From positions 720,895 through 784,894 of the forward strand of contig NZ_FYDE01000005.1 in NCBI RefSeq assembly GCF_900186535.1: 64,000 bases of DNA. Direction: 5' to 3'. Source of the DNA: Marasmitruncus massiliensis (GTDB taxonomy: Bacteria > Bacillota > Clostridia > Oscillospirales > Ruminococcaceae). The notes below the pieces were generated by a model. It was given only the letters and a program-made list of their open reading frames with translations. It ran no database searches and was not told the DNA's origin. Positions 1 to 64,000 of this stretch are shown here, piece after piece. Position numbers and translations under genes: made by a program. Every line of letters begins with the position of its first letter. Position 1 is the first letter of the stretch.

Positions 1-25
1 ATACGCAAGAATTAAGGCACATCAT

Positions 26-61
26 TAAAAGATGCGGGCACGACAATTGTTGTGTCCGCAT
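26..61 (-). terminator. Intrinsic terminator after the Ser/Gln-rich gene
   Basis: A hairpin of about 13 bp (arms near 32-44 and 49-61, with G-U pairs, loop AATT) is followed on the minus strand by TTTTAAT. It lies 30 bases past the stop of the minus-strand gene ending at 93. Confidence 0.6.
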
Positions 62-92
62 TTTGACGGTAAAATATGTATGCATCGAACGG

Positions 93-629
93 CTATTCAG
101 CCGACGGTTCTGTCTGCAAAGCGACGTCCTGCGCTTGAAGTACGGAATCTTGCAAGGCCGCGTCTTTTTCCCGCACAAAGATGGAATCATCTTCTGATGC
201 GGATGGCTCCGTTCCCCGTGCCGCCTCAGCGACCGCTCGTTTCATAAGTTCTGTCTGAGCCTGTGCATAGGTAATCGTGCCTTCCTGAACCAGCTCATTG
301 ATCTCATCCTCAGTCAATGAGCTTAGGTCGGTGTAGTCGGATGTGCTGCCGTCGGTTTTCCAGGTGGTTTCTGTGCTGGAAACCGTGGGGCCCTGTGCTG
401 CTGATTTCGCAGCGGCGAGCGCGGCTTTTCCTTCTGCGCTGATTTCAACTGTGTCCAGCCGGGATACAGATTCCTGCTGTGATTTCCCCGCCTGCTGCAC
501 AGAGGAGCTGCTTACGGCCGAAACTTCTTCCGTAGAATTTGCAATATCCGAAGAACTGACCTGCTGCTGGTATAAAAGCTGCTCCAAAGAATAACTGCTG
601 CTGTTGATTGCCTCGATCATGCTGTTCAC
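93..629 (-). CDS. Hypothetical Ser/Gln-rich protein with DTVEIS motif
   Basis: A 178-residue protein I cannot assign. It has no signal peptide or membrane segment and is rich in Ser, Gln, Ala and Glu, so much of it is probably disordered. Two parts look conserved in character: DTVEISAEGKAAL at residues 59-71, and a predicted helical stretch LTEDEINELVQEG followed by QAQTELMKR at 105-131. The first resembles short motifs in clostridial secretion or motility-associated small proteins, but this is only a resemblance. The ATG start has AAGAGGTGA at a good distance upstream. It is a single-gene unit with its own terminator, next to asnB on the same strand and about 2.9 kb from a chemotaxis receptor gene. 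Function unknown. Confidence 0.65.
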   Translation of the reverse strand: MNSMIEAINSSSYSLEQLLYQQQVSSSDIANSTEEVSAVSSSSVQQAGKSQQESVSRLDTVEISAEGKAALAAAKSAAQGPTVSSTETTWKTDGSTSDYTDLSSLTEDEINELVQEGTITYAQAQTELMKRAVAEAARGTEPSASEDDSIFVREKDAALQDSVLQAQDVALQTEPSAE

Positions 630-770
630 CTCTTATTTTCTGTTGTTTTAAAAGAAATGCTGTTGAACGACGCTATTTTATTTAATAATAGGTCACTATT
701 GTGTCACAAGCGTGAAATTTCGGTGAAACTTATCTGAAGCCTGTAACAAATGATGCGTTTTATATACAAT

Positions 771-802
771 AAAAAATACTCCTGCTATTTGAAAAGCAGG
801 AG
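771..802 (-). terminator. Intrinsic terminator of asnB
   Basis: Perfect 8-bp stem CTCCTGCT/AGCAGGAG (779-786 and 95-102 of the same hundred) followed on the minus strand by TATTTTTT, 12 bases beyond the asnB stop. Confidence 0.85.
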
Positions 803-813
803 CATTTTGCGCA

Positions 814-2649
814 TCAGCGGATCTGAATCTGGTAGGTTTTGAGCCAGTAGTTTACCTGCAGGAAATAAGCAATTGTCTGCGGGACGGTCATGAGCTGCCC
901 ATACCAGGGGATTTGATTGCCCGAATGCAGCAGTTCAATCAGTTTTTCCCGCTTGACGAACTGGAACAGCGGTTCCTCAGGATTTTGTATGATTTCTTCC
1001 AAACGTTTGGAAACTGCATTCAGATAGGATGGGTTGTGCGTTTTGGGATAAGGGCTCTTTTTGCGCCAAAGAATCTCATCGGGCAGGAGCCCCTCTGCCG
1101 CCTTGCGAAGCAGTCCCTTTTCATAATTCTGATAATCTTTATATTCCCACGGAACCGAATAGAGATATTCCGCGATCCGGTAATCGCAGAATGGCACACG
1201 GACTTCCAGCCCCGAATACATGCTCATACGGTCTTTCCGGTCGAGCAGCGTCTGCATAAACCAGTTCATATTGAGGTTGATCATAATTTTGCCCATGCGG
1301 TCCTCATACAGGTCTGTGCAGCTCAGATCGGTAGAGCCCGCCGTCATCCTGTATCGGTCGAACACATAGTTCTGTACGTCGACCTGCGCAGCGAACTCGT
1401 CTTTCAGGAAGCCTGCCCGCCAGCTGGTTGACTGCGCCCAGGGGAATCCCTCCGTTTCCCGGATGGTCTTATCCCGATACCAGGGGTATCCTCCGAAAAT
1501 CTCGTCGGCGCATTCACCGGACAGAGCAACGGTACAGTGTTCCTTGATGGATTTGCAGAACAGCAGCAGGGAGGAATCCACATCCGCCATGCCGGGCAGA
1601 TCGCGTGCGTCGACCGCTTCATATAAGGCATCCGCGAGCTCGTCGGTATCAATTACCACATGGTGCGGACGACAGTTTAAATACTTTTCCATAATGCCGA
1701 TGTACTGTGAATCGCTGTTTGGCTGGAATTTGCTGGTTTTAAAATATTTGTCATTGTCTTTATAGTAAACGGAAAAAGTATCAAGCTGCCGCCCTTGCTC
1801 CGCCATGGAACGGGCCGCTATCGAGGAGATGATGCTGGAATCCAGCCCGCCGGACAAAAAAGTCCCGATTGGAACATCGGATACAAGCTGCCGTTTGATG
1901 GCATCTCCGACCAGAAAACGCACCTTTTCCACCGTTTCTTCGAAAGAATCCGTATGCTGCCGGTCAGTCAGATCCCAATATTTCCGGATAGATTTTCCAT
2001 TGGCCGTCACAAATCCGCAGCAGGCGGGGGGCAATTCCTGAATGTTGCAAAAGACCCCGTATCCGGGCGTTCTGCCCGGCCCGATCAGCATGATTTCCGA
2101 AATGGAATGGAGATCAATTTCCGGGCGGACGAGCGGATGCTTCAGGAGGGTTTTGATTTCGGACGCGAATAAGAATTTTCCGCCGATTTCGGCATAAAAG
2201 AACGGTTTGACCCCCATTTTATCCCGCGCGACGAAGAGCCGTTTCTGTTTGCTCTCCCAAACTGCAAACGCGAAGATTCCATTGAACCGGTTGACACAGT
2301 CCTCTCCCCAGGCGATGTATGCTTTGAGCAGCACTTCCGTGTCGGAATGGCTTCGGAAGTTCCAGCCCATTTGCGAAAGTTTCGCACGCACCTCGTCCGT
2401 ATTGTATAATTCTCCATTATAAACAACGGTATAGTCCTCGTTTTCAGTTTGCTCGGTCATCGGCTGCCTGCCGTTTTCAAGATCGATGACACTGAGGCGC
2501 GCGTGCAGCAGAGCGGCGTTTTCCGATAAAAACGTATCGCTCTGGTCGGGCCCCCTGCGCCGCATGGTTGAAAGCATATCCTGATAATAGGTATGACTGC
2601 ATTCCAGCAGATTGTTACAAAAGTCAAGCTCGCCCGCGATTGCGCACAT
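814..2649 (-). CDS. asnB: Asparagine synthase (glutamine-hydrolysing)
   Basis: Makes asparagine from aspartate, glutamine and ATP in the cytoplasm. The 611-residue chain has the usual two parts. The N-terminal class II glutaminase domain begins MCAIAG, so after Met removal Cys is the N-terminal nucleophile; VYNGELYN and SHSDTEV are the glutamine-pocket motifs. The C-terminal synthetase domain carries the PP-loop FLSGGLDSS near residue 260. The start is fixed by the nucleophile rule: ATG at 2649 has GGGAGGGG just upstream, while an in-frame TTG five codons earlier would bury the cysteine. It follows the SLOG gene on the same strand with a strong hairpin between them that abuts its ribosome site, so expression may be attenuated. 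Length is normal for the family. Confidence 0.95.
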   Translation of the reverse strand: MCAIAGELDFCNNLLECSHTYYQDMLSTMRRRGPDQSDTFLSENAALLHARLSVIDLENGRQPMTEQTENEDYTVVYNGELYNTDEVRAKLSQMGWNFRSHSDTEVLLKAYIAWGEDCVNRFNGIFAFAVWESKQKRLFVARDKMGVKPFFYAEIGGKFLFASEIKTLLKHPLVRPEIDLHSISEIMLIGPGRTPGYGVFCNIQELPPACCGFVTANGKSIRKYWDLTDRQHTDSFEETVEKVRFLVGDAIKRQLVSDVPIGTFLSGGLDSSIISSIAARSMAEQGRQLDTFSVYYKDNDKYFKTSKFQPNSDSQYIGIMEKYLNCRPHHVVIDTDELADALYEAVDARDLPGMADVDSSLLLFCKSIKEHCTVALSGECADEIFGGYPWYRDKTIRETEGFPWAQSTSWRAGFLKDEFAAQVDVQNYVFDRYRMTAGSTDLSCTDLYEDRMGKIMINLNMNWFMQTLLDRKDRMSMYSGLEVRVPFCDYRIAEYLYSVPWEYKDYQNYEKGLLRKAAEGLLPDEILWRKKSPYPKTHNPSYLNAVSKRLEEIIQNPEEPLFQFVKREKLIELLHSGNQIPWYGQLMTVPQTIAYFLQVNYWLKTYQIQIR

Positions 2650-2662
2650 GATATCCCCTCCC

Positions 2663-2698
2663 AAAAAATCAGGTGCCCTTCCTTTGGGAAGAACACCT
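2663..2698 (-). terminator. Intrinsic terminator/attenuator directly upstream of asnB ribosome site
   Basis: Twelve-base-pair stem (arms 2687-2698 and 2671-2682, loop of four, two G-U pairs) followed on the minus strand by GATTTTTT. The T-run ends one base before the GGGAGGGG ribosome site of asnB (2655-2662). It can end the SLOG transcript or gate read-through into asnB. The space upstream is about 70 bases, too short for a T-box, and I see no leader peptide. Confidence 0.7.
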
Positions 2699-2767
2699 TT
2701 GTTCCGTTTCTATCCTATGCAAATTGAACCGGAATATTTACAGATGGGAGGACGAACGAAAAATACG

Positions 2768-3334
2768 TCAATACAAATCTCCATTGCAGCCATATGCTTC
2801 AATTCGGATGGGCGTTACCCGGGCGGTATCCGGATGTATGTAGATAATGCCTTTTCCTGCCTCCTTCGCGTCATTGACGATTGCAGTTACAGGGTCCAGC
2901 GTGGTGGTAATTTTTGTGTTATAAACCGCGAGTACGAAGTTGGAATGCTCCACCAGATAGTTGCCGCAGAGCCGGTAGCTGTCCTGAGTCAGTTGTTTCT
3001 GAATATAACAGCTGTCCGTACACTTTTCCAGGATATTAAAATAACGGTCCCGCAGATCCGGTGTCCATTTTGTTGCCTGTTCCTCATAGGGAATTGCGCA
3101 AAACAGCCTGATAGATTTCAGCTTGTCCATCAATGCAATGATTGCTTCCGCTCCCCACATCGGCGGGCCCGTTTCACAGTTTGTGAAAAAATCTGTGACG
3201 CCGTTCTGGTAAAGAATTAGAATCTGGCGGATCATTTCCAGCTTAATTTTGTGGCAAAGAGCATCGTCTTCATCATAGCCGAATCGAAATCTCATGGGGT
3301 GCTGTCCGATTAACGTGCAGGACATGGTGGTCAC
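2768..3334 (-). CDS. SLOG-family protein (YpsA/DUF1273-like)
   Basis: A 188-residue cytoplasmic protein of the DUF1273/YpsA branch of the SLOG superfamily, Rossmann-like proteins thought to bind nucleotides or nucleotide-derived ligands. Features that match are the opening TLIGQHPMRFRFGYDEDD, the glycine-containing MWGAEAI segment, the PYEEQATKW motif and a C-terminal IIYIHPDT strand. The start is best placed at GTG 3334: AAGGAGG lies 9 bases upstream, whereas an ATG at 3343 touches the Shine-Dalgarno and an ATG at 3325 is too far. The exact ligand is unknown. It precedes asnB in the same direction, separated by an attenuator-like hairpin. A functional link to asnB is not established. Confidence 0.8.
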   Translation of the reverse strand: MTTMSCTLIGQHPMRFRFGYDEDDALCHKIKLEMIRQILILYQNGVTDFFTNCETGPPMWGAEAIIALMDKLKSIRLFCAIPYEEQATKWTPDLRDRYFNILEKCTDSCYIQKQLTQDSYRLCGNYLVEHSNFVLAVYNTKITTTLDPVTAIVNDAKEAGKGIIYIHPDTARVTPIRIEAYGCNGDLY

Positions 3335-3465
3335 AAAAATCATCCTCCTTTCTGCTTTACATCCTTTGCTTTCTTTTTAGTTAATTATATACCAATTATG
3401 TATAATTTCCGTGACTTAGTTACAAATAATCTGTGAATGAAGATGTTATTATTTTAGCGGTGTTT

Positions 3466-3500
3466 AAAAAAGGCTCTTTCATAGATGAAAGAGCCTTTTC
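3466..3500 (-). terminator. Intrinsic terminator of the chemotaxis receptor gene
   Basis: Stem AAAAGGCTCTTTC/GAAAGAGCCTTTT with loop ATAGAT and a minus-strand TTTTTTAAA tail, 12 bases past the receptor stop codon. Confidence 0.9.
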
Positions 3501-3511
3501 AAGTGAAATTG

Positions 3512-5287
3512 TCACTCTGCAGAGCCGATACTGTTATCAGCAACAAGGGTATATTTGCCTGGTTGCTTGTCGGCAGAAACGGAATGCTTATCTGCACTTA
3601 TACCGGTATCCGTCCTGGTATGGAGGAGCTTAAATTTGCCGGCCAGTTTTTTGAGTATCTGCGCCTGCCCATCCAGCTCTTCGCTTGCCGCTGCGCTTTC
3701 TTCCGCCGTGGCGGAGTTGTTCTGAACGACCGCCGAAATCTGTTCCACACCAAGTGTAGTCTGAATCACCGCGTCTGCCTGTTGATTGGATGCTTTGGCA
3801 ATTTCATTGACCAGAAGGGAAACATCGCGGGCCTTTGAAACAATTTCGTTCAGAGACTGCGCCGTCTCGTCTGCAATTTGTGTGCCGTTCTTTACCGCGT
3901 GAATCGCGTTTTCAATCAGAAGAGTTGTGTTTTTGGCGGCCTGAGCGCTCTTGCCGGCAAGGTTTCTCACTTCATCCGCAACGACGGCGAACCCTTTGCC
4001 CGCGGCCCCGGCTCTGGCGGCTTCCACCGCAGCATTGAGCGCGAGGATATTGGTCTGGAACGCAATGTCGTCGATCGTCTTAATGATCTTGCCGATCTCG
4101 CCGGAAGTTCCGGAAATGTCGTTCATTGCCTCGACCAGACGGCTCATCTGCTGGTTGCCGTGCTCAATCTCCGCAACGGTTTCCAGCACCATTTTATCCG
4201 ACTGCTGCGCGTTCTGCGCATTTTGCCTGATCTGCCCGGAAATCTCGTTGATCGTGGCGGAAAGTTCTTCGATCGAGCTGGCTTGTTCGGTGCTTCCCTG
4301 GCTGAGTGTCTGCGCTCCGTCCGACACTTGTCCGGACCCGCTTGTGATCTGATCAGAAGTCAGGGCGATTTGGGACAGCGTATCGTTTAGCGCCCGCAGA
4401 ATCCGCTGCATGGAACTTTTGATCGGCGCGAAATCTCCCGCATAGTCGAGATGGATGGTGGGCGTCATATCTCCTTCGGCCATCCTGCCAAGAACTTCAG
4501 AAATATTCGCGACATAGGAGCGGAGGATGGCTACCATTTCCCGTATGCTTCCCGACAGGCTGCCCAACTCATCCTTTGACTGGTAAGAGATGGCCACATT
4601 CAAATCGCCGTTTGCCATTTTGTTTGCCGCCAGTTCGATTTCGTGTATCGGCTTTGTGATACTGCGCACAATATACAGACATACCAGAATAATAAAAATC
4701 AGCGAAACCGCGGAGAGCAGCAACAGCAGAATAAATGCAAATTGCTGCATAGAGCTTCCCTGGGCATAAAAGCCGGATGCATCGTCGGCGCAATCCTGTT
4801 CAATCTGGCTGAGCAAATCCCTTGCGGAAATCAGAACCGGTTCATATTCCTGATTATAAGCCTTCATAGCCTCGTCATTTTGGTTATTTGCCGCAAGCTG
4901 AAAAATTTTCTCTCTGATTGGGGCGGCTTCACCCGTCGTTGTGCTGAAATCTTCAATTAATTGTTTATTACCGGTATAATTTTCCCTCAATACAGCGATT
5001 CCGTCATTTAAGCGATCAATGGCGGCCTGGCATTTGTCAATATAATCTTTGGTGGTTTCAGGGTCTGTGGACGTGCAGGATTTAATTAAATATTTTTCAG
5101 CTTCCTGTATATTGGCACGCATTTGGATGGACTCGGTGGCCACGGTATAGGGGCCATGATAAAATGTTGTAAAGTTCGAGGACAGGATGCCAATACAGAA
5201 GAGCCCTGACACAGCTGAAGCTGCAAATAATAGGATTACGATTCCAAATGTGACAAAAAGCTTTTTCCCAATCTTTAAATTTTTCAC
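3512..5287 (-). CDS. Methyl-accepting chemotaxis protein
   Basis: A 591-residue transmembrane chemoreceptor. In order: a cytoplasmic start, TM1 at about 10-32, an all-helical extracellular sensor of four-helix-bundle type (about 33-182), TM2 at about 183-207, a HAMP linker (about 208-262), and a methyl-accepting signalling domain whose hairpin tip contains [18 protein letters not shown] and [10 protein letters not shown]. The tip binds CheA/CheW. I see no NWETF-type tether at the C terminus. The start is GTG at 5287 with GAGGAA upstream. No che or flagellar genes lie in the window, so it is an orphan receptor here. The ligand cannot be told from sequence. Confidence 0.95.
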
Positions 5288-5738
5288 GTTCGTTCCTCTT
5301 TTCCAATTTCATAGTAGCCTTTCCGGCTGAGTCACATTCAGCATGTCCCACCCCTTGCTTTACGTTGAAAACGGAATTTAGGAATTTGTCAAATGAAACC
5401 GTTTTTGATAGACTTATAAAAATATCATGTAAAAATAGCACGGTCCCTCTTATGGCATTTTATAAATAAAAGTAAGATTTTATATAGAAAACTTTTCTGG
5501 ATTATAGTTCATTTAATAAATTAATTTTTTGGATTTTGGTAATATTATACAGTCTTTATCTTGCCAACATTATATCAGTTTTATTGACATTGATCAACAA
5601 AATTCTAGCTAATATTTGGAAAAATATTTCCAAAACAGGGTAAATATAAGCAATCTGCTTATATAATATTCCGGAATGGAATAAAAAACCAAAAAAATGG
5701 ATTTATCATAGAAAATAGATTCCATCAGGAGGGAATTT
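5288..5738. other. AT-rich intergenic region between divergent genes
   Basis: About 450 bases without a convincing gene, clearly richer in A+T than its surroundings. It must hold promoters for the receptor (minus) and the DUF503 gene (plus). On the plus side, TATAAT at 5662-5667 overlaps a perfect inverted repeat ATAAGCA-ATC-TGCTTAT (5646-5662), a plausible operator. A near-palindrome TTTGGAAA/ATTTCCAAA lies at about 5617-5636. I checked the receptor leader for a cyclic-di-GMP riboswitch core and did not find one. Confidence 0.5.
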
Positions 5739-6020
5739 ATGAGAGTTATAGCCCTGACAATCCGGCTGTATGCGCCATGGGTACACTCGCTGAAAGAAAA
5801 ACGTATGGAGGTCAAAAGTCTGATTGCAAAACTTCAGAACAAATTTCATGTATCCGCTGCGGAAGTTGACGAACAGGACATTCATCAGACAATTGTCATT
5901 GGCATTGCGGCGGTTGCCGTCGGCCAGATGCAGGCGGACAGCATTGCCGATCATCTTTGCAATTACGTAGAGGCGAATACCGAAGCGGAAATTATATCCA
6001 TTCAGAGAGACTTCTATTGA
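5739..6020 (+). CDS. DUF503 (YlxP-like) family protein
   Basis: A 93-residue member of DUF503, the family of Bacillus YlxP, a small ferredoxin-fold protein often found near ribosome maturation genes. The family opening is clear: VIALTIRLYAPWVHSLKEKR, then KLQNKFHVSAAEVDEQD and a C-terminal AEIISIQRDFY. The ATG has AGGAGGG upstream (caggagggaattt). It stands alone here rather than beside infB/rbfA, followed 90 bases later by the CBS gene. The molecular role of the family is not settled. Confidence 0.85.
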   Translation: MRVIALTIRLYAPWVHSLKEKRMEVKSLIAKLQNKFHVSAAEVDEQDIHQTIVIGIAAVAVGQMQADSIADHLCNYVEANTEAEIISIQRDFY

Positions 6021-6109
6021 CTGTTTTTTCTTATGAAAAGCGGAAGGATTTCTATAGAATTTTTTCATAATACCTGCTTCTTCGGGTATGATATCATTGA
6101 GGTGATACT

Positions 6110-6535
6110 ATGAAAGTAAAAGAAATTATGTCCAGAGATGTTGCCTGCTTAAGTTCCGAAGATTCTGTTGAGAAGGCCGCGTTGCTGATGAAGCAATACG
6201 ATGTAGGCTCGATCCCTGTTTGCAGCCAGAAAAAAGTAGTCGGTATTATCACAGACAGGGACCTTGCGCTGAGATGCGTTGCAGTGGGACAAAATACGAA
6301 ACAGCAGAAGGTCAAAGATGTCATGAGCGCGAACCCGGTGACCGGATATCCCGATATGGATGTTCATGAGGCGGCCAATATCATGGGCTCAAGGCAGATT
6401 CGCAGGCTGCCCATTGTTGAAAACGATAGTTTGGTTGGTATCGTCGCCTTGGGCGATATCTCCATGGAGCCCGAGCTTCAGGACAATGCCGAGCAGGCGC
6501 TGAAAAATATTTCTCAGCCAAGCAGTTTTCAGTAA
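6110..6535 (+). CDS. CBS-domain pair protein
   Basis: A 141-residue cytoplasmic protein made of two tandem CBS motifs (about 1-65 and 70-128), which together form one Bateman module that usually binds adenine nucleotides or another ligand. Typical signatures are MSRDVACLSSEDSVEKAA, GSIPVC, GIITDRDLALR and, in the second repeat, MSANPVTGYPDMDVHEAA, RRLPIVENDSLVGIVALGDIS. No catalytic domain is attached, so it is a stand-alone sensor. The ATG is preceded by GAGGTGATACT. A terminator follows. Confidence 0.9.
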   Translation: MKVKEIMSRDVACLSSEDSVEKAALLMKQYDVGSIPVCSQKKVVGIITDRDLALRCVAVGQNTKQQKVKDVMSANPVTGYPDMDVHEAANIMGSRQIRRLPIVENDSLVGIVALGDISMEPELQDNAEQALKNISQPSSFQ

Positions 6536-6553
6536 AAACAATATACAAAGAAC

Positions 6554-6590
6554 AAAACAGCAGGCCGCTTCCGGTCTGCTGTTTTCGCTT
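6554..6590 (+). terminator. Intrinsic terminator after the CBS gene
   Basis: Stem AAACAGCAG(G)CCG/CGG(T)CTGCTGTTT followed by TTTCGCTTT, 19 bases past the stop. Confidence 0.85.
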
Positions 6591-6707
6591 TGTGGGGGTT
6601 ATGTGACTTAATCACTGTATGTAAACCTGTCGGGCGCTATAATGAGAATGAAAATCAGAATTGACATAAATTTAACAAAATCAATTACTGAAAGGTGGCT
6701 GCTTATT

Positions 6708-9137
6708 GTGCGTAAGATACTCATTGTCGGCGGGGTTGCGGGCGGCGCCTCCGCGGCGGCACGTATGCGCAGACTGGATGAACACGCGGAGATTATTCTG
6801 TTTGAGCGGGGGGAATATATTTCATTTGCCAACTGCGGGCTTCCCTATTATATCGGCGGGGAGATTACGGAGCGGTCGGCGCTGACTTTGCAGACTCCCG
6901 AGAGCTTCAACGCGCGTTTTCGGGTGGACGTGCGCGTGCAAAGTGAAGTCCTGTCAATTGACCGCGCGGGCAAAACGGTCTCCGTTCGGAATCTGAAAAC
7001 AGGAGAAGAATATACGGAAAGTTATGACAAGCTGATTCTGTCACCCGGTGCGGCGCCAGTGAAACCGGCGATCACAGGTGTGGACAGCGGCAGAGTTTTC
7101 ACGCTGCGCAATATCCCGGATACTTACCGGATCAAGGACTTTCTGGAAGAAAAGCATCCCAAAACGGCGGTCGTTGTGGGCGGTGGGTATATCGGCGTGG
7201 AAATGGCGGAAAATCTGGTGCACGCCGGAGTAAAAGTGACAATTGTTGAGTTTTCTGATCACCTGATTGCGCCGCTTGACTATGAGATGGCCTGCGATGT
7301 ACATAACCACGTACGGGAAAAGGGTGTAAAGCTGATTCTGGGCGACGGCGTCAAGGCGATTGACGATACCGGCAACGAACTCCTGATTACGCTCGGCTGT
7401 GGTGAAATTTCTGCGGATATGGCCATTCTCTCTGTTGGTGTGCGGCCGGATAGCCTGCTTGCCCGGAAAGCAGGGCTTGAGGTAAACGGACGCGGAGCCA
7501 TTCTCGTGAACGCGCAGATGCGGACCAGCGATTCGGATATCTATGCTGTGGGAGACGCGGTGGAGATCACCGATTTTGTAACGGGCGGACAGGGATATAT
7601 CCCGCTTGCGGGCCCCGCCAATAAACAGGGGCGGATTGCCGCGGACAATATCGCGGGGATTGCAAGTACTTACGGCGGCACGCAGGGCACAGGAATCCTG
7701 AAAGTCTTTGACCTTACGGTCGCAACTACCGGAATCACCGAAGCCAAGGCGCGGCAGGAGGGCCTGCCCTATGAAAAATCCTATACTTATTCCGCTTCCC
7801 ATGCCTCCTATTATCCGGGCGCGGTGAACATGTCGGTAAAGCTGCTGTTTGAAAAGGACGGCGGCAGGATTCTCGGCGCACAGATTGTAGGGTTCGACGG
7901 GGTAGACAAACGAATCGATGTAATTGCCACCGCCATGCGCGCCGGCATGACCGTATATGACCTGACCAAACTCGAATTGGCTTACGCACCGCCGTTTTCT
8001 TCCGCGAAGGACCCTGTCAATATGGCGGGATTTGTCGCTGAAAATGTGCTGGAAGGCAGGGTCAAGCTGTTCCACTGGAATGAGGTGGATACGCTCCCGC
8101 GCGACGGGAGTGTTACGCTTCTGGATGTGCGCACAGCGCCAGAGTTCCGCAACGGCGGTCCCGCCGGATTTGTCAATATTCCGCTTGATGAACTGCGCGC
8201 GCATGTCAGCGAACTGGACAGATCAAAGCCGGTCTATGCGACCTGCCAGATTGGTCTGCGCGGCTATGTGGCGTGCCGCATGCTCAGCCAGCTGGGGTTT
8301 GACTGCTATAACCTTTCCGGCGGCTGCCGCCTCTACAACAGTGTCTTTGGACGACAGGGAATTGTGAGGGAGGATGTTACCATGAACAGCGAGACTATGC
8401 TGCCGACCTCGGCTCCAACCGTCAAAATCAATGCCTGCGGCCTGCAGTGCCCCGGTCCGATTATGAAGCTCGGCGAGGCGGTCAAAAAAGCGGCCGACGG
8501 CGAAATCATCGAAATTCAGACAACAGACCCGGCCTTCTCCGCCGATGTGGAAGCATGGTGCCGCCGGACCGGAAACACCTTTGGAGGGGTCAAAAGCGAA
8601 AAAGGCGTGTATACCGCTTTGGTTAAAAAAGGCGGTGCAAGCGTGTGCGCGGCAGCCGGTTTAAAGGGCGACAAGAAAAACATCATTGTCTTTTCCGGCG
8701 ACCTCGATAAAGCGATCGCATCTTTTATTATCGCAAATGCCGCCGTTTCCATGGGACGTCAGGTATCGATGTTCTTTACCTTCTGGGGGCTGAATATCCT
8801 GCGCCGTCCCGAACGGGTTAAAACCGGCAAGGATTTCATGAGCCGTATGTTCGGGGCGATGATGCCCAGAGGCTCACAGAAGCTGTCCCTTTCCAAGATG
8901 AATATGGGCGGCATGGGCGCGAAGATGATCCGCGGAGTCATGAAGAACAAGCATATCGACAGCCTGGAAGACCTCATCAAAGCATCCCGGCAAAACGGCA
9001 TTGAATTGGTGGCCTGTTCTATGAGCATGGACGTGATGGGCATCAAGAAGGAAGAACTGATCGACGGAGTAAAGCTTGGTGGTGCTGCTGCAATGCTGGC
9101 AAACGCCGAGGAATCGGATATGTCGTTGTTTATCTGA
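6708..9137 (+). CDS. CoA-disulfide-reductase-like flavoenzyme fused to rhodanese, TusA and DsrE domains
   Basis: An 809-residue four-module sulfur-handling enzyme. Residues 1-440 form a pyridine-nucleotide-disulfide oxidoreductase of the CoA-disulfide reductase/NADH oxidase type: FAD motif VGGVAGGASAAA, the single redox cysteine at residue 43 in SFANCGLPYY, NAD motif VVVGGGYIGVE and FAD motif DIYAVGDAVE, then a dimerisation domain. A rhodanese domain (about 445-540) has the persulfide loop TCQIGLRG. A TusA/SirA domain (about 565-640) has CGLQCPGP. The C-terminal DsrE2-like domain (about 650-809) has VACSMSMDVMG. Together they suggest reduction of CoA or protein persulfides with sulfur relay through the downstream domains; the substrate is inferred. 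GTG 6708 is chosen because AAAGGTGG precedes it and it begins at the Rossmann strand. The gene is monocistronic, with a perfect terminator, upstream of cooS. Confidence 0.9.
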   Translation: MRKILIVGGVAGGASAAARMRRLDEHAEIILFERGEYISFANCGLPYYIGGEITERSALTLQTPESFNARFRVDVRVQSEVLSIDRAGKTVSVRNLKTGEEYTESYDKLILSPGAAPVKPAITGVDSGRVFTLRNIPDTYRIKDFLEEKHPKTAVVVGGGYIGVEMAENLVHAGVKVTIVEFSDHLIAPLDYEMACDVHNHVREKGVKLILGDGVKAIDDTGNELLITLGCGEISADMAILSVGVRPDSLLARKAGLEVNGRGAILVNAQMRTSDSDIYAVGDAVEITDFVTGGQGYIPLAGPANKQGRIAADNIAGIASTYGGTQGTGILKVFDLTVATTGITEAKARQEGLPYEKSYTYSASHASYYPGAVNMSVKLLFEKDGGRILGAQIVGFDGVDKRIDVIATAMRAGMTVYDLTKLELAYAPPFSSAKDPVNMAGFVAENVLEGRVKLFHWNEVDTLPRDGSVTLLDVRTAPEFRNGGPAGFVNIPLDELRAHVSELDRSKPVYATCQIGLRGYVACRMLSQLGFDCYNLSGGCRLYNSVFGRQGIVREDVTMNSETMLPTSAPTVKINACGLQCPGPIMKLGEAVKKAADGEIIEIQTTDPAFSADVEAWCRRTGNTFGGVKSEKGVYTALVKKGGASVCAAAGLKGDKKNIIVFSGDLDKAIASFIIANAAVSMGRQVSMFFTFWGLNILRRPERVKTGKDFMSRMFGAMMPRGSQKLSLSKMNMGGMGAKMIRGVMKNKHIDSLEDLIKASRQNGIELVACSMSMDVMGIKKEELIDGVKLGGAAAMLANAEESDMSLFI

Positions 9138-9155
9138 TGTATAAGCGCACTTAAA

Positions 9156-9200
9156 CTATAAAAATCCCGCAGACTGGTCTGCGGGATTTTTATAGTCCGT
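9156..9200 (+). terminator. Perfect long-stem terminator after the flavoenzyme fusion
   Basis: Nineteen-base-pair perfect inverted repeat CTATAAAAATCCCGCAGAC/its complement with a two-base centre (9156-9195), containing an internal T-run. It should act in both directions. Confidence 0.9.
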
Positions 9201-9251
9201 AAATTTGAAGAAACCGTAATGATTACAAGAAATAGGCGCACAATAGATAGC

Positions 9252-9266
9252 ATGAAAAATTTTCAT
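9252..9266. promoter_or_regulatory. Palindrome between the fusion gene and cooS
   Basis: Perfect inverted repeat ATGAAAA-A-TTTTCAT lying three bases before the AAGGAGG ribosome site of cooS. It is a candidate operator or an mRNA structure at the ribosome site; no regulator is assigned. Confidence 0.4.
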
Positions 9267-9283
9267 TTCATAAGGAGGACATT

Positions 9284-11197
9284 ATGTCTGTTAAAGTTCT
9301 GCAAACAAAAGAAGGACGCATGAGTTATCATGATTCCGTTGAAGAAATGCTCATACGAATCAGGGATGACGGCCTTTCCAGCGTTTTTTCCAGATGGGGT
9401 GAACAGGAAAAAATCCGCTGCAAGTTCTGCCTGGAGGGGTTAAGCTGCCAGCTGTGCACCCAGGGCCCCTGCCGCATCAGTGAAAAAACCGGAGCGGTCA
9501 AGGGTGTCTGCGGAATCGGCCCGGACGCAATGGCGATGCGGAACCTGCTGATGCGCAATATTATGGGCGCGGCAACCTATGCGCACCATGCCTATGAAAC
9601 ATTCCGGACGCTCAAAGCTACCGGCGAGGGCAAAACGCCGTTTCAGATTACCGATGTAAACAAGCTGAAAACGATGTGCCAGAAAGTCGGGATTGACACC
9701 AATCAAGAAGTCAATCAGCTGGCTGTTCAGCTGGCGGAGCTGTTCGACGCGGAACTAAGCGTCAATCCGGATCAGGACAGTATCATGGTAAAGGCCTTTG
9801 CGCCAAAGAAACGGATCCCGGTCTGGAAGGAACTGCATATCTATCCGTCGGGTGTGCAGCACGAGGTGGAGCTCTGCATCGCAAGCTGCCTGACAAACGT
9901 GGACGGAGACTATGTCTCGCTGGCGAAAAAAGCGTTGCGGCTTGGCCTGTCGACCATTTACACCGCGCAGATCGGGTTGGAAATGACACAGGACATCCTG
10001 TTCGGTACGCCGATGCCGCATGAAGTAACTGTGGACCTTGGCATTATGGACCCCGATTATGTGAATATCGCTTTCAACGGGCACCAGCCGTGGATCGGCG
10101 TAGCAACGCTGCAGAAAGCAAAACAGGCAGACTATCAGGAGATGGCAAAAAAGGCCGGTGCGAAAGGGATTCATATCGTCGGCTCGATTGAAACGGGGCA
10201 GGAGCTGCTTCAGAGATTCAAAGTGGACGACGTGTTTGTGGGTCTGATGGGCAACTGGCTGGCGATTGAACCGTTCCTGGCGACCGGTACCGTGGATGCC
10301 CTCGTCATGGAAGAAAACTGTTCACCGCCCGCCATTGACCAGTATGCGGAGAAATATCAGGTCGCACTTGTAAGCGTGAGCACGATTATCGGCGTGCCGG
10401 GCGCACAGCACGCCATGCCTTATTATCCGGCGAAAGCGGACGAAATGGCAGATCAATGCATTCAGATAGCCATTGAGAACTTCAAAAAACGACATGGATA
10501 CGTTGCCCCGATGGTTCCCAAAAGAACGCAGAAGGCAATTGCGGGATTTTCCACCGAGGCGGTTTTAGGCGCCATTGGCAACGACCTGAACACGCTGGTT
10601 GACGTGATCGCCAAAGGCCAGATAAAAGGCGTTGTAGCTCTGGCAAACTGCTCGACTTTACGGAACGGGCCGCAGGACTGGAACACCGTTAATCTGACCT
10701 ATGAGCTGATTAAAAAGGACATCCTTGTGGTTGCCGGAGGCTGCGGAAATCACGGCCTGGAAGTAGCCGGCCTTTGCAGCCTTGACGCCGTTGAGCTTGC
10801 CGGAGACGGCCTGAAAGGCGTTTGCAGGGCGTTGGGGATTCCCCCGGTGTTAAGCTTCGGCACCTGCACGGATACAGGACGCATCTCCATGCTGGTTACC
10901 GCGCTTGCGGACCATTTGAATGTCGATATTCCCGATCTTCCGATTGCGGTAACCGCGCCTGAGTGGATGGAGCAGAAAGCGACCATTGACGGCATCTTCG
11001 CGGTTGCCTACGGGGCGTACACGCACCTTTCTCCCACACCGTTTATTACAGGCGCGCCCAACCTCGTAAAACTTGTAACGCGGGATGTGGAAGGTCTGAC
11101 CGGCGGAAAGGTTGCCTTGGGGGACGACCCTGTTGAAGTGGCCAAAGGAATCGAAGACCACATTCTAAAAAAACGGAAAAAATTGGGCCTCAGTTAA
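9284..11197 (+). CDS. cooS: Anaerobic CO-dehydrogenase catalytic subunit homologue (CooS) with altered C-cluster
   Basis: A 637-residue protein of the CooS/nickel CO dehydrogenase family, full length for the family. B-cluster cysteines are present at 55, 58, 63 and 76. The D-cluster region reads RCKFC (Cys46-X2-Cys49) rather than the wide CX7C spacing, with Ser54 at the second classical position; CX2C is known from [2Fe-2S] D-clusters. C-cluster ligands present are His267, Cys346, Cys456, Cys487 and Cys528, and the catalytic Lys565. The key exception is VGSIETGQE at 299-307, where canonical enzymes have VGICCTGNE: the cysteine that binds the unique iron is Glu303, and its neighbour is Ile302. 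Activity on CO is therefore uncertain. No cooC, cooF or acsB lies nearby. The ATG has ATAAGGAGG upstream. Confidence 0.88.
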   Translation: MSVKVLQTKEGRMSYHDSVEEMLIRIRDDGLSSVFSRWGEQEKIRCKFCLEGLSCQLCTQGPCRISEKTGAVKGVCGIGPDAMAMRNLLMRNIMGAATYAHHAYETFRTLKATGEGKTPFQITDVNKLKTMCQKVGIDTNQEVNQLAVQLAELFDAELSVNPDQDSIMVKAFAPKKRIPVWKELHIYPSGVQHEVELCIASCLTNVDGDYVSLAKKALRLGLSTIYTAQIGLEMTQDILFGTPMPHEVTVDLGIMDPDYVNIAFNGHQPWIGVATLQKAKQADYQEMAKKAGAKGIHIVGSIETGQELLQRFKVDDVFVGLMGNWLAIEPFLATGTVDALVMEENCSPPAIDQYAEKYQVALVSVSTIIGVPGAQHAMPYYPAKADEMADQCIQIAIENFKKRHGYVAPMVPKRTQKAIAGFSTEAVLGAIGNDLNTLVDVIAKGQIKGVVALANCSTLRNGPQDWNTVNLTYELIKKDILVVAGGCGNHGLEVAGLCSLDAVELAGDGLKGVCRALGIPPVLSFGTCTDTGRISMLVTALADHLNVDIPDLPIAVTAPEWMEQKATIDGIFAVAYGAYTHLSPTPFITGAPNLVKLVTRDVEGLTGGKVALGDDPVEVAKGIEDHILKKRKKLGLS

Positions 11198-11214
11198 AGG
11201 TATGCTTTTCCTGC

Positions 11215-11243
11215 TTGACTTTTTTTCGGCACTGTGCTAGACT
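11215..11243 (+). promoter_or_regulatory. Promoter of the efflux-gene leader
   Basis: TTGACT (11215-11220), 17-base spacer, TAGACT (11238-11243) with an extended TGC just before it. Transcription would begin near 11250, giving a leader of about 410 bases before the efflux gene. Confidence 0.8.
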
Positions 11244-11273
11244 CAAACAATCAAATGAACAAGGAGAGGGATT

Positions 11274-11291
11274 ATGCGTCTGAAGTTCTAA
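11274..11291 (+). CDS. Five-residue leader peptide MRLKF
   Basis: A minimal reading frame, ATG CGT CTG AAG TTC TAA, with a strong AAGGAGAGGG site seven bases upstream and about 24 bases after the predicted transcription start. MRLKF contains Arg-Leu-Lys, the +X+ type motif known to cause macrolide-dependent ribosome stalling in erm-type leader peptides such as those with MRLR. It precedes an intrinsic terminator and a Mef-like efflux gene, so its likely job is to sense ribosome-targeting drug and control read-through. That role is inferred from sequence and context; the peptide itself would have no other function. Confidence 0.7.
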   Translation: MRLKF

Positions 11292-11526
11292 TAATCAGCC
11301 TGCAGCTGCATCGGACACCCGGAAAAAGGGGTTTTTTGTCGTGCAACGAAAGCGGTCGATTATCAGAGCAAAGACCAGCGGCCTTACAGCGCCGTATCTC
11401 TTTCTGCTCACTGTCGCCATGCTTTTGCGCGGGCAAAGACCTAAACCGGTTTTTGTCCGCGTTTTTTGTTTTGTAATCCGCGGCATCTGCGTGATTCCAA
11501 AAGGTTCTGAAAGGAGGATGGGCACG
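11292..11526 (+). promoter_or_regulatory. Structured leader between MRLKF and the second small frame
   Basis: No stable gene is visible here. The RNA has several possible stems. CGGACA at 11312-11317 is complementary to TGTCCG in the 3' arm of the downstream terminator (11454-11459) and could seed an antiterminator. A 79-codon frame starting at GTG 11341 lacks a ribosome site and runs through the terminator, so I do not call it. Confidence 0.45.
11428..11467 (+). terminator. Attenuator terminator in the efflux-gene leader
   Basis: Fourteen-base-pair stem CGCGGGCAAAGACC/GGTTTTTGTCCGCG (two G-U pairs) followed by six T. It lies between the promoter/leader peptide and the efflux gene with no complete gene in between, the arrangement expected of transcription attenuation. 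Confidence 0.85.
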
Positions 11527-11580
11527 ATGCGTTTTTTCCAAAAACCATGGGATAGAAAGCAGCGTAAACAACCAAACTAG
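11527..11580 (+). CDS. Possible 17-residue leader peptide
   Basis: MRFFQKPWDRKQRKQPN with AAGGAGG nine bases upstream, placed after the attenuator and 83 bases before the efflux gene start. It is rich in Lys/Arg/Gln and ends QRKQPN. The near-ideal ribosome site suggests it is translated and may set ribosome loading or structure ahead of the efflux gene. It could equally be an accidental short frame. An in-frame ATG at 11518 touches the Shine-Dalgarno. Confidence 0.45.
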   Translation: MRFFQKPWDRKQRKQPN

Positions 11581-11663
11581 GTACATCCAATGAAAAGGTG
11601 TGCCTTATCTGCCAACAAAACGGCGGCTCTTGCCCGCTGTTTATCACTTAGGAGGAACACCGC

Positions 11664-12893
11664 TTGAATCATTTGAAAAATTGGAAAAAGACATTTGCCA
11701 TTATTTATATCGGCCAGGCATTTTCGCTGATTGGATCGGGTGCGGTCCAGTTTTCGATTATCTGGTGGCTGACCGTGAAAACCGATTCGGCGATTGTGCT
11801 GACGATCGCATCCATTGTCGGGCTGCTGCCGCAGGCGCTGATTGGCCCGTTTGCGGGCGTATGGGTGGACCGGTACGACCGGAAAACAATTATGATAGTC
11901 GCCGACGGGGTGGTTGCGCTGTCCAGCGGCGCGCTTGCCGCCGCGTTTTTGTTCGGTGACCCGCCGCTTTGGTTTTTCTATCTGGTTGCATTTATCCGCG
12001 CGCTGGGCAGTACCTTTCACGCTCCTGCCATGCAGGCAAGCATCCCGCTGCTGGTCCCTCAGGAAAAGCTGACGCAGGCGGGCGGCTGGGGGCAGCTGGT
12101 CAACTCCGTAAGCTTTATGGCAGGGCCTGTCATTGGCGCGGCGCTGATGGGAGTCCTTCCCCTGCACAGCATCATGTTTGTCGATATTCTTGGCGCGGCA
12201 TTCGCCATTTCCGCTTTGCTGCTGGTCAAATTTCCAAAGGCACCGGTCCAGACCGTAAAGCTGCATCTGTTTGAGGACCTGAAACAGGGGCTTCGTGCAA
12301 TGCGCTCCAACAGGCCATTGATGGCGGTAACCATTCCCGTGCTGGTGGCCTGCGTCGTCTACATGCCGCTGGGGTCGCTGCTGCCGCTTTTAATCCGTAC
12401 CCATTACAGTGGGACTGCATGGCACAGCGGCGTAAGCGAATTCCTGTTTGCGGCGGGGATGGCGGCGTCGGCGTCGGCCATTGGCATCTGGGGCGGGATG
12501 AAACGGCAGTTTCTGATGATTTCCATCGGCCTTTCCGCACTGGGCCTGTGCGCCGCGCTTTCGGGAATGCTGCCCGGTTCCTGGTTTACTGTTTTTGCGG
12601 CGATTTCCTTTATCATGGGCGGTACCGGCACCTTCTTCAATGTGCCTTATACCGCTTATATTCAGCGTACGGTGCCGCCGGAATCCATGGGCAAGGTGTT
12701 TTCGTTGGTCGTGAGCGCCATGAGCCTCGCCTCGCCTGCCGGCTTGATGCTGGCGGGTCCTGTATCGGAAGTTGTGGGGATTACCAACTGGTTTACCGTT
12801 TCCGGCATTCTGATGTTTTTGACCGGTATTATCTGCTACTTCGTCACTCGGCGGTATGACCGTCCAGCCGAGACCTCGCAGCCAAATCAATGA
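11664..12893 (+). CDS. MFS drug efflux protein, Mef (DHA3) type
   Basis: A 409-residue inner-membrane proton-driven exporter with about 12 transmembrane helices. It resembles the macrolide efflux protein MefA along its length: the opening NWKKTFAIIYIGQAFSLIGSG, the TM2-3 loop FAGVWVDRYDRKTIMI, then RALGSTFHAPAMQASIPLLVP and, near the end, GKVFSLVVSAMSLASPAGLMLAGP. Start is TTG 11664 with TTAGGAGGA at ideal spacing. Context is telling: a drug-sensing type leader peptide and intrinsic terminator lie upstream and no regulator gene is present. Substrate is inferred to be a macrolide or other ribosome-targeting compound; other hydrophobic drugs are possible. Similarity to MefA is moderate, so it is not a known acquired mef allele. 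Confidence 0.88.
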   Translation: MNHLKNWKKTFAIIYIGQAFSLIGSGAVQFSIIWWLTVKTDSAIVLTIASIVGLLPQALIGPFAGVWVDRYDRKTIMIVADGVVALSSGALAAAFLFGDPPLWFFYLVAFIRALGSTFHAPAMQASIPLLVPQEKLTQAGGWGQLVNSVSFMAGPVIGAALMGVLPLHSIMFVDILGAAFAISALLLVKFPKAPVQTVKLHLFEDLKQGLRAMRSNRPLMAVTIPVLVACVVYMPLGSLLPLLIRTHYSGTAWHSGVSEFLFAAGMAASASAIGIWGGMKRQFLMISIGLSALGLCAALSGMLPGSWFTVFAAISFIMGGTGTFFNVPYTAYIQRTVPPESMGKVFSLVVSAMSLASPAGLMLAGPVSEVVGITNWFTVSGILMFLTGIICYFVTRRYDRPAETSQPNQ

Positions 12894-13045
12894 AATTTTG
12901 CGGCAATTTTTGCGGATTCTCTGTATTTTCTGCATGAAGCCGGGAAAAGCGCGCAAAATAAGAGCAATGCGGCAATCTTTTTACGCAAAGCTGCAGGTGG
13001 GGACAAATCATCCGGAAACACCATCGATAAAATGGTCTGCATGAC

Positions 13046-13074
13046 TTGTCAACCTTTTGGAAATGGAGTATAAT
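13046..13074 (+). promoter_or_regulatory. Promoter of the small acidic membrane protein
   Basis: TTGTCA (13046-13051), 17-base spacer, TATAAT (13069-13074). Confidence 0.8.
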
Positions 13075-13127
13075 AAATCCAATTCTAGTTCTATATAAAA
13101 TTTACCGGATACAGGAGGAAGCAGCAG

Positions 13128-13382
13128 ATGGGAAGAGGCACCTTTATTTCAATCATTGCTTTGTTGGTTGCAATTGCAGGGGCAATTGTAGCTTTTGCGG
13201 CCTATTTTAAATATCGGAACTTTGTGCTTTGTGACGACATGGAGGATGATATGGAGGACGATGATCTGTCGGATATTGACTATTACTCCACTTCGGTTCC
13301 GGACAGTACCGAAGCGGAGGAAACCGAAGAAGAAAGCCAGCCCTCTGAGGACACTCAAACCGATAAAGCCATGGAAGAATAG
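13128..13382 (+). CDS. Small single-span membrane protein with acidic tail
   Basis: 84 residues: one transmembrane helix at about 6-27 (FISIIALLVAIAGAIVAFAAYF), a short basic stop, then a very acidic tail with DDMEDDMEDDD and a Glu/Ser/Thr-rich end. It resembles the small hypothetical membrane proteins common in Clostridia; no function is recognised. It has its own consensus promoter, AGGAGG ribosome site and terminator, so it is likely expressed. Confidence 0.8.
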   Translation: MGRGTFISIIALLVAIAGAIVAFAAYFKYRNFVLCDDMEDDMEDDDLSDIDYYSTSVPDSTEAEETEEESQPSEDTQTDKAMEE

Positions 13383-13401
13383 CACAGGAATTCTAATCAG
13401 A

Positions 13402-13434
13402 AACCCCTCCCGCCACTGGCGGGAGGGTTTTGTT
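13402..13434. terminator. Bidirectional terminator between convergent genes
   Basis: Stem CCCTCCCGCC/GGCGGGAGGG flanked by AAA and TTTTGTT. It serves the small membrane protein (plus) and malic enzyme (minus). Confidence 0.9.
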
Positions 13435-13438
13435 CTGC

Positions 13439-14614
13439 CTATTTGCCGATGCGGGCATTCCCGGGTTCAATGGCTTCATCGGCAACCGCTTTTGCCACTG
13501 TATCCGCGACGCTCTTGTCCAAAGCGGACGGCAGGATATAATCGGCGGAAAGCTGTTCCGATGTTACAAGCGCGGCCAGCGCATAAGCGGCGCGCCGTTT
13601 CATGCCTTCTGTAATCTCCCGGGCGCGTACGGAAAGCGCCCCCTTGAAAATCCCGGGGAAGACCAGCACATTGTTGATCTGGTTGGGATAGTCTGAACGG
13701 CCTGTGCCCACGACCGCCGCGCCGCCGGCTTTCGCCTGCTCCGGCATGATTTCGGGTACGGGATTCGCCATGGCAAACACAATACCCTTGTTCATCGTGG
13801 AAACCATCTCCGGCGTTACCAGATTCGGGCGGGAAACGCCCACGAAAGCGTCGGCGCCTTTCATGGCGTCCGCCAGGGTTCCATGCTCATGATTCAGGTT
13901 GCTGATATGGGAAATCTGCTCCTGTCCTGCGTTCAGGTCGCTGTCACCCTCGCAGATGATGCCGCCGATGTCGCACATGACCACATTGCCAAATCCCATC
14001 GAGATCAGCAGGTTGCCGATGGCGATGCCCGCGGCACCCGCGCCGTTGATGACGATTTTCATGGTTCCCATCGTTTTCCCGGTTACTTTTGCCGCGTTGA
14101 GCAGTGCGGCCGCCACCACAATGGCGGTGCCGTGCTGGTCGTCATGGAAAACCGGGATATCACAGAGCTCCTTGAGCCGCCGTTCGACCTCGAAGCAGCG
14201 CGGGGCGGCAATGTCCTCCAGATTGATGCCGCCAAAGCTTTTGGAAATCAGCGCAATGGTTTCCACCAGCTTGTCCACGTCCTTGGTGTCTACGCAGATA
14301 GGAAACGCGTCGACGCCCGCAAACTCTTTAAACAGCACGCATTTGCCCTCCATCACCGGCATGCCGGCGGCAGGGCCGATATCGCCAAGCCCCAGCACGG
14401 CGGAGCCGTCGGTAATGACAGCCACCAGATTGCTGCGGCGGGTCAGTTCAAATGATTTTTCATAATCTTTTGCAATTTCGCGGCACGGTTCGGCCACGCC
14501 CGGAGTGTACGCGAGCGATAAGTCCTCCCGCGTTTTAATCGGGATGCGGGAGACCACTTCGAGCTTTCCGCGCAGCTGATAATGAAGTTTCAAAGATTCC
14601 TGATTAATATCCAC
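13439..14614 (-). CDS. Malic enzyme (malate to pyruvate, decarboxylating)
   Basis: A 391-residue bacterial short-form malic enzyme that converts malate to pyruvate and CO2 with NAD(P)+. The N-terminal malic domain has LSLAYTPGVAEPC and VITDGSAVLGLGDIGPAAGMPVMEGK; the metal/substrate segment is FHDDQHGTAIV; the Rossmann domain has VINGAGAAGIAIGNLL, and AMANPVPEI is the conserved late motif. The start is GTG 14614 with GGAAGGACC upstream; longer in-frame extensions run back into fumC and are not family-like. It sits 25 bases after fumC, so the pair forms a fumarate-malate-pyruvate operon. Cofactor preference cannot be read safely. Confidence 0.93.
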   Translation of the reverse strand: MDINQESLKLHYQLRGKLEVVSRIPIKTREDLSLAYTPGVAEPCREIAKDYEKSFELTRRSNLVAVITDGSAVLGLGDIGPAAGMPVMEGKCVLFKEFAGVDAFPICVDTKDVDKLVETIALISKSFGGINLEDIAAPRCFEVERRLKELCDIPVFHDDQHGTAIVVAAALLNAAKVTGKTMGTMKIVINGAGAAGIAIGNLLISMGFGNVVMCDIGGIICEGDSDLNAGQEQISHISNLNHEHGTLADAMKGADAFVGVSRPNLVTPEMVSTMNKGIVFAMANPVPEIMPEQAKAGGAAVVGTGRSDYPNQINNVLVFPGIFKGALSVRAREITEGMKRRAAYALAALVTSEQLSADYILPSALDKSVADTVAKAVADEAIEPGNARIGK

Positions 14615-14639
14615 AATGGTCCTTCCTTTCAAGCAGTCC

Positions 14640-16004
14640 CTATACCATCTGTTCCGGATGGAACACCTCGTCAAACCGTTCGGCGGTGAGAAAGCCGAGC
14701 TGCACGCAGGCTTCCTTGAGCGAGATGTTTTCGGCATAGGCTTTTTTTGCGGTTTTGGCAGCGTTGTCATAGCCGATATAGGGGTTCAGCGCTGTCACCA
14801 GCATGAGCGAATGGTGCAGGTTCGACCGCATTTTTTCGCGGTTGGCGGTAATGCCGGCGGCGCAGTGGCTGTTGAACGAAACCATGGCGTCCGCAAGCAG
14901 CCGTACCGACTGGAGAAAATTATAAATGCAGACCGGCATAAACACATTCAGCTCGAAGTTGCCCTGTGAAGCGGCCATGCCGACAGCAACGTCGTTCGCC
15001 ATCACCTGTACGGCAACCATCGTCATGGCCTCACACTGGGTGGGATTTACCTTGCCGGGCATAATCGAGCTGCCCGGTTCGTTTTCCGGGATTTGGATTT
15101 CCCCAAGCCCGCAGCGCGGCCCGCTGGCCAGCCAGCGGACATCGTTGGCGATTTTCATCAGGTTTGCCGCAAGCGCCTTGAGTGCACCATGGGCAAAAAC
15201 CAGATCGTCTTTGCTGGTGAGGGCGTGGAATTTATTCTCCGCCGTTACAAACGGCTTCCCGGTCAGTTCCGAAGCGGCCTTTGCCACCTCGGCGCCGAAT
15301 TCCTTCGGCGCGTTCAGCCCTGTCCCAACTGCCGTCCCGCCGAGCGCCAGCTCGGACAGCCCGGGGATCGCCGTCTCCAGCATGAGGCGGGTCTTTTCCA
15401 GCATATTGCGCCAGCCGCTGATTTCCTGCGCGAAGGTGACGGGCGTTGCGTCCTGCAGGTGTGTGCGCCCTGTTTTGATTGCGTCCGCGTTTTCCGATTC
15501 CAGCCGCCGGAAGGTACCGGTCAGCAGGTCCATCGCGGGGAACAGCCTGTCCTCCAGTTCTATCACCGCGGCAATATGCATTGCGGTGGGGAAGGTATCA
15601 TTGGAGCTCTGCGACATATTTACATGGTCGTTGGGGTGGAGCAGTTTTTCCCCATGGAGCTCGTTGCCCCGGTTGGCAACCACCTCGTTGACGTTCATGT
15701 TCGACTGGGTGCCGCTGCCCGTCTGCCAGACGGCAAGCGGGAAATGCGCGTCAAGCCTGCCTGCGATGATTTCCTCGCAGACTTGGACGATCAGCCCGCA
15801 GCGCTCCGCATCCAGCTTTCCCAGCCGGTTATTGGCGATTGCTGCCGCTTTTTTGAGATAACCGAAGGCGCGGATGATTTCCGGCGGCATCTTCTCCACG
15901 CCGATTTCAAAATTTTCAAGGCTGCGCTGGGTCTGTGCCGCCCAGTACCGGTCGGCCGGTACCTGAATTTCCCCCATCGAGTCCTTTTCGATACGATATT
16001 CCAT
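14640..16004 (-). CDS. fumC: Class II fumarate hydratase
   Basis: A 454-residue iron-independent fumarase interconverting fumarate and malate in the cytosol. The superfamily signature [13 protein letters not shown] is present, along with [30 protein letters not shown] and [10 protein letters not shown], all at usual positions and at typical length. The ATG has GGAAAGGAGG upstream. It leads a two-gene unit with malic enzyme. A class II enzyme in an anaerobe with no other TCA genes here suggests use in C4-acid fermentation or amino acid breakdown. Confidence 0.96.
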
Positions 16005-16122
16005 TTTTTATGGAGCCTCCTTTCCGACATTGCGCGCCGCATGCGCAATTACATCCCGAAAAATGCTACGGGATATCAGTTAATAAGCATACCATAACGC
16101 TCGCGGAAAGAAAATAGCATTT

Positions 16123-17307
16123 TTAAGTTATAGACGGATTTTCCACTGATTTTTGGAGCCTGCCCAGCGCTTCCTTGAGCGTCGCCCTCGGGCATGCGAT
16201 ATTCACGCGCTCAAAGCCTTCTCCGCCCGCACCAAACATTGTCCCTGTATCCAGCCAAAGTCCGGCTTTTTCCACCAGCAGCCGTTCGCGCTGCTGATCG
16301 TCCAGCCCCAGTCCGCGGCAGTCCAGCCAGACCAGATAGGTGCCTTCCGGTTCCACCAGCCGGATCTGCGGGATCTGAGCTTGCAGAAACTGCCGGACAC
16401 AGTCCAGATTTCCGGCGAGATAGGCGCGGAGCTGGTCAAGCCACTCCTGCCCCTGTGTGTAAGCCGCGCGGCAGGCAACCAGCCCCATAACGTTCGGCTG
16501 GCTGTAACCGGCCCTTCCGATTTCATGGCGGAACCGCGTGCGGAGTGCGCTGTTTGCGATCAGGATATTGGAAATTTGCAGTCCCGCGAGATTAAAGGTT
16601 TTAGTAGGAGCGGTGCAGGTGACAGTTATTTCAGAAAACGCGGGGTTCAGCCCCGCGAATACCAGATGGCGATGGCCCGGATAAACGAAGTCGGCGTGGA
16701 TTTCGTCCGAAACCACGATAACGCCATGTTTGACACAGATATCCCCCATGGCGGTTAGTTCTTCTTCGGTCCAGACGCGCCCGACCGGATTGTGCGGGCT
16801 GCACAGGATAAACAGTTTGACCTGATTCTGTACGATTTTTTCCTCAAAATCGCGCAGATCAATGGTATACTTCCCGTCCGCGTAGATCAGCTGGTTCACC
16901 ACCAGTTTGCGGTTGTTGGAAACAATGGACTCCGTGAACGGGTAATAAACGGGCTGCTGGATCAGGACGGCGTCCTGATCCTTTGTAAACGCGCGGATCG
17001 CTGCACAGATTGCGAACACCACGCTGGGGGTTTTGACAAGCCATTCCGGGCGGATCTCCCAGTCGAAGTTTTTACAATACCAGCCGCTAAGCGCGGCAAA
17101 ATAGTCCTCGCGCCCCTCGCTGTACCCGAAAATTCCGTGGCGGCTCTTTTCAGTCAGCGCCTCGATCACGGCGGGCGGGGCGGGGAAATCCATATCAGCC
17201 ACCCAAAGCGGCAGAATGTCACGCGGTTTGCCGCGTTTTTCCGCAAAGTCGTATTTCAGGGAATCGGTATTCCTGCGGTCTGTCAGCCGGTCGAATGGAT
17301 ACTGCAT
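16123..17307 (-). CDS. MalY/PatB-type PLP aminotransferase or C-S lyase
   Basis: A 394-residue fold-type I PLP enzyme of the MalY/PatB branch, whose members cleave cystathionine or cysteine (beta C-S lyase). Recognisable segments are YPFDRLTDRRNTDSLKYD at the start, LPLWVADMDFPAPPAV, the CSPHNPVGRVW and VVSDEIHADFVYPG motifs, and APTKTFNLAGLQISN with the PLP lysine. The ATG overlaps the stop of the upstream cystathionine-lyase-like gene by one base (TAATG), implying translational coupling. With that gene and the Rrf2 regulator it forms a sulfur amino acid operon. A regulatory role like MalY cannot be excluded. Confidence 0.9.
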   Translation of the reverse strand: MQYPFDRLTDRRNTDSLKYDFAEKRGKPRDILPLWVADMDFPAPPAVIEALTEKSRHGIFGYSEGREDYFAALSGWYCKNFDWEIRPEWLVKTPSVVFAICAAIRAFTKDQDAVLIQQPVYYPFTESIVSNNRKLVVNQLIYADGKYTIDLRDFEEKIVQNQVKLFILCSPHNPVGRVWTEEELTAMGDICVKHGVIVVSDEIHADFVYPGHRHLVFAGLNPAFSEITVTCTAPTKTFNLAGLQISNILIANSALRTRFRHEIGRAGYSQPNVMGLVACRAAYTQGQEWLDQLRAYLAGNLDCVRQFLQAQIPQIRLVEPEGTYLVWLDCRGLGLDDQQRERLLVEKAGLWLDTGTMFGAGGEGFERVNIACPRATLKEALGRLQKSVENPSIT

Positions 17308-18449
17308 TATGCATTCCTCCCCAGTGCCTGGTTCAGGTCGGCGATCAGGTCGTCCGCGCATTCCAGACCAACTGACAGCCGGAGCAGCCGTTCATTGATC
17401 CCCTTTGCCTCCCGCTCCTCTGCAGGAACATCGGCATGGGTCTGCAGCATCGGGTAGGTGATCAGACTTTCTACGCCGCCGAGGCTTTCCGCATATTGAA
17501 TCAGTGAGACATGCTCCAGCAGGCGGCGGGCGGTTTCGCTGCCATCCACCTCAAAAGAGATCATCGCGCCGAAACCGGACGCCTGCCGTTTGGAGATTTC
17601 ATAGTCGGGATGGGAGGGGAGCCCCGCGTAATGCACCGCGCGAATAGATTTCTGCGTGCGGAGCCATTCCGCGATCTTCAACGCGCTTTGCTGCTGCCGC
17701 TCCATGCGGACGGACAGCGTTTTGATCCCGCGGATGAGGAGCCAGCTGTCAAAAGGGGACAGACACGCCCCGGTGGTCTTATAGATATAGCGCAGACGCT
17801 CCGAAAGGCCGGCATCCTTCGCAACCAGAAAACCTGCGAGCGTATCGTTATGGCCGCCCAGATATTTTGTGCCGCTGTGCACCACAATGTCGGCGCCCAG
17901 CAGAAGCGGCTTCTGAAAGTAAGGCGTCAGAAAGGTGTTGTCCACAATCAGCAGAAGATTGTGAGCGCGGCAGATCGACGACACCGCGGCGATATCGGTC
18001 ACCTGCATCATCGGGTTGGACGGGGTCTCGACCAGTACCGCTTTTGTCTGTGGATGGATGTGGGAAGTAATCAGGGAACAGTCCGAAGTATTCACAAGGT
18101 CGACGGCAATCCCGTTTTTCCTGGAGATGCTGTGCAGCAGGCGGTGGGAACCGCCGTACAGGTCGTCCGAAGCGATGATATGGTCGCCCGGGGAGAACAG
18201 CTCCATCAAAGCCGCGACGGCCGCCATCCCGGAGGAAAAGGCCATGGCGTCCGCGCCGTTTTCCAGCTTGGCGACGGTCACTTCCAGCTGCTCCCGCGTC
18301 GGGTTCTGCAGCCGGGAATAATCATAACCGGTGCTTTGCCCCACCGCCGGGTGGGCGAATGTGGCGGATTGATAAATAGGGACGCTGACAGCGCCCGAAG
18401 TATCACAACAGCATTTGCCGCCGTGAATGCAGAGGGTAGAGAAATCCAT
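17307..18449 (-). CDS. Trans-sulfuration PLP enzyme (cystathionine lyase/synthase family)
   Basis: A 380-residue Cys/Met-metabolism PLP enzyme. Family motifs include the N-terminal YDYSRLQNPTREQLE, AFSSGMAAVAAL, VETPSNPMM, IVDNTFLTPYFQKP and SGTKYLGGHND with the PLP lysine. Members make or split cystathionine; the exact reaction (gamma-synthase, beta-lyase, gamma-lyase) is not decidable by eye, but pairing with a MalY-type lyase and a CymR-like regulator favours methionine-to-cysteine or cystathionine breakdown. The ATG at 18449 has CAGGAGTG upstream and lies 13 bases after the Rrf2 gene; longer frames upstream run into that gene and are ignored. Confidence 0.92.
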   Translation of the reverse strand: MDFSTLCIHGGKCCCDTSGAVSVPIYQSATFAHPAVGQSTGYDYSRLQNPTREQLEVTVAKLENGADAMAFSSGMAAVAALMELFSPGDHIIASDDLYGGSHRLLHSISRKNGIAVDLVNTSDCSLITSHIHPQTKAVLVETPSNPMMQVTDIAAVSSICRAHNLLLIVDNTFLTPYFQKPLLLGADIVVHSGTKYLGGHNDTLAGFLVAKDAGLSERLRYIYKTTGACLSPFDSWLLIRGIKTLSVRMERQQQSALKIAEWLRTQKSIRAVHYAGLPSHPDYEISKRQASGFGAMISFEVDGSETARRLLEHVSLIQYAESLGGVESLITYPMLQTHADVPAEEREAKGINERLLRLSVGLECADDLIADLNQALGRNA

Positions 18450-18462
18450 GAAAACACTCCTG

Positions 18463-18909
18463 TCAAATATAAAACATCGGCGCGGAATCGGACTGATAGT
18501 GTTCAGCCTCCGCGACCAAATCTTCAAGCGTAATTTTTTCCAAAGCACTTTTGATGGCATGATCCAATACGTCAAACGCAGATGACCGTATGGCGGCTTC
18601 GATGGCCGGGGCTTTCTCGGGGACGGTATCCTCGGCTTTTTCAAATAACGAGAGCTCCACAGCGGAAAGCACGTCCAGTACAGTAATCTGCCTGGGCATT
18701 CGTGCGAGCTGGTAACCGCCCTGGGAACCTTTGACGGAGGTGACGATTTTACTCCGTTTCAAAAGCGAAAAGACCTGCTCCAAATAGATCTTGGAGATCC
18801 CCAGATATTCTGAAATGCGTATAACGGTGATCGGTTCACCAGCAGCATAGTTCTGCGCCATGTGGATGACAGCGGCAAGCGCGTAACGGCCTTTTGCAGA
18901 AACTCTCAT
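18463..18909 (-). CDS. Rrf2-family regulator, CymR-like
   Basis: A 148-residue winged-helix repressor of the Rrf2 family. The family opening RVSAKGRYALAAVIHMAQ and the wing segment VTSVKGSQGGYQLAR are clear. It has no cysteine at all, so it cannot hold an iron-sulfur cluster; this fits CymR-type members that sense cysteine status through a partner enzyme. It heads the operon with two sulfur amino acid PLP enzymes. A palindrome covering its own promoter suggests autorepression. Assignment to cysteine metabolism is inferred from the neighbours. Confidence 0.9.
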   Translation of the reverse strand: MRVSAKGRYALAAVIHMAQNYAAGEPITVIRISEYLGISKIYLEQVFSLLKRSKIVTSVKGSQGGYQLARMPRQITVLDVLSAVELSLFEKAEDTVPEKAPAIEAAIRSSAFDVLDHAIKSALEKITLEDLVAEAEHYQSDSAPMFYI

Positions 18910-18933
18910 GATATAACCTCATTTCATACTTCT

Positions 18934-18976
18934 ATACTATGTATTAAATAGTATGCGATAATCGGCAACTTGTCAA
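18934..18976 (-). promoter_or_regulatory. Promoter and operator of the CymR-like operon
   Basis: On the minus strand TTGACA (18971-18976), 17-base spacer, TACTAT (18948-18953). An inverted repeat ATACTAT-N7-ATAGTAT (18934-18954) covers the -10 and the start of transcription, well placed for repression by the Rrf2 protein it drives. Confidence 0.75.
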
Positions 18977-18996
18977 TAGCATACCCGTTTAGCATC

Positions 18997-19025
18997 TTGA
19001 ATTTGCGGCTCAATTAAAGTACAAT
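18997..19025 (+). promoter_or_regulatory. Promoter of the second Rrf2 gene
   Basis: TTGAAT (18997-19002), 17-base spacer, TACAAT (19020-19025), 31 bases before the chosen ATG. It is back to back with the divergent operon promoter, with about 20 bases between the two -35 boxes. Confidence 0.7.
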
Positions 19026-19055
19026 ATAAATGTTATGAAAATGGAGGAAGTTGCC

Positions 19056-19520
19056 ATGAAAATATCCACACGGGGGCGTTACGCGCTCAGGCTGATGCTG
19101 ACTCTGGCGATGAATGAAACAGATCAGTGTATGACGATTAAGAGTATTTCCGAACAGCAGGAAATATCAGGAAAATATCTGGAACAGATTATTTCTGTCT
19201 TAAACCGCGCGGGATATGTAAAAAGTGTGCGGGGTGCGCAGGGCGGTTATAAGCTTGTGCGTCCGGCTCAGGAATATACCGTGGGGATGATTCTCCGCCT
19301 GATCGAGGGAAGCCTTGTCCCTGTGGCGTGCATGGAAACAGAACCGAACGCATGCCCGCGCAGCCGGCGGTGTGTAACGCTCGATGTTTGGGAGCAGCTG
19401 AATGAGGCGATCAACGGCGTTGTTGATCATATCACGCTTGCCGACCTTGTCGAAAAACAAAAGCAAAAGCTTGCCGCGGAGGAAACCGGAAGCGTGATGG
19501 AAGAAACCATTGGAAGATAA
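19056..19520 (+). CDS. Rrf2-family regulator with cysteine triad (IscR/NsrR-like)
   Basis: A 154-residue Rrf2 winged-helix protein: KISTRGRYALRLMLTLAMN at the start, SGKYLEQIISVLNRAGYVKS in the recognition region and VRGAQGGYKLVRP in the wing. Unlike its divergent neighbour it has three cysteines in the loop VACMETEPNACPRSRRC (C-X7-C-X5-C), the place where IscR and NsrR bind a [2Fe-2S] or [4Fe-4S] cluster. ATG 19056 is preferred because GGAGG lies eight bases upstream; an ATG at 19035 precedes that site. Possible target: the divergent sulfur operon or distant Fe-S genes; no isc/suf genes are in the window. Confidence 0.88.
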   Translation: MKISTRGRYALRLMLTLAMNETDQCMTIKSISEQQEISGKYLEQIISVLNRAGYVKSVRGAQGGYKLVRPAQEYTVGMILRLIEGSLVPVACMETEPNACPRSRRCVTLDVWEQLNEAINGVVDHITLADLVEKQKQKLAAEETGSVMEETIGR

Positions 19521-19522
19521 CA

Positions 19523-19549
19523 GGAGCCGCAGCCAAATGGCTGCGGCTC
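19523..19549. terminator. Hairpin between convergent genes
   Basis: Perfect stem GAGCCGCAGCCA/TGGCTGCGGCTC followed on the plus strand by TATCGTTTTA. A weak T-run, but it lies between the Rrf2 and pectinesterase stop codons. Confidence 0.65.
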
Positions 19550-19556
19550 TATCGTT

Positions 19557-20528
19557 TTACCGGGGTATGCTAAGACACTGTCTGCGAACAAGCTCTATTT
19601 GATCATAATAAGCTCGCGCCTGATCTTGGTCCGGCGTCCGGCGCCAGAGAACCCGGTCAGCAGAATCGGCACCCGGCCCATCGTTTCGATATTCTGCGAA
19701 GACGGCGGTTTTTTCATTCGCTGGGTTATCCCAGTTGTTCCAGCCGGATGGCGCGATATGCCGGCCAAGCTCACACTCCAGAAATACCGCCTTTCCGTAT
19801 TCCCTCCAGGGACGGCCTAAAAAAACGGTGCCCGGTTTGCAGTTTTCGGATAACAGGCGGCAATGGTAAAACAGGAATCCGAACGCCTGCCTTTTTGGCG
19901 TGCAGGGAGCGGCGATATAACCGTTTACCGCTTCATTGCGGCTGAGAGAAACCAACTCGCATCCTTCGAATACGGTATGCGCTCCGCCGAAAATAAAATC
20001 CACATCACCCTCGATGTGGCAGTCAAGGTAATATTGTGTGTTCGGTTCCCGGGGTGCGTTTTCGCGCGGCCCGATAAAAGAACCGGGAATGCGCGGCGCT
20101 TCGGGCAGCGGCGCGGCAAACAGCGTATCCTGCCTTCCCAGAAACCGAACATTGCGGAAATACGCGAAACGCGTATCCACATAGGCTGCGATTGCCTGTC
20201 CGGCGACCCGCCCGTCTCCCGCTGTATTTTCAATCGTCAGATTTTCCGCCCGCACCCTGCCGCCGCCGAAAAAAGCAGTATAACTGCGGAAAGTGCCGAA
20301 AGGCCGCCCGTCGGAATGCCTGTGATAAGCGCCGTCGCCCCAGGAAAGGATCGTATTTTTCGCATTTTCCCCAATCAGAGCGATATCCGCCTTGTCGCAG
20401 GTCAGCTTTTCACAATAGATTCCGGAACGGATGTAAATAACCGACGGTTCCTCATATGGAATTTCCGCGATGGCCTCACCTATTGTCCGAAAGCTGCCGC
20501 TGCCGTCTTTTGCGACTGTCAGTTCCAT
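19557..20528 (-). CDS. Pectin methylesterase (CE8), cytoplasmic form
   Basis: A 323-residue carbohydrate esterase family 8 enzyme that removes methyl groups from galacturonate residues. The right-handed beta-helix family opens VAKDGSGSFRTIGEAIAEIP. The catalytic Asp pair appears in GRQDTLFA and VDFIFGGA, the arginine in LGRPWREYG. There is no signal peptide, so it should act inside the cell on imported methylated oligosaccharides. Its start overlaps the 3' end of the GH105 gene by ten bases, indicating one operon with GH28 and GH105 under the divergent AraC gene. Confidence 0.93.
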   Translation of the reverse strand: MELTVAKDGSGSFRTIGEAIAEIPYEEPSVIYIRSGIYCEKLTCDKADIALIGENAKNTILSWGDGAYHRHSDGRPFGTFRSYTAFFGGGRVRAENLTIENTAGDGRVAGQAIAAYVDTRFAYFRNVRFLGRQDTLFAAPLPEAPRIPGSFIGPRENAPREPNTQYYLDCHIEGDVDFIFGGAHTVFEGCELVSLSRNEAVNGYIAAPCTPKRQAFGFLFYHCRLLSENCKPGTVFLGRPWREYGKAVFLECELGRHIAPSGWNNWDNPANEKTAVFAEYRNDGPGADSADRVLWRRTPDQDQARAYYDQIELVRRQCLSIPR

Positions 20529-21706
20529 GAAATTTTCCCGGAATGTGTTTTACACGGTCCTTCCTGTGCGCGAAGGATTTCCGAATAGGCCATAAACAAG
20601 GGTGCCAACCCTTTCCCTTCATTTTCCACCACCGGCTCGCTCAGGTAGTAGGCGAGGGACCCGTCCCGCTTTTGCGCCCCGCCCAGACCGGCTACAAGGC
20701 AGATACCGCCGAGCGTCAGCTCGCCGCTGCCGTCCCGCCGCAGATAGCGGTCGATCGTTCCGTAAAACGCGCGTTCCCCGTAAGCCCGGTAACGGCGGGG
20801 CAGAAGCTCCAGACGCACCGCCTTCAGAAGACTGTATGCGATGAGAAGCGTACCGCTGGTTTCGGGATAATTGCCGGGTTCATCCGGCCGGTCGACCACC
20901 TGATAAAACATCCCGCAGTCCTGCTGATAGAGGAGAAGCGCGTCAACCAGTTCTTTGAGCATCGCGGAGAGCTGCCGGTATTCGTAATACAGCTGTTCGT
21001 CCATTTTTTCCAGCGTGTCGGTGAGTGCGCAGGCCAGCCACCCGATTGCGCGCAGCCAAAAGTTTTGCGAACAGCCGGTTTTGGGGTCTGCCCAGTACAT
21101 GGTACGGGATTCGTCGTAGCCGTGGTAGTACAGCCCGGTTGTCTCATCGCGCAGAGATTGGCGCACCCGCAAAAACTGCTGCACGATGTCCAGACAACGG
21201 CGCATACCGTGACAGCGGGTTTCGTACTCCATATAGAATGGCTGTGCCATATAGAGTCCGTCCAGCCAGACCTGATTGGGATAAATCTTTTTATGCCAGA
21301 AGCTGCCCTCGTTTGTCCGGGGCTGATTCCTGATCTGGCGATAAACGGTTTTAATCCCCGTGCAGTAACGGTCTTTCCCGGTCAGGTCGCACAGGGTAAA
21401 CAGGTTTTTAGCGGGGTTGATGTTGTCGAGATTGTAATCCTCTTCCTGATAGGTTTGAATCGAACCATCTTCCCGCACAAACCATTCCATGAATTCGTCC
21501 GCAAACCGTAGATAGTTTTTTTCTCCGGTGATGAGGTAAAACTCCAGAATGGCATAAATCATGCAGCCGTCCACATAGTTCCAGCTGTTGGGTCTCCCGG
21601 AGCGGATTTTTTCCAGATTCCAGGCAGGATTCTGCGCGTCGCTTTTCATAAGCAGACTGTCAAGGAACGCCAGCAGGCAGCCTGCGTCCGGTTTTTGCAT
21701 TTCCAC
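20519..21706 (-). CDS. GH105 unsaturated glucuronyl/galacturonyl hydrolase
   Basis: A 395-residue alpha/alpha-barrel enzyme of glycoside hydrolase family 105 (YteR/YesR type), which releases unsaturated uronic acid from oligosaccharides made by pectin or rhamnogalacturonan lyases. Matching segments are SWNYVDGCMIYAIL, YPNQVWLDGLYMAQPFYMEY (catalytic Asp in WLDGLYM), FWLRAIGWLACALTD and a C-terminal GGICLVAGLGG. No signal peptide. Start is GTG 21706, with GAGGAGGAG overlapping the stop of the GH28 gene; an ATG two codons later is also possible. It implies that unsaturated, lyase-derived oligomers are among the imported sugars. Confidence 0.9.
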   Translation of the reverse strand: MEMQKPDAGCLLAFLDSLLMKSDAQNPAWNLEKIRSGRPNSWNYVDGCMIYAILEFYLITGEKNYLRFADEFMEWFVREDGSIQTYQEEDYNLDNINPAKNLFTLCDLTGKDRYCTGIKTVYRQIRNQPRTNEGSFWHKKIYPNQVWLDGLYMAQPFYMEYETRCHGMRRCLDIVQQFLRVRQSLRDETTGLYYHGYDESRTMYWADPKTGCSQNFWLRAIGWLACALTDTLEKMDEQLYYEYRQLSAMLKELVDALLLYQQDCGMFYQVVDRPDEPGNYPETSGTLLIAYSLLKAVRLELLPRRYRAYGERAFYGTIDRYLRRDGSGELTLGGICLVAGLGGAQKRDGSLAYYLSEPVVENEGKGLAPLFMAYSEILRAQEGPCKTHSGKISWN

Positions 21707-21709
21707 AGG

Positions 21710-23269
21710 CTACTCCTCCTCGTCAAGCTGTTCGACGGCGTCCGTAATCAAGCGGCGTCCTTCGTAACCTTCGATTTTCACCCGCTTGAGGCGGAGCTGT
21801 TTTACATTGCAGGCGAAGAGCCCCATCTTTTCTGTCATCTCAATCTGATCCATCATCGCGGGGAATCCCTTTTGTGCGTCGGGCCGGAAAGAAATCAGGA
21901 TATTTTCGAGTTCCACACAGGCAATCGGCATTTCGGGAAGCCCGTAAAAAAACGCCCCCGCCACGCTGCAGTTTACGCAGGTCACGTCCCGGCAGAGCAG
22001 TCTGCCTACACGTGGCGTCTCATCGCTGACCGGCATAGGCGATTTCTCCCAGACATACTTCGAATGCCCGTCGGGGTCGCAGAAATAGAACATATTGATC
22101 ACAAACGGGGTCAATACCCCGTCCATATGGACATTTTCAAACAGGATGTTATCCAGGATACAGCTGCTTCCGCGGCCGCGTCTGGTTTTGATGCGCATTC
22201 CCCGGTCGGTGTTGTTCAGCAGGCACTGGCTGACCCGGACGTCCTGTACGCCGGCTGATACTTCGCTGCCGATGACCACTCCGCCGTGCCCGCGTTCCAG
22301 CAGGCAATTCCGCACGATAATTCCGGCGGAAGGCATTTTTTGCTTTTCCCCCATAAACCGCTTGCCGGATTTGATCGCGATGCAGTCGTCCCCCACGGAA
22401 ATGCGCACGCCGATAATCTGCACATCCTCGCAGGATTCCGGATCAATCCCGTCGGTATTGGGGGAAAGTTCATAATTCAGTATGGAACTGTCCAGCAGAC
22501 GGATCTGCTTGCTGAAATACGGATGGATGGTCCAGGCGTAGGAATTGCGGAAAGTTACCCCCTGCACCCGGATATTGCAGCAGCGGCATAAAAACAGGAC
22601 GCGCGGGCGCCACGCGCCGCGTTTGACCTTGGCCTGTACCCACCAGTCCCCGTTTTGCGCGTTCGCGTCTATCGTTCCCTGTCCGGTAATGTTCACATTG
22701 TTTACTTCTATTCCTGTCAAAAGGCTGGCATAGGAGGTCAGGGGATTTCCTTCCCATGTGCCCAGATAATATTCGTCGTTTTCATTGGCGGAAAGGGTCA
22801 CGCCGGGCAACAGCGGATACTTTTCACGGTCCGTCTCGCCAAGCAAAACAGCGCCTTCCTCCAGATACAGCGTAATGCCGCTTTTCAGAAAGAGCGGCCC
22901 GGTCAGAAAAATGCCCCGCGGAAAATAAACCGTCCCGCCCGCCGGGCAGCTGAGGACCGCGGCCTGAACAGCCGCGGTAGACGGGGTCACCCCGTCACCG
23001 ACTGCTCCGAACCGCCGCACATCGAGAAGAATTGATTCGTCAGGTGTGCGGAAGACGCATTCCCGCTGTTCCCCGCCGGATTCAAGCAAAACGGTATAGC
23101 CGGTGCCGGGCAGCAGATGATAGAGCGAAAAAACATTCTCTGTCCGGTTTGACATAACCAGCCGCCCATTCAGGTAAACGCAATAGGGCCTGGCTGTCCG
23201 GTAGATCTCGCGGTTATCCAGTTCAAAGGTTGCGCTTCTGACAAAAAGCTCTAAAAGATGAAAATCCAT
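21710..23269 (-). CDS. GH28 polygalacturonase, probably exo-acting and cytoplasmic
   Basis: A 519-residue family 28 glycoside hydrolase that cuts alpha-1,4-galacturonan. An N-terminal beta-sandwich-like domain (about 1-75) precedes the beta-helix, as in exo-polygalacturonases. The active-site set is complete: NTDGIDPES, GDDCIAIKSG, GHGGVVIGSE and RIKT. No signal peptide is present, so it likely works on imported oligogalacturonides from chain ends. The ATG lies 4 bases past a weak ribosome region, and expression runs from the promoter area shared with the divergent AraC gene. First gene of the GH28-GH105-CE8 operon. Confidence 0.93.
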   Translation of the reverse strand: MDFHLLELFVRSATFELDNREIYRTARPYCVYLNGRLVMSNRTENVFSLYHLLPGTGYTVLLESGGEQRECVFRTPDESILLDVRRFGAVGDGVTPSTAAVQAAVLSCPAGGTVYFPRGIFLTGPLFLKSGITLYLEEGAVLLGETDREKYPLLPGVTLSANENDEYYLGTWEGNPLTSYASLLTGIEVNNVNITGQGTIDANAQNGDWWVQAKVKRGAWRPRVLFLCRCCNIRVQGVTFRNSYAWTIHPYFSKQIRLLDSSILNYELSPNTDGIDPESCEDVQIIGVRISVGDDCIAIKSGKRFMGEKQKMPSAGIIVRNCLLERGHGGVVIGSEVSAGVQDVRVSQCLLNNTDRGMRIKTRRGRGSSCILDNILFENVHMDGVLTPFVINMFYFCDPDGHSKYVWEKSPMPVSDETPRVGRLLCRDVTCVNCSVAGAFFYGLPEMPIACVELENILISFRPDAQKGFPAMMDQIEMTEKMGLFACNVKQLRLKRVKIEGYEGRRLITDAVEQLDEEE

Positions 23270-23330
23270 ATTCGATACACCAATTCATAAAATTTCTGAT
23301 TTTTTTCTGTTTTCAAACGCCGATTTATGC

Positions 23331-23336
23331 TACACT
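23331..23336 (+). promoter_or_regulatory. Extended -10 of the AraC gene
   Basis: TGC-TACACT with no good -35, typical of an extended -10 promoter, 33 bases before the ATG. The 99-base space to the GH28 start must also hold the opposite promoter, where TTGAAA and TTTTAT 18 bases apart are candidates. Confidence 0.5.
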
Positions 23337-23368
23337 AAAGAAAAAGTGGGATGCAGGAGGTCTGCGGC

Positions 23369-24220
23369 ATGGTGAAAGAATTCGTTTTTTCTCCGCACTG
23401 CGATTTTTTCATTGATAAGGCGCACCGGGAGTCCGGCTATGATATGCGTACCTTTCATCTGCATAAAAAGTATGAAATCTACTATCAGGAGGAAGGCTGC
23501 CGCAAATATTTCATCAATGACGCGGTTTATCTGGTCAATGCCGGGAATGTCGTCATCCTCGGCAGAGACGAGGTGCATAAAACCAGCTCAGTTGACGACA
23601 CGCCTTACACCCGTTATGTGCTGAATTTCAACAGCGAGTACATAGAGGACGTGGCGAAATCGCTGGGAAACGTGGATTTGCTGTCCTTCTTTGATGAGGG
23701 CATTAAGGTGCTTACCGTTTCGATGAAGATGCAGGGCATGGTGCAAAGCCTGCTCACGCGGCTGATGGAGGCGAGGACCAGCCCGGAAGGGGACGCCGAA
23801 CCGTTTTGCAGGGTGCTGCTGCTGGAACTGCTGTTTTATCTCAAAGGCTGTGTCGCCGAGCAGAAAAGCAGGCAGGAAAATGCCCCCATTCTCAGCAATA
23901 AGACGATTGACAAGATTTCCAGTTACATTGCCCGGAACTACCAAAGCAGCCTGACACTGCCGGAAATTGCGGCGCGCTTTTATATCAGCCCGTTTTATTT
24001 GAGCCGGCTGTTTAAAAAAACCACGAATCTGACGCTTGTGGAATATATCAACAGCGTGCGCATCCGTGCGGCGAGGAATCTTCTGGAAACCACCCATCTG
24101 CGCATTTCCGCTATCGCGGAGCAGACCGGATTTTCCACGACGGCGCACTTCAGCCGTATTTTCAAGGAAGGTACCGGTGTTTCTCCTCAGAAATACCGCA
24201 AGTTCTATCATCTTGAATAA
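23369..24220 (+). CDS. AraC-family regulator of the pectin locus
   Basis: A 283-residue one-component regulator. Residues 1-150 form a cupin-type sugar-sensing domain (HLHKKYEIYYQEEG, NAGNVVILGRDEVHKT). Residues about 180-283 hold two helix-turn-helix motifs of the AraC type, with SLTLPEIAARFYISPFYLSRLFKK and the C-terminal signature ISAIAEQTGFSTTAHFSRIFKEGTGVSPQKYR. ATG 23369 is selected because AGGAGG lies eight bases upstream. It is divergent from GH28-GH105-CE8 and just upstream of the importer operon, so it most likely activates both in response to a galacturonide. Confidence 0.92.
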   Translation: MVKEFVFSPHCDFFIDKAHRESGYDMRTFHLHKKYEIYYQEEGCRKYFINDAVYLVNAGNVVILGRDEVHKTSSVDDTPYTRYVLNFNSEYIEDVAKSLGNVDLLSFFDEGIKVLTVSMKMQGMVQSLLTRLMEARTSPEGDAEPFCRVLLLELLFYLKGCVAEQKSRQENAPILSNKTIDKISSYIARNYQSSLTLPEIAARFYISPFYLSRLFKKTTNLTLVEYINSVRIRAARNLLETTHLRISAIAEQTGFSTTAHFSRIFKEGTGVSPQKYRKFYHLE

Positions 24221-24229
24221 TTTTGAAAC

Positions 24230-24256
24230 GACCCTGCTTCCGGCGGGGTCTTTTTT
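24230..24256 (+). terminator. Terminator of the AraC gene
   Basis: Stem GACCCTGC/GCGGGGTC with loop TTCCG and TTTTTT, overlapping the stop codon of the convergent permease gene. Confidence 0.85.
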
Positions 24257-25127
24257 ATCCTTTTACGCTGCCGGTCGTAATACCGTCAATAAACTGGCTC
24301 TGCGCGCACATAAACACGACAATAGACGGAATCAGGCTGACAATCGACATCGCAATGATGCGGTTTTCATCATAGCCCGCGCCTGTTGCGTCCATCGACA
24401 TTCGAAGGGCAATCGTGATTGGATATTTTTCAACACTCGAAATAAAAATCAGGGGACCCATAAAGTCATTCATCGTCCACATAAACGAGAACAGCGCGAT
24501 AGAGGTGATTGCCGGTTTGATGACCGGCACCAGAATCCGGATGAGTGTCATAAAGCGCCCGCAGCCATCGATTCTTGCCGCTTCGTCGAGTTCTTTCGGG
24601 ATTCCCCGGAAAAACTGGATGAGCATGAATACGAACAGTGCGTCGGTTGCGAACAGCGCGGGCAGCGTCAGCGGCGCGTAGGTATCCAGCAGATGAAACC
24701 AGTTCCACATCAGATAACTCGGGATGCGCAGAATGATGTTTGGCAGGAGCAGCGTCCCGATCAAAAGCGCAAAAAGCTGCTTTTTAAACGGAAACTCAAA
24801 GCGCGCGAAGCCGTAGGCGGTGAGCGTCACCGAAATGACGGTAAAAATCACGCGGGGAATGACAATTTTAAATGTGTTTACGAAATAATGCCCCATGGTA
24901 TACTGGGAACCGGTTTTCCATCCGTCTATGTAGGGTTGGAGGCTGAACGACTTGGGCATGAACCAGATGGAAGAGTGGATTTCGGCGTTATTCTTAAACG
25001 ACGCGCCGAACAGCCATACCATTGGATAGAGCATGACAATCGCCACAAAAATCAACAACACGTATAATACGACAGATTTTATCCGTTTTCGTGCTAAAGT
25101 ACGTGCATTATATTCGGTATTACGCAT
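24255..25127 (-). CDS. CUT1 ABC permease (MalG/LplC-like)
   Basis: A 290-residue inner-membrane permease with six predicted helices and the EAA-type cytoplasmic loop EAARIDGCGRFMTLIRILVPVIKP near residue 190 that contacts the ATPase. It is the second permease of an oligosaccharide importer. ATG 25127 overlaps the end of the upstream permease gene by eight bases (ATGCGTAA), so translation is coupled. No ATPase gene is present; CUT1 systems often share an MsmK/UgpC-type ATPase encoded elsewhere. Substrate inferred as pectin-derived oligosaccharide from the neighbours. Confidence 0.9.
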   Translation of the reverse strand: MRNTEYNARTLARKRIKSVVLYVLLIFVAIVMLYPMVWLFGASFKNNAEIHSSIWFMPKSFSLQPYIDGWKTGSQYTMGHYFVNTFKIVIPRVIFTVISVTLTAYGFARFEFPFKKQLFALLIGTLLLPNIILRIPSYLMWNWFHLLDTYAPLTLPALFATDALFVFMLIQFFRGIPKELDEAARIDGCGRFMTLIRILVPVIKPAITSIALFSFMWTMNDFMGPLIFISSVEKYPITIALRMSMDATGAGYDENRIIAMSIVSLIPSIVVFMCAQSQFIDGITTGSVKG

Positions 25128-26091
25128 CTTTCTCGCCGGCCCCCTTTCCATCGTCGCTGTAAAATACCCAGTATTTTGAGCCTTTGAAAGCGAATGCCGT
25201 GAAAATCATAATAATAATGAACAAGATCCAGGACATTGCCGCCGCATATCCCATTTTATAATATTTAAAGGTGTTTTCATAAATCAGGATCGGCAGCAGG
25301 TAGGTGCCTTTCTGCGGACCGCCTTTTGTGATCAGGTAAGGCGCGTTGAATTCCTGGAAGGCATGGATTAACTGCATGACAAAGTTAAAAAAGATCGTGG
25401 GGCTGAGCAGCGGAATGGTGATCCGGAAGAACTGCCTGAATTTGGTGCATCCGTCCACTGACGCCGCTTCATAAACATCCTGCGGAAGGCTTTTGAGTGC
25501 CGCAAGGAAGATGACCATGGTAGACCCGAATTCCCAGACACGCAGCAGCACAATTGTGATCAGCGCGGGGAACTGCTCGCCAAACCAGCCGACAGAAGGC
25601 ATCCCCAGCAGATTCAGAACCTGATTGACGAGGCCGTTTGTCTGGAATATAAATTTCCACAGGACGGCAATGGCTACATTGGACCCCAAAATGGAAGGGA
25701 TGTAATAAGCGGTGCGAAAGAAATTGATACCGCGCAGCTTCATATTGAGAATCATAGCCACAAACAGGGAGAATGCCAGTTTGAGCGGCACTTCCCAGAT
25801 CACATACTGAAATGTGACGGTGAGTGCTTTCCGGAAAACGGGATCCTTGAACATGCGCACATAGTTATCCAGCCCGATAAATTTCGGCGCGGAAACAAGA
25901 TCGTATTTTGTAAAGCTCAGATAAAACGAGGCCACAATGGGGTAGAGCGTGAAAACCAAAAACCCGATCAGCCACGGCGTGATATACAGCAGACCATGAT
26001 AGGGGCTTTCACCGAGCCTGCTTCTGCGTTTGCCGGATTTTTTGCCGGGCTGCGTCCCGAGGACAGGTTTTGCGACAGTTGCTTGAGACAT
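25120..26091 (-). CDS. CUT1 ABC permease (MalF/LplB-like)
   Basis: A 323-residue membrane permease, six helices after a basic cytoplasmic N terminus (KKSGKRRSRLGES). The EAA loop reads YEAASVDGCTKFRQFFRITIPLLSP. It resembles LplB/YteP-type permeases linked to rhamnogalacturonan uptake, which suits the locus. ATG 26091 has AAGGAGG six bases upstream; an in-frame TTG at 26097 abuts that site and is rejected. A hairpin separates it from the binding-protein gene. Confidence 0.9.
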   Translation of the reverse strand: MSQATVAKPVLGTQPGKKSGKRRSRLGESPYHGLLYITPWLIGFLVFTLYPIVASFYLSFTKYDLVSAPKFIGLDNYVRMFKDPVFRKALTVTFQYVIWEVPLKLAFSLFVAMILNMKLRGINFFRTAYYIPSILGSNVAIAVLWKFIFQTNGLVNQVLNLLGMPSVGWFGEQFPALITIVLLRVWEFGSTMVIFLAALKSLPQDVYEAASVDGCTKFRQFFRITIPLLSPTIFFNFVMQLIHAFQEFNAPYLITKGGPQKGTYLLPILIYENTFKYYKMGYAAAMSWILFIIIMIFTAFAFKGSKYWVFYSDDGKGAGEKDA

Positions 26092-26132
26092 AGTCAACCT
26101 CCTTGAGTAGCGCGGTATCGTTGCTGAAACAA

Positions 26133-26160
26133 TACGGGTGTGCCCGGGGACACACCCGTA
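26133..26160 (-). terminator. Intergenic hairpin between binding protein and permease genes
   Basis: Perfect 10-bp stem TACGGGTGTG/CACACCCGTA with an eight-base centre and no T-run. It is likely an mRNA stabiliser or partial terminator that keeps binding protein more abundant than permeases. Confidence 0.6.
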
Positions 26161-26181
26161 TGATCATTTTGCCTTGTCTGG

Positions 26182-27558
26182 TCAGGCTGTCAGTTCGGCA
26201 AGAATGTCGGTGACGGAATCGAACATGGTTTGCGCGGCGTCCTGTGAAGTCGCCGAGCCGTATGAAACGGATTCCACTGCGGTCTTATAGGCTTCCTTCA
26301 TCTCAGCGTTCTCCATGTAGGGGCTTACGATGCATGGGTTACAGTTCATAATCTGCTCTGTTCCGAGAAAAGCAAGGTCATTTTCCAGATCAACGCTGGC
26401 TTTAAGCGCTTCCATTGCGGATTTGCTGGAGGGGATTCCGCGGGAGGTTCCGAGAATGACAGACGCCTCGGGGTCGTTGAGCAGATAGTTGAGGAACAGC
26501 GCGGATTCCTTGGGATGGGCTGTTTTTGCGTTGATCGCGAACAACAGGGACGGTTTCATGAACCAGCCATTCATTTTCGCACCGTCAATGACAGGAAGAT
26601 CGCCGAGCACCAGTTCGTCGGGAGGATCTTTTTCGGTCAGCACTTTTGCAAATTTACCGATAGAGGAGCCCCATTCCAGAACGCCCGCCACGTTGCCCGA
26701 GATAAAAGGATCGGTCTGGTAAAGCGCGGTTTCACCGGCGTCGTTCATGCGGGTCTGCTGGGTCCGGATGGCCTTGGACTGCTCAAGGCTCATATAGAAG
26801 TCAAGCGCGTCCTTGATCTCATCCACGGTGAATCCGAGCTTATTATCGTCGGTGATAAACTGTTTGCCGGTTTTCTGCTGCTCATAGACACAAGCGGCAT
26901 ACCAGGCAGGGAAGCCGGACCCGGTGTCAAGGTCGAACGGGTACATGTTTTCGCCCGCGGCCTGGAATTTAGCGCCCGCAGCTTTCAGGTCATCCCAGGT
27001 ATTGGGAATTTCCACACCAAGCCTGTCAAAGGTTGATTTGTTGTAGTAGAGGCTGCGGCCCGTGACAGAAACCGGAATAGCATTCAGGATACCGTTGCTG
27101 TAACCGAATTTCAAAACGGACTCGTCCCAGTTGGAAAGATCAATTTCCGGCGCGGATTTCAGATCGAGGAAGCCTTTTCCGTCGGGTGAAAGGTTTGCGA
27201 TCCAGTCGTAATTGACCTGAAGTACGTCCGCCGCGGTACCGCCCGCAAACTGGGTGTTGACCTTTTCCGTGTGTCCGTCCCAGCCGCCGTACTCGGGCTC
27301 AACGGTGATATAATCGTATTTCTTCTGGAAGGCTTCAATCGCTTTGAGGGTCGCCTCATGCCGGTCATCGCCGCCCCACCACTGGACGCGGATTGTTACC
27401 GGTTCCTGAACGGCTTCGGAAGATTCTGCTGATGAGGACTCGGAAGCTGCGGGAGCCTGGGATGAAGCCGGGGCTTCGGGCGCTGCATTGCCTCCGCAAC
27501 CGGCAAAGGAACCCAACGCCAACATTGCTGCCAAACTGATTGCGATAATCTTCTTCAT
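26182..27558 (-). CDS. Extracellular sugar-binding lipoprotein of a CUT1 importer
   Basis: A 458-residue solute-binding protein. The N terminus is a lipoprotein signal (KKIIAISLAAMLALGSFAGC), with the lipid-carrying Cys at residue 21, followed by a Ser/Ala/Glu-rich tether (about 22-50). The mature family 1 domain has RVQWWGGDDRHEATLKAIEAFQKKY and a late YMENAEMKEAYKTAVESVSYG. It is anchored outside the membrane and passes oligosaccharide to the two downstream permeases. The ATG has GGAGGAG upstream. First gene of the importer operon; an extended -10 (TGC-TAGAAT, 27615-27620) lies about 57 bases upstream. Confidence 0.93.
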   Translation of the reverse strand: MKKIIAISLAAMLALGSFAGCGGNAAPEAPASSQAPAASESSSAESSEAVQEPVTIRVQWWGGDDRHEATLKAIEAFQKKYDYITVEPEYGGWDGHTEKVNTQFAGGTAADVLQVNYDWIANLSPDGKGFLDLKSAPEIDLSNWDESVLKFGYSNGILNAIPVSVTGRSLYYNKSTFDRLGVEIPNTWDDLKAAGAKFQAAGENMYPFDLDTGSGFPAWYAACVYEQQKTGKQFITDDNKLGFTVDEIKDALDFYMSLEQSKAIRTQQTRMNDAGETALYQTDPFISGNVAGVLEWGSSIGKFAKVLTEKDPPDELVLGDLPVIDGAKMNGWFMKPSLLFAINAKTAHPKESALFLNYLLNDPEASVILGTSRGIPSSKSAMEALKASVDLENDLAFLGTEQIMNCNPCIVSPYMENAEMKEAYKTAVESVSYGSATSQDAAQTMFDSVTDILAELTA

Positions 27559-27772
27559 GATTTCTCCTCCATTACTACATTTATCAGATTGGATTGTTGT
27601 TTTTCCTTGTTTTCATTCTAGCAGAAGCGGGAACCAATAACACGGTATTTTTTGGCTGTCCTGTTCGAAACCGCGCATATTTTGCTCTGTTTTTTTTCGA
27701 TGAATAAAAAATATCGACTGTAAATACTTGATGAGTTTAAATATTTTAGCAAAAGTATCTAAAAATTTTTGC

Positions 27773-27803
27773 AAAAAACTGCTGTCATTGAAAAAACAGC
27801 AGT
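27773..27803 (-). terminator. Terminator of the MATE gene
   Basis: Stem ACTGCTGT/ACAGCAGT (27778-27803) followed on the minus strand by TTTTTTGC, 34 bases past the MATE stop. Confidence 0.85.
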
Positions 27804-27836
27804 AAAGGAGTTATGCAAAATATGTCTGATGAGCGT

Positions 27837-29177
27837 TTAATTTACCTTTCCGGGATTCCGGATTTTTGATATAGCCAGCAAAAAGCCGATCATCACCAGC
27901 GTGGTGAGGCCGTCCGCCGCAGCCTGGGCGTAATAGATGCCCGTCGTATTCCATATCCGCTCAAATAAAAAGAGCACAGGCAGATACATGAGACCCTGCC
28001 TGCCAATGCTGAACAGGAAGCCCGCACGATTGTATTTGATACAAAGCAGATATACCGTAGCCATCGCCTGAAATCCATAAGTGAAAAACAGGACGCTTGC
28101 CGCAATCAAAGCCTGTACGCCGATGGAAATGACAGCGCCGTCCTGCGAAAACGCCCGCACAATCGGTTCCGCGAGCAGAATCTGTCCCAGCGAGATAACG
28201 GCTCCGCCGCCAAGCCCCCACAGATATGCCTTTTTGGTTGCTTCGCGGATGCGCTGCCAGTAGCCCGCTCCGTAGTTATACGAAATGAAGGTCTGATACC
28301 CGCGCGAAAATCCTGTGATAGCAAAGGTCGTCATGCCGACGACGCGGTTTGCAATTCCCAGCGCGGCGACCACTCGGTCACCGTATGGCGCGGCGGCGAT
28401 ATTGGCCGCGCCGAGCGAAAGGCTCTGAAACAGGTTGATCGCGAACAGGGGGACGCCGATCTTCAGAATGGGGGAAACAATCCAACTGTGCAGGCGTGTC
28501 TTCCGGAAGTCCAGTCTCAGATAGCTTTTTTTCCTCAGATAATATTGGACCAGAATGGCAAATGACACAAACTGTGAGATCGCGGTTGCCACTGCCGCCC
28601 CGCGGATACCCATTCCAAGGGAAAAAATAAAGATGGGGTCTAGGATGATATTTAAGATAGAGCCTGTCAGCTGGGAGCAGGTGCTGAGTCCCACCGCGCC
28701 TTCAGCCCGCACCAGGTTCATCAGGCAGACCGAAGGGATGTGGAACAGAAAGGAAACCAGCAGAATGCGTGCATAGTCCAGCGCAAGCGGAAGCACCTGC
28801 TCCGACGCGCCCATGGCGGTGAGAAGTCCCGACAGAAAGGGGAGAGTAAGCTGGGAAAGCACGCTTAAAGAGAAACAGTAAAAGATGGTCGATGCCAGAA
28901 CGGTTTCCGCCTCATCCTTTTTCCCCGCACCCAACAGCTCGGAAATAAAAGCGGCGCCGCCGTTTCCGAACAGCAGGCCGAGACCCGGCACCAGCGTGAC
29001 AAACGGATAAACGATCGAGATTGCCCCCATAGCCTCGGTACCGAGCTGCGCGACAAAGTAACTGTCCACAAAATTATAAAACCCGGTCATTAACAGGCCT
29101 ACAATCGTGGGAAGCCCCAGATAGAGCAGTGCCTTGCCGACCGGTCCGTTTTCCATCATCTGCAGTTTTTTGTTCAT
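27837..29177 (-). CDS. MATE-family efflux transporter
   Basis: A 446-residue multidrug and toxin extrusion protein with twelve predicted membrane helices. Family-like parts are the opening GPVGKALLYLGLPTIVGLLMTGFYNFVDSYFVAQLG, GNGGAAFISELLGAGKKDEAE and the second-half repeat GIANRVVGMTTFAITGFSRGYQTFISYNYGAG. It exports cationic drugs or metabolites using an ion gradient. It follows a marR gene on the same strand, which suggests drug-responsive control. The ATG has AAAGGAG upstream. Confidence 0.92.
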   Translation of the reverse strand: MNKKLQMMENGPVGKALLYLGLPTIVGLLMTGFYNFVDSYFVAQLGTEAMGAISIVYPFVTLVPGLGLLFGNGGAAFISELLGAGKKDEAETVLASTIFYCFSLSVLSQLTLPFLSGLLTAMGASEQVLPLALDYARILLVSFLFHIPSVCLMNLVRAEGAVGLSTCSQLTGSILNIILDPIFIFSLGMGIRGAAVATAISQFVSFAILVQYYLRKKSYLRLDFRKTRLHSWIVSPILKIGVPLFAINLFQSLSLGAANIAAAPYGDRVVAALGIANRVVGMTTFAITGFSRGYQTFISYNYGAGYWQRIREATKKAYLWGLGGGAVISLGQILLAEPIVRAFSQDGAVISIGVQALIAASVLFFTYGFQAMATVYLLCIKYNRAGFLFSIGRQGLMYLPVLFLFERIWNTTGIYYAQAAADGLTTLVMIGFLLAISKIRNPGKVN

Positions 29178-29222
29178 GGGTAAGCTCCTTTGAATCTATT
29201 TTTTAACGATGTGGTCAACGCC

Positions 29223-29251
29223 AAAAACAGCACTCAGTCCGAGTGCTGTTT
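29223..29251 (-). terminator. Terminator overlapping the marR stop codon
   Basis: Perfect 11-bp stem AAACAGCACTC/GAGTGCTGTTT, loop of five, followed on the minus strand by TTTTTGG. The marR stop (29234-29236) lies inside the stem. It should limit read-through from marR into the MATE gene. Confidence 0.8.
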
Positions 29252-29692
29252 CCACTGTTCTTCCATTCGTTTCAGAAATTGACAGACAGCGGCGGTCTCT
29301 TCGTCGGTGAAGTCCTGCAATGCGTTTGCAAGATCCCTGTCGAGGCGATTATGGTAACGGCAGTGCCCATCAAAAGCAATCTGCCCCTTTGCCGACAGAC
29401 GCACAACCATCCTTGTTTTATTCCCGGTGTCCACCGCTTTGATCAGATATCCTTTCCGCTCCAGCTTTTTCACCATCTGCGATATGGCGCCTTTCGTCAC
29501 CTGCAGTTCCCTGGCAATTTCTGAAATATAGCAGTCCCTGTGGCTGCCGATATAATCAATCAGATGAATTTCGGAAAGGAAAAGCACATGGTCAGTCCCA
29601 AATGAGCGGGTGAGCCGGTCATAACAATTAAACTGTTGGATCGTATCCAGAAGCTGTCTGGACAGTTTTTTTACGCCGTTCTTCTGTTCCAT
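29234..29692 (-). CDS. MarR-family regulator
   Basis: A 152-residue winged-helix regulator. The DNA-binding core is ISEIARELQVTKGAISQMVKKLERKGYLIKA (about 76-106) with the wing MVVRLSAKG. It lies directly upstream of the MATE transporter. There is no Shine-Dalgarno before the ATG, and the predicted -10 (29699-29704) places transcription start at or within a base of the ATG, so the mRNA looks leaderless. A palindrome within its promoter indicates autorepression. Confidence 0.9.
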   Translation of the reverse strand: MEQKNGVKKLSRQLLDTIQQFNCYDRLTRSFGTDHVLFLSEIHLIDYIGSHRDCYISEIARELQVTKGAISQMVKKLERKGYLIKAVDTGNKTRMVVRLSAKGQIAFDGHCRYHNRLDRDLANALQDFTDEETAAVCQFLKRMEEQWKQHSD

Positions 29693-29698
29693 ACCGTA

Positions 29699-29727
29699 AT
29701 CGTATACCTACTATACGTTTTTGTCAA
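29699..29727 (-). promoter_or_regulatory. marR promoter with overlapping operator
   Basis: Minus strand TTGACA (29722-29727), 17-base spacer, TACGAT (29699-29704). The inverted repeat CGTATA-N5-TATACG (29701-29717) fills the spacer and -10, a textbook place for a MarR dimer. Confidence 0.8.
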
Positions 29728-29751
29728 GGGTTTGCCGCCGCACAGGGACAA

Positions 29752-29777
29752 GAAAGCCCGCCGCTTCCGCGGCGGGC
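29752..29777 (-). terminator. Terminator of the pfl-eno operon
   Basis: Perfect stem GCCCGCCGC/GCGGCGGGC, loop TTCC, with TTTCTTGT after it on the minus strand, seven bases past the enolase stop. Confidence 0.75.
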
Positions 29778-29783
29778 GGATCA

Positions 29784-31831
<2,048 letters not shown>

Positions 31832-31839
31832 GTTCAATC

Positions 31840-34053
31840 CTAAAACCTCTCGTGGAAAGTACGATGAATCACATCAAGCTGCTGCTCTCTGGTCAGTTTG
31901 ATAAAGTTGACAGCATAACCGGAAACTCGGATCGTCAGCTGCGGATAGTTTTCCGGATGTTCCATCGCGTCCAGGAGCACCTCCCGGTTGAGCACATTGA
32001 CATTAATATGGTGGCCGCGTTCCGCGAAGTAGCCGTCCAGCAGCGCGGCAAGGTTTTCGACCTTCTCCTGCGCCTCCTTGCCGAGCGCGCCGGGTACAAT
32101 GGAAAAGGTGTAGGAGATGCCGTCCTCGGAATAGTCATAGGGCAGTTTTGCGACCGACTTCATGGAAGCCACGCAGCCGTGGGTATCCCGGCCGTGCATC
32201 GGGTTGGCGCCGGGGGCAAAGGGTTCGCCCGCCTTCCGGCCGTCGGGGGTGGCGCCGGTCTTTTTGCCGTAGACCACGTTGGAGGTAATCGTCAGAATCG
32301 ACATGGTCGGTTTGGATTCACGATAGGTGCGGTGCTTTTCAATCTTTTTCATAAAGTTTTTCACAACGCTGACGGCAATCTCATCCACCTGTGGGTCATT
32401 GTTTCCGAATTTGGGATAGTCGCCCTCGATTTCGAAGTCCACCGCGAGGCCGGACTCATTGCGGACGGGTCTGACTTTGGCATACTTGATGGCGGAGAGG
32501 CTGTCCACCACGACCGAAAGCCCCGCAAGGCCGCAGGCCGAAGTCCTTACAATAGTTTCGTCATGCAAGGCCATTTCAATTCGTTCGTAACAATATTTAT
32601 CGTGCATATAATGGATAATATTCAGCGTGTTGATGTAGAGCTTGGACAGCCATTCGCAGACGGTGTCGAACCGCTGCATCACTTCGTCATACTCCAGATA
32701 TTCGGAAGCAACCGGCGCCAGCACGGGAGCGACCTGATCTCCGTAGCGTTCGTCACGGCCGCCGTTGATTGCGTAAAGGAGCGCTTTGGCAAGGTTGGCG
32801 CGCGCACCGAAAAACTGCATCTGCTTGCCAATTCTCATGGCGGAGACGCAGCAGGCGATGCCATAGTCATCCCCGAATTTTTCCCGCATGAGATCATCGT
32901 TCTCATACTGGATGGAGGAGGTGCCGATGGAAATCTTCGCGCAGTATTCCTTGAAAGCCGTGGGCAGATGCCCGCTCCACAGGATCGTGAGGTTGGGTTC
33001 GGGCGCCGAGCCCAGGTTGACCAGCGTATGCAGGAAGCGGTAGGACATCCTGGTCACCATGTGCCTGCCGTCCAGACACATGCCGCCGATTGCCTCCGTG
33101 ATCCAGGTCGGGTCTCCGGAAAACAATTCGTCATATGCGGGCGTGCGCAAAAACCGGATGATGCGCAGCTTCATGATAAAGTGATCGACCAGCTCCTGAA
33201 TTTCCTGTTCGGTATATCTTCCTTCCGCTAAGTCCTTTTCGGCGTAAATATCAAGGAAGGTGGAAATCCGCCCGATCGACATGGCCGCGCCATTCTGCTC
33301 CTTGACCGCCGCAAGGTACCCGAAATAAAGCCACTGGATGGCTTCCTTTGTATTCTGTGCGGGAGCAGACAGATCAATTCCGTATTTTGCGGCCATCTCC
33401 TTGAGTTCCCTGAGGGCTTTGATCTGTTCGGAAACCTCTTCCCGCAGGCGGATGGTAGGGCTGTCCATGATGTCAAACACAAGGTTTTTCTTGGCGGCCT
33501 CCTTCTCCCGGATCAGGAGATCCACGCCGTAAAGCGCAATGCGCCGGTAATCACCGATGATCCTGCCCCGGCCGTAAGCGTCGGGAAGCCCGGTAATGAT
33601 GCCCGTATGGCGCGCTTTTTTCATTTCATCAGTATAGGCGTCAAACACGCCGTCGTTGTGTGTCTTGCGGTATTGAAAGACATTCGCGACCTGTGGGTCC
33701 ATTTTCTTGCCGTAGGCGTCCAGCGAGGTATAAACCAGTCGGATGCCGCCGAACGGCATGATCGCCCGTTTAAGCGGTTCGTCGGTCTGCAGGCCGACAA
33801 TCTGCTCCAGGTCTTTGTCGATATAGCCTGCGCTATGGGACGTGATGGTGGAAATCGTCTTTTCATCAATCTCATAAACGCCGCCGCGCTCACGCTCCAG
33901 TTTCATCTGTTCGCTGAGCCTTTTCCATAATTTCAGTGTCCGTTGTGTCGGCAAGGCGAGAAACTCTTCCCCGCCGTCATACGGCGCATAGTTTCTCACG
34001 ATAAAATCGCGAACATTGACTTCATCCTGCCAAACACCCTTTGCGAATTCCAT
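31840..34053 (-). CDS. pflB: Pyruvate formate-lyase
   Basis: A 737-residue glycyl-radical enzyme that cleaves pyruvate with CoA to acetyl-CoA and formate. The catalytic Cys-Cys pair is in [15 protein letters not shown] and the radical glycine in [15 protein letters not shown] close to the C terminus. Other conserved parts are [32 protein letters not shown] and [22 protein letters not shown]. The length is slightly below the E. coli enzyme (about 760). The ATG has GGAAGGGGATG upstream. Two related inverted repeats in the 5' untranslated region point to a dedicated regulator. Confidence 0.97.
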
Positions 34054-34080
34054 AAATCCACATCCCCTTCCGTCACGTCA

Positions 34081-34096
34081 ATTAGTATGTACTAAT
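34081..34096. promoter_or_regulatory. Operator-like inverted repeat 1 in the pflB leader
   Basis: ATTAGTA-TG-TACTAAT, a near-perfect palindrome about 30 bases before the pflB ATG. Read as TTAG-N6-CTAA it has the same half-sites and spacing as the second repeat at 34148-34165; the shared pattern is TTAGnnTGnACTAA. Confidence 0.6.
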
Positions 34097-34147
34097 TTGC
34101 GGTGCAATCAGTATGTCAGGCCGCATCAAAGTTGTTGCGGTCAAATT

Positions 34148-34165
34148 GGTTAGCCTGAACTAACC
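34148..34165. promoter_or_regulatory. Operator-like inverted repeat 2 at the pflB transcription start
   Basis: GGTTAG-CCTGAA-CTAACC, immediately downstream of the predicted transcription start. Binding here would block initiation or early elongation. The regulator is unknown; the site does not match Rex or Fnr/Crp consensus. Confidence 0.6.
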
Positions 34166-34176
34166 TTTCGTATACT

Positions 34177-34205
34177 ATTATAATATACAATCCGTCCGAA
34201 GTCAA
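34177..34205 (-). promoter_or_regulatory. Promoter of pflB-pflA-eno
   Basis: Minus strand TTGACT (34200-34205), 17-base spacer, TATAAT (34177-34182). Start of transcription near 34170, leaving an untranslated leader of about 115 bases. Confidence 0.85.
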
Positions 34206-34357
34206 TAACAAACGGGCTGCGGCGGCGGTACTGACTTTTTGCCGGCAGCGGCTTGCCTGCGCGGCAAATCAAAAATCGTCCGGCAAACATATCATACAAT
34301 AGCGCCATTCTCTTCTTGGACCAAACAGATAGAATCAAAAGACAGGAGGAACCTTTT

Positions 34358-34708
34358 ATGAATAGTATTCAAATCCTTCGATCGGTTTTGTATGTCCTGA
34401 CTGCTGCTTTTGGCGGGCTGGCGCTCTGGTACCGGCAGAATGCGGCCATCAGGAGCAAAGTTGCAGGCCTGATCGCGGAAGCTGAGAACAGATACAGCAT
34501 ACTGTCCAAATCCGGTGATATCAAATTTGAATGGGTGGCCAGTAGAATCTATCAGATGGTTCCCGCCGCGCTCCGGCTGTTTATTCCACGGAGCCTGATT
34601 AATACCGTGATTCAGGCAACGTTTGACGCGATGGAAAACTATGCAGGGCAGCAACTTGAGCGGCTTGCCGAAAAAGAAAAAAAGGATGTGAATGAGGATG
34701 CCATATGA
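34358..34708 (+). CDS. Holin-like small membrane protein (LLH/superfamily-6 type, tentative)
   Basis: 116 residues: one membrane helix near the N terminus (about 7-23, VLYVLTAAFGGLALWY), then a helical cytoplasmic part with AEAENRYSILSKSGDIKFEWVAS and a Lys/Glu-rich end. The arrangement resembles phage holins of the LLH group, where a membrane helix precedes an AEEKFG..GxxKLxxV segment. The match is partial, so the call is tentative. ATG 34358 has ACAGGAGGA upstream. It overlaps the following XhlA-like gene, but no endolysin, portal or tail genes are nearby. Confidence 0.55.
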   Translation: MNSIQILRSVLYVLTAAFGGLALWYRQNAAIRSKVAGLIAEAENRYSILSKSGDIKFEWVASRIYQMVPAALRLFIPRSLINTVIQATFDAMENYAGQQLERLAEKEKKDVNEDAI

Positions 34709-34985
34709 TGAGTGCAATCTGGAGCAGTCTGTCGCTTCTCTGAAAGAAGATAGCAAAGAGAATCAGGCTGCCCATCGGGAAATCTATGCTAAAATTGAAA
34801 AAATCAGTCAGGATAATGCCATTGCGAATGAACGGTATCAGCAGATATTAACGTCCATGAATGAACTCAAAGCCGATGTGAAGGAACTCAAAGAAAGACC
34901 GGGGAAAAAATGGGATTTTTTAATGAGTATCGTACTGCAGTGGGCCGTTCTTGGAATTCTGGCCGCTACGGTTGTTTTAAAATAA
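34692..34985 (+). CDS. XhlA-like coiled-coil membrane protein
   Basis: 97 residues: a coiled coil (about 10-70, with regular Leu/Ile heptads and Lys/Glu) followed by one C-terminal membrane helix (about 76-95, LMSIVLQWAVLGILAATVVL). This layout is that of XhlA-type proteins in Bacillus phage lysis cassettes. The start overlaps the holin-like gene by 17 bases; ATG 34698 is an alternative. With its partner it forms an isolated two-gene unit between pfl and the Gld-type ABC genes, ending at a strong terminator. Confidence 0.6.
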   Translation: MRMPYDECNLEQSVASLKEDSKENQAAHREIYAKIEKISQDNAIANERYQQILTSMNELKADVKELKERPGKKWDFLMSIVLQWAVLGILAATVVLK

Positions 34986-34987
34986 AA

Positions 34988-35020
34988 AAGGAGCCTGCCG
35001 CCGGCAGGCTCCTTCGCTTT
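34988..35020 (+). terminator. Terminator of the holin/XhlA-like pair
   Basis: Stem AAGGAGCCTGCC/GGCAGGCTCCTT (34988-34999 and 35003-35014) followed by CGCTTT. Confidence 0.8.
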
Positions 35021-35164
35021 ACCAATTCCCGTATAAAATGCCGATGTTTTTTCAATTTCAGGATACAATTCGGTAACAAATCACTTCTATAATAAGAGCA
35101 GTTTTGTTTGGGCTCAATAACAGGCCGCGCAGTATTGCGCAGCCGTCTGGGAGGCAGATAACAG

Positions 35165-36160
35165 ATGCTTGAGGTGAAACATCTCACAAAAACCTATGGC
35201 GGCAAGCGTGCCGTTGACGATGTCAGCTTCACGGTGGAACGGGGGCAGATCCTGGGATTTCTTGGCCCGAACGGCGCGGGGAAATCCACCACAATGAATA
35301 TGATTACCGGCTATCTGGCGTCCACTTCGGGAACAGCATTGATTGACGGGCTCGACATTCTCTCCAGTCCCGTGAAAGCCAAGTCGAAAATCGGGTATCT
35401 GCCGGAACGGCCCCCGCTTTACATGGATATGACCGTCCGGGAATACCTGGATTTCATGTATGAGCTCAAAGCGGTCAGGCTGCCGAAGGAGGAACATATC
35501 GGGGAAATCTGTGAACTGGTGAAAATTTCAGACGTTTATGGACGGCTGATCAAAAACCTTTCAAAGGGTTACCGCCAGCGAATCGGCATTGCGCAGGCAC
35601 TGCTGGGAAATCCCGACCTGCTGATTCTTGACGAACCGACCGTCGGGCTGGACCCAAAGCAGATCATCGACATCCGCGGCCTGATTAAAACGCTCGGCCA
35701 GAAGCAGACGGTCATCCTGTCTTCCCATATCCTGCCGGAGGTGCAGGCGGTCTGCGACCGGGTAATCGTCATCAACAAGGGGCGGCTGGTCGCGGATGAC
35801 ACACCGGAACACCTCGAACAGGCGATGAGCGCCGAACACAGGCTCACTGTCCGTATTGCTGGGCCGGAAGAGGAGCTCTTCCGGCTGCTCTCGGCGCTTC
35901 CGGGCATGCTCGAGGTACACAGGCTGGGCGAACGCGAATCCGGCACTTTTGAATTCAGCCTGGAAACAGGGCGCGAGCAGGATATCCGGCGCGAATTATT
36001 TTTCCGGCTGGCGGAAAAAGGCTGGCCGCTGCTGGCGTCCCGCCCGGCGGGGCTGAGCCTCGAAGAAGTATTCCTGTCGCTGACTTCCGAAAGCGAAAGC
36101 GGACCCGGGGAACAGACGGACGCGGAAAACAGCGAAGCTCAAGAGGGAGGGGAAGCATAA
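35165..36160 (+). CDS. ABC ATPase, GldA-like
   Basis: A 331-residue ATP-binding subunit of an ABC-2 exporter. Walker A is GPNGAGKST, signature LSKGYRQRIGIAQ, Walker B LLILDEPTVGLD and the switch His is in ILSSHILPE. After the nucleotide domain (1-220) an extra C-terminal region of about 100 residues (DDTPEHLEQAM onward) is typical of the GldA/Nos-type group. It starts the four-gene set with permease, GldG-like and DUF4340 genes. The next gene begins at its stop codon (TAATG). Confidence 0.93.
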   Translation: MLEVKHLTKTYGGKRAVDDVSFTVERGQILGFLGPNGAGKSTTMNMITGYLASTSGTALIDGLDILSSPVKAKSKIGYLPERPPLYMDMTVREYLDFMYELKAVRLPKEEHIGEICELVKISDVYGRLIKNLSKGYRQRIGIAQALLGNPDLLILDEPTVGLDPKQIIDIRGLIKTLGQKQTVILSSHILPEVQAVCDRVIVINKGRLVADDTPEHLEQAMSAEHRLTVRIAGPEEELFRLLSALPGMLEVHRLGERESGTFEFSLETGREQDIRRELFFRLAEKGWPLLASRPAGLSLEEVFLSLTSESESGPGEQTDAENSEAQEGGEA

Positions 36161-36864
36161 TGCTGGCAATTTTAAAGCGGGAGATGCGCAACTATTTCAC
36201 CTCCCCGATTGGCTATGTGTATCTCGCGGTATTCTATTTTTTCGCCGGGTTCTATTTCTTCGGTTCAACGGTGCTGCCAAATACCACCGATCTGTCCAAT
36301 GTGTTCTCCAGCCTGTTTATCATTTCCCTGTTTGTTTTGCCGATTCTTACGATGCGGCTGATGAGCGAGGATTTAAAGAATAAAACCGACCAGGCGCTTC
36401 TGACCGCACCGATCAGCCTGTTCTCTCTGGTCATGGGCAAATACCTCGCGGCGCTTGCCATGTTTGTCATCGGGATTTCGGTCACGCTGGCGTATGCGCT
36501 GGTGATCGCGCTGTTTTCCACGCCGGACTGGGCGATGCTGGCGGGGCACTTTATCGGGCTGTTCCTGCTTGGCTGTGCGCTTGCCGCCATCGGCATGTTT
36601 ATCTCCTCCCTGACAGAGAACCAGGTGGTTGCCGCGGCGGGCGCTTTCGCTGCCAGCCTGGGGCTGATGCTGGTCGACGGGCTTTCCTCCCTGACACAGA
36701 ACACCCTGCTGAAAAAGATCATGGACGGGCTGTCCTTCAACAGCCATTATACGAGCTTTACGCAGGGGATGCTCAGCCTGAAGGACGTGGTCTTTTTCCT
36801 GAGCATCTGCGCGGTGTTTCTATTCCTGACGGTCCGCGTATTTGAAAAACGCAGATGGAATTGA
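36160..36864 (+). CDS. ABC-2 permease, GldF-like
   Basis: A 234-residue membrane protein with six predicted helices: AILKREMRNYFTSPIGYVYLAVFYFFAGFYF at the start, the RLMSEDLKNKTDQALLTAPIS loop that contacts the ATPase, and a final helix before RVFEKRRWN. One-base overlap with the ATPase gene and 12 bases to the GldG-like gene. The transported substrate is unknown; gliding is not implied in this lineage. Confidence 0.92.
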   Translation: MLAILKREMRNYFTSPIGYVYLAVFYFFAGFYFFGSTVLPNTTDLSNVFSSLFIISLFVLPILTMRLMSEDLKNKTDQALLTAPISLFSLVMGKYLAALAMFVIGISVTLAYALVIALFSTPDWAMLAGHFIGLFLLGCALAAIGMFISSLTENQVVAAAGAFAASLGLMLVDGLSSLTQNTLLKKIMDGLSFNSHYTSFTQGMLSLKDVVFFLSICAVFLFLTVRVFEKRRWN

Positions 36865-36876
36865 GGAGGCGCAGAC

Positions 36877-38334
36877 ATGAAGATGAAAGAATGGTTCCAG
36901 TCCAAACAGGCCCGCTACGGCGGAATGTCGGCCGCCATCACCGCGGTGTTCCTGATCGTAATCGTACTTACTAATATTGTGGCTTCCGTATTGACCGATA
37001 AATTCCCGCTGACAGCCGATCTGACAAAAAATCAGATTTATGAAATCTCCGACCAGTCCGTGCAGTTCCTCAGTCAGCTGGAGAAGCCGGTCAAACTGAC
37101 GGTGTTCATGGATGAAAAGCAGGCGGATACCGATAAATACCTGCTACAGTTCAAACGGGTGATTTCCCAGTATGAGCAGTACACCAAAAATCTGACCGTT
37201 ACCTTTATCGACCTGCTTTCCAACCCCGGCTACGCGTCCAATTATGCCGACCTCAACCCCACCGATTACGACATCATTGTGGAGTCGGACGGCAAGACAC
37301 GAAAGGTCAACATCAACGACCTGTTCAATTTCGACAGCAATCCTTATACCGGAGAGACCGTCATTATCTCCTCCAAAGCCGATCAGGTGCTGACCTCCGC
37401 GATGATGGGTGTTACCAGCGACACCGCGGTAAAGGCAGTGCTGCTGACAGGGCATGGCGAAACGGTGCCGGACGGGTTCAAAAATTTGCTTACCCAGAAC
37501 AATTTTGAACTGGAGGAGCAAAACCTTGCCACCGAGGAAATCGACCCGCAGGCCGATCTGGCCATCATGGTCGGGACGAGCCGCGACCCGGACGAAACGG
37601 TTCTCAAAAAGCTGGACACTTTCCTCGAAAACGGGAAAAACTACGGCAAAACTCTGTTTTACGCGCCTGCCACCACCGCTTACGACCTGCCTAATCTGGA
37701 TGCGTTCCTCGCGGAGTGGGGCATTGAGGTAACCCCCGGGATCCTGCTGGAAAGCGATGCAAAGAACATCTTTAACGCGACCCCCGCTCTCTGCGCAGTG
37801 GAATATAAGGCACCGGATTATACCGACGGGCTGCCGGCAAATAACCGGTTTGCCAGCTATGCGGGACGAGAGCTGAACCTTCTGTTTGACACTCAGGACG
37901 GATATCAGACCACAGAACTGCTTTCGTACTATGACAGTGCATTTGTGGTGCCGCCTGATGCCGCGGAGGACTGGGCTCCCACCGATGCCGATATCCACGC
38001 GGCTCCGGCAATGATCCGTTCCAGCTATGCAAAGGATGTAAACGGCAAACCGTCCGTGAGCAATGTGCTTGTGGCGGCGTCCTCCGCTTCTCTCGACGAG
38101 ATGTTTCTGACCAACAAATCCGTTTCAAACGCGGATTATCTGCTTTGTGCGTTTAACACGCTGACCAATCGGGGGAATGCGGTCACCATCGCGCCCAAGG
38201 ACCTTGGCGGCGACGAGCTGGGACTTTCCAACATGGTGCAGGCTTATCTGCTGGGAGGCATCTTTACCCTCCTTCTGCCGCTGGCGGTTCTGATCGCGGG
38301 TGTTGCGGTCTGGCTGCACAGGCGCCACCTGTAA
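36877..38334 (+). CDS. GldG-family ABC-associated membrane protein
   Basis: A 485-residue protein with an N-terminal membrane helix (about 20-42), a large extracytoplasmic domain of the ABC-transporter-auxiliary type (KNQIYEISDQSVQFLSQLEKPVKLTVFMD at its start) and a C-terminal helix (about 460-480) with a basic end. GldG-type proteins accompany GldA/GldF ATPase-permease pairs. RBS TGAGGAGG lies 11 bases upstream. It is likely part of the assembled envelope complex. Confidence 0.9.
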   Translation: MKMKEWFQSKQARYGGMSAAITAVFLIVIVLTNIVASVLTDKFPLTADLTKNQIYEISDQSVQFLSQLEKPVKLTVFMDEKQADTDKYLLQFKRVISQYEQYTKNLTVTFIDLLSNPGYASNYADLNPTDYDIIVESDGKTRKVNINDLFNFDSNPYTGETVIISSKADQVLTSAMMGVTSDTAVKAVLLTGHGETVPDGFKNLLTQNNFELEEQNLATEEIDPQADLAIMVGTSRDPDETVLKKLDTFLENGKNYGKTLFYAPATTAYDLPNLDAFLAEWGIEVTPGILLESDAKNIFNATPALCAVEYKAPDYTDGLPANNRFASYAGRELNLLFDTQDGYQTTELLSYYDSAFVVPPDAAEDWAPTDADIHAAPAMIRSSYAKDVNGKPSVSNVLVAASSASLDEMFLTNKSVSNADYLLCAFNTLTNRGNAVTIAPKDLGGDELGLSNMVQAYLLGGIFTLLLPLAVLIAGVAVWLHRRHL

Positions 38335-38349
38335 GTTTGGGAGGGCCAT

Positions 38350-39762
38350 ATGAAAAAGCAACTGATTCTGTTATTGATCTGCGCCCTGCTTGCGGCGGGG
38401 CTGGGCGGTGCGCTGTGGTTCCTGAACGGCTATACGCCGGATCAGGCAGCCCAGAGCAGTGCCGCCGCGCAAGGCAGTACCCCACTGCTGCAAAAAAAGG
38501 AAAGCGAACTGACTTCCATCACTGTCACGAATGAGGCGGGAGGCTTTGCCGTAACCTTCTCCGACGGCGGTTATCGTGTCGTGGGGCTGGACGACTCCAT
38601 TCTGCTGGCAAAAAGCAGGGTGGAGAGTATGCGCAGCGCGATGCTGAATGTGCAGGCGGCCACAGTCATTGGGCAGGTTTCTGACCTCGCAGACTTCGGG
38701 CTGGACCGTCCGCGTGCCGCCGTAAAGGCGGACTATACGGACGGGACTGTCTTTACGCTGGATATCGGCGCGGATGCGCCTGCCGAGAAAGGTATTTACT
38801 GTAAAACCGGCGAGGGAACCGTTTATGTTGTTACCGCCGCTCAGGTGGAGAATTTTCTCGGCGGCCTGACGGATCTGGTGGATACCACGGTAACGGAACT
38901 GCCGGAGTCGTCGGGATCATCCGGTTCCGCGGGGCCGCGGGTTCAAAAAGTGACGTTCGCTGGCCCGGCGCATAAGCAGCCGGTGTCCATAGAACGCAAA
39001 CAGGATTCCTCGGCGGTTGAGGTTTACCGGATGGTTTCGCCGGGGCAGGGAAGCGTAGGTTCCGAAAGGGAACAGATGATTGCCGATCTGCTCGAAATCA
39101 AAGCGGAACGGGCGGTTGCCGTCCATCCAAAGGCCGGACAGCTGGAATCTTTCGGGCTCGCGGAACCGTATTCCACCGCGGAATTTACCTGGGACAATAA
39201 CGGAACGGAAGAGAGCTGCCTGCTTTTGGCGAGCGCCCCTTCGGGCGAAACCGTTTATCTGATGCGGGAGGGCAGACCGGTTGTTTATCAGGCCACGGCG
39301 GACAGCCTGCCCTGGCTGGAAATGAACTACGGCGATTTTGTCAGCACCAAGCTGACAATGCCTGACCTGGAGGACTTGCAGTCGGTTTCCGTTGCGACGC
39401 CGGATAAACAGGTGACTTTTAATCTTGCCGGCGAAAAGGACAGCCTGAAAGTAACCTGCGGCGGGGAACCGGTAGATGCCGGGCGGTTCCGGAGTTACTT
39501 CCAGTCCCTGACGGGTGTACCGGCAGACGCTTACACGGAGGACGCGCCTGCCTCCGAAACACCGCTCCTGACCGTTACCTATACCTATCGCGACAGCGCA
39601 AAACCAGAAGAAACCGTACTCTGGTTTACGGGTCCGGCCCGCCGGGCGATCCTGCAAACGAATAATGGCGACCGGTTTTTGATTCGTGAAAAGTATCTGG
39701 AGACACTGACCGCAAATACGCAGGCGATTCAGTCGGGCGGAGAAATCGAGCAGTTGAGCTGA
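38350..39762 (+). CDS. DUF4340 membrane-anchored protein
   Basis: A 470-residue protein with an N-terminal hydrophobic anchor (LILLLICALLAAGLGGALWFL) and a long outside region made of repeated beta-rich DUF4340 modules (LGLDRPRAAVKADYTDG-like segments such as FGLDRPRAAV and FGLAEPYSTAEF). It always tends to follow GldG-like genes. The first Cys is inside the hydrophobic stretch and does not form a clear lipobox. Last gene of the operon, with a strong terminator. Confidence 0.88.
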   Translation: MKKQLILLLICALLAAGLGGALWFLNGYTPDQAAQSSAAAQGSTPLLQKKESELTSITVTNEAGGFAVTFSDGGYRVVGLDDSILLAKSRVESMRSAMLNVQAATVIGQVSDLADFGLDRPRAAVKADYTDGTVFTLDIGADAPAEKGIYCKTGEGTVYVVTAAQVENFLGGLTDLVDTTVTELPESSGSSGSAGPRVQKVTFAGPAHKQPVSIERKQDSSAVEVYRMVSPGQGSVGSEREQMIADLLEIKAERAVAVHPKAGQLESFGLAEPYSTAEFTWDNNGTEESCLLLASAPSGETVYLMREGRPVVYQATADSLPWLEMNYGDFVSTKLTMPDLEDLQSVSVATPDKQVTFNLAGEKDSLKVTCGGEPVDAGRFRSYFQSLTGVPADAYTEDAPASETPLLTVTYTYRDSAKPEETVLWFTGPARRAILQTNNGDRFLIREKYLETLTANTQAIQSGGEIEQLS

Positions 39763-39768
39763 TGATGG

Positions 39769-39809
39769 ACAAGGAGGCTTCCCGTGCTACGGGAAGCCTC
39801 CTTGTTTTT
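39769..39809 (+). terminator. Terminator of the Gld-type operon
   Basis: Sixteen-base-pair stem CAAGGAGGCTTCCCGT/ACGGGAAGCCTCCTTG followed by TTTTTG. The palindrome also faces the convergent RocB-like gene ending at 39816. Confidence 0.92.
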
Positions 39810-39815
39810 GAATAG

Positions 39816-41438
39816 CTATTCCGACAACAGCCGGACGAGACGCAGCAGCAGTTCCGGCGCTTTGCCGAAGGAATACGCGAGATCTACCCGTTCGGTAAAT
39901 TTGTGAGGGTCCCGCCCGAGCGGCCCGAAATTGATAAACGGAATGTCCAGCGCGCGGATTTCTTCCAAAGGCACCGAATAGCGCGCTCCCCAGACCGGGA
40001 AGCTTTCACGCAGGGCGGCTGTGTCCACATCCCCGCGCAGGGAAAGATAAGACATATCGGTCAGCCCGTTGAAGCAGTAGTCGATTGCGAACGCTTCCCC
40101 GAAATTTTCCGCTTCCTTTGCCAGAGCTTGGCATGCGCGGACGGTCGGGCTGTCCTCCTCAGTAAACCCGCTGTGCGGATAATAGGGCGGGGCGAAACAC
40201 AGGATGACCATGGGGTCGCGGTCGGGGCAGAAACTGTGCGCCTCCCGAATCAGTTCCACCGTCAGCAATCGCAGGTCGGTTTCCTCCGACTGCTCAAGAA
40301 ACTGCTCCATATGCGCGGTAAACGTTTTGCCGTGCGCCTGCTCGCAAAGCCGGAACAGATCGCCGTACCGCATCACTTTTGGGGTAAACACATCCCGGCG
40401 GACAGCGCGTCCCAGCTTTTTTTCCGCCCCTGCGTGTTTTTCTTCGATCCGGCGCAAGGCATCGGCAAAAGCGTCACGCGCCGTCTGCTCCATCAGGCGA
40501 AGCAGCTGTTCGGGCGTATGCGTGATCGTCATCACATTGTAATAGGCGTAGGCGGCGCAGGGGGTCTGCACAGAATACGCTGTTTTGAGGTCGCTTTGCT
40601 TCAGGCAGGTGGGAGCGGGCGTATAGCAGCCCCGGTCGGAATCGATGAAATCAGCCGAAAGCTCCATGCGCGCGGTAATTTCAGAAAGCAGCAGGTCGGG
40701 GTTTAACCCGCAGAACGGTTCCCCGACGTGCGTCTCTTTTCCCGCGCAGTAAAAAAGGGGCATCAGCTTGCCCGCCGCGCCGACATGCATTTTTTGGGCG
40801 GAACCTCCCTGTTCGGGCGAGATGTCCGGTTCTCCCACAAGACAGCAGGTATAGGTCAGCCGGTTCGCTTCGCGGTAGCTTAGAAGCCGTTTTGCCGCCG
40901 AAAGCATCCCGATGGAGTTGCGTTCCTCGTCGGGCACCGAAACCATCAGCAGATTAACGCCGAGCTGTTCGGGATGCTCCGAAAACCAGCGGAGCAGTTC
41001 CAAATCCGCGGCAATGCCCCATTTCATATCGCAGGTGCCGCGTCCGAACAGGAAATTGCCGGACTCCAGGTCCATTTTTGCCTGTGCCGGGAGACTGATT
41101 GCTCCGGTTTTTAAATAGCCGGTATAGCGGGCGGGGTCGAACGCGAGGGCCTGTGCGGCGCCGTATTCCTCCACGCCGACTACATCAAAATGGCTGAGCA
41201 GCAAAAGTGTTTTTGCCTGTTCCCGCCGGCAGCGCATCAGCGCGAACAGATAGGTCCCGCCCTTTGGATCGTTTTCAATAAGGAAACTATCGATCTGCGA
41301 CGGATGCTGCGCGAAATAAGGAATGCGCAGCAGCATCTCGCGCAGTTTTTGGGACATTGCGCGCTCTCCGTCACTGTCGCTGATACTGGGAACCGCGCAA
41401 AGCTCCAAAAGATTTTTCATGATCAATTCTGAATTCAA
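39816..41438 (-). CDS. M20-family metallopeptidase, RocB-like
   Basis: A 540-residue member of the M20 peptidase/deacylase family, closest in layout to RocB of arginine use. Metal-site segments are LLLSHFDVVGVEEYG, FGRGTCDMKWGIAADLELLRWF with the bridging Asp, and VSVPDEERNSIGM with the catalytic Glu region; a late YCFNGLTDMSYL and FINFGPLGRDPHKFTERV follow. The substrate of RocB itself is not settled, so only hydrolysis of an acyl- or peptidyl-amino compound can be claimed. Start is probably TTG 41438 behind GAGGGGTGAAGG; ATG 41420 lacks a ribosome site. Confidence 0.85.
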   Translation of the reverse strand: MNSELIMKNLLELCAVPSISDSDGERAMSQKLREMLLRIPYFAQHPSQIDSFLIENDPKGGTYLFALMRCRREQAKTLLLLSHFDVVGVEEYGAAQALAFDPARYTGYLKTGAISLPAQAKMDLESGNFLFGRGTCDMKWGIAADLELLRWFSEHPEQLGVNLLMVSVPDEERNSIGMLSAAKRLLSYREANRLTYTCCLVGEPDISPEQGGSAQKMHVGAAGKLMPLFYCAGKETHVGEPFCGLNPDLLLSEITARMELSADFIDSDRGCYTPAPTCLKQSDLKTAYSVQTPCAAYAYYNVMTITHTPEQLLRLMEQTARDAFADALRRIEEKHAGAEKKLGRAVRRDVFTPKVMRYGDLFRLCEQAHGKTFTAHMEQFLEQSEETDLRLLTVELIREAHSFCPDRDPMVILCFAPPYYPHSGFTEEDSPTVRACQALAKEAENFGEAFAIDYCFNGLTDMSYLSLRGDVDTAALRESFPVWGARYSVPLEEIRALDIPFINFGPLGRDPHKFTERVDLAYSFGKAPELLLRLVRLLSE

Positions 41439-41518
41439 AGTCCTTCACCCCTCAAGGATTTTATTATAACACCGATCACTGATTTTGTATCGGAAATGGA
41501 TGATTTTGTCGGAACCCG

Positions 41519-41547
41519 TTGACAAAATATCAAACACGGCACATACT
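41519..41547 (+). promoter_or_regulatory. Promoter of glpK
   Basis: TTGACA (41519-41524), 17-base spacer, CATACT (41542-41547). The -35 is perfect and the -10 is weak. Confidence 0.55.
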
Positions 41548-41583
41548 TTTGATAAAAGCCTGACCATACCAAGGAGGAGTAGC

Positions 41584-43077
41584 ATGGGCCGCTATATCAT
41601 GGCGCTTGACCAGGGGACGACCAGTTCCCGCGCAATCCTGTTTGACCGCGAACAAAATATCGTGGAACTGTCCCAGAAGGAATTGACCCAGTATTATCCC
41701 AAAGAGGGCTGGGTGGAGCATGACCCTATGGAGATCTATTCCTCCCAGTATGCGGTCATGATGGAGGTCATTGCGAAAAGCGGGGTGGATGTCCATGAAA
41801 TCGCCGCGATCGGGATTACCAACCAGCGGGAAACCACGATTGTCTGGGATAAGTCGACCGGCCGCCCGATTCATCCTGCGATCGTTTGGCAGTGCCGCCG
41901 TACGGCGGATCTCTGTGACGACTTGAAGGCGCAGGGCCTGTCCGAATACATCCGCGAAGCGACCGGACTTCTGCCGGACGCTTATTTTTCCGCAACCAAA
42001 ATCAAATGGATTCTCGACCTTGTGCCGGGGGCGCGTGAAAAAGCGAAACGGGGGGGAATCCTGTTCGGCACGGTCGACAGCTGGCTGATCTGGAAGCTGA
42101 CCGGAGGAGCGGCGCATGTCACCGACTACACCAACGCTTCCCGCACCATGCTCTATAACATTCACCGGCTGGACTGGGACGAACGGCTGCTGGAAGCGCT
42201 GGACATTCCACGCGCAATGCTGCCCGAGGTGCGCAATTCCAGCGAAGTTTACGGGCATGTCCTGATCCAGAACACACCGGTCCCGATTGCGGGCATTGCG
42301 GGAGACCAGCAGGCCGCCCTGTTCGGGCAGACCTGCTTTTCGGAAGGCGAAGCCAAGAATACCTATGGAACCGGATGCTTTCTGCTGATGAATACGGGGG
42401 ATACCCCCTGCAAAAGCGAAAACGGCCTGCTGACCACGATTGCCGTCGGCCTTGGGGGGAAAGTGCAGTATGCGCTGGAAGGCAGTGTCTTTGTGGGCGG
42501 TGCGGTGATCCAGTGGATGCGCGACGAACTGCGGTTTATTACGGAAAGCTGCGACGCCGCATATTATGCCCAAAAGGTAGAAGATACCGGCGGCGTTTAT
42601 ATCGTTCCCGCGTTTACAGGGTTGGGGGCGCCTTATTGGGATATGTACGCGCGCGGCTGTATCATGGGAATCACACGCGGCACACGAAGAGAGCATCTTA
42701 TCCGGGCAGCACAGGAATCCATCGCCTATCAGAGCCTTGAACTGGTGGAAGCGATGGAAAAGGATACGGGAATCAAATTGCGGGAACTGAACGTGGACGG
42801 CGGCGCGAGCCGCGATGAATTTCTCATGCAGTTCCAGTCCGACATGCTCAGAAAACCGGTGCGCCGCCCCATGATCCGCGAAACGACCGCGCTGGGTGCG
42901 GCTTATCTTGCGGGGCTTGCCGTGGGCATGTGGAAAGATACGGAGGAAATCAAACGGCTGTGGAGCTGCGACACCACGTATCAACCCAATATGGAAGAGG
43001 AAAGACGCCAAAAGCTGCTTCGCGGCTGGCGAAAAGCGGTCTCACGCAGCCTCGACTGGGCGGAACACGACGAATAG
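41584..43077 (+). CDS. glpK: Glycerol kinase
   Basis: A 497-residue FGGY kinase making glycerol-3-phosphate. Characteristic parts: [48 protein letters not shown], the ADP/His region [27 protein letters not shown] and [19 protein letters not shown]. The ATG follows AAGGAGGAGT. It stands alone without glpF or glpD, so it may serve lipid-backbone supply or glycerol salvage. Confidence 0.97.
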
Positions 43078-43238
43078 CAAAACGGGGCTGTTGATCCTGC
43101 AGGGATATTACGTATTCTGGCGGGAAACATAAGAACCTGCCAGAGAATTCCCACAGATTTTGGCAGAGAGCAGGGAGTTCGCACTGGGAAAAGCAGTTTT
43201 GAGACTGCCCGCAATCAGAACACAATGGAGGGTTTGCC

Positions 43239-43967
43239 ATGACAGACTATCAGAAAGCAATCAACGAGCGGTGCTCACGGCGTGCTTTTGTGCTGGAACC
43301 GCTGGAAAACGCGGCTTCTTTGCGGGAACGCATGGAGCTTTATAATCTTGAAAGCGGCCTTCGTATCCGTTTGGTGGAAAATGACCGCGATGTCATGAAG
43401 GGAATTTCCGCAAGTTACGGGATGTTTTCCGGCGTGCGGCATTTTTTCGCGCTTGCCGGAAAACAGAGTGAGCCGCGCCTCAATGAAAAAGCCGGCTACT
43501 GGGGGGAGCGGCTTGTTTTGGACGCGACGATGCTTGGACTCGGCACCTGCTGGGTAGGGGGCACCTATCATAAGGACCTTTGCGAGAAAAAGATCGGGCT
43601 TGCGCCGGACGAAAAACTGGTGGCAATTATACTGGTGGGGAAAGTGCCGCACCAAAAGACGATCAAGGAACACCTGATCCGCTCCGTAGCGCGGCGTGGC
43701 ACCAAGCCGCTCGATGAGCTGTATACAGCCGCCGAAACACCGGAAAATTTTTTAAACGGTATGAGAGCCGTCCAGAAGGCTCCGTCCGCGATAAACAAGC
43801 AGCCGGTGCACTTCCAGTATAAGAACCGTACGGTAACCGCGGAAGTGCCCGACCGGAGCGGTCACCAGGGAATTGATCTGGGCATTGCTCTGCTGCATTT
43901 TGAAGTCGGCTCCAGAGCGGAAAACCGGTTCGGGGAAATTGACGGGCATTACATGCTCCAGCTTTGA
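43239..43967 (+). CDS. Nitroreductase-family flavoprotein
   Basis: A 242-residue protein of the nitroreductase fold, which binds FMN and uses NAD(P)H. It opens DYQKAINERCSRRAFV, with GLGTCWVGGTYHKD in the middle and PSAINKQPVHFQYKN in the later FMN-contact region. Its length and a duplicated second half suggest the TM1586-like two-lobed subgroup rather than a simple NfsB. Physiological substrate unknown. The ATG follows GGAGGG. Confidence 0.85.
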   Translation: MTDYQKAINERCSRRAFVLEPLENAASLRERMELYNLESGLRIRLVENDRDVMKGISASYGMFSGVRHFFALAGKQSEPRLNEKAGYWGERLVLDATMLGLGTCWVGGTYHKDLCEKKIGLAPDEKLVAIILVGKVPHQKTIKEHLIRSVARRGTKPLDELYTAAETPENFLNGMRAVQKAPSAINKQPVHFQYKNRTVTAEVPDRSGHQGIDLGIALLHFEVGSRAENRFGEIDGHYMLQL

Positions 43968-44037
43968 ATACAATAAAGAAAATATTGCAAGCATGTAAAA
44001 GCGGGAACCTGCGGTCCCTGCTTTGGAAGGACGGAGT

Positions 44038-44580
44038 ATGGGGAGAGACGATTTTATTACCACCGCGTCCGGGATGCATTTTACCCCTTTTTCACCGCGC
44101 GCGGAGCAGATCCGCATCGGGGACGTCGCGCACGCGCTGTCCAATCTGTGCCGCGCCAACGGCCATTGCCGGCACTTTTATTCTGTTGCGCAGCATTCCA
44201 TCAACTGCGCACGGGAAGCGGCGGCGCGCGGATACAGCCGGCGGGTGCAGCTTGCCTGCCTGCTCCATGATGCCAGCGAGGCGTACCTGTCCGATATCAC
44301 CCGGCCGGTCAAACGGAACATGCCCGCGTATCTGGACTTTGAAAAAGTGCTGCAGGACGCGATTTTTGCCGCTTTTGGGTTGGATCATCTGACAGACGGG
44401 GAACAGGCGCAGATCATCAGCGTGGATGATGCTCTTCTGTGGTATGAATTCCTGGCGCTGATGCCTGAGCCGATCTCCCCGGAAGCGCCCAGGCTGGAAA
44501 GCAGTCCGGAATTCGGCAGGCTGGAATTTGAATCTGTGGAGCAGGACTTTTTGAACCTTTTTTCCGAATTGAGCGAATGA
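44038..44580 (+). CDS. HD-domain phosphohydrolase
   Basis: A 180-residue HD-superfamily protein. Metal ligands are visible in YSVAQHSINCAREAA, LLHDASEAYLSDI and the late IISVDDALLWYEF. It opens TTASGMHFTPFSPRAEQIRIGDVAHALSN, a form common in phage- and Firmicute-type YfbR/YedJ-like proteins. Probably dephosphorylates nucleotides; the substrate is inferred. ATG 44038 has GGAAGGACGGAG upstream. Confidence 0.87.
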   Translation: MGRDDFITTASGMHFTPFSPRAEQIRIGDVAHALSNLCRANGHCRHFYSVAQHSINCAREAAARGYSRRVQLACLLHDASEAYLSDITRPVKRNMPAYLDFEKVLQDAIFAAFGLDHLTDGEQAQIISVDDALLWYEFLALMPEPISPEAPRLESSPEFGRLEFESVEQDFLNLFSELSE

Positions 44581-44617
44581 AAACAAGCCCCGGAAAATTT
44601 CTCCGGGGCTTGTTTTC
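44581..44617. terminator. Bidirectional terminator after the HD gene
   Basis: Stem AAACAAGCCCCGGA/TCCGGGGCTTGTTT with A and T tails, starting right after the stop codon. Confidence 0.92.
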
Positions 44618-44668
44618 AAATCAGATGACCAGGTTATTTTATGTTATAATAAAGCCGGGTGATGGAAC

Positions 44669-45568
44669 GTGCAGACACAGCGATTATTTGAAATGACCTA
44701 TCTGCTTCTCAGCCGGCGGAACATGACCGCCAAAGAACTGGCAGAACGCTTTGAGGTCTCCGAGCGGACAATTTACCGCGATGTAGACGCGCTTTCCGCC
44801 GCGGGCATACCCGTTTATACGGCAAAGGGAAAAGGCGGCGGGATTCGGCTGCTGGATGATTTTGTGCTTGACCGGTCGGTGCTGTCAGAGGCGGAGCAGA
44901 GGGAAATCCTGTCCGCGCTCCGCGGGCTTGCGGCAGTCCGCATGCCGGATATGGACCGTACCATATTGGAAAAACTGGGCGGTATCTTCCGCAAGGAGAC
45001 TGTCAACTGGGTGGATATCGATTTTTCGGGTTGGGAAGGTAAGCAGGAGCGGGACTGGTTCCCATTGCTGAAAGAAGCCGTTCTGCAGAATCGAGTAGCC
45101 AGATTTGATTATTTTAGCAGTACGGGGGAACAGTCCGCACGGACTGTGGAACCGCTGCGGCTGATTTTCAAAGGGCGGGGCTGGTATTTATATGCCTATT
45201 GCAGAACCCGCGGGGCGGAGCGCTTTTTTAAACTCACACGGATAAAAAACCTGCTGGTGACACAGGAACGGTTTGAGCGCGCCGCGCCGGACAAGCTCCC
45301 TTTTTCGGAACCCTATCCGCAGAAGATGCTTCGGCTGAAACTTCGTCTGGACGCGTCCTGCGCGTTCCGGATTTACGATGAGTTTTCGCCGGAACAGATT
45401 ACGCGCAACCCAGATGGCAGCTTTTTGGTGACCGTTGAATTCCCGCCCGGTGAGTGGATATTCGGCTATCTTTTGACTTTCGGCGGTGCGGTGACTGTGC
45501 TGGAACCGGAAGAAATTCGCTCGGAACTGATTCTCCGGCTTCGGGACGCATTGAAAAATTATTTATAA
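44669..45568 (+). CDS. WYL-domain transcriptional regulator (YafY-like)
   Basis: A 299-residue DeoR-type HTH plus WYL protein. The N-terminal HTH is MTAKELAERFEVSERTIYRDVDALSAAGIPV; the WYL domain (about 140-220) has RTVEPLRLIFKGRGWYLYAYCRTR, where WYLY is the ligand-binding signature, and a C-terminal WCX extension. Such proteins sense small ligands, often nucleic-acid or metabolite related. GTG 44669 is the start, after GGGTGATGG. It precedes a zinc-ribbon gene and a radical SAM gene, likely co-expressed. Confidence 0.9.
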   Translation: MQTQRLFEMTYLLLSRRNMTAKELAERFEVSERTIYRDVDALSAAGIPVYTAKGKGGGIRLLDDFVLDRSVLSEAEQREILSALRGLAAVRMPDMDRTILEKLGGIFRKETVNWVDIDFSGWEGKQERDWFPLLKEAVLQNRVARFDYFSSTGEQSARTVEPLRLIFKGRGWYLYAYCRTRGAERFFKLTRIKNLLVTQERFERAAPDKLPFSEPYPQKMLRLKLRLDASCAFRIYDEFSPEQITRNPDGSFLVTVEFPPGEWIFGYLLTFGGAVTVLEPEEIRSELILRLRDALKNYL

Positions 45569-45635
45569 TATGACATGCAGATGTCCGATTCTGTCTGCTA
45601 TTCTTACTGTAAGAAATGTGAAAGGAGCAATCAGA

Positions 45636-45899
45636 ATGGAAAAAACGCATTATTGCCAAAGCTGCGGGATGCCGATGGAGGACAGTTTGTACGGAACGGA
45701 GAAAGACGGGACGAAAAGCCCGGATTACTGTTCCTACTGCTACCAGAACGGAACGTTTACCGGGGAGATGACGATGGAACAGATGATTGATTTCTGTGCC
45801 ACGCCGATGGCGGAACACCAGCCGGGGATGACGGAAGAAAAAGCGAAAGAAATGATGCGGCAGTTTTTCCCGTCACTGAAGCGCTGGAGACAGCAGTGA
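45636..45899 (+). CDS. Small putative zinc-ribbon protein
   Basis: An 87-residue protein with two Cys pairs, YCQSCGMPM and YCSYCYQNG, spaced as in the putative zinc-ribbon family often encoded beside WYL regulators. The C-terminal half is helical (EMTMEQMIDFC ... EEKAKEMMRQFFPSLKRW). ATG 45636 is used because AAAGGAG lies upstream. Function unknown; a role in nucleic-acid or protein contact is only inferred. Confidence 0.85.
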   Translation: MEKTHYCQSCGMPMEDSLYGTEKDGTKSPDYCSYCYQNGTFTGEMTMEQMIDFCATPMAEHQPGMTEEKAKEMMRQFFPSLKRWRQQ

Positions 45900-45929
45900 T
45901 CGGAGAAATCCCGCATAGGGGAGCCTGAT

Positions 45930-46817
45930 ATGGACTATATTCCCGCCAAAACGATTGTCACGCGTAGCAAATCCAGCACGTGGTTCGGCATCGATTACAA
46001 TATGAATATTTACCGCGGCTGCTGTCATGGCTGTATCTACTGTGACAGCCGCAGCGAGTGCTATGGTATCGAGGCGTTTGACCGGGTGCGCGCCAAGGAA
46101 AACGCGCTGGAAATCATCCGCAACGACCTGCGGCGCAAGGTGCGCCCGGGCGTGGTGGGTACCGGCGCGATGAGCGACCCCTACAATCCGTTTGAGCGGG
46201 AGCTGCAGCTTACCCGTCATGCCCTCGAACTTTTGAATGCCTATGGGTTCGGCGTGGCAATCGCAACCAAAAGCAGCCTCGTGACGCGCGACATCGATCT
46301 TCTGCGGGAGATCAAAAGCCATTCCCCGGTGCTTGTGAAGGTGACGGTAACGGCGGCGGACGACGACCTTTCCGCGTTGGTGGAACCGGGCGCCCCGCGC
46401 TCCTCCGAACGGCTGGAGGCGGTTGCGAAGCTATCGGATGCCGGTATCTTTACCGGGCTTCTGCTGATGCCGGTTCTGCCGTTTCTCGAAGATAACACAG
46501 ATAATATCCTTGCCATTGTCCATAAAGCGAAAGAGGCCGGCGCACGCTTTCTCTATCCCGCGTTCGGTATGACTTTGCGGGACCGCCAGAAAGAATGGTA
46601 TTTTCAAAAGCTGGACACGCTGCTCTCCGGGCAGAATCTGCGGCAACAGTATGCGCGCGCTTTCGGGAACAGCTACCAGTGCGTCAGCCCTCATGCTAAA
46701 ACACTGTGGAAGGAGTTTTCCGCGGCATGTGAACAGCAAGGGCTTCTGTTTCGGATGCAGGATATTATCCGCGCGTATAAAGTGGGCTATGGCGACAGCC
46801 AGCTGACCTTCTTTTGA
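45930..46817 (+). CDS. Radical SAM protein of the spore-photoproduct-lyase group
   Basis: A 295-residue radical SAM enzyme. The 4Fe-4S motif is in YRGCCHGCIYCDSR (CX3CX2C), preceded by IVTRSKSSTWFGIDYNMN. Segments GTGAMSDPYNPFERELQLTR and LTRHALELLNAYGFGVAIATKSSL are typical of the SPL-like family. It lacks features that would identify it as genuine spore photoproduct lyase (SplB), so substrate is unassigned; DNA-lesion repair is one possibility. The gene follows the zinc-ribbon gene by 30 bases. Confidence 0.88.
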   Translation: MDYIPAKTIVTRSKSSTWFGIDYNMNIYRGCCHGCIYCDSRSECYGIEAFDRVRAKENALEIIRNDLRRKVRPGVVGTGAMSDPYNPFERELQLTRHALELLNAYGFGVAIATKSSLVTRDIDLLREIKSHSPVLVKVTVTAADDDLSALVEPGAPRSSERLEAVAKLSDAGIFTGLLLMPVLPFLEDNTDNILAIVHKAKEAGARFLYPAFGMTLRDRQKEWYFQKLDTLLSGQNLRQQYARAFGNSYQCVSPHAKTLWKEFSAACEQQGLLFRMQDIIRAYKVGYGDSQLTFF

Positions 46818-46860
46818 CGGAATGCTTGCAGATGAAAAGAAATTACTTTCCCGTTTAGTT

Positions 46861-46906
46861 GCATAAAGCACAGAGGCAGGTGACTACCTGCCTCCCTGCT
46901 TTATGC
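46861..46906. terminator. Long interrupted hairpin between convergent genes
   Basis: Outer arms GCATAAAGCA/TGCTTTATGC and inner arms GAGGCAGGT/ACCTGCCTC joined by two-base mismatches, loop GACT. It serves both the radical SAM gene and the kinase gene. Confidence 0.8.
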
Positions 46907-46922
46907 GAAGCCTCTGTAAAAT

Positions 46923-47846
46923 TCAGTTGAATGTTCCGCCGCCGATGAATTCCCGCAAAAGAGAATTTTTGGGGACCAAATCGGCATCCACCGGTTCCAC
47001 ATGTTCAAGAAATTCGCGGATTTCCGCGAGATCGCCGGTTTTTCCGCCGACCGCCTCCAGTTCAGAAAGCAGAAAAGGGCGGTAGACAGACAGTTCGCTG
47101 GGGAAAAAGGTGTCGATATCAAATTTGGCACGGTATTTGTAGGGCATAATAAACAGATTTTCCCCGCGGGAAACGCTGCGGAAGCTGGCTAGTGTGTCGT
47201 CAAAACCCCGCCCGCGAAACAGTTTGTTGCGGATCAGTCTCCGGGCGAGCCGGATTTTGGACGGATGCAGCAATGCGCCGGAAGGATGCTCCGCGCGTGT
47301 CCGGACGCTGACATAGATGCAGGTGGCGGTTTCGTCGGTCTGGCCCGTCACCGACGGATTCAGCGCGTGAATCCCTTCCAGAATAATCAGTTCGTCTTTT
47401 TTTCGGTGCAGCGGCACCGAGCCGGTGCGTGTCTGGGTCGTAAAATCAAAGATCGGGACTTCCACGGGTTCATAATTGAAGAGCCGGGTCAAATGCTCGG
47501 TCAGGAGCTCTGCGTCCAGCCTTTTGGGAGATTCAAGATCAACATGGCCCTGCTCATCCAGCGGCATCGGGCCGAAATCGTATGGCAGAAAATAGTTATC
47601 CATCGAAATTGTATGGGTTTCACAGCTCCAGCTGTCAAGAAGCTGCTCAATCCGCAGCGCGGTGGTAGTTTTTCCGGAACCGGATGGGCCTGAAATCAGG
47701 ATAATCGGTTTTCGGGAACGATTTTCATACAGCTGCTGTGCGACCGCAAGAATCTGCTGACTGTAAACATGCTCGGCCTGCGCGACAAATTGTGCCGCGT
47801 CGCGGCGGATGCTTTGATTCATACTGTTAATTTTGTAGTACTTCAC
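46923..47846 (-). CDS. Uridine kinase/phosphoribulokinase-family nucleoside kinase
   Basis: A 307-residue P-loop kinase. Walker A is ISGPSGSGKTTTALRI near residue 55, followed by ISMDNYFLPYDFGPMPLDEQGHVDLESPKRLDAELL, the substrate-binding pattern of the PRK/uridine kinase family, and LIILEGIHALNPSV. Likely phosphorylates uridine or a related nucleoside. It lacks the N-terminal TGS/ThrRS-like part found in larger clostridial kinases of this family. ATG at 47846; ribosome site GGGGGAA is present. Confidence 0.85.
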   Translation of the reverse strand: MKYYKINSMNQSIRRDAAQFVAQAEHVYSQQILAVAQQLYENRSRKPIILISGPSGSGKTTTALRIEQLLDSWSCETHTISMDNYFLPYDFGPMPLDEQGHVDLESPKRLDAELLTEHLTRLFNYEPVEVPIFDFTTQTRTGSVPLHRKKDELIILEGIHALNPSVTGQTDETATCIYVSVRTRAEHPSGALLHPSKIRLARRLIRNKLFRGRGFDDTLASFRSVSRGENLFIMPYKYRAKFDIDTFFPSELSVYRPFLLSELEAVGGKTGDLAEIREFLEHVEPVDADLVPKNSLLREFIGGGTFN

Positions 47847-48103
47847 AGAATTCCCCCTGCCTTTTGGAGCTATAAATTCATTATATCACTTTTTTGGTTG
47901 TTTTACCACAGCTGACAAGGATTATCCCTCTGTTTTTGTATAAAAGCATTCAGAAGAAAGTCGAATCTGCACGCTTTTTGGTATTTCACAGGTGTCAGTT
48001 CAAAAAAAATCAGACAGCGCCCAGTCGCTTGATAATTTCTGCATTTTTTGGCAAAAATAGGATAGAATGAATTAGCAGCATCCAATCGAAAAGGAGGAAA
48101 ATC
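47847..48103. other. Intergenic region between divergent kinase and YwaF genes
   Basis: About 257 bases with no supported gene. A possible -10 TAGAAT lies near 48063-48068 for ywaF-like transcription. Nothing else notable. Confidence 0.4.
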
Positions 48104-48940
48104 ATGAACTGGTTTTTCGCGCTGGAAGGAGAGGCGCCGCAGGAACTCTGGATTCCCGTTTTCAGCAGAGCCCACGCGGCATGGTTGATTTCTTCCGCGG
48201 TATTCTGCGCGGCGGTGACCGTTTGGTTTCTCAGACAACCCCCCGCCAGAAGAAAACAAGTGCTGAAAATCTGCGCGTGCGCGGCTGTCGGCTCTGAACT
48301 GCTGCGGGACGTCTGGCTTTTATGCAGCGGGGAATTTGACCCTGTTTATATGCTGCCGCTGCATCTTTGCGGCGCCATGCTTTTTGCAGAGTTTGCTGCG
48401 GTTTATACCGAAAAGCCGTTTCTGAAAGAGCTTTGCTACTGCCTTGGGCTGCCCGGTGCGCTGAGCGCGCTGATTACCCCGGGGGTCACCGGCTTCCCAT
48501 TGTGGAACCTGATGTACCTGCAGTTTATTTTTGCGCATACAATGCTGCTGCTGATACCGGTTCTGCTGCTGGCCGGCGGGTTCCGGCCCGACTGCAGGCA
48601 GCTGCCGAAATGCTTCTTATCCCTGCTTCTGCTGGCTGTTTTCGACAGCCTGACCAATTTTATCCTGAACAGCAACTATTTGTTTTTGCGCAGCCCTTCG
48701 GCAGGCTCGGTATTGGAATTGATCGGGAATATGGCAGGCTCGTTTTACTTGCCCGCTGTTATGGGTTTCGTCTGGCTGGTATGGGCCGTGTTCTATCTGC
48801 CGTGGGTACTTTTGCAGAAATCGTCCCGGCTTCAAACGGCTCCGCAGACCGCGGCTGCCGAACTTCCGAAACAAAGGGTTTCGGCGTTGAGCCTTTTCCA
48901 AAAAATCGCGCTCGCGGCGCATATCCGCCCGCGCGGCTGA
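48104..48940 (+). CDS. YwaF/TIGR02206-family membrane protein
   Basis: A 278-residue integral membrane protein with about seven helices. Family features include HLCGAMLFAEFAAVYTEK and the loop LITPGVTGFPLWNLMYLQFIFAHTMLL, and a conserved DSLTNFILNSNYLFLRSP. The family is widespread in Firmicutes and its function is not established. The ATG has AAGGAGG upstream. A terminator follows. Confidence 0.85.
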   Translation: MNWFFALEGEAPQELWIPVFSRAHAAWLISSAVFCAAVTVWFLRQPPARRKQVLKICACAAVGSELLRDVWLLCSGEFDPVYMLPLHLCGAMLFAEFAAVYTEKPFLKELCYCLGLPGALSALITPGVTGFPLWNLMYLQFIFAHTMLLLIPVLLLAGGFRPDCRQLPKCFLSLLLLAVFDSLTNFILNSNYLFLRSPSAGSVLELIGNMAGSFYLPAVMGFVWLVWAVFYLPWVLLQKSSRLQTAPQTAAAELPKQRVSALSLFQKIALAAHIRPRG

Positions 48941-48954
48941 ACAAGCGATGCAGG

Positions 48955-48984
48955 AAGGACCGCTGTGAAAAAGCGGTCCTTTTC
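48955..48984 (+). terminator. Terminator of the ywaF-like gene
   Basis: Stem GGACCGCT/AGCGGTCC (48957-48964 and 48972-48979) followed by TTTTCCTG. Confidence 0.85.
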
Positions 48985-49061
48985 CTGTGTCGAAATTTCT
49001 TGCAATCTTCTCGCAGAATGCGTAAAATAAAGAAAAAACTTGCGGCAACAGGGCGGGGGAA

Positions 49062-49655
49062 ATGATGGAACTGTTAACCATCCTTGATGAGGATTTGCGC
49101 GAAACCGGCACAGTCCCGCGCGGGCAGGCGCACGCACAGGGTCTGCTGCACCAGGTGGTCCACTGCTGGGTGGTGTCTGAGCGGGAAGGCGGGACATGGG
49201 TCTATTACCAGCAGCGGTCTTTTCAAAAACGGGACTTCCCGGGCCTTTATGATCTGGCGGTAGGCGGCCATATTGGGGCGGGCGAGGATCCCGCGGACGC
49301 GATACTCCGCGAAATGTACGAGGAAATCGGGATTGCGGCGAAACCCGGGGAACTGGAATTTCTCGGCACGATCCGCGAGGATACCCATATCGGCGATTTT
49401 TTCGACAGGGAACTCGGATACATTTATCTCTACCGCCATCCAGAACCACAGTTCGCGGTGGGTGAAGAGGTGGAGCGCATGATTCGGGTGCCGCTTGAGG
49501 AACTCCGGCATAAAGAGCCGGGAGGCCCGGAACCGATTCAATGCTATACGCTTGAGGGCGAGCCGTTTCTGGCGGGGGCGGACTGCTGGTGCAGACACCC
49601 CGGGGAATTTCAGACAAAACTGCTTCCGGTATTGGGACAGAAAGAGGAGGGTTAA
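49062..49655 (+). CDS. NUDIX hydrolase (YfcD/IDI-like)
   Basis: A 197-residue pyrophosphohydrolase. The NUDIX box GGHIGAGEDPADAILREMYEEIGI is complete. The N-terminal DLRETGTVPRGQAHAQGLLHQVVHCWVVS is the pattern of YfcD/isopentenyl-diphosphate-isomerase-like members, whose substrates are often unknown. Two ATGs three bases apart can start it after GGGCGGGGG. It ends two bases before the MBL-fold gene, so the two are one operon. Confidence 0.9.
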   Translation: MMELLTILDEDLRETGTVPRGQAHAQGLLHQVVHCWVVSEREGGTWVYYQQRSFQKRDFPGLYDLAVGGHIGAGEDPADAILREMYEEIGIAAKPGELEFLGTIREDTHIGDFFDRELGYIYLYRHPEPQFAVGEEVERMIRVPLEELRHKEPGGPEPIQCYTLEGEPFLAGADCWCRHPGEFQTKLLPVLGQKEEG

Positions 49656-49657
49656 AT

Positions 49658-50362
49658 TTGGAAATTTATAATCTGTATCATGATGGATTTCTGGTGAGAA
49701 CCGGAACGCATACGCTGATTTTTGACTACTATCCGGGAAAACAGTCCGCGGGCGGGCTGCGGGATGGGATGATTGACCCGCAGGAACTGCGTGACGAAAA
49801 TGTTGTGGTGTTTGCCTCGCACCGTCATCCTGATCATTTCAGCCGTGAAATACTTGACTGGCGCGAGAATCTGCCGCAGGTCCGCTATGTGCTCTCCGAC
49901 GATATCCGCACTGGTGAAGATGTTCATAAAATGGGGCCGGGTGCTGTTCTGGATTTAGGGGATGTCTGGGTGCGGACACTGGAATCCACCGATGAAGGCG
50001 TAGCTTTCCTGGTCAAAACAGATGGCGTCTGTCTCTATCACGCAGGTGATTTAAACTGGTGGGATTGGGAAGGGGAACCGCCGCGCGCGCGGGAACTGAT
50101 GGGCCAACGCTACCGGGAACAGATTGACCTGCTTCGCGGAGAAAAAATCGACGTTGCTTTTCTTCCCGCCGATTCCCGGCTGGAAAAAAGCTATCTGCTC
50201 GGCATGGATTATTTTATGCGGACTGTCGGCGCGGATTTTGTGGTGCCGATGCATTTCTGGGACGACTATGCCGTCTGTACCCGCCTGCAAAACGAGGAAC
50301 AGACGGCGGACTACCGGAACCGGATTGCATCCTATGCCAAACGGGGCCAAAGAATTCTGTAA
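49658..50362 (+). CDS. MBL-fold metallohydrolase
   Basis: A 234-residue metallo-beta-lactamase-fold protein. The metal motif is FASHRHPDHF (HxHxDH), later CLYHAGDLNWWDW supplies the bridging Asp, and VVPMHFWDDY the final His. It resembles UlaG-like, RNase-Z-unrelated hydrolases. Start is TTG 49658 with AGAGGAGG seven bases upstream; longer frames run back into the NUDIX gene. Substrate unknown. Confidence 0.88.
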   Translation: MEIYNLYHDGFLVRTGTHTLIFDYYPGKQSAGGLRDGMIDPQELRDENVVVFASHRHPDHFSREILDWRENLPQVRYVLSDDIRTGEDVHKMGPGAVLDLGDVWVRTLESTDEGVAFLVKTDGVCLYHAGDLNWWDWEGEPPRARELMGQRYREQIDLLRGEKIDVAFLPADSRLEKSYLLGMDYFMRTVGADFVVPMHFWDDYAVCTRLQNEEQTADYRNRIASYAKRGQRIL

Positions 50363-50449
50363 AGAAAAAAGACTTGACCGGATGCCTCCAGTCGGATAAA
50401 ATAAGCCTGTACGCGCGCAGGCGCAATTATAATGGAGGAACGTGAAACT

Positions 50450-50674
50450 ATGAAAGCAAGAATACCGAAACATCGGGAGTTCATTATCGACCTCAAGGAA
50501 GAGGAAGAGCCGAAGCACGAAGAATGCTGGGCGAAACTGACTGCGATTCTGGACGATTATAAAAAGCAGGGGAAATCCGTTTACACCGACACCTTTATCG
50601 AAGACAATGAGGACAAAGTGAAAGCACTCCAGCAGGAGTACAAATTCACCTACACGGTGGAATGGCAGAACTAA
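50450..50674 (+). CDS. Small acidic hypothetical protein
   Basis: 74 residues, rich in Glu and Lys, with no membrane part: KARIPKHREFIIDLKEEEEPKHEE, then a helix-strand pattern ending EYKFTYTVEWQN. Not recognised. ATG 50450 is ten bases after ATGGAGGA; the ATG within that site (50432) is less likely. It has its own terminator. Confidence 0.7.
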   Translation: MKARIPKHREFIIDLKEEEEPKHEECWAKLTAILDDYKKQGKSVYTDTFIEDNEDKVKALQQEYKFTYTVEWQN

Positions 50675-50697
50675 ACGACCTTTCCGGTCATCAAATG

Positions 50698-50731
50698 AAA
50701 ACAGGTATCCCGCATGCGGGATACCTGTTTT
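50698..50731. terminator. Bidirectional terminator
   Basis: Perfect 15-bp stem AAACAGGTATCCCGC/GCGGGATACCTGTTT between convergent genes. Confidence 0.92.
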
Positions 50732-50755
50732 ATTCTATCGGCTCTGCCGGTTCGA

Positions 50756-51700
50756 TTATACAATCACATTCCGGGGCTTGCCGTCCAGCCATGCCGCGAT
50801 ATTATCGCAGACAATGACCGCCCTTTTTTCCATCGCCTGCTGGCTGGCAAACGCCACATGCGGCGTCGCCACAAGATGCGGCGCGCCGAACAGCGGATGA
50901 TCGGAAGGAATCGGCGGTTCCTTTTCAAACACGTCAATGCCCGCGCCCGCAATCCTGCCGGACTTCAGCGCTTCGGCGAGCGCGGTGCTGTCCACGATGG
51001 GGCCGCGCGCCGTGTTAATCAAAATGGCCGTGGGTTTCATCAGCGCCAGCTTTTCCGCGCTGATCAGCCCGATGGTTTCGCTGGTCTGAGGAACATGAAG
51101 CGAAACAATGTCGCAGGTGGAAAGCAGGGTATCCAGATCCACATAGGTAATACCCGGCAGATTCTTTTGGGTCCGGCTGTAAGCGTAGACCTCGCAGCCG
51201 AACGCCTGCGCGATTCTTGCGGTGCGCAGGCCGATTGCGCCGGTGCCCACCACGCCGAATTTTTTGCCTTCCAGCTCAAAGCCGATCAGTCCCGCCTTGG
51301 TGCCGCCCGCACGGACTGCCTGATCGCAGGGAAGGATATTGCGCGCAAGCGCGATGACCAGCCCGAACACGAGATCCGCGACCGCCACGGTGGAATAGCC
51401 CGCACAGTTGCAGACGGTGATTCCCCGCTCCCTGCAGTAGGCGATATCCACATGGTCGATGCCGGTAAACGCCACACACACCAGTTTCAGGTTGGGGCAA
51501 TGCTCCATCACTTCGCGCCGGTACTGGAAGTTGGAAAGGACTATCACATCCGCATCGCGGCTCCGTTCGATCAAAGTCGGCGTATCCTCCGCGCGGGTGT
51601 CATAGTACACGACCTCCATACGCCCGTTCACAGCTTTTTCCGCCATGGCGAGCAGGTTTTCTTTTGCCACACCCAGCGGTTCCAAGATTGCCAGTTTCAT
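50756..51700 (-). CDS. D-isomer-specific 2-hydroxyacid dehydrogenase
   Basis: A 314-residue NAD(P)-dependent dehydrogenase. The nucleotide motif is GVVGTGAIGLRTARIA near residue 145; catalytic Arg is in INTARGPIVDS, Glu in DVFEKEPP and His in VATPHVAFAS. Members reduce 2-keto acids to D-hydroxyacids (lactate, glycerate, phosphoglycerate or others); the substrate cannot be fixed here. ATG 51700 has GGGAGG upstream. Frames extending further are antisense to the SDR gene. Confidence 0.9.
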   Translation of the reverse strand: MKLAILEPLGVAKENLLAMAEKAVNGRMEVVYYDTRAEDTPTLIERSRDADVIVLSNFQYRREVMEHCPNLKLVCVAFTGIDHVDIAYCRERGITVCNCAGYSTVAVADLVFGLVIALARNILPCDQAVRAGGTKAGLIGFELEGKKFGVVGTGAIGLRTARIAQAFGCEVYAYSRTQKNLPGITYVDLDTLLSTCDIVSLHVPQTSETIGLISAEKLALMKPTAILINTARGPIVDSTALAEALKSGRIAGAGIDVFEKEPPIPSDHPLFGAPHLVATPHVAFASQQAMEKRAVIVCDNIAAWLDGKPRNVIV

Positions 51701-51845
51701 AAGAAGCCTCCCGCTTTCTTTTTTTCTTTTATCATAGCGCGATTCATCGGTAAAATCTACCCCGATTTGCAGAATCCATGTAATTTTGAGGGAATTTATG
51801 GTATGATAACCACAGATCAAATCAAAAGAGGAAGGCGGCGGTTCC

Positions 51846-52598
51846 ATGAAAGCGCTGATTACCGGCGCAAGCTCCGGGATAGGGCGGGATATGGCGATCA
51901 TTCTGGATGAGATGGGGTTTGACCTCATTCTTGCCGCGCGCAGACAAGACCGGCTGGAAGCGCTGAAAGAGCAGCTGTCCGGGAATGTGCAGATCATAAC
52001 CACGGACCTTTCCCGTGAGGAAAGCTGCTTTGCGCTTTATGAGCAGGTGAAGGAGCAGGAAATCAATATTCTCATCAATAACGCCGGGTTCGGTCTGTTC
52101 GGCCGGTTTGACAGAACAGACCTGCGGCGTGAACTGGAAATGATCAACCTGAATATAAAAGCGGTGCATATTCTCACCAAACTGTTTCTCCGGGATTTTA
52201 AAAGAAGAAATGCGGGTTATATTCTGAATGTGGCATCTTCCGCCGCGTTTCTTCCCGGACCGCTCCTGTCCTCCTACTACGCGACAAAGGCGTATGTGCT
52301 GCGGCTGACACAGGCGGTCTATGAAGAACTGCGCCGCGACAGGAGCAGGGTCTATATCGGGGCGCTCTGTCCCGGCCCGGTGGATACGGAGTTCAGCAGC
52401 ACTGCCAATGTCAGATTCAGCCTCAAAGGCATGGGGAGCCGTGATGTCGCGCTCTGCGCGATCGACGGCATGTTTCAAAGAAAACTGGTGATTGTGCCGG
52501 GCCTGAAAATGAAGCTGGCGCGGATTGGCGGGCATTTCCTGCCTGACAAACTGCTGCTGCGCGCAGCTTACCATTTTCAGAAGAAAAAAGAAGGCTGA
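51846..52598 (+). CDS. Short-chain dehydrogenase/reductase
   Basis: A 250-residue SDR. Cofactor motif TGASSGIGRDMA, NNAGFG at the structural Asn, and the active-site Tyr-X3-Lys in SSYYATKAYV with Ser in VASSAAFLPG. This is the DltE/YqjQ-type classical SDR group. Substrate unknown. The ATG follows AGAGGAAGG, with an extended -10 (TGG-TATGAT) about 45 bases upstream. Confidence 0.92.
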   Translation: MKALITGASSGIGRDMAIILDEMGFDLILAARRQDRLEALKEQLSGNVQIITTDLSREESCFALYEQVKEQEINILINNAGFGLFGRFDRTDLRRELEMINLNIKAVHILTKLFLRDFKRRNAGYILNVASSAAFLPGPLLSSYYATKAYVLRLTQAVYEELRRDRSRVYIGALCPGPVDTEFSSTANVRFSLKGMGSRDVALCAIDGMFQRKLVIVPGLKMKLARIGGHFLPDKLLLRAAYHFQKKKEG

Positions 52599-52655
52599 AC
52601 CAGTTTAGCCCTCACGGAATAAAATCAAAAACAGATCAAGGAAAGAGTGGCTTGG

Positions 52656-53480
52656 ATGAAGGTACCTGACAGCGCCATGACGCATGGCGGAAAATTTCAC
52701 GCGGATGATGTGTTCTCTTCCGCGCTCCTGCGGATTTTGAATCCCAACATCCGCTTTACACGGGTTTTTGAGGTCCCGGAAAATTACGACGGGCTGGTGT
52801 TTGACATCGGATGGGGCAGATTTGACCACCACCAAAGGGACGCGAAGGTGCGTCCCAACGGGACTGCTTATGCCGCGTTCGGCCTGCTGTGGCAGGAATT
52901 CGGCGCGGAGCTGGTAGGCGGGGAAGAGGCGTCGCGTATGGACGAGTATTTTGTCCAGCCGCTGGACAGAGACGACAACACGGGCTGCGGAAGCGTTCTC
53001 GCGGATGTCATAGGCTCGTTCAATCCCAACTGGGATTCTGAGGAGGATCCGGATGTCTGCTTTGAGGAAGCGGTGCAGTTCGCGACCACGTTGCTGAAAA
53101 AGAAGCTGGAAACCGTCTGGAGCATCCAGCGCGCGAAAAAACTGGTGGAAGCTGCCTGCGCCGATATGCAGGACGGCATTGTCGTGCTGCCGCGCTTTGC
53201 TCCGTGGAAACAGGTGCTGGCCGGTACCGGCGCCGATTTCGTGGTTTATCCGTCTCAGCGCGGCGGGTTCAGCGCACAGGGGGTTCCGGCCGACAGGGAA
53301 AGTTCTGCGCTGAAATATGAGTTTCCCACCGCATGGGCGGGAAAGCCGGAGGAGGAACTGACGGCGGTATCGGGCGTCAAAACGCTGCGGTTCTGCCATA
53401 ACAACCGGTTTTTAATTTCCACAGGCACCATGGAGGACGCAATCCGTGCCTGTAAACTGACAAGGGGAGAAAACGTGTGA
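52656..53480 (+). CDS. MYG1 (UPF0160) family hydrolase
   Basis: A 274-residue protein of the MYG1 family, DHH-like metal-dependent nucleases/hydrolases. The metal motifs are THGGKFHADDVFSSA and FDIGWGRFDHHQRDA; PLDRDDNTGCG and LPRFAPWKQV also match. Bacterial roles are poorly known; the eukaryotic homologue is a 3'-5' exoribonuclease. ATG 52656 is preferred, with AAGGAAAG upstream. The next gene overlaps its end by four bases (GTGA). Confidence 0.88.
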   Translation: MKVPDSAMTHGGKFHADDVFSSALLRILNPNIRFTRVFEVPENYDGLVFDIGWGRFDHHQRDAKVRPNGTAYAAFGLLWQEFGAELVGGEEASRMDEYFVQPLDRDDNTGCGSVLADVIGSFNPNWDSEEDPDVCFEEAVQFATTLLKKKLETVWSIQRAKKLVEAACADMQDGIVVLPRFAPWKQVLAGTGADFVVYPSQRGGFSAQGVPADRESSALKYEFPTAWAGKPEEELTAVSGVKTLRFCHNNRFLISTGTMEDAIRACKLTRGENV

Positions 53481-53974
53481 TTTACAGGACAGCAATAGAG
53501 CACTTTACCATCCGGACGGCAGAACCGGAGGACACCGCGCTGATTCTGCGGTTTATCAGGGAACTGGCGGTTTATGAAAAACTGGAGCACGAGGTGGTGG
53601 CGACGGAGGAAGTGCTGCACCGGTCTTTATTCAGGAATCATCAGGCGGAAGTGCTGATTGCGCAGGAAGAAGATCGGCCGGTGGGATTCGCCCTGTTTTT
53701 CCATAATTTCTCCACTTTTCTCGGCAAGGCAAACCTGTATCTCGAAGACCTTTATGTTGACCCGGCGTGCAGGGGAAAGGGTTACGGAAAGGCGCTGCTG
53801 TCCTGCCTTGCGAAAGTTGCCGTCGAACGCGGGTGTGAGCGGCTTGACTGGTGGTGCCTGGACTGGAACGAACCTTCCGTCCGGTTTTACCGGTCGCTGG
53901 GTGCAAAGCCGATGTCCGACTGGACGGTTTACCGGCTGGAGGGGGACAGCCTGAAGGCACTTGGTAACAACTAA
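53477..53974 (+). CDS. GNAT N-acetyltransferase
   Basis: A 165-residue acetyl-CoA-dependent acetyltransferase. Motif A is YLEDLYVDPACRGKGYGKALLSCLAKVA and motif B WWCLDWNEPSVRFYRSLGAKPM. The layout matches diamine/thialysine acetyltransferase-like GNATs (SAT family), so a polyamine or amino-acid amine is a reasonable guess. GTG start within the MYG1 stop region indicates coupled translation. Confidence 0.9.
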   Translation: MIYRTAIEHFTIRTAEPEDTALILRFIRELAVYEKLEHEVVATEEVLHRSLFRNHQAEVLIAQEEDRPVGFALFFHNFSTFLGKANLYLEDLYVDPACRGKGYGKALLSCLAKVAVERGCERLDWWCLDWNEPSVRFYRSLGAKPMSDWTVYRLEGDSLKALGNN

Positions 53975-53976
53975 AC

Positions 53977-54013
53977 AGAACGCGCCGCCCGATTTTACCG
54001 GGCGGCGCGTTCT
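53977..54013. terminator. Strong bidirectional hairpin
   Basis: Perfect 15-bp stem AGAACGCGCCGCCCG/CGGGCGGCGCGTTCT with a seven-base loop between the GNAT gene and the convergent aroF. Confidence 0.85.
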
Positions 54014-54017
54014 ACCG

Positions 54018-55031
54018 TCAGCCGAGCTTTTTTCCGAAGAATTCGGCTGTTTTGCGGATTCTTTCCATCACAGGCCGGAATTGGGCCGGCGTCAGGGACT
54101 GCGCGCCGTCCGAGAGCGCTTTTTCCGGGTGCGGATGCACCTCGATGATCAGCCCGTCGGCGCCCGCCGCAATTGCCGCGAGGGAAAGCGGCTCTACCAT
54201 CCAGGTGATGCCGGCGGCATGGCTGGGGTCTACCACAACCGGAAGATGCGACATTTTTTTGAGCATGGGGATTGCGGAGATATCCAGCGTATTCCGTGTG
54301 GACGTTTCAAATGTGCGGATACCGCGTTCGCAGAGGATGACCTGTTCATTGCCGCCCGCCATAATGTATTCGGCGCTCATGAGCAGTTCCTCCAGTGTGT
54401 TGGCGAGCCCGCGTTTAAGCAGGATGGGGCGGCGGAGCTGCCCCAACTTTTTCAGCAGCTCGAAATTCTGCATGTTTCTGGCGCCCACCTGAATGATATC
54501 CACGTCCTCGAACAGCGGAATTTCGGAGGCGTCCATAATTTCCGTAACAAACGGCATCCCTGTTTTTGCGCGTGCCAGCCGGAGCAGTTCCAGCCCCTCC
54601 GCGCCCATGCCTTGAAACGAGTAAGGGCTGGTACGGGGCTTAAACGCGCCGCCGCGCAGCAGCCCCGCGCCTTCTTCGCCGACCGCATCGGCAACCTCCA
54701 GAATCTGTTCTTCGCTTTCCACAGAGCACGGCCCCGAAATGACCTGAAAGTGCCCGCCGCCGAATTTTCTGCCGCAGACGTCGATCACGGTGTCCTGCGG
54801 GTGGAATTTGCGGTTTGCGTTTTTATAAGGCTCCTGAATCCGCTTCACCTGGTCGACGGCGTCATTTGCGAGCAGGGCGTTCTCATCGACCTTCGAGGTA
54901 TCCCCTACCAGCCCGATCAGGCGGGTATGCAGCCCCTGTGACTCGTGGATGGCAAATCCCTGCTCCTTGAGCTGTGCAATCAGCAGGTTTACTTTCTCTT
55001 CCGGGGCGTGTTCTTTTAAAATAACAATCAT
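54018..55031 (-). CDS. aroF: DAHP synthase (3-deoxy-7-phosphoheptulonate synthase), regulated short type
   Basis: A 337-residue enzyme joining PEP and erythrose 4-phosphate at the head of aromatic amino acid synthesis. Residues 1-70 form a ferredoxin-like regulatory domain (IVILKEHAPEEKVNLLIAQLKEQG, TRLIGLVGDTS), the type that gives Tyr/Phe feedback in Thermotoga-like enzymes. The catalytic barrel has ISGPCSVES, LLRGGAFKPRTSPYSFQG, ILLKRGL and VVVDPSHAAG. ATG 55031 has GGAAAGG upstream. An aromatic-rich leader peptide and a terminator precede it, so it is likely controlled at both transcription and activity levels. Confidence 0.95.
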   Translation of the reverse strand: MIVILKEHAPEEKVNLLIAQLKEQGFAIHESQGLHTRLIGLVGDTSKVDENALLANDAVDQVKRIQEPYKNANRKFHPQDTVIDVCGRKFGGGHFQVISGPCSVESEEQILEVADAVGEEGAGLLRGGAFKPRTSPYSFQGMGAEGLELLRLARAKTGMPFVTEIMDASEIPLFEDVDIIQVGARNMQNFELLKKLGQLRRPILLKRGLANTLEELLMSAEYIMAGGNEQVILCERGIRTFETSTRNTLDISAIPMLKKMSHLPVVVDPSHAAGITWMVEPLSLAAIAAGADGLIIEVHPHPEKALSDGAQSLTPAQFRPVMERIRKTAEFFGKKLG

Positions 55032-55072
55032 AAAAAACAACCTTTCCAAATAAATTCCGGGCATTTGGGAAA

Positions 55073-55107
55073 TGAAAAAGCGGTGCTTTCGCCATGAAAG
55101 CACCGCT
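55073..55107 (-). terminator. Attenuator terminator upstream of aroF
   Basis: Perfect 12-bp stem AGCGGTGCTTTC/GAAAGCACCGCT, loop of five, followed on the minus strand by TTTTTCATTT. It lies between the leader peptide stop (55133) and the aroF start (55031). Confidence 0.9.
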
Positions 55108-55132
55108 CGAAAATCTGCCGCAGGAGAAACCG

Positions 55133-55246
55133 TCAGCCCGCGTTTTTTCGAAATGGAACAGTTTCACAGCAAAACAAACCCGGATAGCGATACTCCGAGC
55201 CGCAATAATAAAAGTATGAAGCTGTTCTGCCGATCAATACCGTCAT
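55133..55246 (-). CDS. Tyr/Phe-rich leader peptide of aroF
   Basis: A 37-residue frame beginning MTVLIGRTA and containing SYFYYCGSEYRYPGLFCC: five Tyr and two Phe within 18 residues, and a third Phe shortly after. The ATG is nine bases after GGAGG and about 30 bases after the predicted transcription start. It ends 26 bases before the attenuator stem. Ribosome pausing at the aromatic codons when charged tRNA-Tyr or tRNA-Phe is short would favour an antiterminator and aroF expression. The role is inferred from composition, position and target gene. Confidence 0.8.
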   Translation of the reverse strand: MTVLIGRTASYFYYCGSEYRYPGLFCCETVPFRKNAG

Positions 55247-55283
55247 TCCGGGTTTCCTCCTCTTTAGTGATTTTATGTGTTAA

Positions 55284-55312
55284 ATTATAGCCGTTTTGCG
55301 AGCGGCTGTCAA
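55284..55312 (-). promoter_or_regulatory. Consensus promoter of the aroF leader
   Basis: Perfect TTGACA (55307-55312), 17-base spacer and perfect TATAAT (55284-55289) on the minus strand. The -35 overlaps the stop codon of the upstream C39-like gene. Confidence 0.92.
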
Positions 55313-55791
55313 GTGCCGCCGCTGTTTTTTCTGTCGGACTCCGGAATCCGCTTATTGACGGCAATCAGCATGCAGGGCGGGATTTGGCACTCAGCTTTCA
55401 GAAATTCCTCCATGGTGCGGATATCATCCGCCGCCCCGGACAGCGCATTATAAAAATGGAACCGCTCATCCTCCCGGCGCAGTGCGGCGAAATGGTTGCC
55501 TTTGCGGTGGCGGTAGAGCAGAATGCAGGCGTCCGCGGTTTTCGCCACTGCGGAGAACCGCAAAGGAATCACGCACAGGCGCACCCGGTAGCCGCGCTTT
55601 CGCAGATAATGCTGGACATAGTAAACATGGGTCCCGAACTTTCCGCCCAATACAAGCCCGCCGCGCAGGTCTTCCATCACCCATTCGGGGCGGACCTTTG
55701 CTCCGAGCATTTTCAGCACATTGTAGACAGCGATCCAGCCGCATCCGTTTTGGTCGGAACCGAACCAGCCGTTTTTCAGATCACCCAGCAA
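55309..55791 (-). CDS. C39-like papain-fold protein of unknown role, start uncertain
   Basis: At least 160 residues. GSDQNGCGWIAVYNVLKMLG resembles the catalytic Cys helix of C39/papain-like peptidases, KGNHFAALRRE supplies a matching His, and FHFYNALSG an Asn, so a cysteine-peptidase fold is likely although activity is unproven. No signal peptide. The nearest start codon in frame is TTG 55791, without a ribosome site. The strong AAAGGAGG at 55848-55855 is followed eight bases later by an in-frame ATC (55839), with RAFSKEGLLINQSL between, so translation may begin there at a non-standard codon or after a shift from TTG 55846 in another frame. Confidence 0.65.
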   Translation of the reverse strand: MLGDLKNGWFGSDQNGCGWIAVYNVLKMLGAKVRPEWVMEDLRGGLVLGGKFGTHVYYVQHYLRKRGYRVRLCVIPLRFSAVAKTADACILLYRHRKGNHFAALRREDERFHFYNALSGAADDIRTMEEFLKAECQIPPCMLIAVNKRIPESDRKNSGGT

Positions 55792-55930
55792 AGACTGGTT
55801 GATCAGCAGCCCTTCTTTGGAAAATGCGCGTGAATCGATAAGCCAATCCTCCTTTTTCTTTAGTGTTTGTCAAATAAAGTGAAACAATCGCTTTTCACGG
55901 AAAAAATCGAATTTGTTGAAAGCCGGCCCC

Positions 55931-57256
55931 CTAAACAAGCCGTTTATGCTGCCATCTGCTGCCGCAAAAACGGATGACAAACGCTGTGGTGCGGACGCCC
56001 CAGTCCGATATCATGGCAAACCAGACACCGGGGACTCCCCATCCCATCATATGTACAAACAGGTAGCTCAGCCCGATCCGGCAGGTCCACATCGAAATGA
56101 TCGAAACCGTCATTGTGAATTTTGCGTCGCCGGCCGCACGCAGTGCGTTCGGAAGGGTAAACGAAAGAGGCCAGATAATCATGGCGCCGATGCCGTGGAT
56201 AATCAGCAGCTGAAGTGCCACCGATGTGGTTTGCTCAGACATCCGGTAGACATTGACAATCGGATGGCAGAAAATCAGGATGGCAGCGTTCAGTGCAATC
56301 ATCGAAAGATAGGTGATTTTCATCAGCTTTATCGTATACTGTCTTGCCTGCACATAGTCCTGCGCGCCCACACACTGCCCCACAACCGTGATCAGCGCGA
56401 GCCCGATTGCGGCGCCCGGAATGACCTCCATACTTGCAATGTTGTTGGCGATTGCATTTGCCGCGATCGCGGTTGTACCGATGGAAACGATCAGCCCCTG
56501 CACAAGTACCTTTCCGATCTGGAAAATACCGTTTTCCAATCCCGTTGGGACACCCACTGAGAGAATGCTGCGCACCATGGCAGGCCGAAACTCAAGTGTC
56601 AGCAGATGCTCAATATGGATGGAATTTTCACGGTGACGCAGAAGCAGCAGCATAATTACGCAGCCGAGCATGCGTGAAACAAGCGAAGCGATAGCGGCTC
56701 CGCGCACCCCCATGCCGAACCCGAAAATCAAAAGCGCGTTGCCGCCGATGTTGGCCATGTTCATCAGCAGCGATGTAAACATGGAAATCCGGGAGTTGCC
56801 CATTGAGCGGAACAGGGCGGCTCCCGCATTGTAAAGGGCCAGAAAGGGATAGGAATAGGCAGATATGGCAAAATAAATCTGCGCGTTTTTCATGACCTGA
56901 GGATCAATGTTGCCGAAAATATTTGTGAGAAGAAAGTCACGCAGTGTCAGGCAGGCCAGCATGATGACCAGTGAAAACAACAGCGTAACATAGATAAGCT
57001 GTTTTGCCGCGACACAGGCATTCTCCGGCTCCTGCTTGCCCAGATACTGTGAGGATACGACAGCGCCGCCGGTTGCCAGGGCGGAAAAAATATTGATAAG
57101 CAGCACATTGATGACATCAACCAGAGCAATGCCGGAAACGGCCGCTTCCCCGCTGCCCGACACCATGATCGTGTCGGCCATACCGATTGTGACAGCCAGC
57201 ACCTGCTCAACAATCAGCGGGAAAATCAGCCGCTTTAAATCCTGATTTGTAAACAT
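55931..57256 (-). CDS. MATE-family efflux transporter (second copy)
   Basis: A 441-residue, twelve-helix MATE protein: LKRLIFPLIVEQVLAVTIGMADTIMVSGSGEAAVSGIALVD at the start, GGAVVSSQYLGKQEPENA, and the second-half GTTAIAANAIANNIASMEVIPGAAIGLALITVVGQCVGA. It belongs to a different subgroup from the MATE at 27.8-29.2 kb. Exports drugs or metabolites; substrate unknown. The ATG has AGGAGGG upstream. No regulator gene is adjacent. Confidence 0.92.
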   Translation of the reverse strand: MFTNQDLKRLIFPLIVEQVLAVTIGMADTIMVSGSGEAAVSGIALVDVINVLLINIFSALATGGAVVSSQYLGKQEPENACVAAKQLIYVTLLFSLVIMLACLTLRDFLLTNIFGNIDPQVMKNAQIYFAISAYSYPFLALYNAGAALFRSMGNSRISMFTSLLMNMANIGGNALLIFGFGMGVRGAAIASLVSRMLGCVIMLLLLRHRENSIHIEHLLTLEFRPAMVRSILSVGVPTGLENGIFQIGKVLVQGLIVSIGTTAIAANAIANNIASMEVIPGAAIGLALITVVGQCVGAQDYVQARQYTIKLMKITYLSMIALNAAILIFCHPIVNVYRMSEQTTSVALQLLIIHGIGAMIIWPLSFTLPNALRAAGDAKFTMTVSIISMWTCRIGLSYLFVHMMGWGVPGVWFAMISDWGVRTTAFVIRFCGSRWQHKRLV

Positions 57257-57290
57257 GGACCCTCCTATATGCGTTTATAATACAGCCTTT

Positions 57291-57319
57291 ATTCTACCTT
57301 CAATGTGCAACGAATGCAA
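57291..57319 (-). promoter_or_regulatory. Promoter of the second MATE gene
   Basis: Minus strand TTGCAT (57314-57319), 17-base spacer, TAGAAT (57291-57296), 35 bases before the ATG. Confidence 0.7.
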
Positions 57320-57490
57320 GCATATTATCATTGGATCATTCACGGCCGAATCGTCAGGAACGGACTATGTTTGGCCCCTTGACGCAGAAAAAGGTCCGCC
57401 GACGGGAACACCTGTTCCGCTTGCCTTTTTAAAAAAAATTTGTTACAATTCCAAATTGTGCGATTTTTGAGGAAAGGATTTTTTAAATTC

Positions 57491-57970
57491 ATGAGTGATA
57501 TCAGCGAAATCTATAATAAACCGAAATATCTTCCCTTTTTAATTTACTGCCGGGAGCATCATTACAAAGCGATGGAGGATCTGGCCCGATGCCCATTCCA
57601 TCTTCTGACCAAGGAACCGGGGTTTACGCCCCTTCTTGCAAGCCGCGTCAAAGCGGTATATATCACTTTTTGCAAAGCAGGGAAAAACACAGACAATATG
57701 CAGGGGCAAACAGGCGAATGTCCGGAACCCGAACAGCCAAAGGCTGCCGTGAAAGCGCCGGTTCTTCCCAAAACACTAAGCGAACCGGAGCTGGTGATTC
57801 TGCTGCATGCGTATTTTGAGAAGAACGGCGACCGGCTGATTTCGATCGACGACGCCTGTAAAGCGGCGGGAGGGCGCGCCAAACGGGCGGAAATCGCAAA
57901 AATCCTGCAAAATGTGGCATGGTGCCGCATCGTTGATAAGGGGACTTTTTTCTACGCGCCAATCAATTGA
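57491..57970 (+). CDS. Hypothetical protein
   Basis: A 159-residue protein I do not recognise. A helical N-terminal part (YNKPKYLPFLIYCREHHYKAMEDL) and a C-terminal winged-helix-like part (LSEPELVILLHAYFEKNGDRLISIDDACKAAGG ... ILQNVAWCRIVDKGTFFYA) are joined by a Pro/Glu/Ala-rich linker (about 82-105). The C-terminal pattern suggests a small DNA- or protein-binding domain. GAGGAAAGGA lies 12 bases before the ATG. Confidence 0.7.
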   Translation: MSDISEIYNKPKYLPFLIYCREHHYKAMEDLARCPFHLLTKEPGFTPLLASRVKAVYITFCKAGKNTDNMQGQTGECPEPEQPKAAVKAPVLPKTLSEPELVILLHAYFEKNGDRLISIDDACKAAGGRAKRAEIAKILQNVAWCRIVDKGTFFYAPIN

Positions 57971-58004
57971 TTGAAAATTACCGCTGTTCCGGCGGCTTAT
58001 TCTC

Positions 58005-58033
58005 TTTACAAGTTTGAAGAAATTTCCTATACT
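58005..58033 (+). promoter_or_regulatory. Promoter of the arsC/spx-like operon
   Basis: TTTACA (58005-58010), 17-base spacer, TATACT (58028-58033), 30 bases before the ATG. Confidence 0.75.
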
Positions 58034-58062
58034 GGAAGTCATACCGAAAGGGGCGCTGGCGG

Positions 58063-58404
58063 ATGAATATTCAGATTTTCGGAAAAAGCAAATGCTTCGA
58101 CACGAAAAAGGCGGAGCGATATTTCAAGGAGCGGAACATCCGGTTTCAGAGCATCGACGTTGCCAAATTCGGCATGAGCAGGGGGGAACTGGGCAGCGTG
58201 AAAGCTGCTGTGGGAGGAATCCGGGAGCTGATAGACCCCAAATCGAGGGACTATGAGAAGTCTTTTATTGCTTATCTGGCGTCCGAGCAAAATATGGAGG
58301 ATAAGCTTCTGGAATATCCGGCGCTGTTTAAAACGCCGATTGTCCGAAACGGGAAGCGGGCGACGGTAGGCTACCATCCTGAAATCTGGGAAACATGGGA
58401 GTAA
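58063..58404 (+). CDS. ArsC/Spx-family thioredoxin-fold protein
   Basis: A 113-residue protein of the ArsC/Spx family. It has one N-terminal cysteine, GKSKCFDTKKAERYF, rather than the CXXC of Spx, a YFKERNIRFQSIDV strand and a late KTPIVRNGKRATVGYHPEIWE with the cis-Pro. This fits the YffB/ArsC-like branch; whether it binds RNA polymerase or reduces a substrate is not known. It starts a tight operon with YwbE, CYTH and GIY-YIG genes. Confidence 0.88.
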   Translation: MNIQIFGKSKCFDTKKAERYFKERNIRFQSIDVAKFGMSRGELGSVKAAVGGIRELIDPKSRDYEKSFIAYLASEQNMEDKLLEYPALFKTPIVRNGKRATVGYHPEIWETWE

Positions 58405-58405
58405 A

Positions 58406-58618
58406 ATGATGAACGGGCAGATTAGAAAAAACATTACAATCGGCGCGCTGGTAGACATCGTGCTGAAAAAGGACCAGCCCACCGGCAAGCTGACCCGCGG
58501 GCATGTCAAACGCATCCTGACCAACAGCCCCACGCACCCGCATGGCATCAAGGTGATGCTTGAAGAGGACGACATGGTGGGGCGCGTGCAGGAAATCTTA
58601 GAGGAAACTGCGAACTGA
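58406..58618 (+). CDS. YwbE-family protein
   Basis: A 70-residue YwbE (DUF2196) protein: GQIRKNITIGALVDIVLKKDQPTGKLTRGHVKRILTNSPTHPHGIKVMLEEDDMVGRV, nearly the whole family pattern. Small basic beta-rich protein, possibly RNA-binding; function unestablished. The gap to the upstream gene is one base. Two consecutive ATGs can start it. Confidence 0.9.
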   Translation: MMNGQIRKNITIGALVDIVLKKDQPTGKLTRGHVKRILTNSPTHPHGIKVMLEEDDMVGRVQEILEETAN

Positions 58619-58633
58619 AGACGGGAGAAAACA

Positions 58634-59134
58634 GTGGAAATTGAACGGAAGTTTTTGATCGACGGGTTCCCGGATCTGCCGCCGCTCAGGGAATCGGTGG
58701 TTTATCAGGGCTACCTGTCCACAGAGCCGGTTGTGCGTATCCGCAGTTCCCAAACCGGAGATGAAATCCGGTTTGTGCTTTGTATCAAGGGGAAGGGAAC
58801 CCTTGCGCGCGAAGAAATTGAACTGGGTCTCGACGCGGAAACGTTTCTGCGCCTGCGGGGCCTGCTCACATTGCCGATGATCCGCAAGGATTATAAGACC
58901 TACGCGCTGCCCGGCGGGCTTACACTGGAATGCAGCCTGGTTGACGCGGGGGAACCGACCGCGTTTTATTACGCGGAAGTGGAGTTCTGCTCTGTGGAAG
59001 AAGCCCTCTGCTTTGTTCCCCCCGCATTTCTGGGCCGGGAAGTGACCGAAGAACCGGGCTGGGGCATGGGCCATTACTGGCGGAAGAGAGCGCTGCCCGC
59101 AAAAAATGCGGCAGGAGTGAAAAAAGCGGATTGA
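58634..59134 (+). CDS. CYTH-domain protein
   Basis: A 166-residue CYTH-superfamily protein (CyaB/thiamine-triphosphatase fold). The diagnostic EIERKFL is at the start, with VRIRSS, RFVLCIKGKG, REEIELGLD and YYAEVEFCSVEEAL following in the tunnel-barrel order. Likely hydrolyses inorganic triphosphate or an organic triphosphate using divalent metal. GTG start after GACGGGAGAA. Same operon as ywbE. Confidence 0.88.
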   Translation: MEIERKFLIDGFPDLPPLRESVVYQGYLSTEPVVRIRSSQTGDEIRFVLCIKGKGTLAREEIELGLDAETFLRLRGLLTLPMIRKDYKTYALPGGLTLECSLVDAGEPTAFYYAEVEFCSVEEALCFVPPAFLGREVTEEPGWGMGHYWRKRALPAKNAAGVKKAD

Positions 59135-59149
59135 AAAGGGGCGCTCTGT

Positions 59150-59416
59150 GTGAAAGAGAGCGGCAATTTTGTCTACATCCTGCGATGCGCCGACGGAACG
59201 CTCTATACAGGCTGGACAACAGACCTGCAGGCGCGTCTGCGCGCGCATAATGCCGGAAAAGGCGCGAAATATACCAAAGCCCGTCTGCCGGTACGCATGG
59301 TGTATTCGGAAAGCCTTCCGTCAAAAAACGAGGCCATGCGGCGGGAATCAGCCATTAAACGGCTGACACGGGCCAGCAAACTGAAGCTGGCTGGAATTGA
59401 CAAAAGTGGAGTTTAA
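59150..59416 (+). CDS. GIY-YIG nuclease-family protein
   Basis: An 88-residue stand-alone GIY-YIG domain of the YhbQ type: [17 protein letters not shown] provides the two Tyr motifs, followed by [21 protein letters not shown] with the catalytic Arg and [19 protein letters not shown] with the metal Glu. Probably a DNA-structure or repair nuclease; natural substrate unknown. GTG start; last gene of the small operon. Confidence 0.9.
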
Positions 59417-59479
59417 TGGTATAGTTGTCCCTGATAAATAAATATCATTTACCGAGGTCAAGGAAAGAAGGAATCTCCA

Positions 59480-60553
59480 ATGAAAAAATTCATGGCTGTT
59501 GCTTTGTCAGCATTGCTCAGCGTATCGCTTCTGGCGGGCTGCGGCGGCGGATCGGGCGCATCAGAAAGCGCTCCGGCATCCGCGGTATCGTCCCCCTCGG
59601 AAGCGGCGCCGTCCGGGGAGCCCGCATCTTCGGAGCAGGAAACTGCCGGCGAAAAGACGGCAATCCGGGTGGCGTCTATGAAAGGGCCGACCTCCATTGG
59701 GCTTTTGAAGCTGATGGAAGATGCGGAAAAAGGAGAGGCCGCCAATGATTACAGCTTTGCCATTGTCGGAACCGCGGACGAAATTGTCCCGAAACTGGTG
59801 AAAGGCGAACTGGATCTCGCGGCGATTCCGGCCAATCTGGCCTCTGTGCTGTACGGGAAAACACAGGGGGAAATCAGCGTGCTTGCCGTTAACACGCTGG
59901 GCGTGCTTTATCTGGTTGAAACAGGCGACACCATCCATTCTATTGCCGACCTGAAAGGGAAAACCATCTATTCGACAGGTAAAGGGACAACCCCGGAATA
60001 CGCGCTCAACTATGTGCTGTCCGCGAACGGCATCGATCCGGAAAAAGACCTGACTGTGGAATATAAGTCCGAATCGACCGAAGTGGCTGCGCTGCTTTCC
60101 CAGGGGGAGAATGCGATTGCGATGCTGCCGCAGCCGTATGTAGCCACCGTGCAGGCTAAGAATGATAAGCTGCGCATTGCGCTGAATATGACCGAAGAAT
60201 GGGATAAGGTACAGGGAGAAGACAAGAGCGCCCTGATCACAGGCGTAGTAGTCGCACGGAATGATTTTATCAGTGAGAACCCGGAGGCATTGGATACGTT
60301 TTTGAATGAATATCAGAAGTCGGTCGCGTTCGCCAACGATAACCTCGACGAGAGCGCGGCTCTGACCGAAAAATATGGGATTGTTCCGGCAGCGGCCATT
60401 GCCAGGCAGGCGATCCCGTACTGCAACATTACCTTTATCGAGGGTACGGAAATGAAGGAAAAGCTGAGCGGCTATCTGAAAGCCCTGTTTGACCAGAATC
60501 CGCAGGCTGTAGGAGGAACTCTCCCCGATGATGCGTTCTATTTCAGCCGCTGA
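59480..60553 (+). CDS. ABC substrate-binding lipoprotein, NMT1/SsuA type
   Basis: A 357-residue lipoprotein. Signal MAVALSALLSVSLLAGCGGG with lipid Cys at about 21, Ser/Ala/Glu-rich tether (about 22-60), then a type II periplasmic-binding fold of the NMT1/THI5/SsuA kind: RVASMKGPTSIGLLKLMED, DLAAIPANLASVLY, DLKGKTIYSTGKGTTPEYAL. Such proteins bind sulfonates, nitrate, thiamine precursors or similar; I cannot choose. The permease gene overlaps its end by 26 bases. Ribosome site AAGGAAAG(AAGG). Confidence 0.92.
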   Translation: MKKFMAVALSALLSVSLLAGCGGGSGASESAPASAVSSPSEAAPSGEPASSEQETAGEKTAIRVASMKGPTSIGLLKLMEDAEKGEAANDYSFAIVGTADEIVPKLVKGELDLAAIPANLASVLYGKTQGEISVLAVNTLGVLYLVETGDTIHSIADLKGKTIYSTGKGTTPEYALNYVLSANGIDPEKDLTVEYKSESTEVAALLSQGENAIAMLPQPYVATVQAKNDKLRIALNMTEEWDKVQGEDKSALITGVVVARNDFISENPEALDTFLNEYQKSVAFANDNLDESAALTEKYGIVPAAAIARQAIPYCNITFIEGTEMKEKLSGYLKALFDQNPQAVGGTLPDDAFYFSR

Positions 60554-61301
60554 GCGAAAAAAAGCGGGGATAAAAATAACCGCCCTGCTGTTCTGGCTGA
60601 TCGTCTGGCAGGGCGTCAGCATGGCAATTGGACAGGAGATACTGCTGGTATCTCCTGTTTCTGTTGTTGTGCGTTTGGTAGAACTGGCGGGTACGTGGAA
60701 TTTTTGGGGTACCGTCTGGTTTTCGTTGATGCGTATTGCATCAGGCTTTCTCCTTGCGCTGATAGCCGGGACAATATCTGCTGTGCTGTCCGCGAATCTT
60801 GGACTCGTGCGCATACTGCTCTCACCCCTGGTTTCGGCGGTGAAGTCCACGCCTGTCGCAAGCTTTATCATCCTGTGCCTGATCTGGGCGGATTCGCGCA
60901 ACCTGTCTGTCATCATTTCATTTTTGATGGTATATCCGGTGGTTTACATCAATATGCTGCAGGGAATCGACAGCGCCGACCGTCAGCTTTTGGAAATGGC
61001 GGATGTTTTTCAAATCCATGGCATGCGCCGGGTGTTTTACATCTATACCCCGCAGATGATGCCCCATTTCCTTTCCGCCTGTACGGTTTCACTTGGCCTG
61101 TGCTGGAAGTCAGGCATATCGGCCGAAGTCATCGGAATCCCATCCGGTTCCATCGGTGAAAAGCTCTACCAGTCAAAGCTGTTCCTCTCCACCGCCGACC
61201 TGCTGGCATGGACGCTGACGATTATTTTAGTGAGCACGTTGTTTGAACGGCTGTTTCTGCTTTTGGTGCGGAAAATCTGCCGCCGCATAGAAAGGATGTG
61301 A
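60528..61301 (+). CDS. ABC permease, SsuC/TauC type
   Basis: A 257-residue membrane permease with six helices and the BPD-type loop VYINMLQGIDSADRQLLEMADVFQIHGMRRVFYIYTPQMM. It starts inside the binding-protein gene, with AGGAGG just upstream, indicating coupled synthesis. Works with the adjacent lipoprotein and ATPase. Confidence 0.9.
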   Translation: MMRSISAAERKKAGIKITALLFWLIVWQGVSMAIGQEILLVSPVSVVVRLVELAGTWNFWGTVWFSLMRIASGFLLALIAGTISAVLSANLGLVRILLSPLVSAVKSTPVASFIILCLIWADSRNLSVIISFLMVYPVVYINMLQGIDSADRQLLEMADVFQIHGMRRVFYIYTPQMMPHFLSACTVSLGLCWKSGISAEVIGIPSGSIGEKLYQSKLFLSTADLLAWTLTIILVSTLFERLFLLLVRKICRRIERM

Positions 61302-61305
61302 CTGG

Positions 61306-61884
61306 ATGGAAATTGCGGTAGAAAATCTTTCGAAACAGTATCGCGGGATTCCGGTCCTTTCCGGCTTCAGCGCCGCATTTCCGGAGGGAGAGACCACCTG
61401 CATCATGGGCCCGTCCGGCTGCGGGAAAACAACGCTGCTGCGCATTCTCATGGGGCTGGAATCTGCCGACGGCGGAAGGGTGAAAGGACTGTCGGGGCGG
61501 AAGATCAGCGCGGTCTTTCAGGAGGACCGTCTGTGCGAAAACCTGAGCGCTGTTTCAAATATCCGGATCGTCTGCCCCAAAACGGTGAAACGAGAGGCGA
61601 TAGAAGCCGCGCTGCGGGCGGTCGGCCTGGAAGAAGCATCCCTGTACCAGCCGGCGGGGGAGCTGAGCGGCGGAATGAAACGCCGTGTGGCAATCGTACG
61701 CGGTGTGCTGGCGCCCTCCGAGGCAGTTTTAATGGATGAGCCGTTCAGGGGATTGGATGAAGGTACCCGCGCCCGGACAGCGGCCTTTGTGAAAGAAAAT
61801 CTCCGGGGGAAGACGCTGATTCTTGTTACACATGACCCCGAGGAACCGGACATGATGGGCGGCAGTTTGATCGTCATGGGCTAA
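61306..61884 (+). CDS. ABC ATPase, short form
   Basis: A 192-residue ATP-binding subunit. Walker A GPSGCGKTT, Q-loop VFQEDRLCENLS, signature LSGGMKRR, Walker B AVLMDEPFRGLD and switch His in LVTHDPEE are all intact. It is shorter than the usual 240-260 residues for SsuB/TauB, ending shortly after the switch region, and lacks the C-terminal extension. Forms an importer with the two preceding genes. Confidence 0.9.
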   Translation: MEIAVENLSKQYRGIPVLSGFSAAFPEGETTCIMGPSGCGKTTLLRILMGLESADGGRVKGLSGRKISAVFQEDRLCENLSAVSNIRIVCPKTVKREAIEAALRAVGLEEASLYQPAGELSGGMKRRVAIVRGVLAPSEAVLMDEPFRGLDEGTRARTAAFVKENLRGKTLILVTHDPEEPDMMGGSLIVMG

Positions 61885-61928
61885 ATTTGCCGCCTCGATA
61901 AAAAATTTTAAAGAAGAACCGGAAGCTA

Positions 61929-61982
61929 TTGACAAAACGTTTGTCGGAACATATAATGAACATATGAACAATGATTCATATG
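61929..61982 (+). promoter_or_regulatory. Consensus promoter and ArsR-type operator
   Basis: Perfect TTGACA (61929-61934), 17-base spacer and perfect TATAAT (61952-61957). Directly after it lies CATATGAA-CAATGA-TTCATATG (61961-61982), a perfect 8-bp inverted repeat matching the ATATGAAC...TTCATAT operators of CadC/CzrA-type repressors and covering the transcription start. Confidence 0.9.
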
Positions 61983-61995
61983 AAGAGGTGAGAAT

Positions 61996-62358
61996 ATGAC
62001 AGATATAAATGGAGTGGAGCGCTGTGATTATATCTGCACACATCCGGAAGTTATTTCAGCCGTTACGGAACAGATGCCGGATGAAGAACTGCTTTATGAT
62101 CTGGCCGAACTCTATAAGATTTTCGGGGACAGCACCCGCATTAAAATTCTCTATGTGCTGTTGGAGGCGGAAATGTGCGTGTGTGATATTGCGCAGCTGC
62201 TCAATATGAGCCAGTCCGCGATTTCCCACCAGCTGCGGGTGCTCAAGCAGTCACGGCTGGTCAAATTCCGCAGAGACGGAAAAATCGTTTTTTATTCCCT
62301 GGCGGACGGTCATGTCAGAACCATTATCAGCCAGGGTATGGAACATATTACAGAATAA
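61996..62358 (+). CDS. ArsR/SmtB-family metal-sensing repressor, CadC-like
   Basis: A 120-residue winged-helix metalloregulator. Both known metal sites can be read. The N-terminal/helix-3 thiolate site has Cys10 and Cys14 in RCDYICTH plus Cys61 and Cys63 in EMCVCDIA, as in CadC for Cd/Pb. The helix-5 site has Asp104, His106, His117 and Glu120, as in SmtB for Zn. The recognition helix is MSQSAISHQLRVLKQSRLV. It heads the operon and its operator covers the promoter, so metal should release repression of the HMA protein and P-type ATPase. Confidence 0.93.
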   Translation: MTDINGVERCDYICTHPEVISAVTEQMPDEELLYDLAELYKIFGDSTRIKILYVLLEAEMCVCDIAQLLNMSQSAISHQLRVLKQSRLVKFRRDGKIVFYSLADGHVRTIISQGMEHITE

Positions 62359-62375
62359 AGAATGGGGGAATTTGT

Positions 62376-62594
62376 ATGAAAAAGACATACCGTATGAAAG
62401 ATCTTGACTGTGCCAACTGCGCCGCAAAGATGGAGGCGGCGATTAAGCAGATCGATGGGGTCAGCGCCGCGACCGTCAGCTTTATGACGCAGAAGATGAC
62501 CATTGAGGCTGTCGATGAAAAGTTTGAGGCAATCGTAAAGGAAGCCGTAAAAATTTGCAGGAAAATTGAACCCGACTGTTCTGTCGTGCTTTGA
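62376..62594 (+). CDS. Stand-alone HMA metal-binding protein
   Basis: A 72-residue ferredoxin-like heavy-metal-associated domain with the metal loop DCANCAAKMEAAIKQIDGV (Cys12 and Cys15). The DCANCA version is typical of Zn/Cd-type domains found at the N terminus of ZntA/CadA. Here it is a separate protein just before the ATPase, which lacks its own such domain, so it probably delivers or senses metal for that pump. Confidence 0.9.
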   Translation: MKKTYRMKDLDCANCAAKMEAAIKQIDGVSAATVSFMTQKMTIEAVDEKFEAIVKEAVKICRKIEPDCSVVL

Positions 62595-62630
62595 GACATA
62601 TTAAATTAGCAGTTTGAGGGGGTATCGTTG

Positions 62631-64000
62631 TTGTCGAAGAAACAGAAACGTGCTTTTCTGCGCATTGTATTAGGGGCCTTGCTGTTTATGATCGCGCTTT
62701 TGATTCCGCAGAGCGGGATTGGGAGGTTATTCCTGTTTCTGCCCGCTTATCTGGTGGTGGGGGGAGATGTGCTTTGGAAAGCGTGCAGAAATATTGCGCA
62801 GGGGCAGGTGTTTGATGAGAATTTTCTCATGAGTATCGCCACCATGGGTGCATTTTTTGTGGGGGAATATCCGGAAGGCGTTGCGGTTATGCTGTTCTAT
62901 CAGGTGGGGGAACTGTTCCAAAGCTACGCGGTCAGCCGCTCCCGCCAATCTATTTCCACACTGATGGATATACGTCCCGATTATGCCAACGTTCCGACCC
63001 CGGACGGCCTGAAGCAGGTAGACCCGGAGGAAGTTGCCGTCGGAGATCGAATTGTCATTAAAGCGGGCGAAAAAGTGCCGCTGGACGGTAAGGTGCTTGA
63101 AGGTACCTCAACACTGGATACTTCCGCACTGACCGGTGAGGCTCTTCCGCGTGAGGTAGAGGTTGGGGACGGCGTGATCAGCGGTTGTATCAATCTAACC
63201 GGTATGCTGACAGTGGAGGTCACCAGAGAATTTGGCGAGTCCACCGTTGCGAAAATTCTTGACCTTGTGGAAAATGCGGGCAGCAAAAAAGCAAAGGCGG
63301 AAAACTTTATTACCAAATTTGCCCGCTGGTATACACCGGCGGTTGTCCTTGGCGCGGCTCTGCTCGCGGTAATCCCCCCGCTGGTTTTGGGCGGCGGGTT
63401 TGCTAACTGGGGGCATCGCGCACTGATCTTTCTGGTCATTTCCTGCCCTTGCGCACTGGTGATCTCCGTTCCGCTGAGCTTTTTCGGAGGAATCGGCGGC
63501 GCGTCAAAATGCGGCGTGCTTGTAAAGGGAAGTAACTATCTGGAAGCGCTGGCAAGGACGGATATCGTTGTTTTTGATAAGACGGGAACCCTTACAAAAG
63601 GAACCTTCCGTGTCACGGAGCTGCATCCCAGCGGGGTTTCCGAGCAGGAGCTGCTGGAGCTGGCCGCCCTTGCGGAAAGCTATTCCACCCACCCGATCTC
63701 GCTTTCCCTCCAAAACGCTTACGGCGGACAAAAAGAGGAAAACCGTGTGAGCGATGTGGAGGAACTTGCCGGATACGGCGTGAAAGCGCTGGTGGACGGA
63801 AGAAAGGTATGCGTCGGGAATGCCCGGCTGATGCAGAAAATCGGTGTCGACTGCGCTCCCGCAGAGGCCATTGGCACCGCGGTGCATGTAGCGGCCGACG
63901 GCGTTTATATCGGTTATCTTGTGATATCGGATGTCATTAAAGAGGATTCGGCCGCCGCTGTCGCGGCGTTGAAAAAAGCGGGTGTGCGCAGGACGGTTAT
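62631..64000 (+). CDS. cadA: Heavy-metal P1B-type ATPase (CadA/ZntA-like), runs off the window
   Basis: The first 456 residues of a metal-exporting P-type ATPase. It begins SKKQKRAFLRIVLGALLFMIAL with membrane helices and no HMA domain. Seen in order: actuator loop with DTSALTGEALPREVEVGDGV, the transmembrane metal site ISCPCALVISVP (CPC), phosphorylation site VVFDKTGTLTKGTF, and the nucleotide domain with ESYSTHPISLSL (HP motif) and LAGYGVKALVDGRKVCVGN. Zn/Cd/Pb specificity is inferred from the CadC-like regulator and CPC type. TTG 62631 lies eight bases after GAGGGGG; TTG 62628 is also possible. The end is outside the window. Confidence 0.93.
   Translation, partial: MSKKQKRAFLRIVLGALLFMIALLIPQSGIGRLFLFLPAYLVVGGDVLWKACRNIAQGQVFDENFLMSIATMGAFFVGEYPEGVAVMLFYQVGELFQSYAVSRSRQSISTLMDIRPDYANVPTPDGLKQVDPEEVAVGDRIVIKAGEKVPLDGKVLEGTSTLDTSALTGEALPREVEVGDGVISGCINLTGMLTVEVTREFGESTVAKILDLVENAGSKKAKAENFITKFARWYTPAVVLGAALLAVIPPLVLGGGFANWGHRALIFLVISCPCALVISVPLSFFGGIGGASKCGVLVKGSNYLEALARTDIVVFDKTGTLTKGTFRVTELHPSGVSEQELLELAALAESYSTHPISLSLQNAYGGQKEENRVSDVEELAGYGVKALVDGRKVCVGNARLMQKIGVDCAPAEAIGTAVHVAADGVYIGYLVISDVIKEDSAAAVAALKKAGVRRTV

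Follow-up and report, generated by a model that had tools for sequence, protein, structure and literature searches.

Does the mef-type efflux gene in the chromosome of Marasmitruncus massiliensis respond to drugs through a leader peptide of five codons? The stretch of DNA that we analysed (hereafter the window) comprises 64,000 nt of contig NZ_FYDE01000005.1 (positions 720,895-784,894, forward strand, assembly GCF_900186535.1). A first-pass annotation had read its short frame, MRLKF, as a drug-sensing leader that switches on the efflux gene by transcription antitermination. We consider it probable that transcription of this gene, a chromosomal member of the Mef(B) clade, is controlled by a ribosome-mediated attenuator, for which we infer stalling, a drug as the trigger, termination in the cell and antitermination.

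Layout of the locus and its rarity

On the + strand, a promoter, a Shine-Dalgarno (SD) sequence, the MRLKF frame, a 15-pair terminator and a second small frame are followed by a TTG-started gene for an MFS transporter (Table 1). Transcripts would start at about position 11250. The promoter, which scores best within 11190-11640, the five-codon frame behind a strong ribosome site and the Mef-like gene after the terminator are all as first annotated; the terminator stem with its T6 was also recovered, but it counts 15 pairs instead of 14. The predicted stability of the stem is about -25 kcal/mol.

Table 1. Features of the leader region and the efflux gene, numbered by position in the window.
Feature	Position	Strand	Basis
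Sigma-70-type promoter TTGACT-N17-TAGACT, TG ahead of the -10	11215-11243	+	promoter scan
Shine-Dalgarno AAGGAGAGG	11261-11269	+
Leader frame ATG CGT CTG AAG TTC TAA TAA (MRLKF codons 11274-11288)	11274-11294	+
R1/R2-like long hairpin; its 5' arm contains the final leader codons and the stop	11285-11369	+	predicted fold
L047-like segment; it closes with TTTTTTGTCGTGC (from 11332), which is similar to TTTTTTGTTGTGC in Mef(A)-type leaders	11312-11345	+
CGGACA, candidate antiterminator strand of the first-pass annotation	11312-11317	+	complement of 11454-11459
GCAAAGACC, identical to 11433-11441 within the terminator 5' arm	11368-11376	+	direct repeat
Rho-independent terminator: 15-pair stem 11427-11462, loop 6, T6 11462-11467	11427-11467	+
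Second small frame MRFFQKPWDRKQRKQPN, with SD AAAGGAGG at 11510-11517	11527-11580	+
Mef(B)-clade MFS transporter, TTG start, SD AGGAGG	11664-12893	+

The promoter starts 17 bases past the stop of a gene for an anaerobic CO dehydrogenase, which ends at 11197. The terminator could be the 3' end signal of this gene, with promoter and MRLKF being incidental, and the only other + strand candidate in 11197-11427 is indeed a single 5-pair site at 11378-11395. Yet the promoter and an SD-equipped +x+ frame (+ standing for Arg or Lys) intervene, and no promoter scoring at least 9/12 lies between the terminator and the efflux gene. We regard this explanation as unlikely, also in the light of the related loci described below. 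Homologues of the CO dehydrogenase gene occur in three of the ten other genomes of the genus, at 35-37% identity, and are so sparse and distant that synteny gives no date for the arrival of the efflux gene.

Downstream of the efflux gene, a + strand frame of 84 aa (13128-13382), which matched no Pfam or NCBIfam profile, is followed by two - strand genes, for malic enzyme and for fumarase. There is no msr-type gene after the mef-type gene, and the mef -> mel/msr(D) arrangement of mef(E)-type attenuators is absent. No frame that overlaps the leader, whichever its strand, matched Pfam, and an Rfam scan of the window returned nothing at gathering scores. Elsewhere in the window, a single 831-aa protein (6642-9137) fuses CoA-disulfide-reductase-like, rhodanese, TusA and DsrE2-like domains.

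The promoter is the sole promoter-like site in 10800-12000 on both strands, a count that alone is not above chance (1 observed, 0.7 +/- 0.9 in shuffles). The whole window holds 84 such sites (50 on the + strand, 34 on the - strand). At three of them, a frame of 3-12 codons with an SD follows after 10-70 nt; only the MRLKF site also has a terminator. In 40 dinucleotide shuffles of the window (80 strands), 33 cases of promoter plus frame arose, three with a +x+ motif and two with a terminator, the latter counted by a slightly looser rule than in the real window. The assembly of promoter, leader and terminator is rarer than in shuffles, a rarity that serves as a guide and not as a probability, since the shuffles are poorer in promoter-like sites (23.4 per strand against 50 and 34) and the place had been picked by a reader among many.

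The efflux gene and the leaders of its relatives

The best NCBIfam model for the efflux protein is Mef(B) (NF000051), with 524.3 bits against a curated cut-off of 800, followed by Mef(A) with 312 bits (cut-off 675). A tree built from 41 mef-type proteins, whose gene starts are approximate because N-termini were placed by motif, puts it into a group of 12 rows with Mef(B) of E. coli (support 100/99), which excludes the Mef(A) rows. Its closest relatives found are 61% identical, and the E. coli plasmid Mef(B), at 55.5%, is the best among the plasmid matches listed (1404 records); the plasmid search has one further record, in the 60-80% identity band, outside the 40 listed of the 1404. No Mef relatives were found in viral contigs, and a search of genome contigs yielded a single one with 32% identity. 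The 41 rows, used for both tree and survey, represent L005, L006 and L051-L055 by L007, of which they are near copies (L numbers denote loci), and leave out genes with internal stops or partial ones (L013, L068), those of at most 33% identity (L012, L014-L031) and second hits without a locus.

By a survey rule of an SD, a frame of 4-10 codons and a terminator before the gene, 16 of the 41 mef genes have the layout, compared with 5 of 205 upstream regions after shuffling. Near copies from the Mef(A) clade count among the 16, as do two frames that convince less (MVVVSKDRRR in L004, MSSIR in L011). Among the 25 rows without the layout by this rule, five have leader candidates but failed at the terminator (L043, L044, L050, L075, L078). 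The recurrence ahead of related mef genes argues against a terminator that belongs to the CO dehydrogenase gene, as does the gene upstream of E. coli mef(B), which is an IS26 transposase.

The peptides themselves differ. Within the Mef(B) clade, the leader of E. coli mef(B) is MYLIFM and that of L043 and L044 is MYYIFL; the next branch beside the clade, L047, has MWMPCMFL, and L057 has MASMFL. Nine genes of the Mef(A) clade carry MTASMRLR, MTASIRLR, MYSVRLR or MTHSVRLR. This distribution suggests an exchange of leader peptides among mef transporters that keep the layout of promoter, leader and terminator, in which case the sensing of drugs could be modular and lend itself to comparative tests.

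Several observations were made on individual relatives. The sister mef genes L069 and L072 have a common SD context and different peptides (MFLFV and MYSVRLR). On the E. coli plasmid NZ_AP027473.1 (L032, 2312-2332), the MYLIFM frame ahead of mef(B) is the same as the known leader of msr(D) (PMC10314930); a strong hairpin lies at its end and a terminator after it. A non-exhaustive literature search did not find MYLIFM ahead of mef(B) in print. A near-identical mef copy present in several genera (read in L005-L007 and L076) has the candidate leader MLICVR with a GTG start; the best-hit scores of L051-L055 match those of this copy, and its relative L050 has the candidate MLIRVRK. In the Mef(B) clade, L063 and L064 directly follow a gene whose end resembles a glycosyltransferase, as we take its HHGGAGTT motif to indicate.

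The RNA behind the leader was compared with that of 14 other leaders by local alignment. L047 and L057 were the two top scorers, with only 1 and 3 of 3000 shuffles, respectively, as good as the real alignment; for the other 12, between 0 and 114 of 300 shuffles were as good. The motif at the end of the L047-like segment lies at +58 in the window. Seven leaders of the Mef(A) clade have a twin that differs by one letter (+66 to +69), and the E. coli mef(B) leader has a looser counterpart (+51); a pattern for it was found in 11 of 20000 shuffles. Shared origin or constraint is moderately supported as the source of this likeness.

The first-pass annotation had called for MRLKF or MRLR to be conserved upstream of orthologous efflux genes. 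MRLKF was not conserved: none of the relatives and none of the 293 other genomes searched had it. The nearest efflux relatives found are, at 61% identity, too distant for a proper comparison among close relatives. An SD-plus-frame pattern for MRL[K/R]F, run on 294 genomes including its own, matched eight, its own included (backward control 1/294). The single MRLRF-stop match among the seven others lies inside a 519-aa frame and was rejected. Searching the same 294 genomes with the leader DNA returned its own genome and one 27-base match. Among the genomes searched, MRLKF is so far known from this one alone. A literature search for words beginning with MRLKF or MRLRF, which strings inside longer words would escape, found none.

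Folding of the leader RNA

The long hairpin at 11285-11369, with a predicted energy of -25.9 kcal/mol, is modestly better than shuffles (z -2.29, equalled in 4 of 200), and 11285-11300 is predicted to pair with 11354-11369 at 0.61-0.68. The pairing of the R1 arm alone was equalled in 82 of 500 shuffles, and the entire leader before the terminator (11250-11420), with a z of -1.06 (27/200), does not exceed shuffles.

CGGACA at 11312-11317 had been named as the strand that could pair with the terminator's 3' arm. The complementarity to TGTCCG (11454-11459) exists, but a role as antiterminator found no support: 256 of 500 shuffles form a pairing of this dIR1/dIR2 type as well as the window does, and the fold at equilibrium shows no switch. 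In all eight Mef(A)-type control loci, a strand just behind the leader pairs with the terminator 3' arm and the U tract, at a level equalled in at most 6 of 500 shuffles. The corresponding counts are 23 for E. coli mef(B), 415 for L047, 318 for L057, 367 for L043 and 357 for L044. An anti-attenuator strand of the mef(E) type has no significant counterpart in the window RNA. Two other candidates were rejected, namely 11328-11346 with the terminator 5' arm as antiterminator (118 of 1000 shuffles as good) and the region of the direct repeat at 11368-11376 as competitor for the terminator 3' arm (duplex equalled in 281 of 1000).

For 12 loci, we masked the footprint of a stalled ribosome and compared the occupancy of the terminator; L043, L044 and L075 fall outside this computation, and L075 also outside the pairing test, since they have no terminator above the script's cut. 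Nine of the 11 other leaders switch: occupancy drops to at most 0.02 in all eight Mef(A)-type controls and from 0.88 to 0.15 in E. coli mef(B). The window (0.91 free, 0.89 stalled), L047 (0.92 in both states) and L057 (0.97 in both) do not. These three may use a kinetic route or another pairing partner, or their leader may act otherwise.

That stalling leaves the equilibrium fold unswitched is a point in favour of the terminator serving the CO dehydrogenase gene. It also favours a leader that mainly protects the mRNA, the stalled ribosome blocking decay and the terminator being a fixed partial stop. We consider this second possibility rather improbable, as nine of 11 other leaders switch under the identical computation and a strong terminator that is never relieved would presumably be costly. 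Still less credible is that MRLKF is a chance frame and that the second small frame, at 11527, regulates the gene by translation attenuation. Its SD is good and its peptide is rich in basic residues, but the RNA that separates the terminator from the gene is no more structured than shuffles (z -0.78, 44/200).

Of the drug-sensing antitermination first proposed, CGGACA as antiterminator found no support, but the class of explanation, a leader attenuator, is likely correct in view of the recurrent layout and the RNA likeness.

The peptide and known attenuators

The peptide, of the +x+ type, is very short, and the locus is best read as a variant of the ribosome-mediated attenuators described for mef(E), erm(K) and msr(D). 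Motifs of the type +X(+) stall macrolide-bound ribosomes (PMC6238534). The Arg-X-Arg/Lys motif that had been recognized in MRLKF agrees with this rule, with the stall motifs described in PMC8298421 and with the end of Msr(A)L, MTASMRLK (PMC4335068, Table 3).

Under the attenuator reading, a ribosome without drug would translate MRLKF and depart, the R1/R2 hairpin would form and RNA polymerase would halt near 11467. With a macrolide or ketolide bound, the ribosome would be expected to come to a halt with MRL-tRNA in its P site and Lys as the next residue. Stalled at codon 3 and covering about 11262-11297, it would open the base of the hairpin, as in the mef(E) model (PMC4335068), and keep R1/R2 open, so that some polymerases could pass.

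Which drug would act depends on what precedes the motif. For ErmDL, PMC8298421 describes Arg-Leu-Arg as critical with telithromycin and largely dispensable with erythromycin, whose action depends on residues before the motif, Ser4 and Met5 among them. In MRLKF nothing but the start Met precedes the motif, from which we predict a response of the ketolide type. According to work cited in PMC8298421, short MRLR peptides stall ribosomes that carry a macrolide; against a working pentapeptide stands MTHSMRLR, which PMC4335068 gives as the shortest Erm(K)L permitting induction. We tentatively propose that MRLKF might be a natural arrest leader cut down to the +x+ core, whose nascent chain of three residues could hardly reach the drug, and which would be a native example of stalling by allostery and respond to ketolides more than to erythromycin, and that the Mef(B) clade might have swapped its sensor, hydrophobic MYxIF against RLK, on an RNA scaffold partly kept. 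A natural five-codon leader would help to decide whether minimal MRLR-like motifs act as sensors in cells. We do not claim MRLKF as the shortest known leader; a Listeria ABC-F gene has a leader of three codons.

Among known systems, the mef(E)/mef(A) attenuator with its leader MTASMRLR (Chancey 2015, PMC4335068) likewise combines a promoter, an SD, a short R-L-[R/K] leader and a mef gene. It further shares the sequence TTTTTTGT[T/C]GTGC after the leader and a 15-pair terminator, which lies 149-188 nt past the leader start in the loci measured and 153 nt in the window; a hairpin at the leader end, as it and the Mef(A)-type controls have, is predicted for the window. The leader in the window is shorter, with five codons against eight, and its RNA has no significant equivalent of the dIR1/dIR2 antiterminator. 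Past the terminator, a second small frame lies ahead of the gene, whose transporter is of the Mef(B) clade and which no msr-type gene follows.

The erm(K)/erm(D) leaders, such as MTHSMRLRFPTLNQ, contain MRLRF as residues 5-9, which is MRLKF with Arg in place of Lys, and erm(K) is under transcription attenuation (PMC4335068; PMC8298421). In contrast to them, the window peptide has no residues before MRL, and the gene they regulate is a methyltransferase. In the msr(D) attenuator (Fostier 2023, PMC10314930), stalling relieves an intrinsic terminator, as we infer for the window, but the leader MYLIFM is hydrophobic and is described as stalling at its stop codon, whereas MRLKF is a +x+ peptide. 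The two systems are further linked by the plasmid-borne mef(B) of E. coli, which is a clade-mate of the window gene and is itself preceded by MYLIFM.
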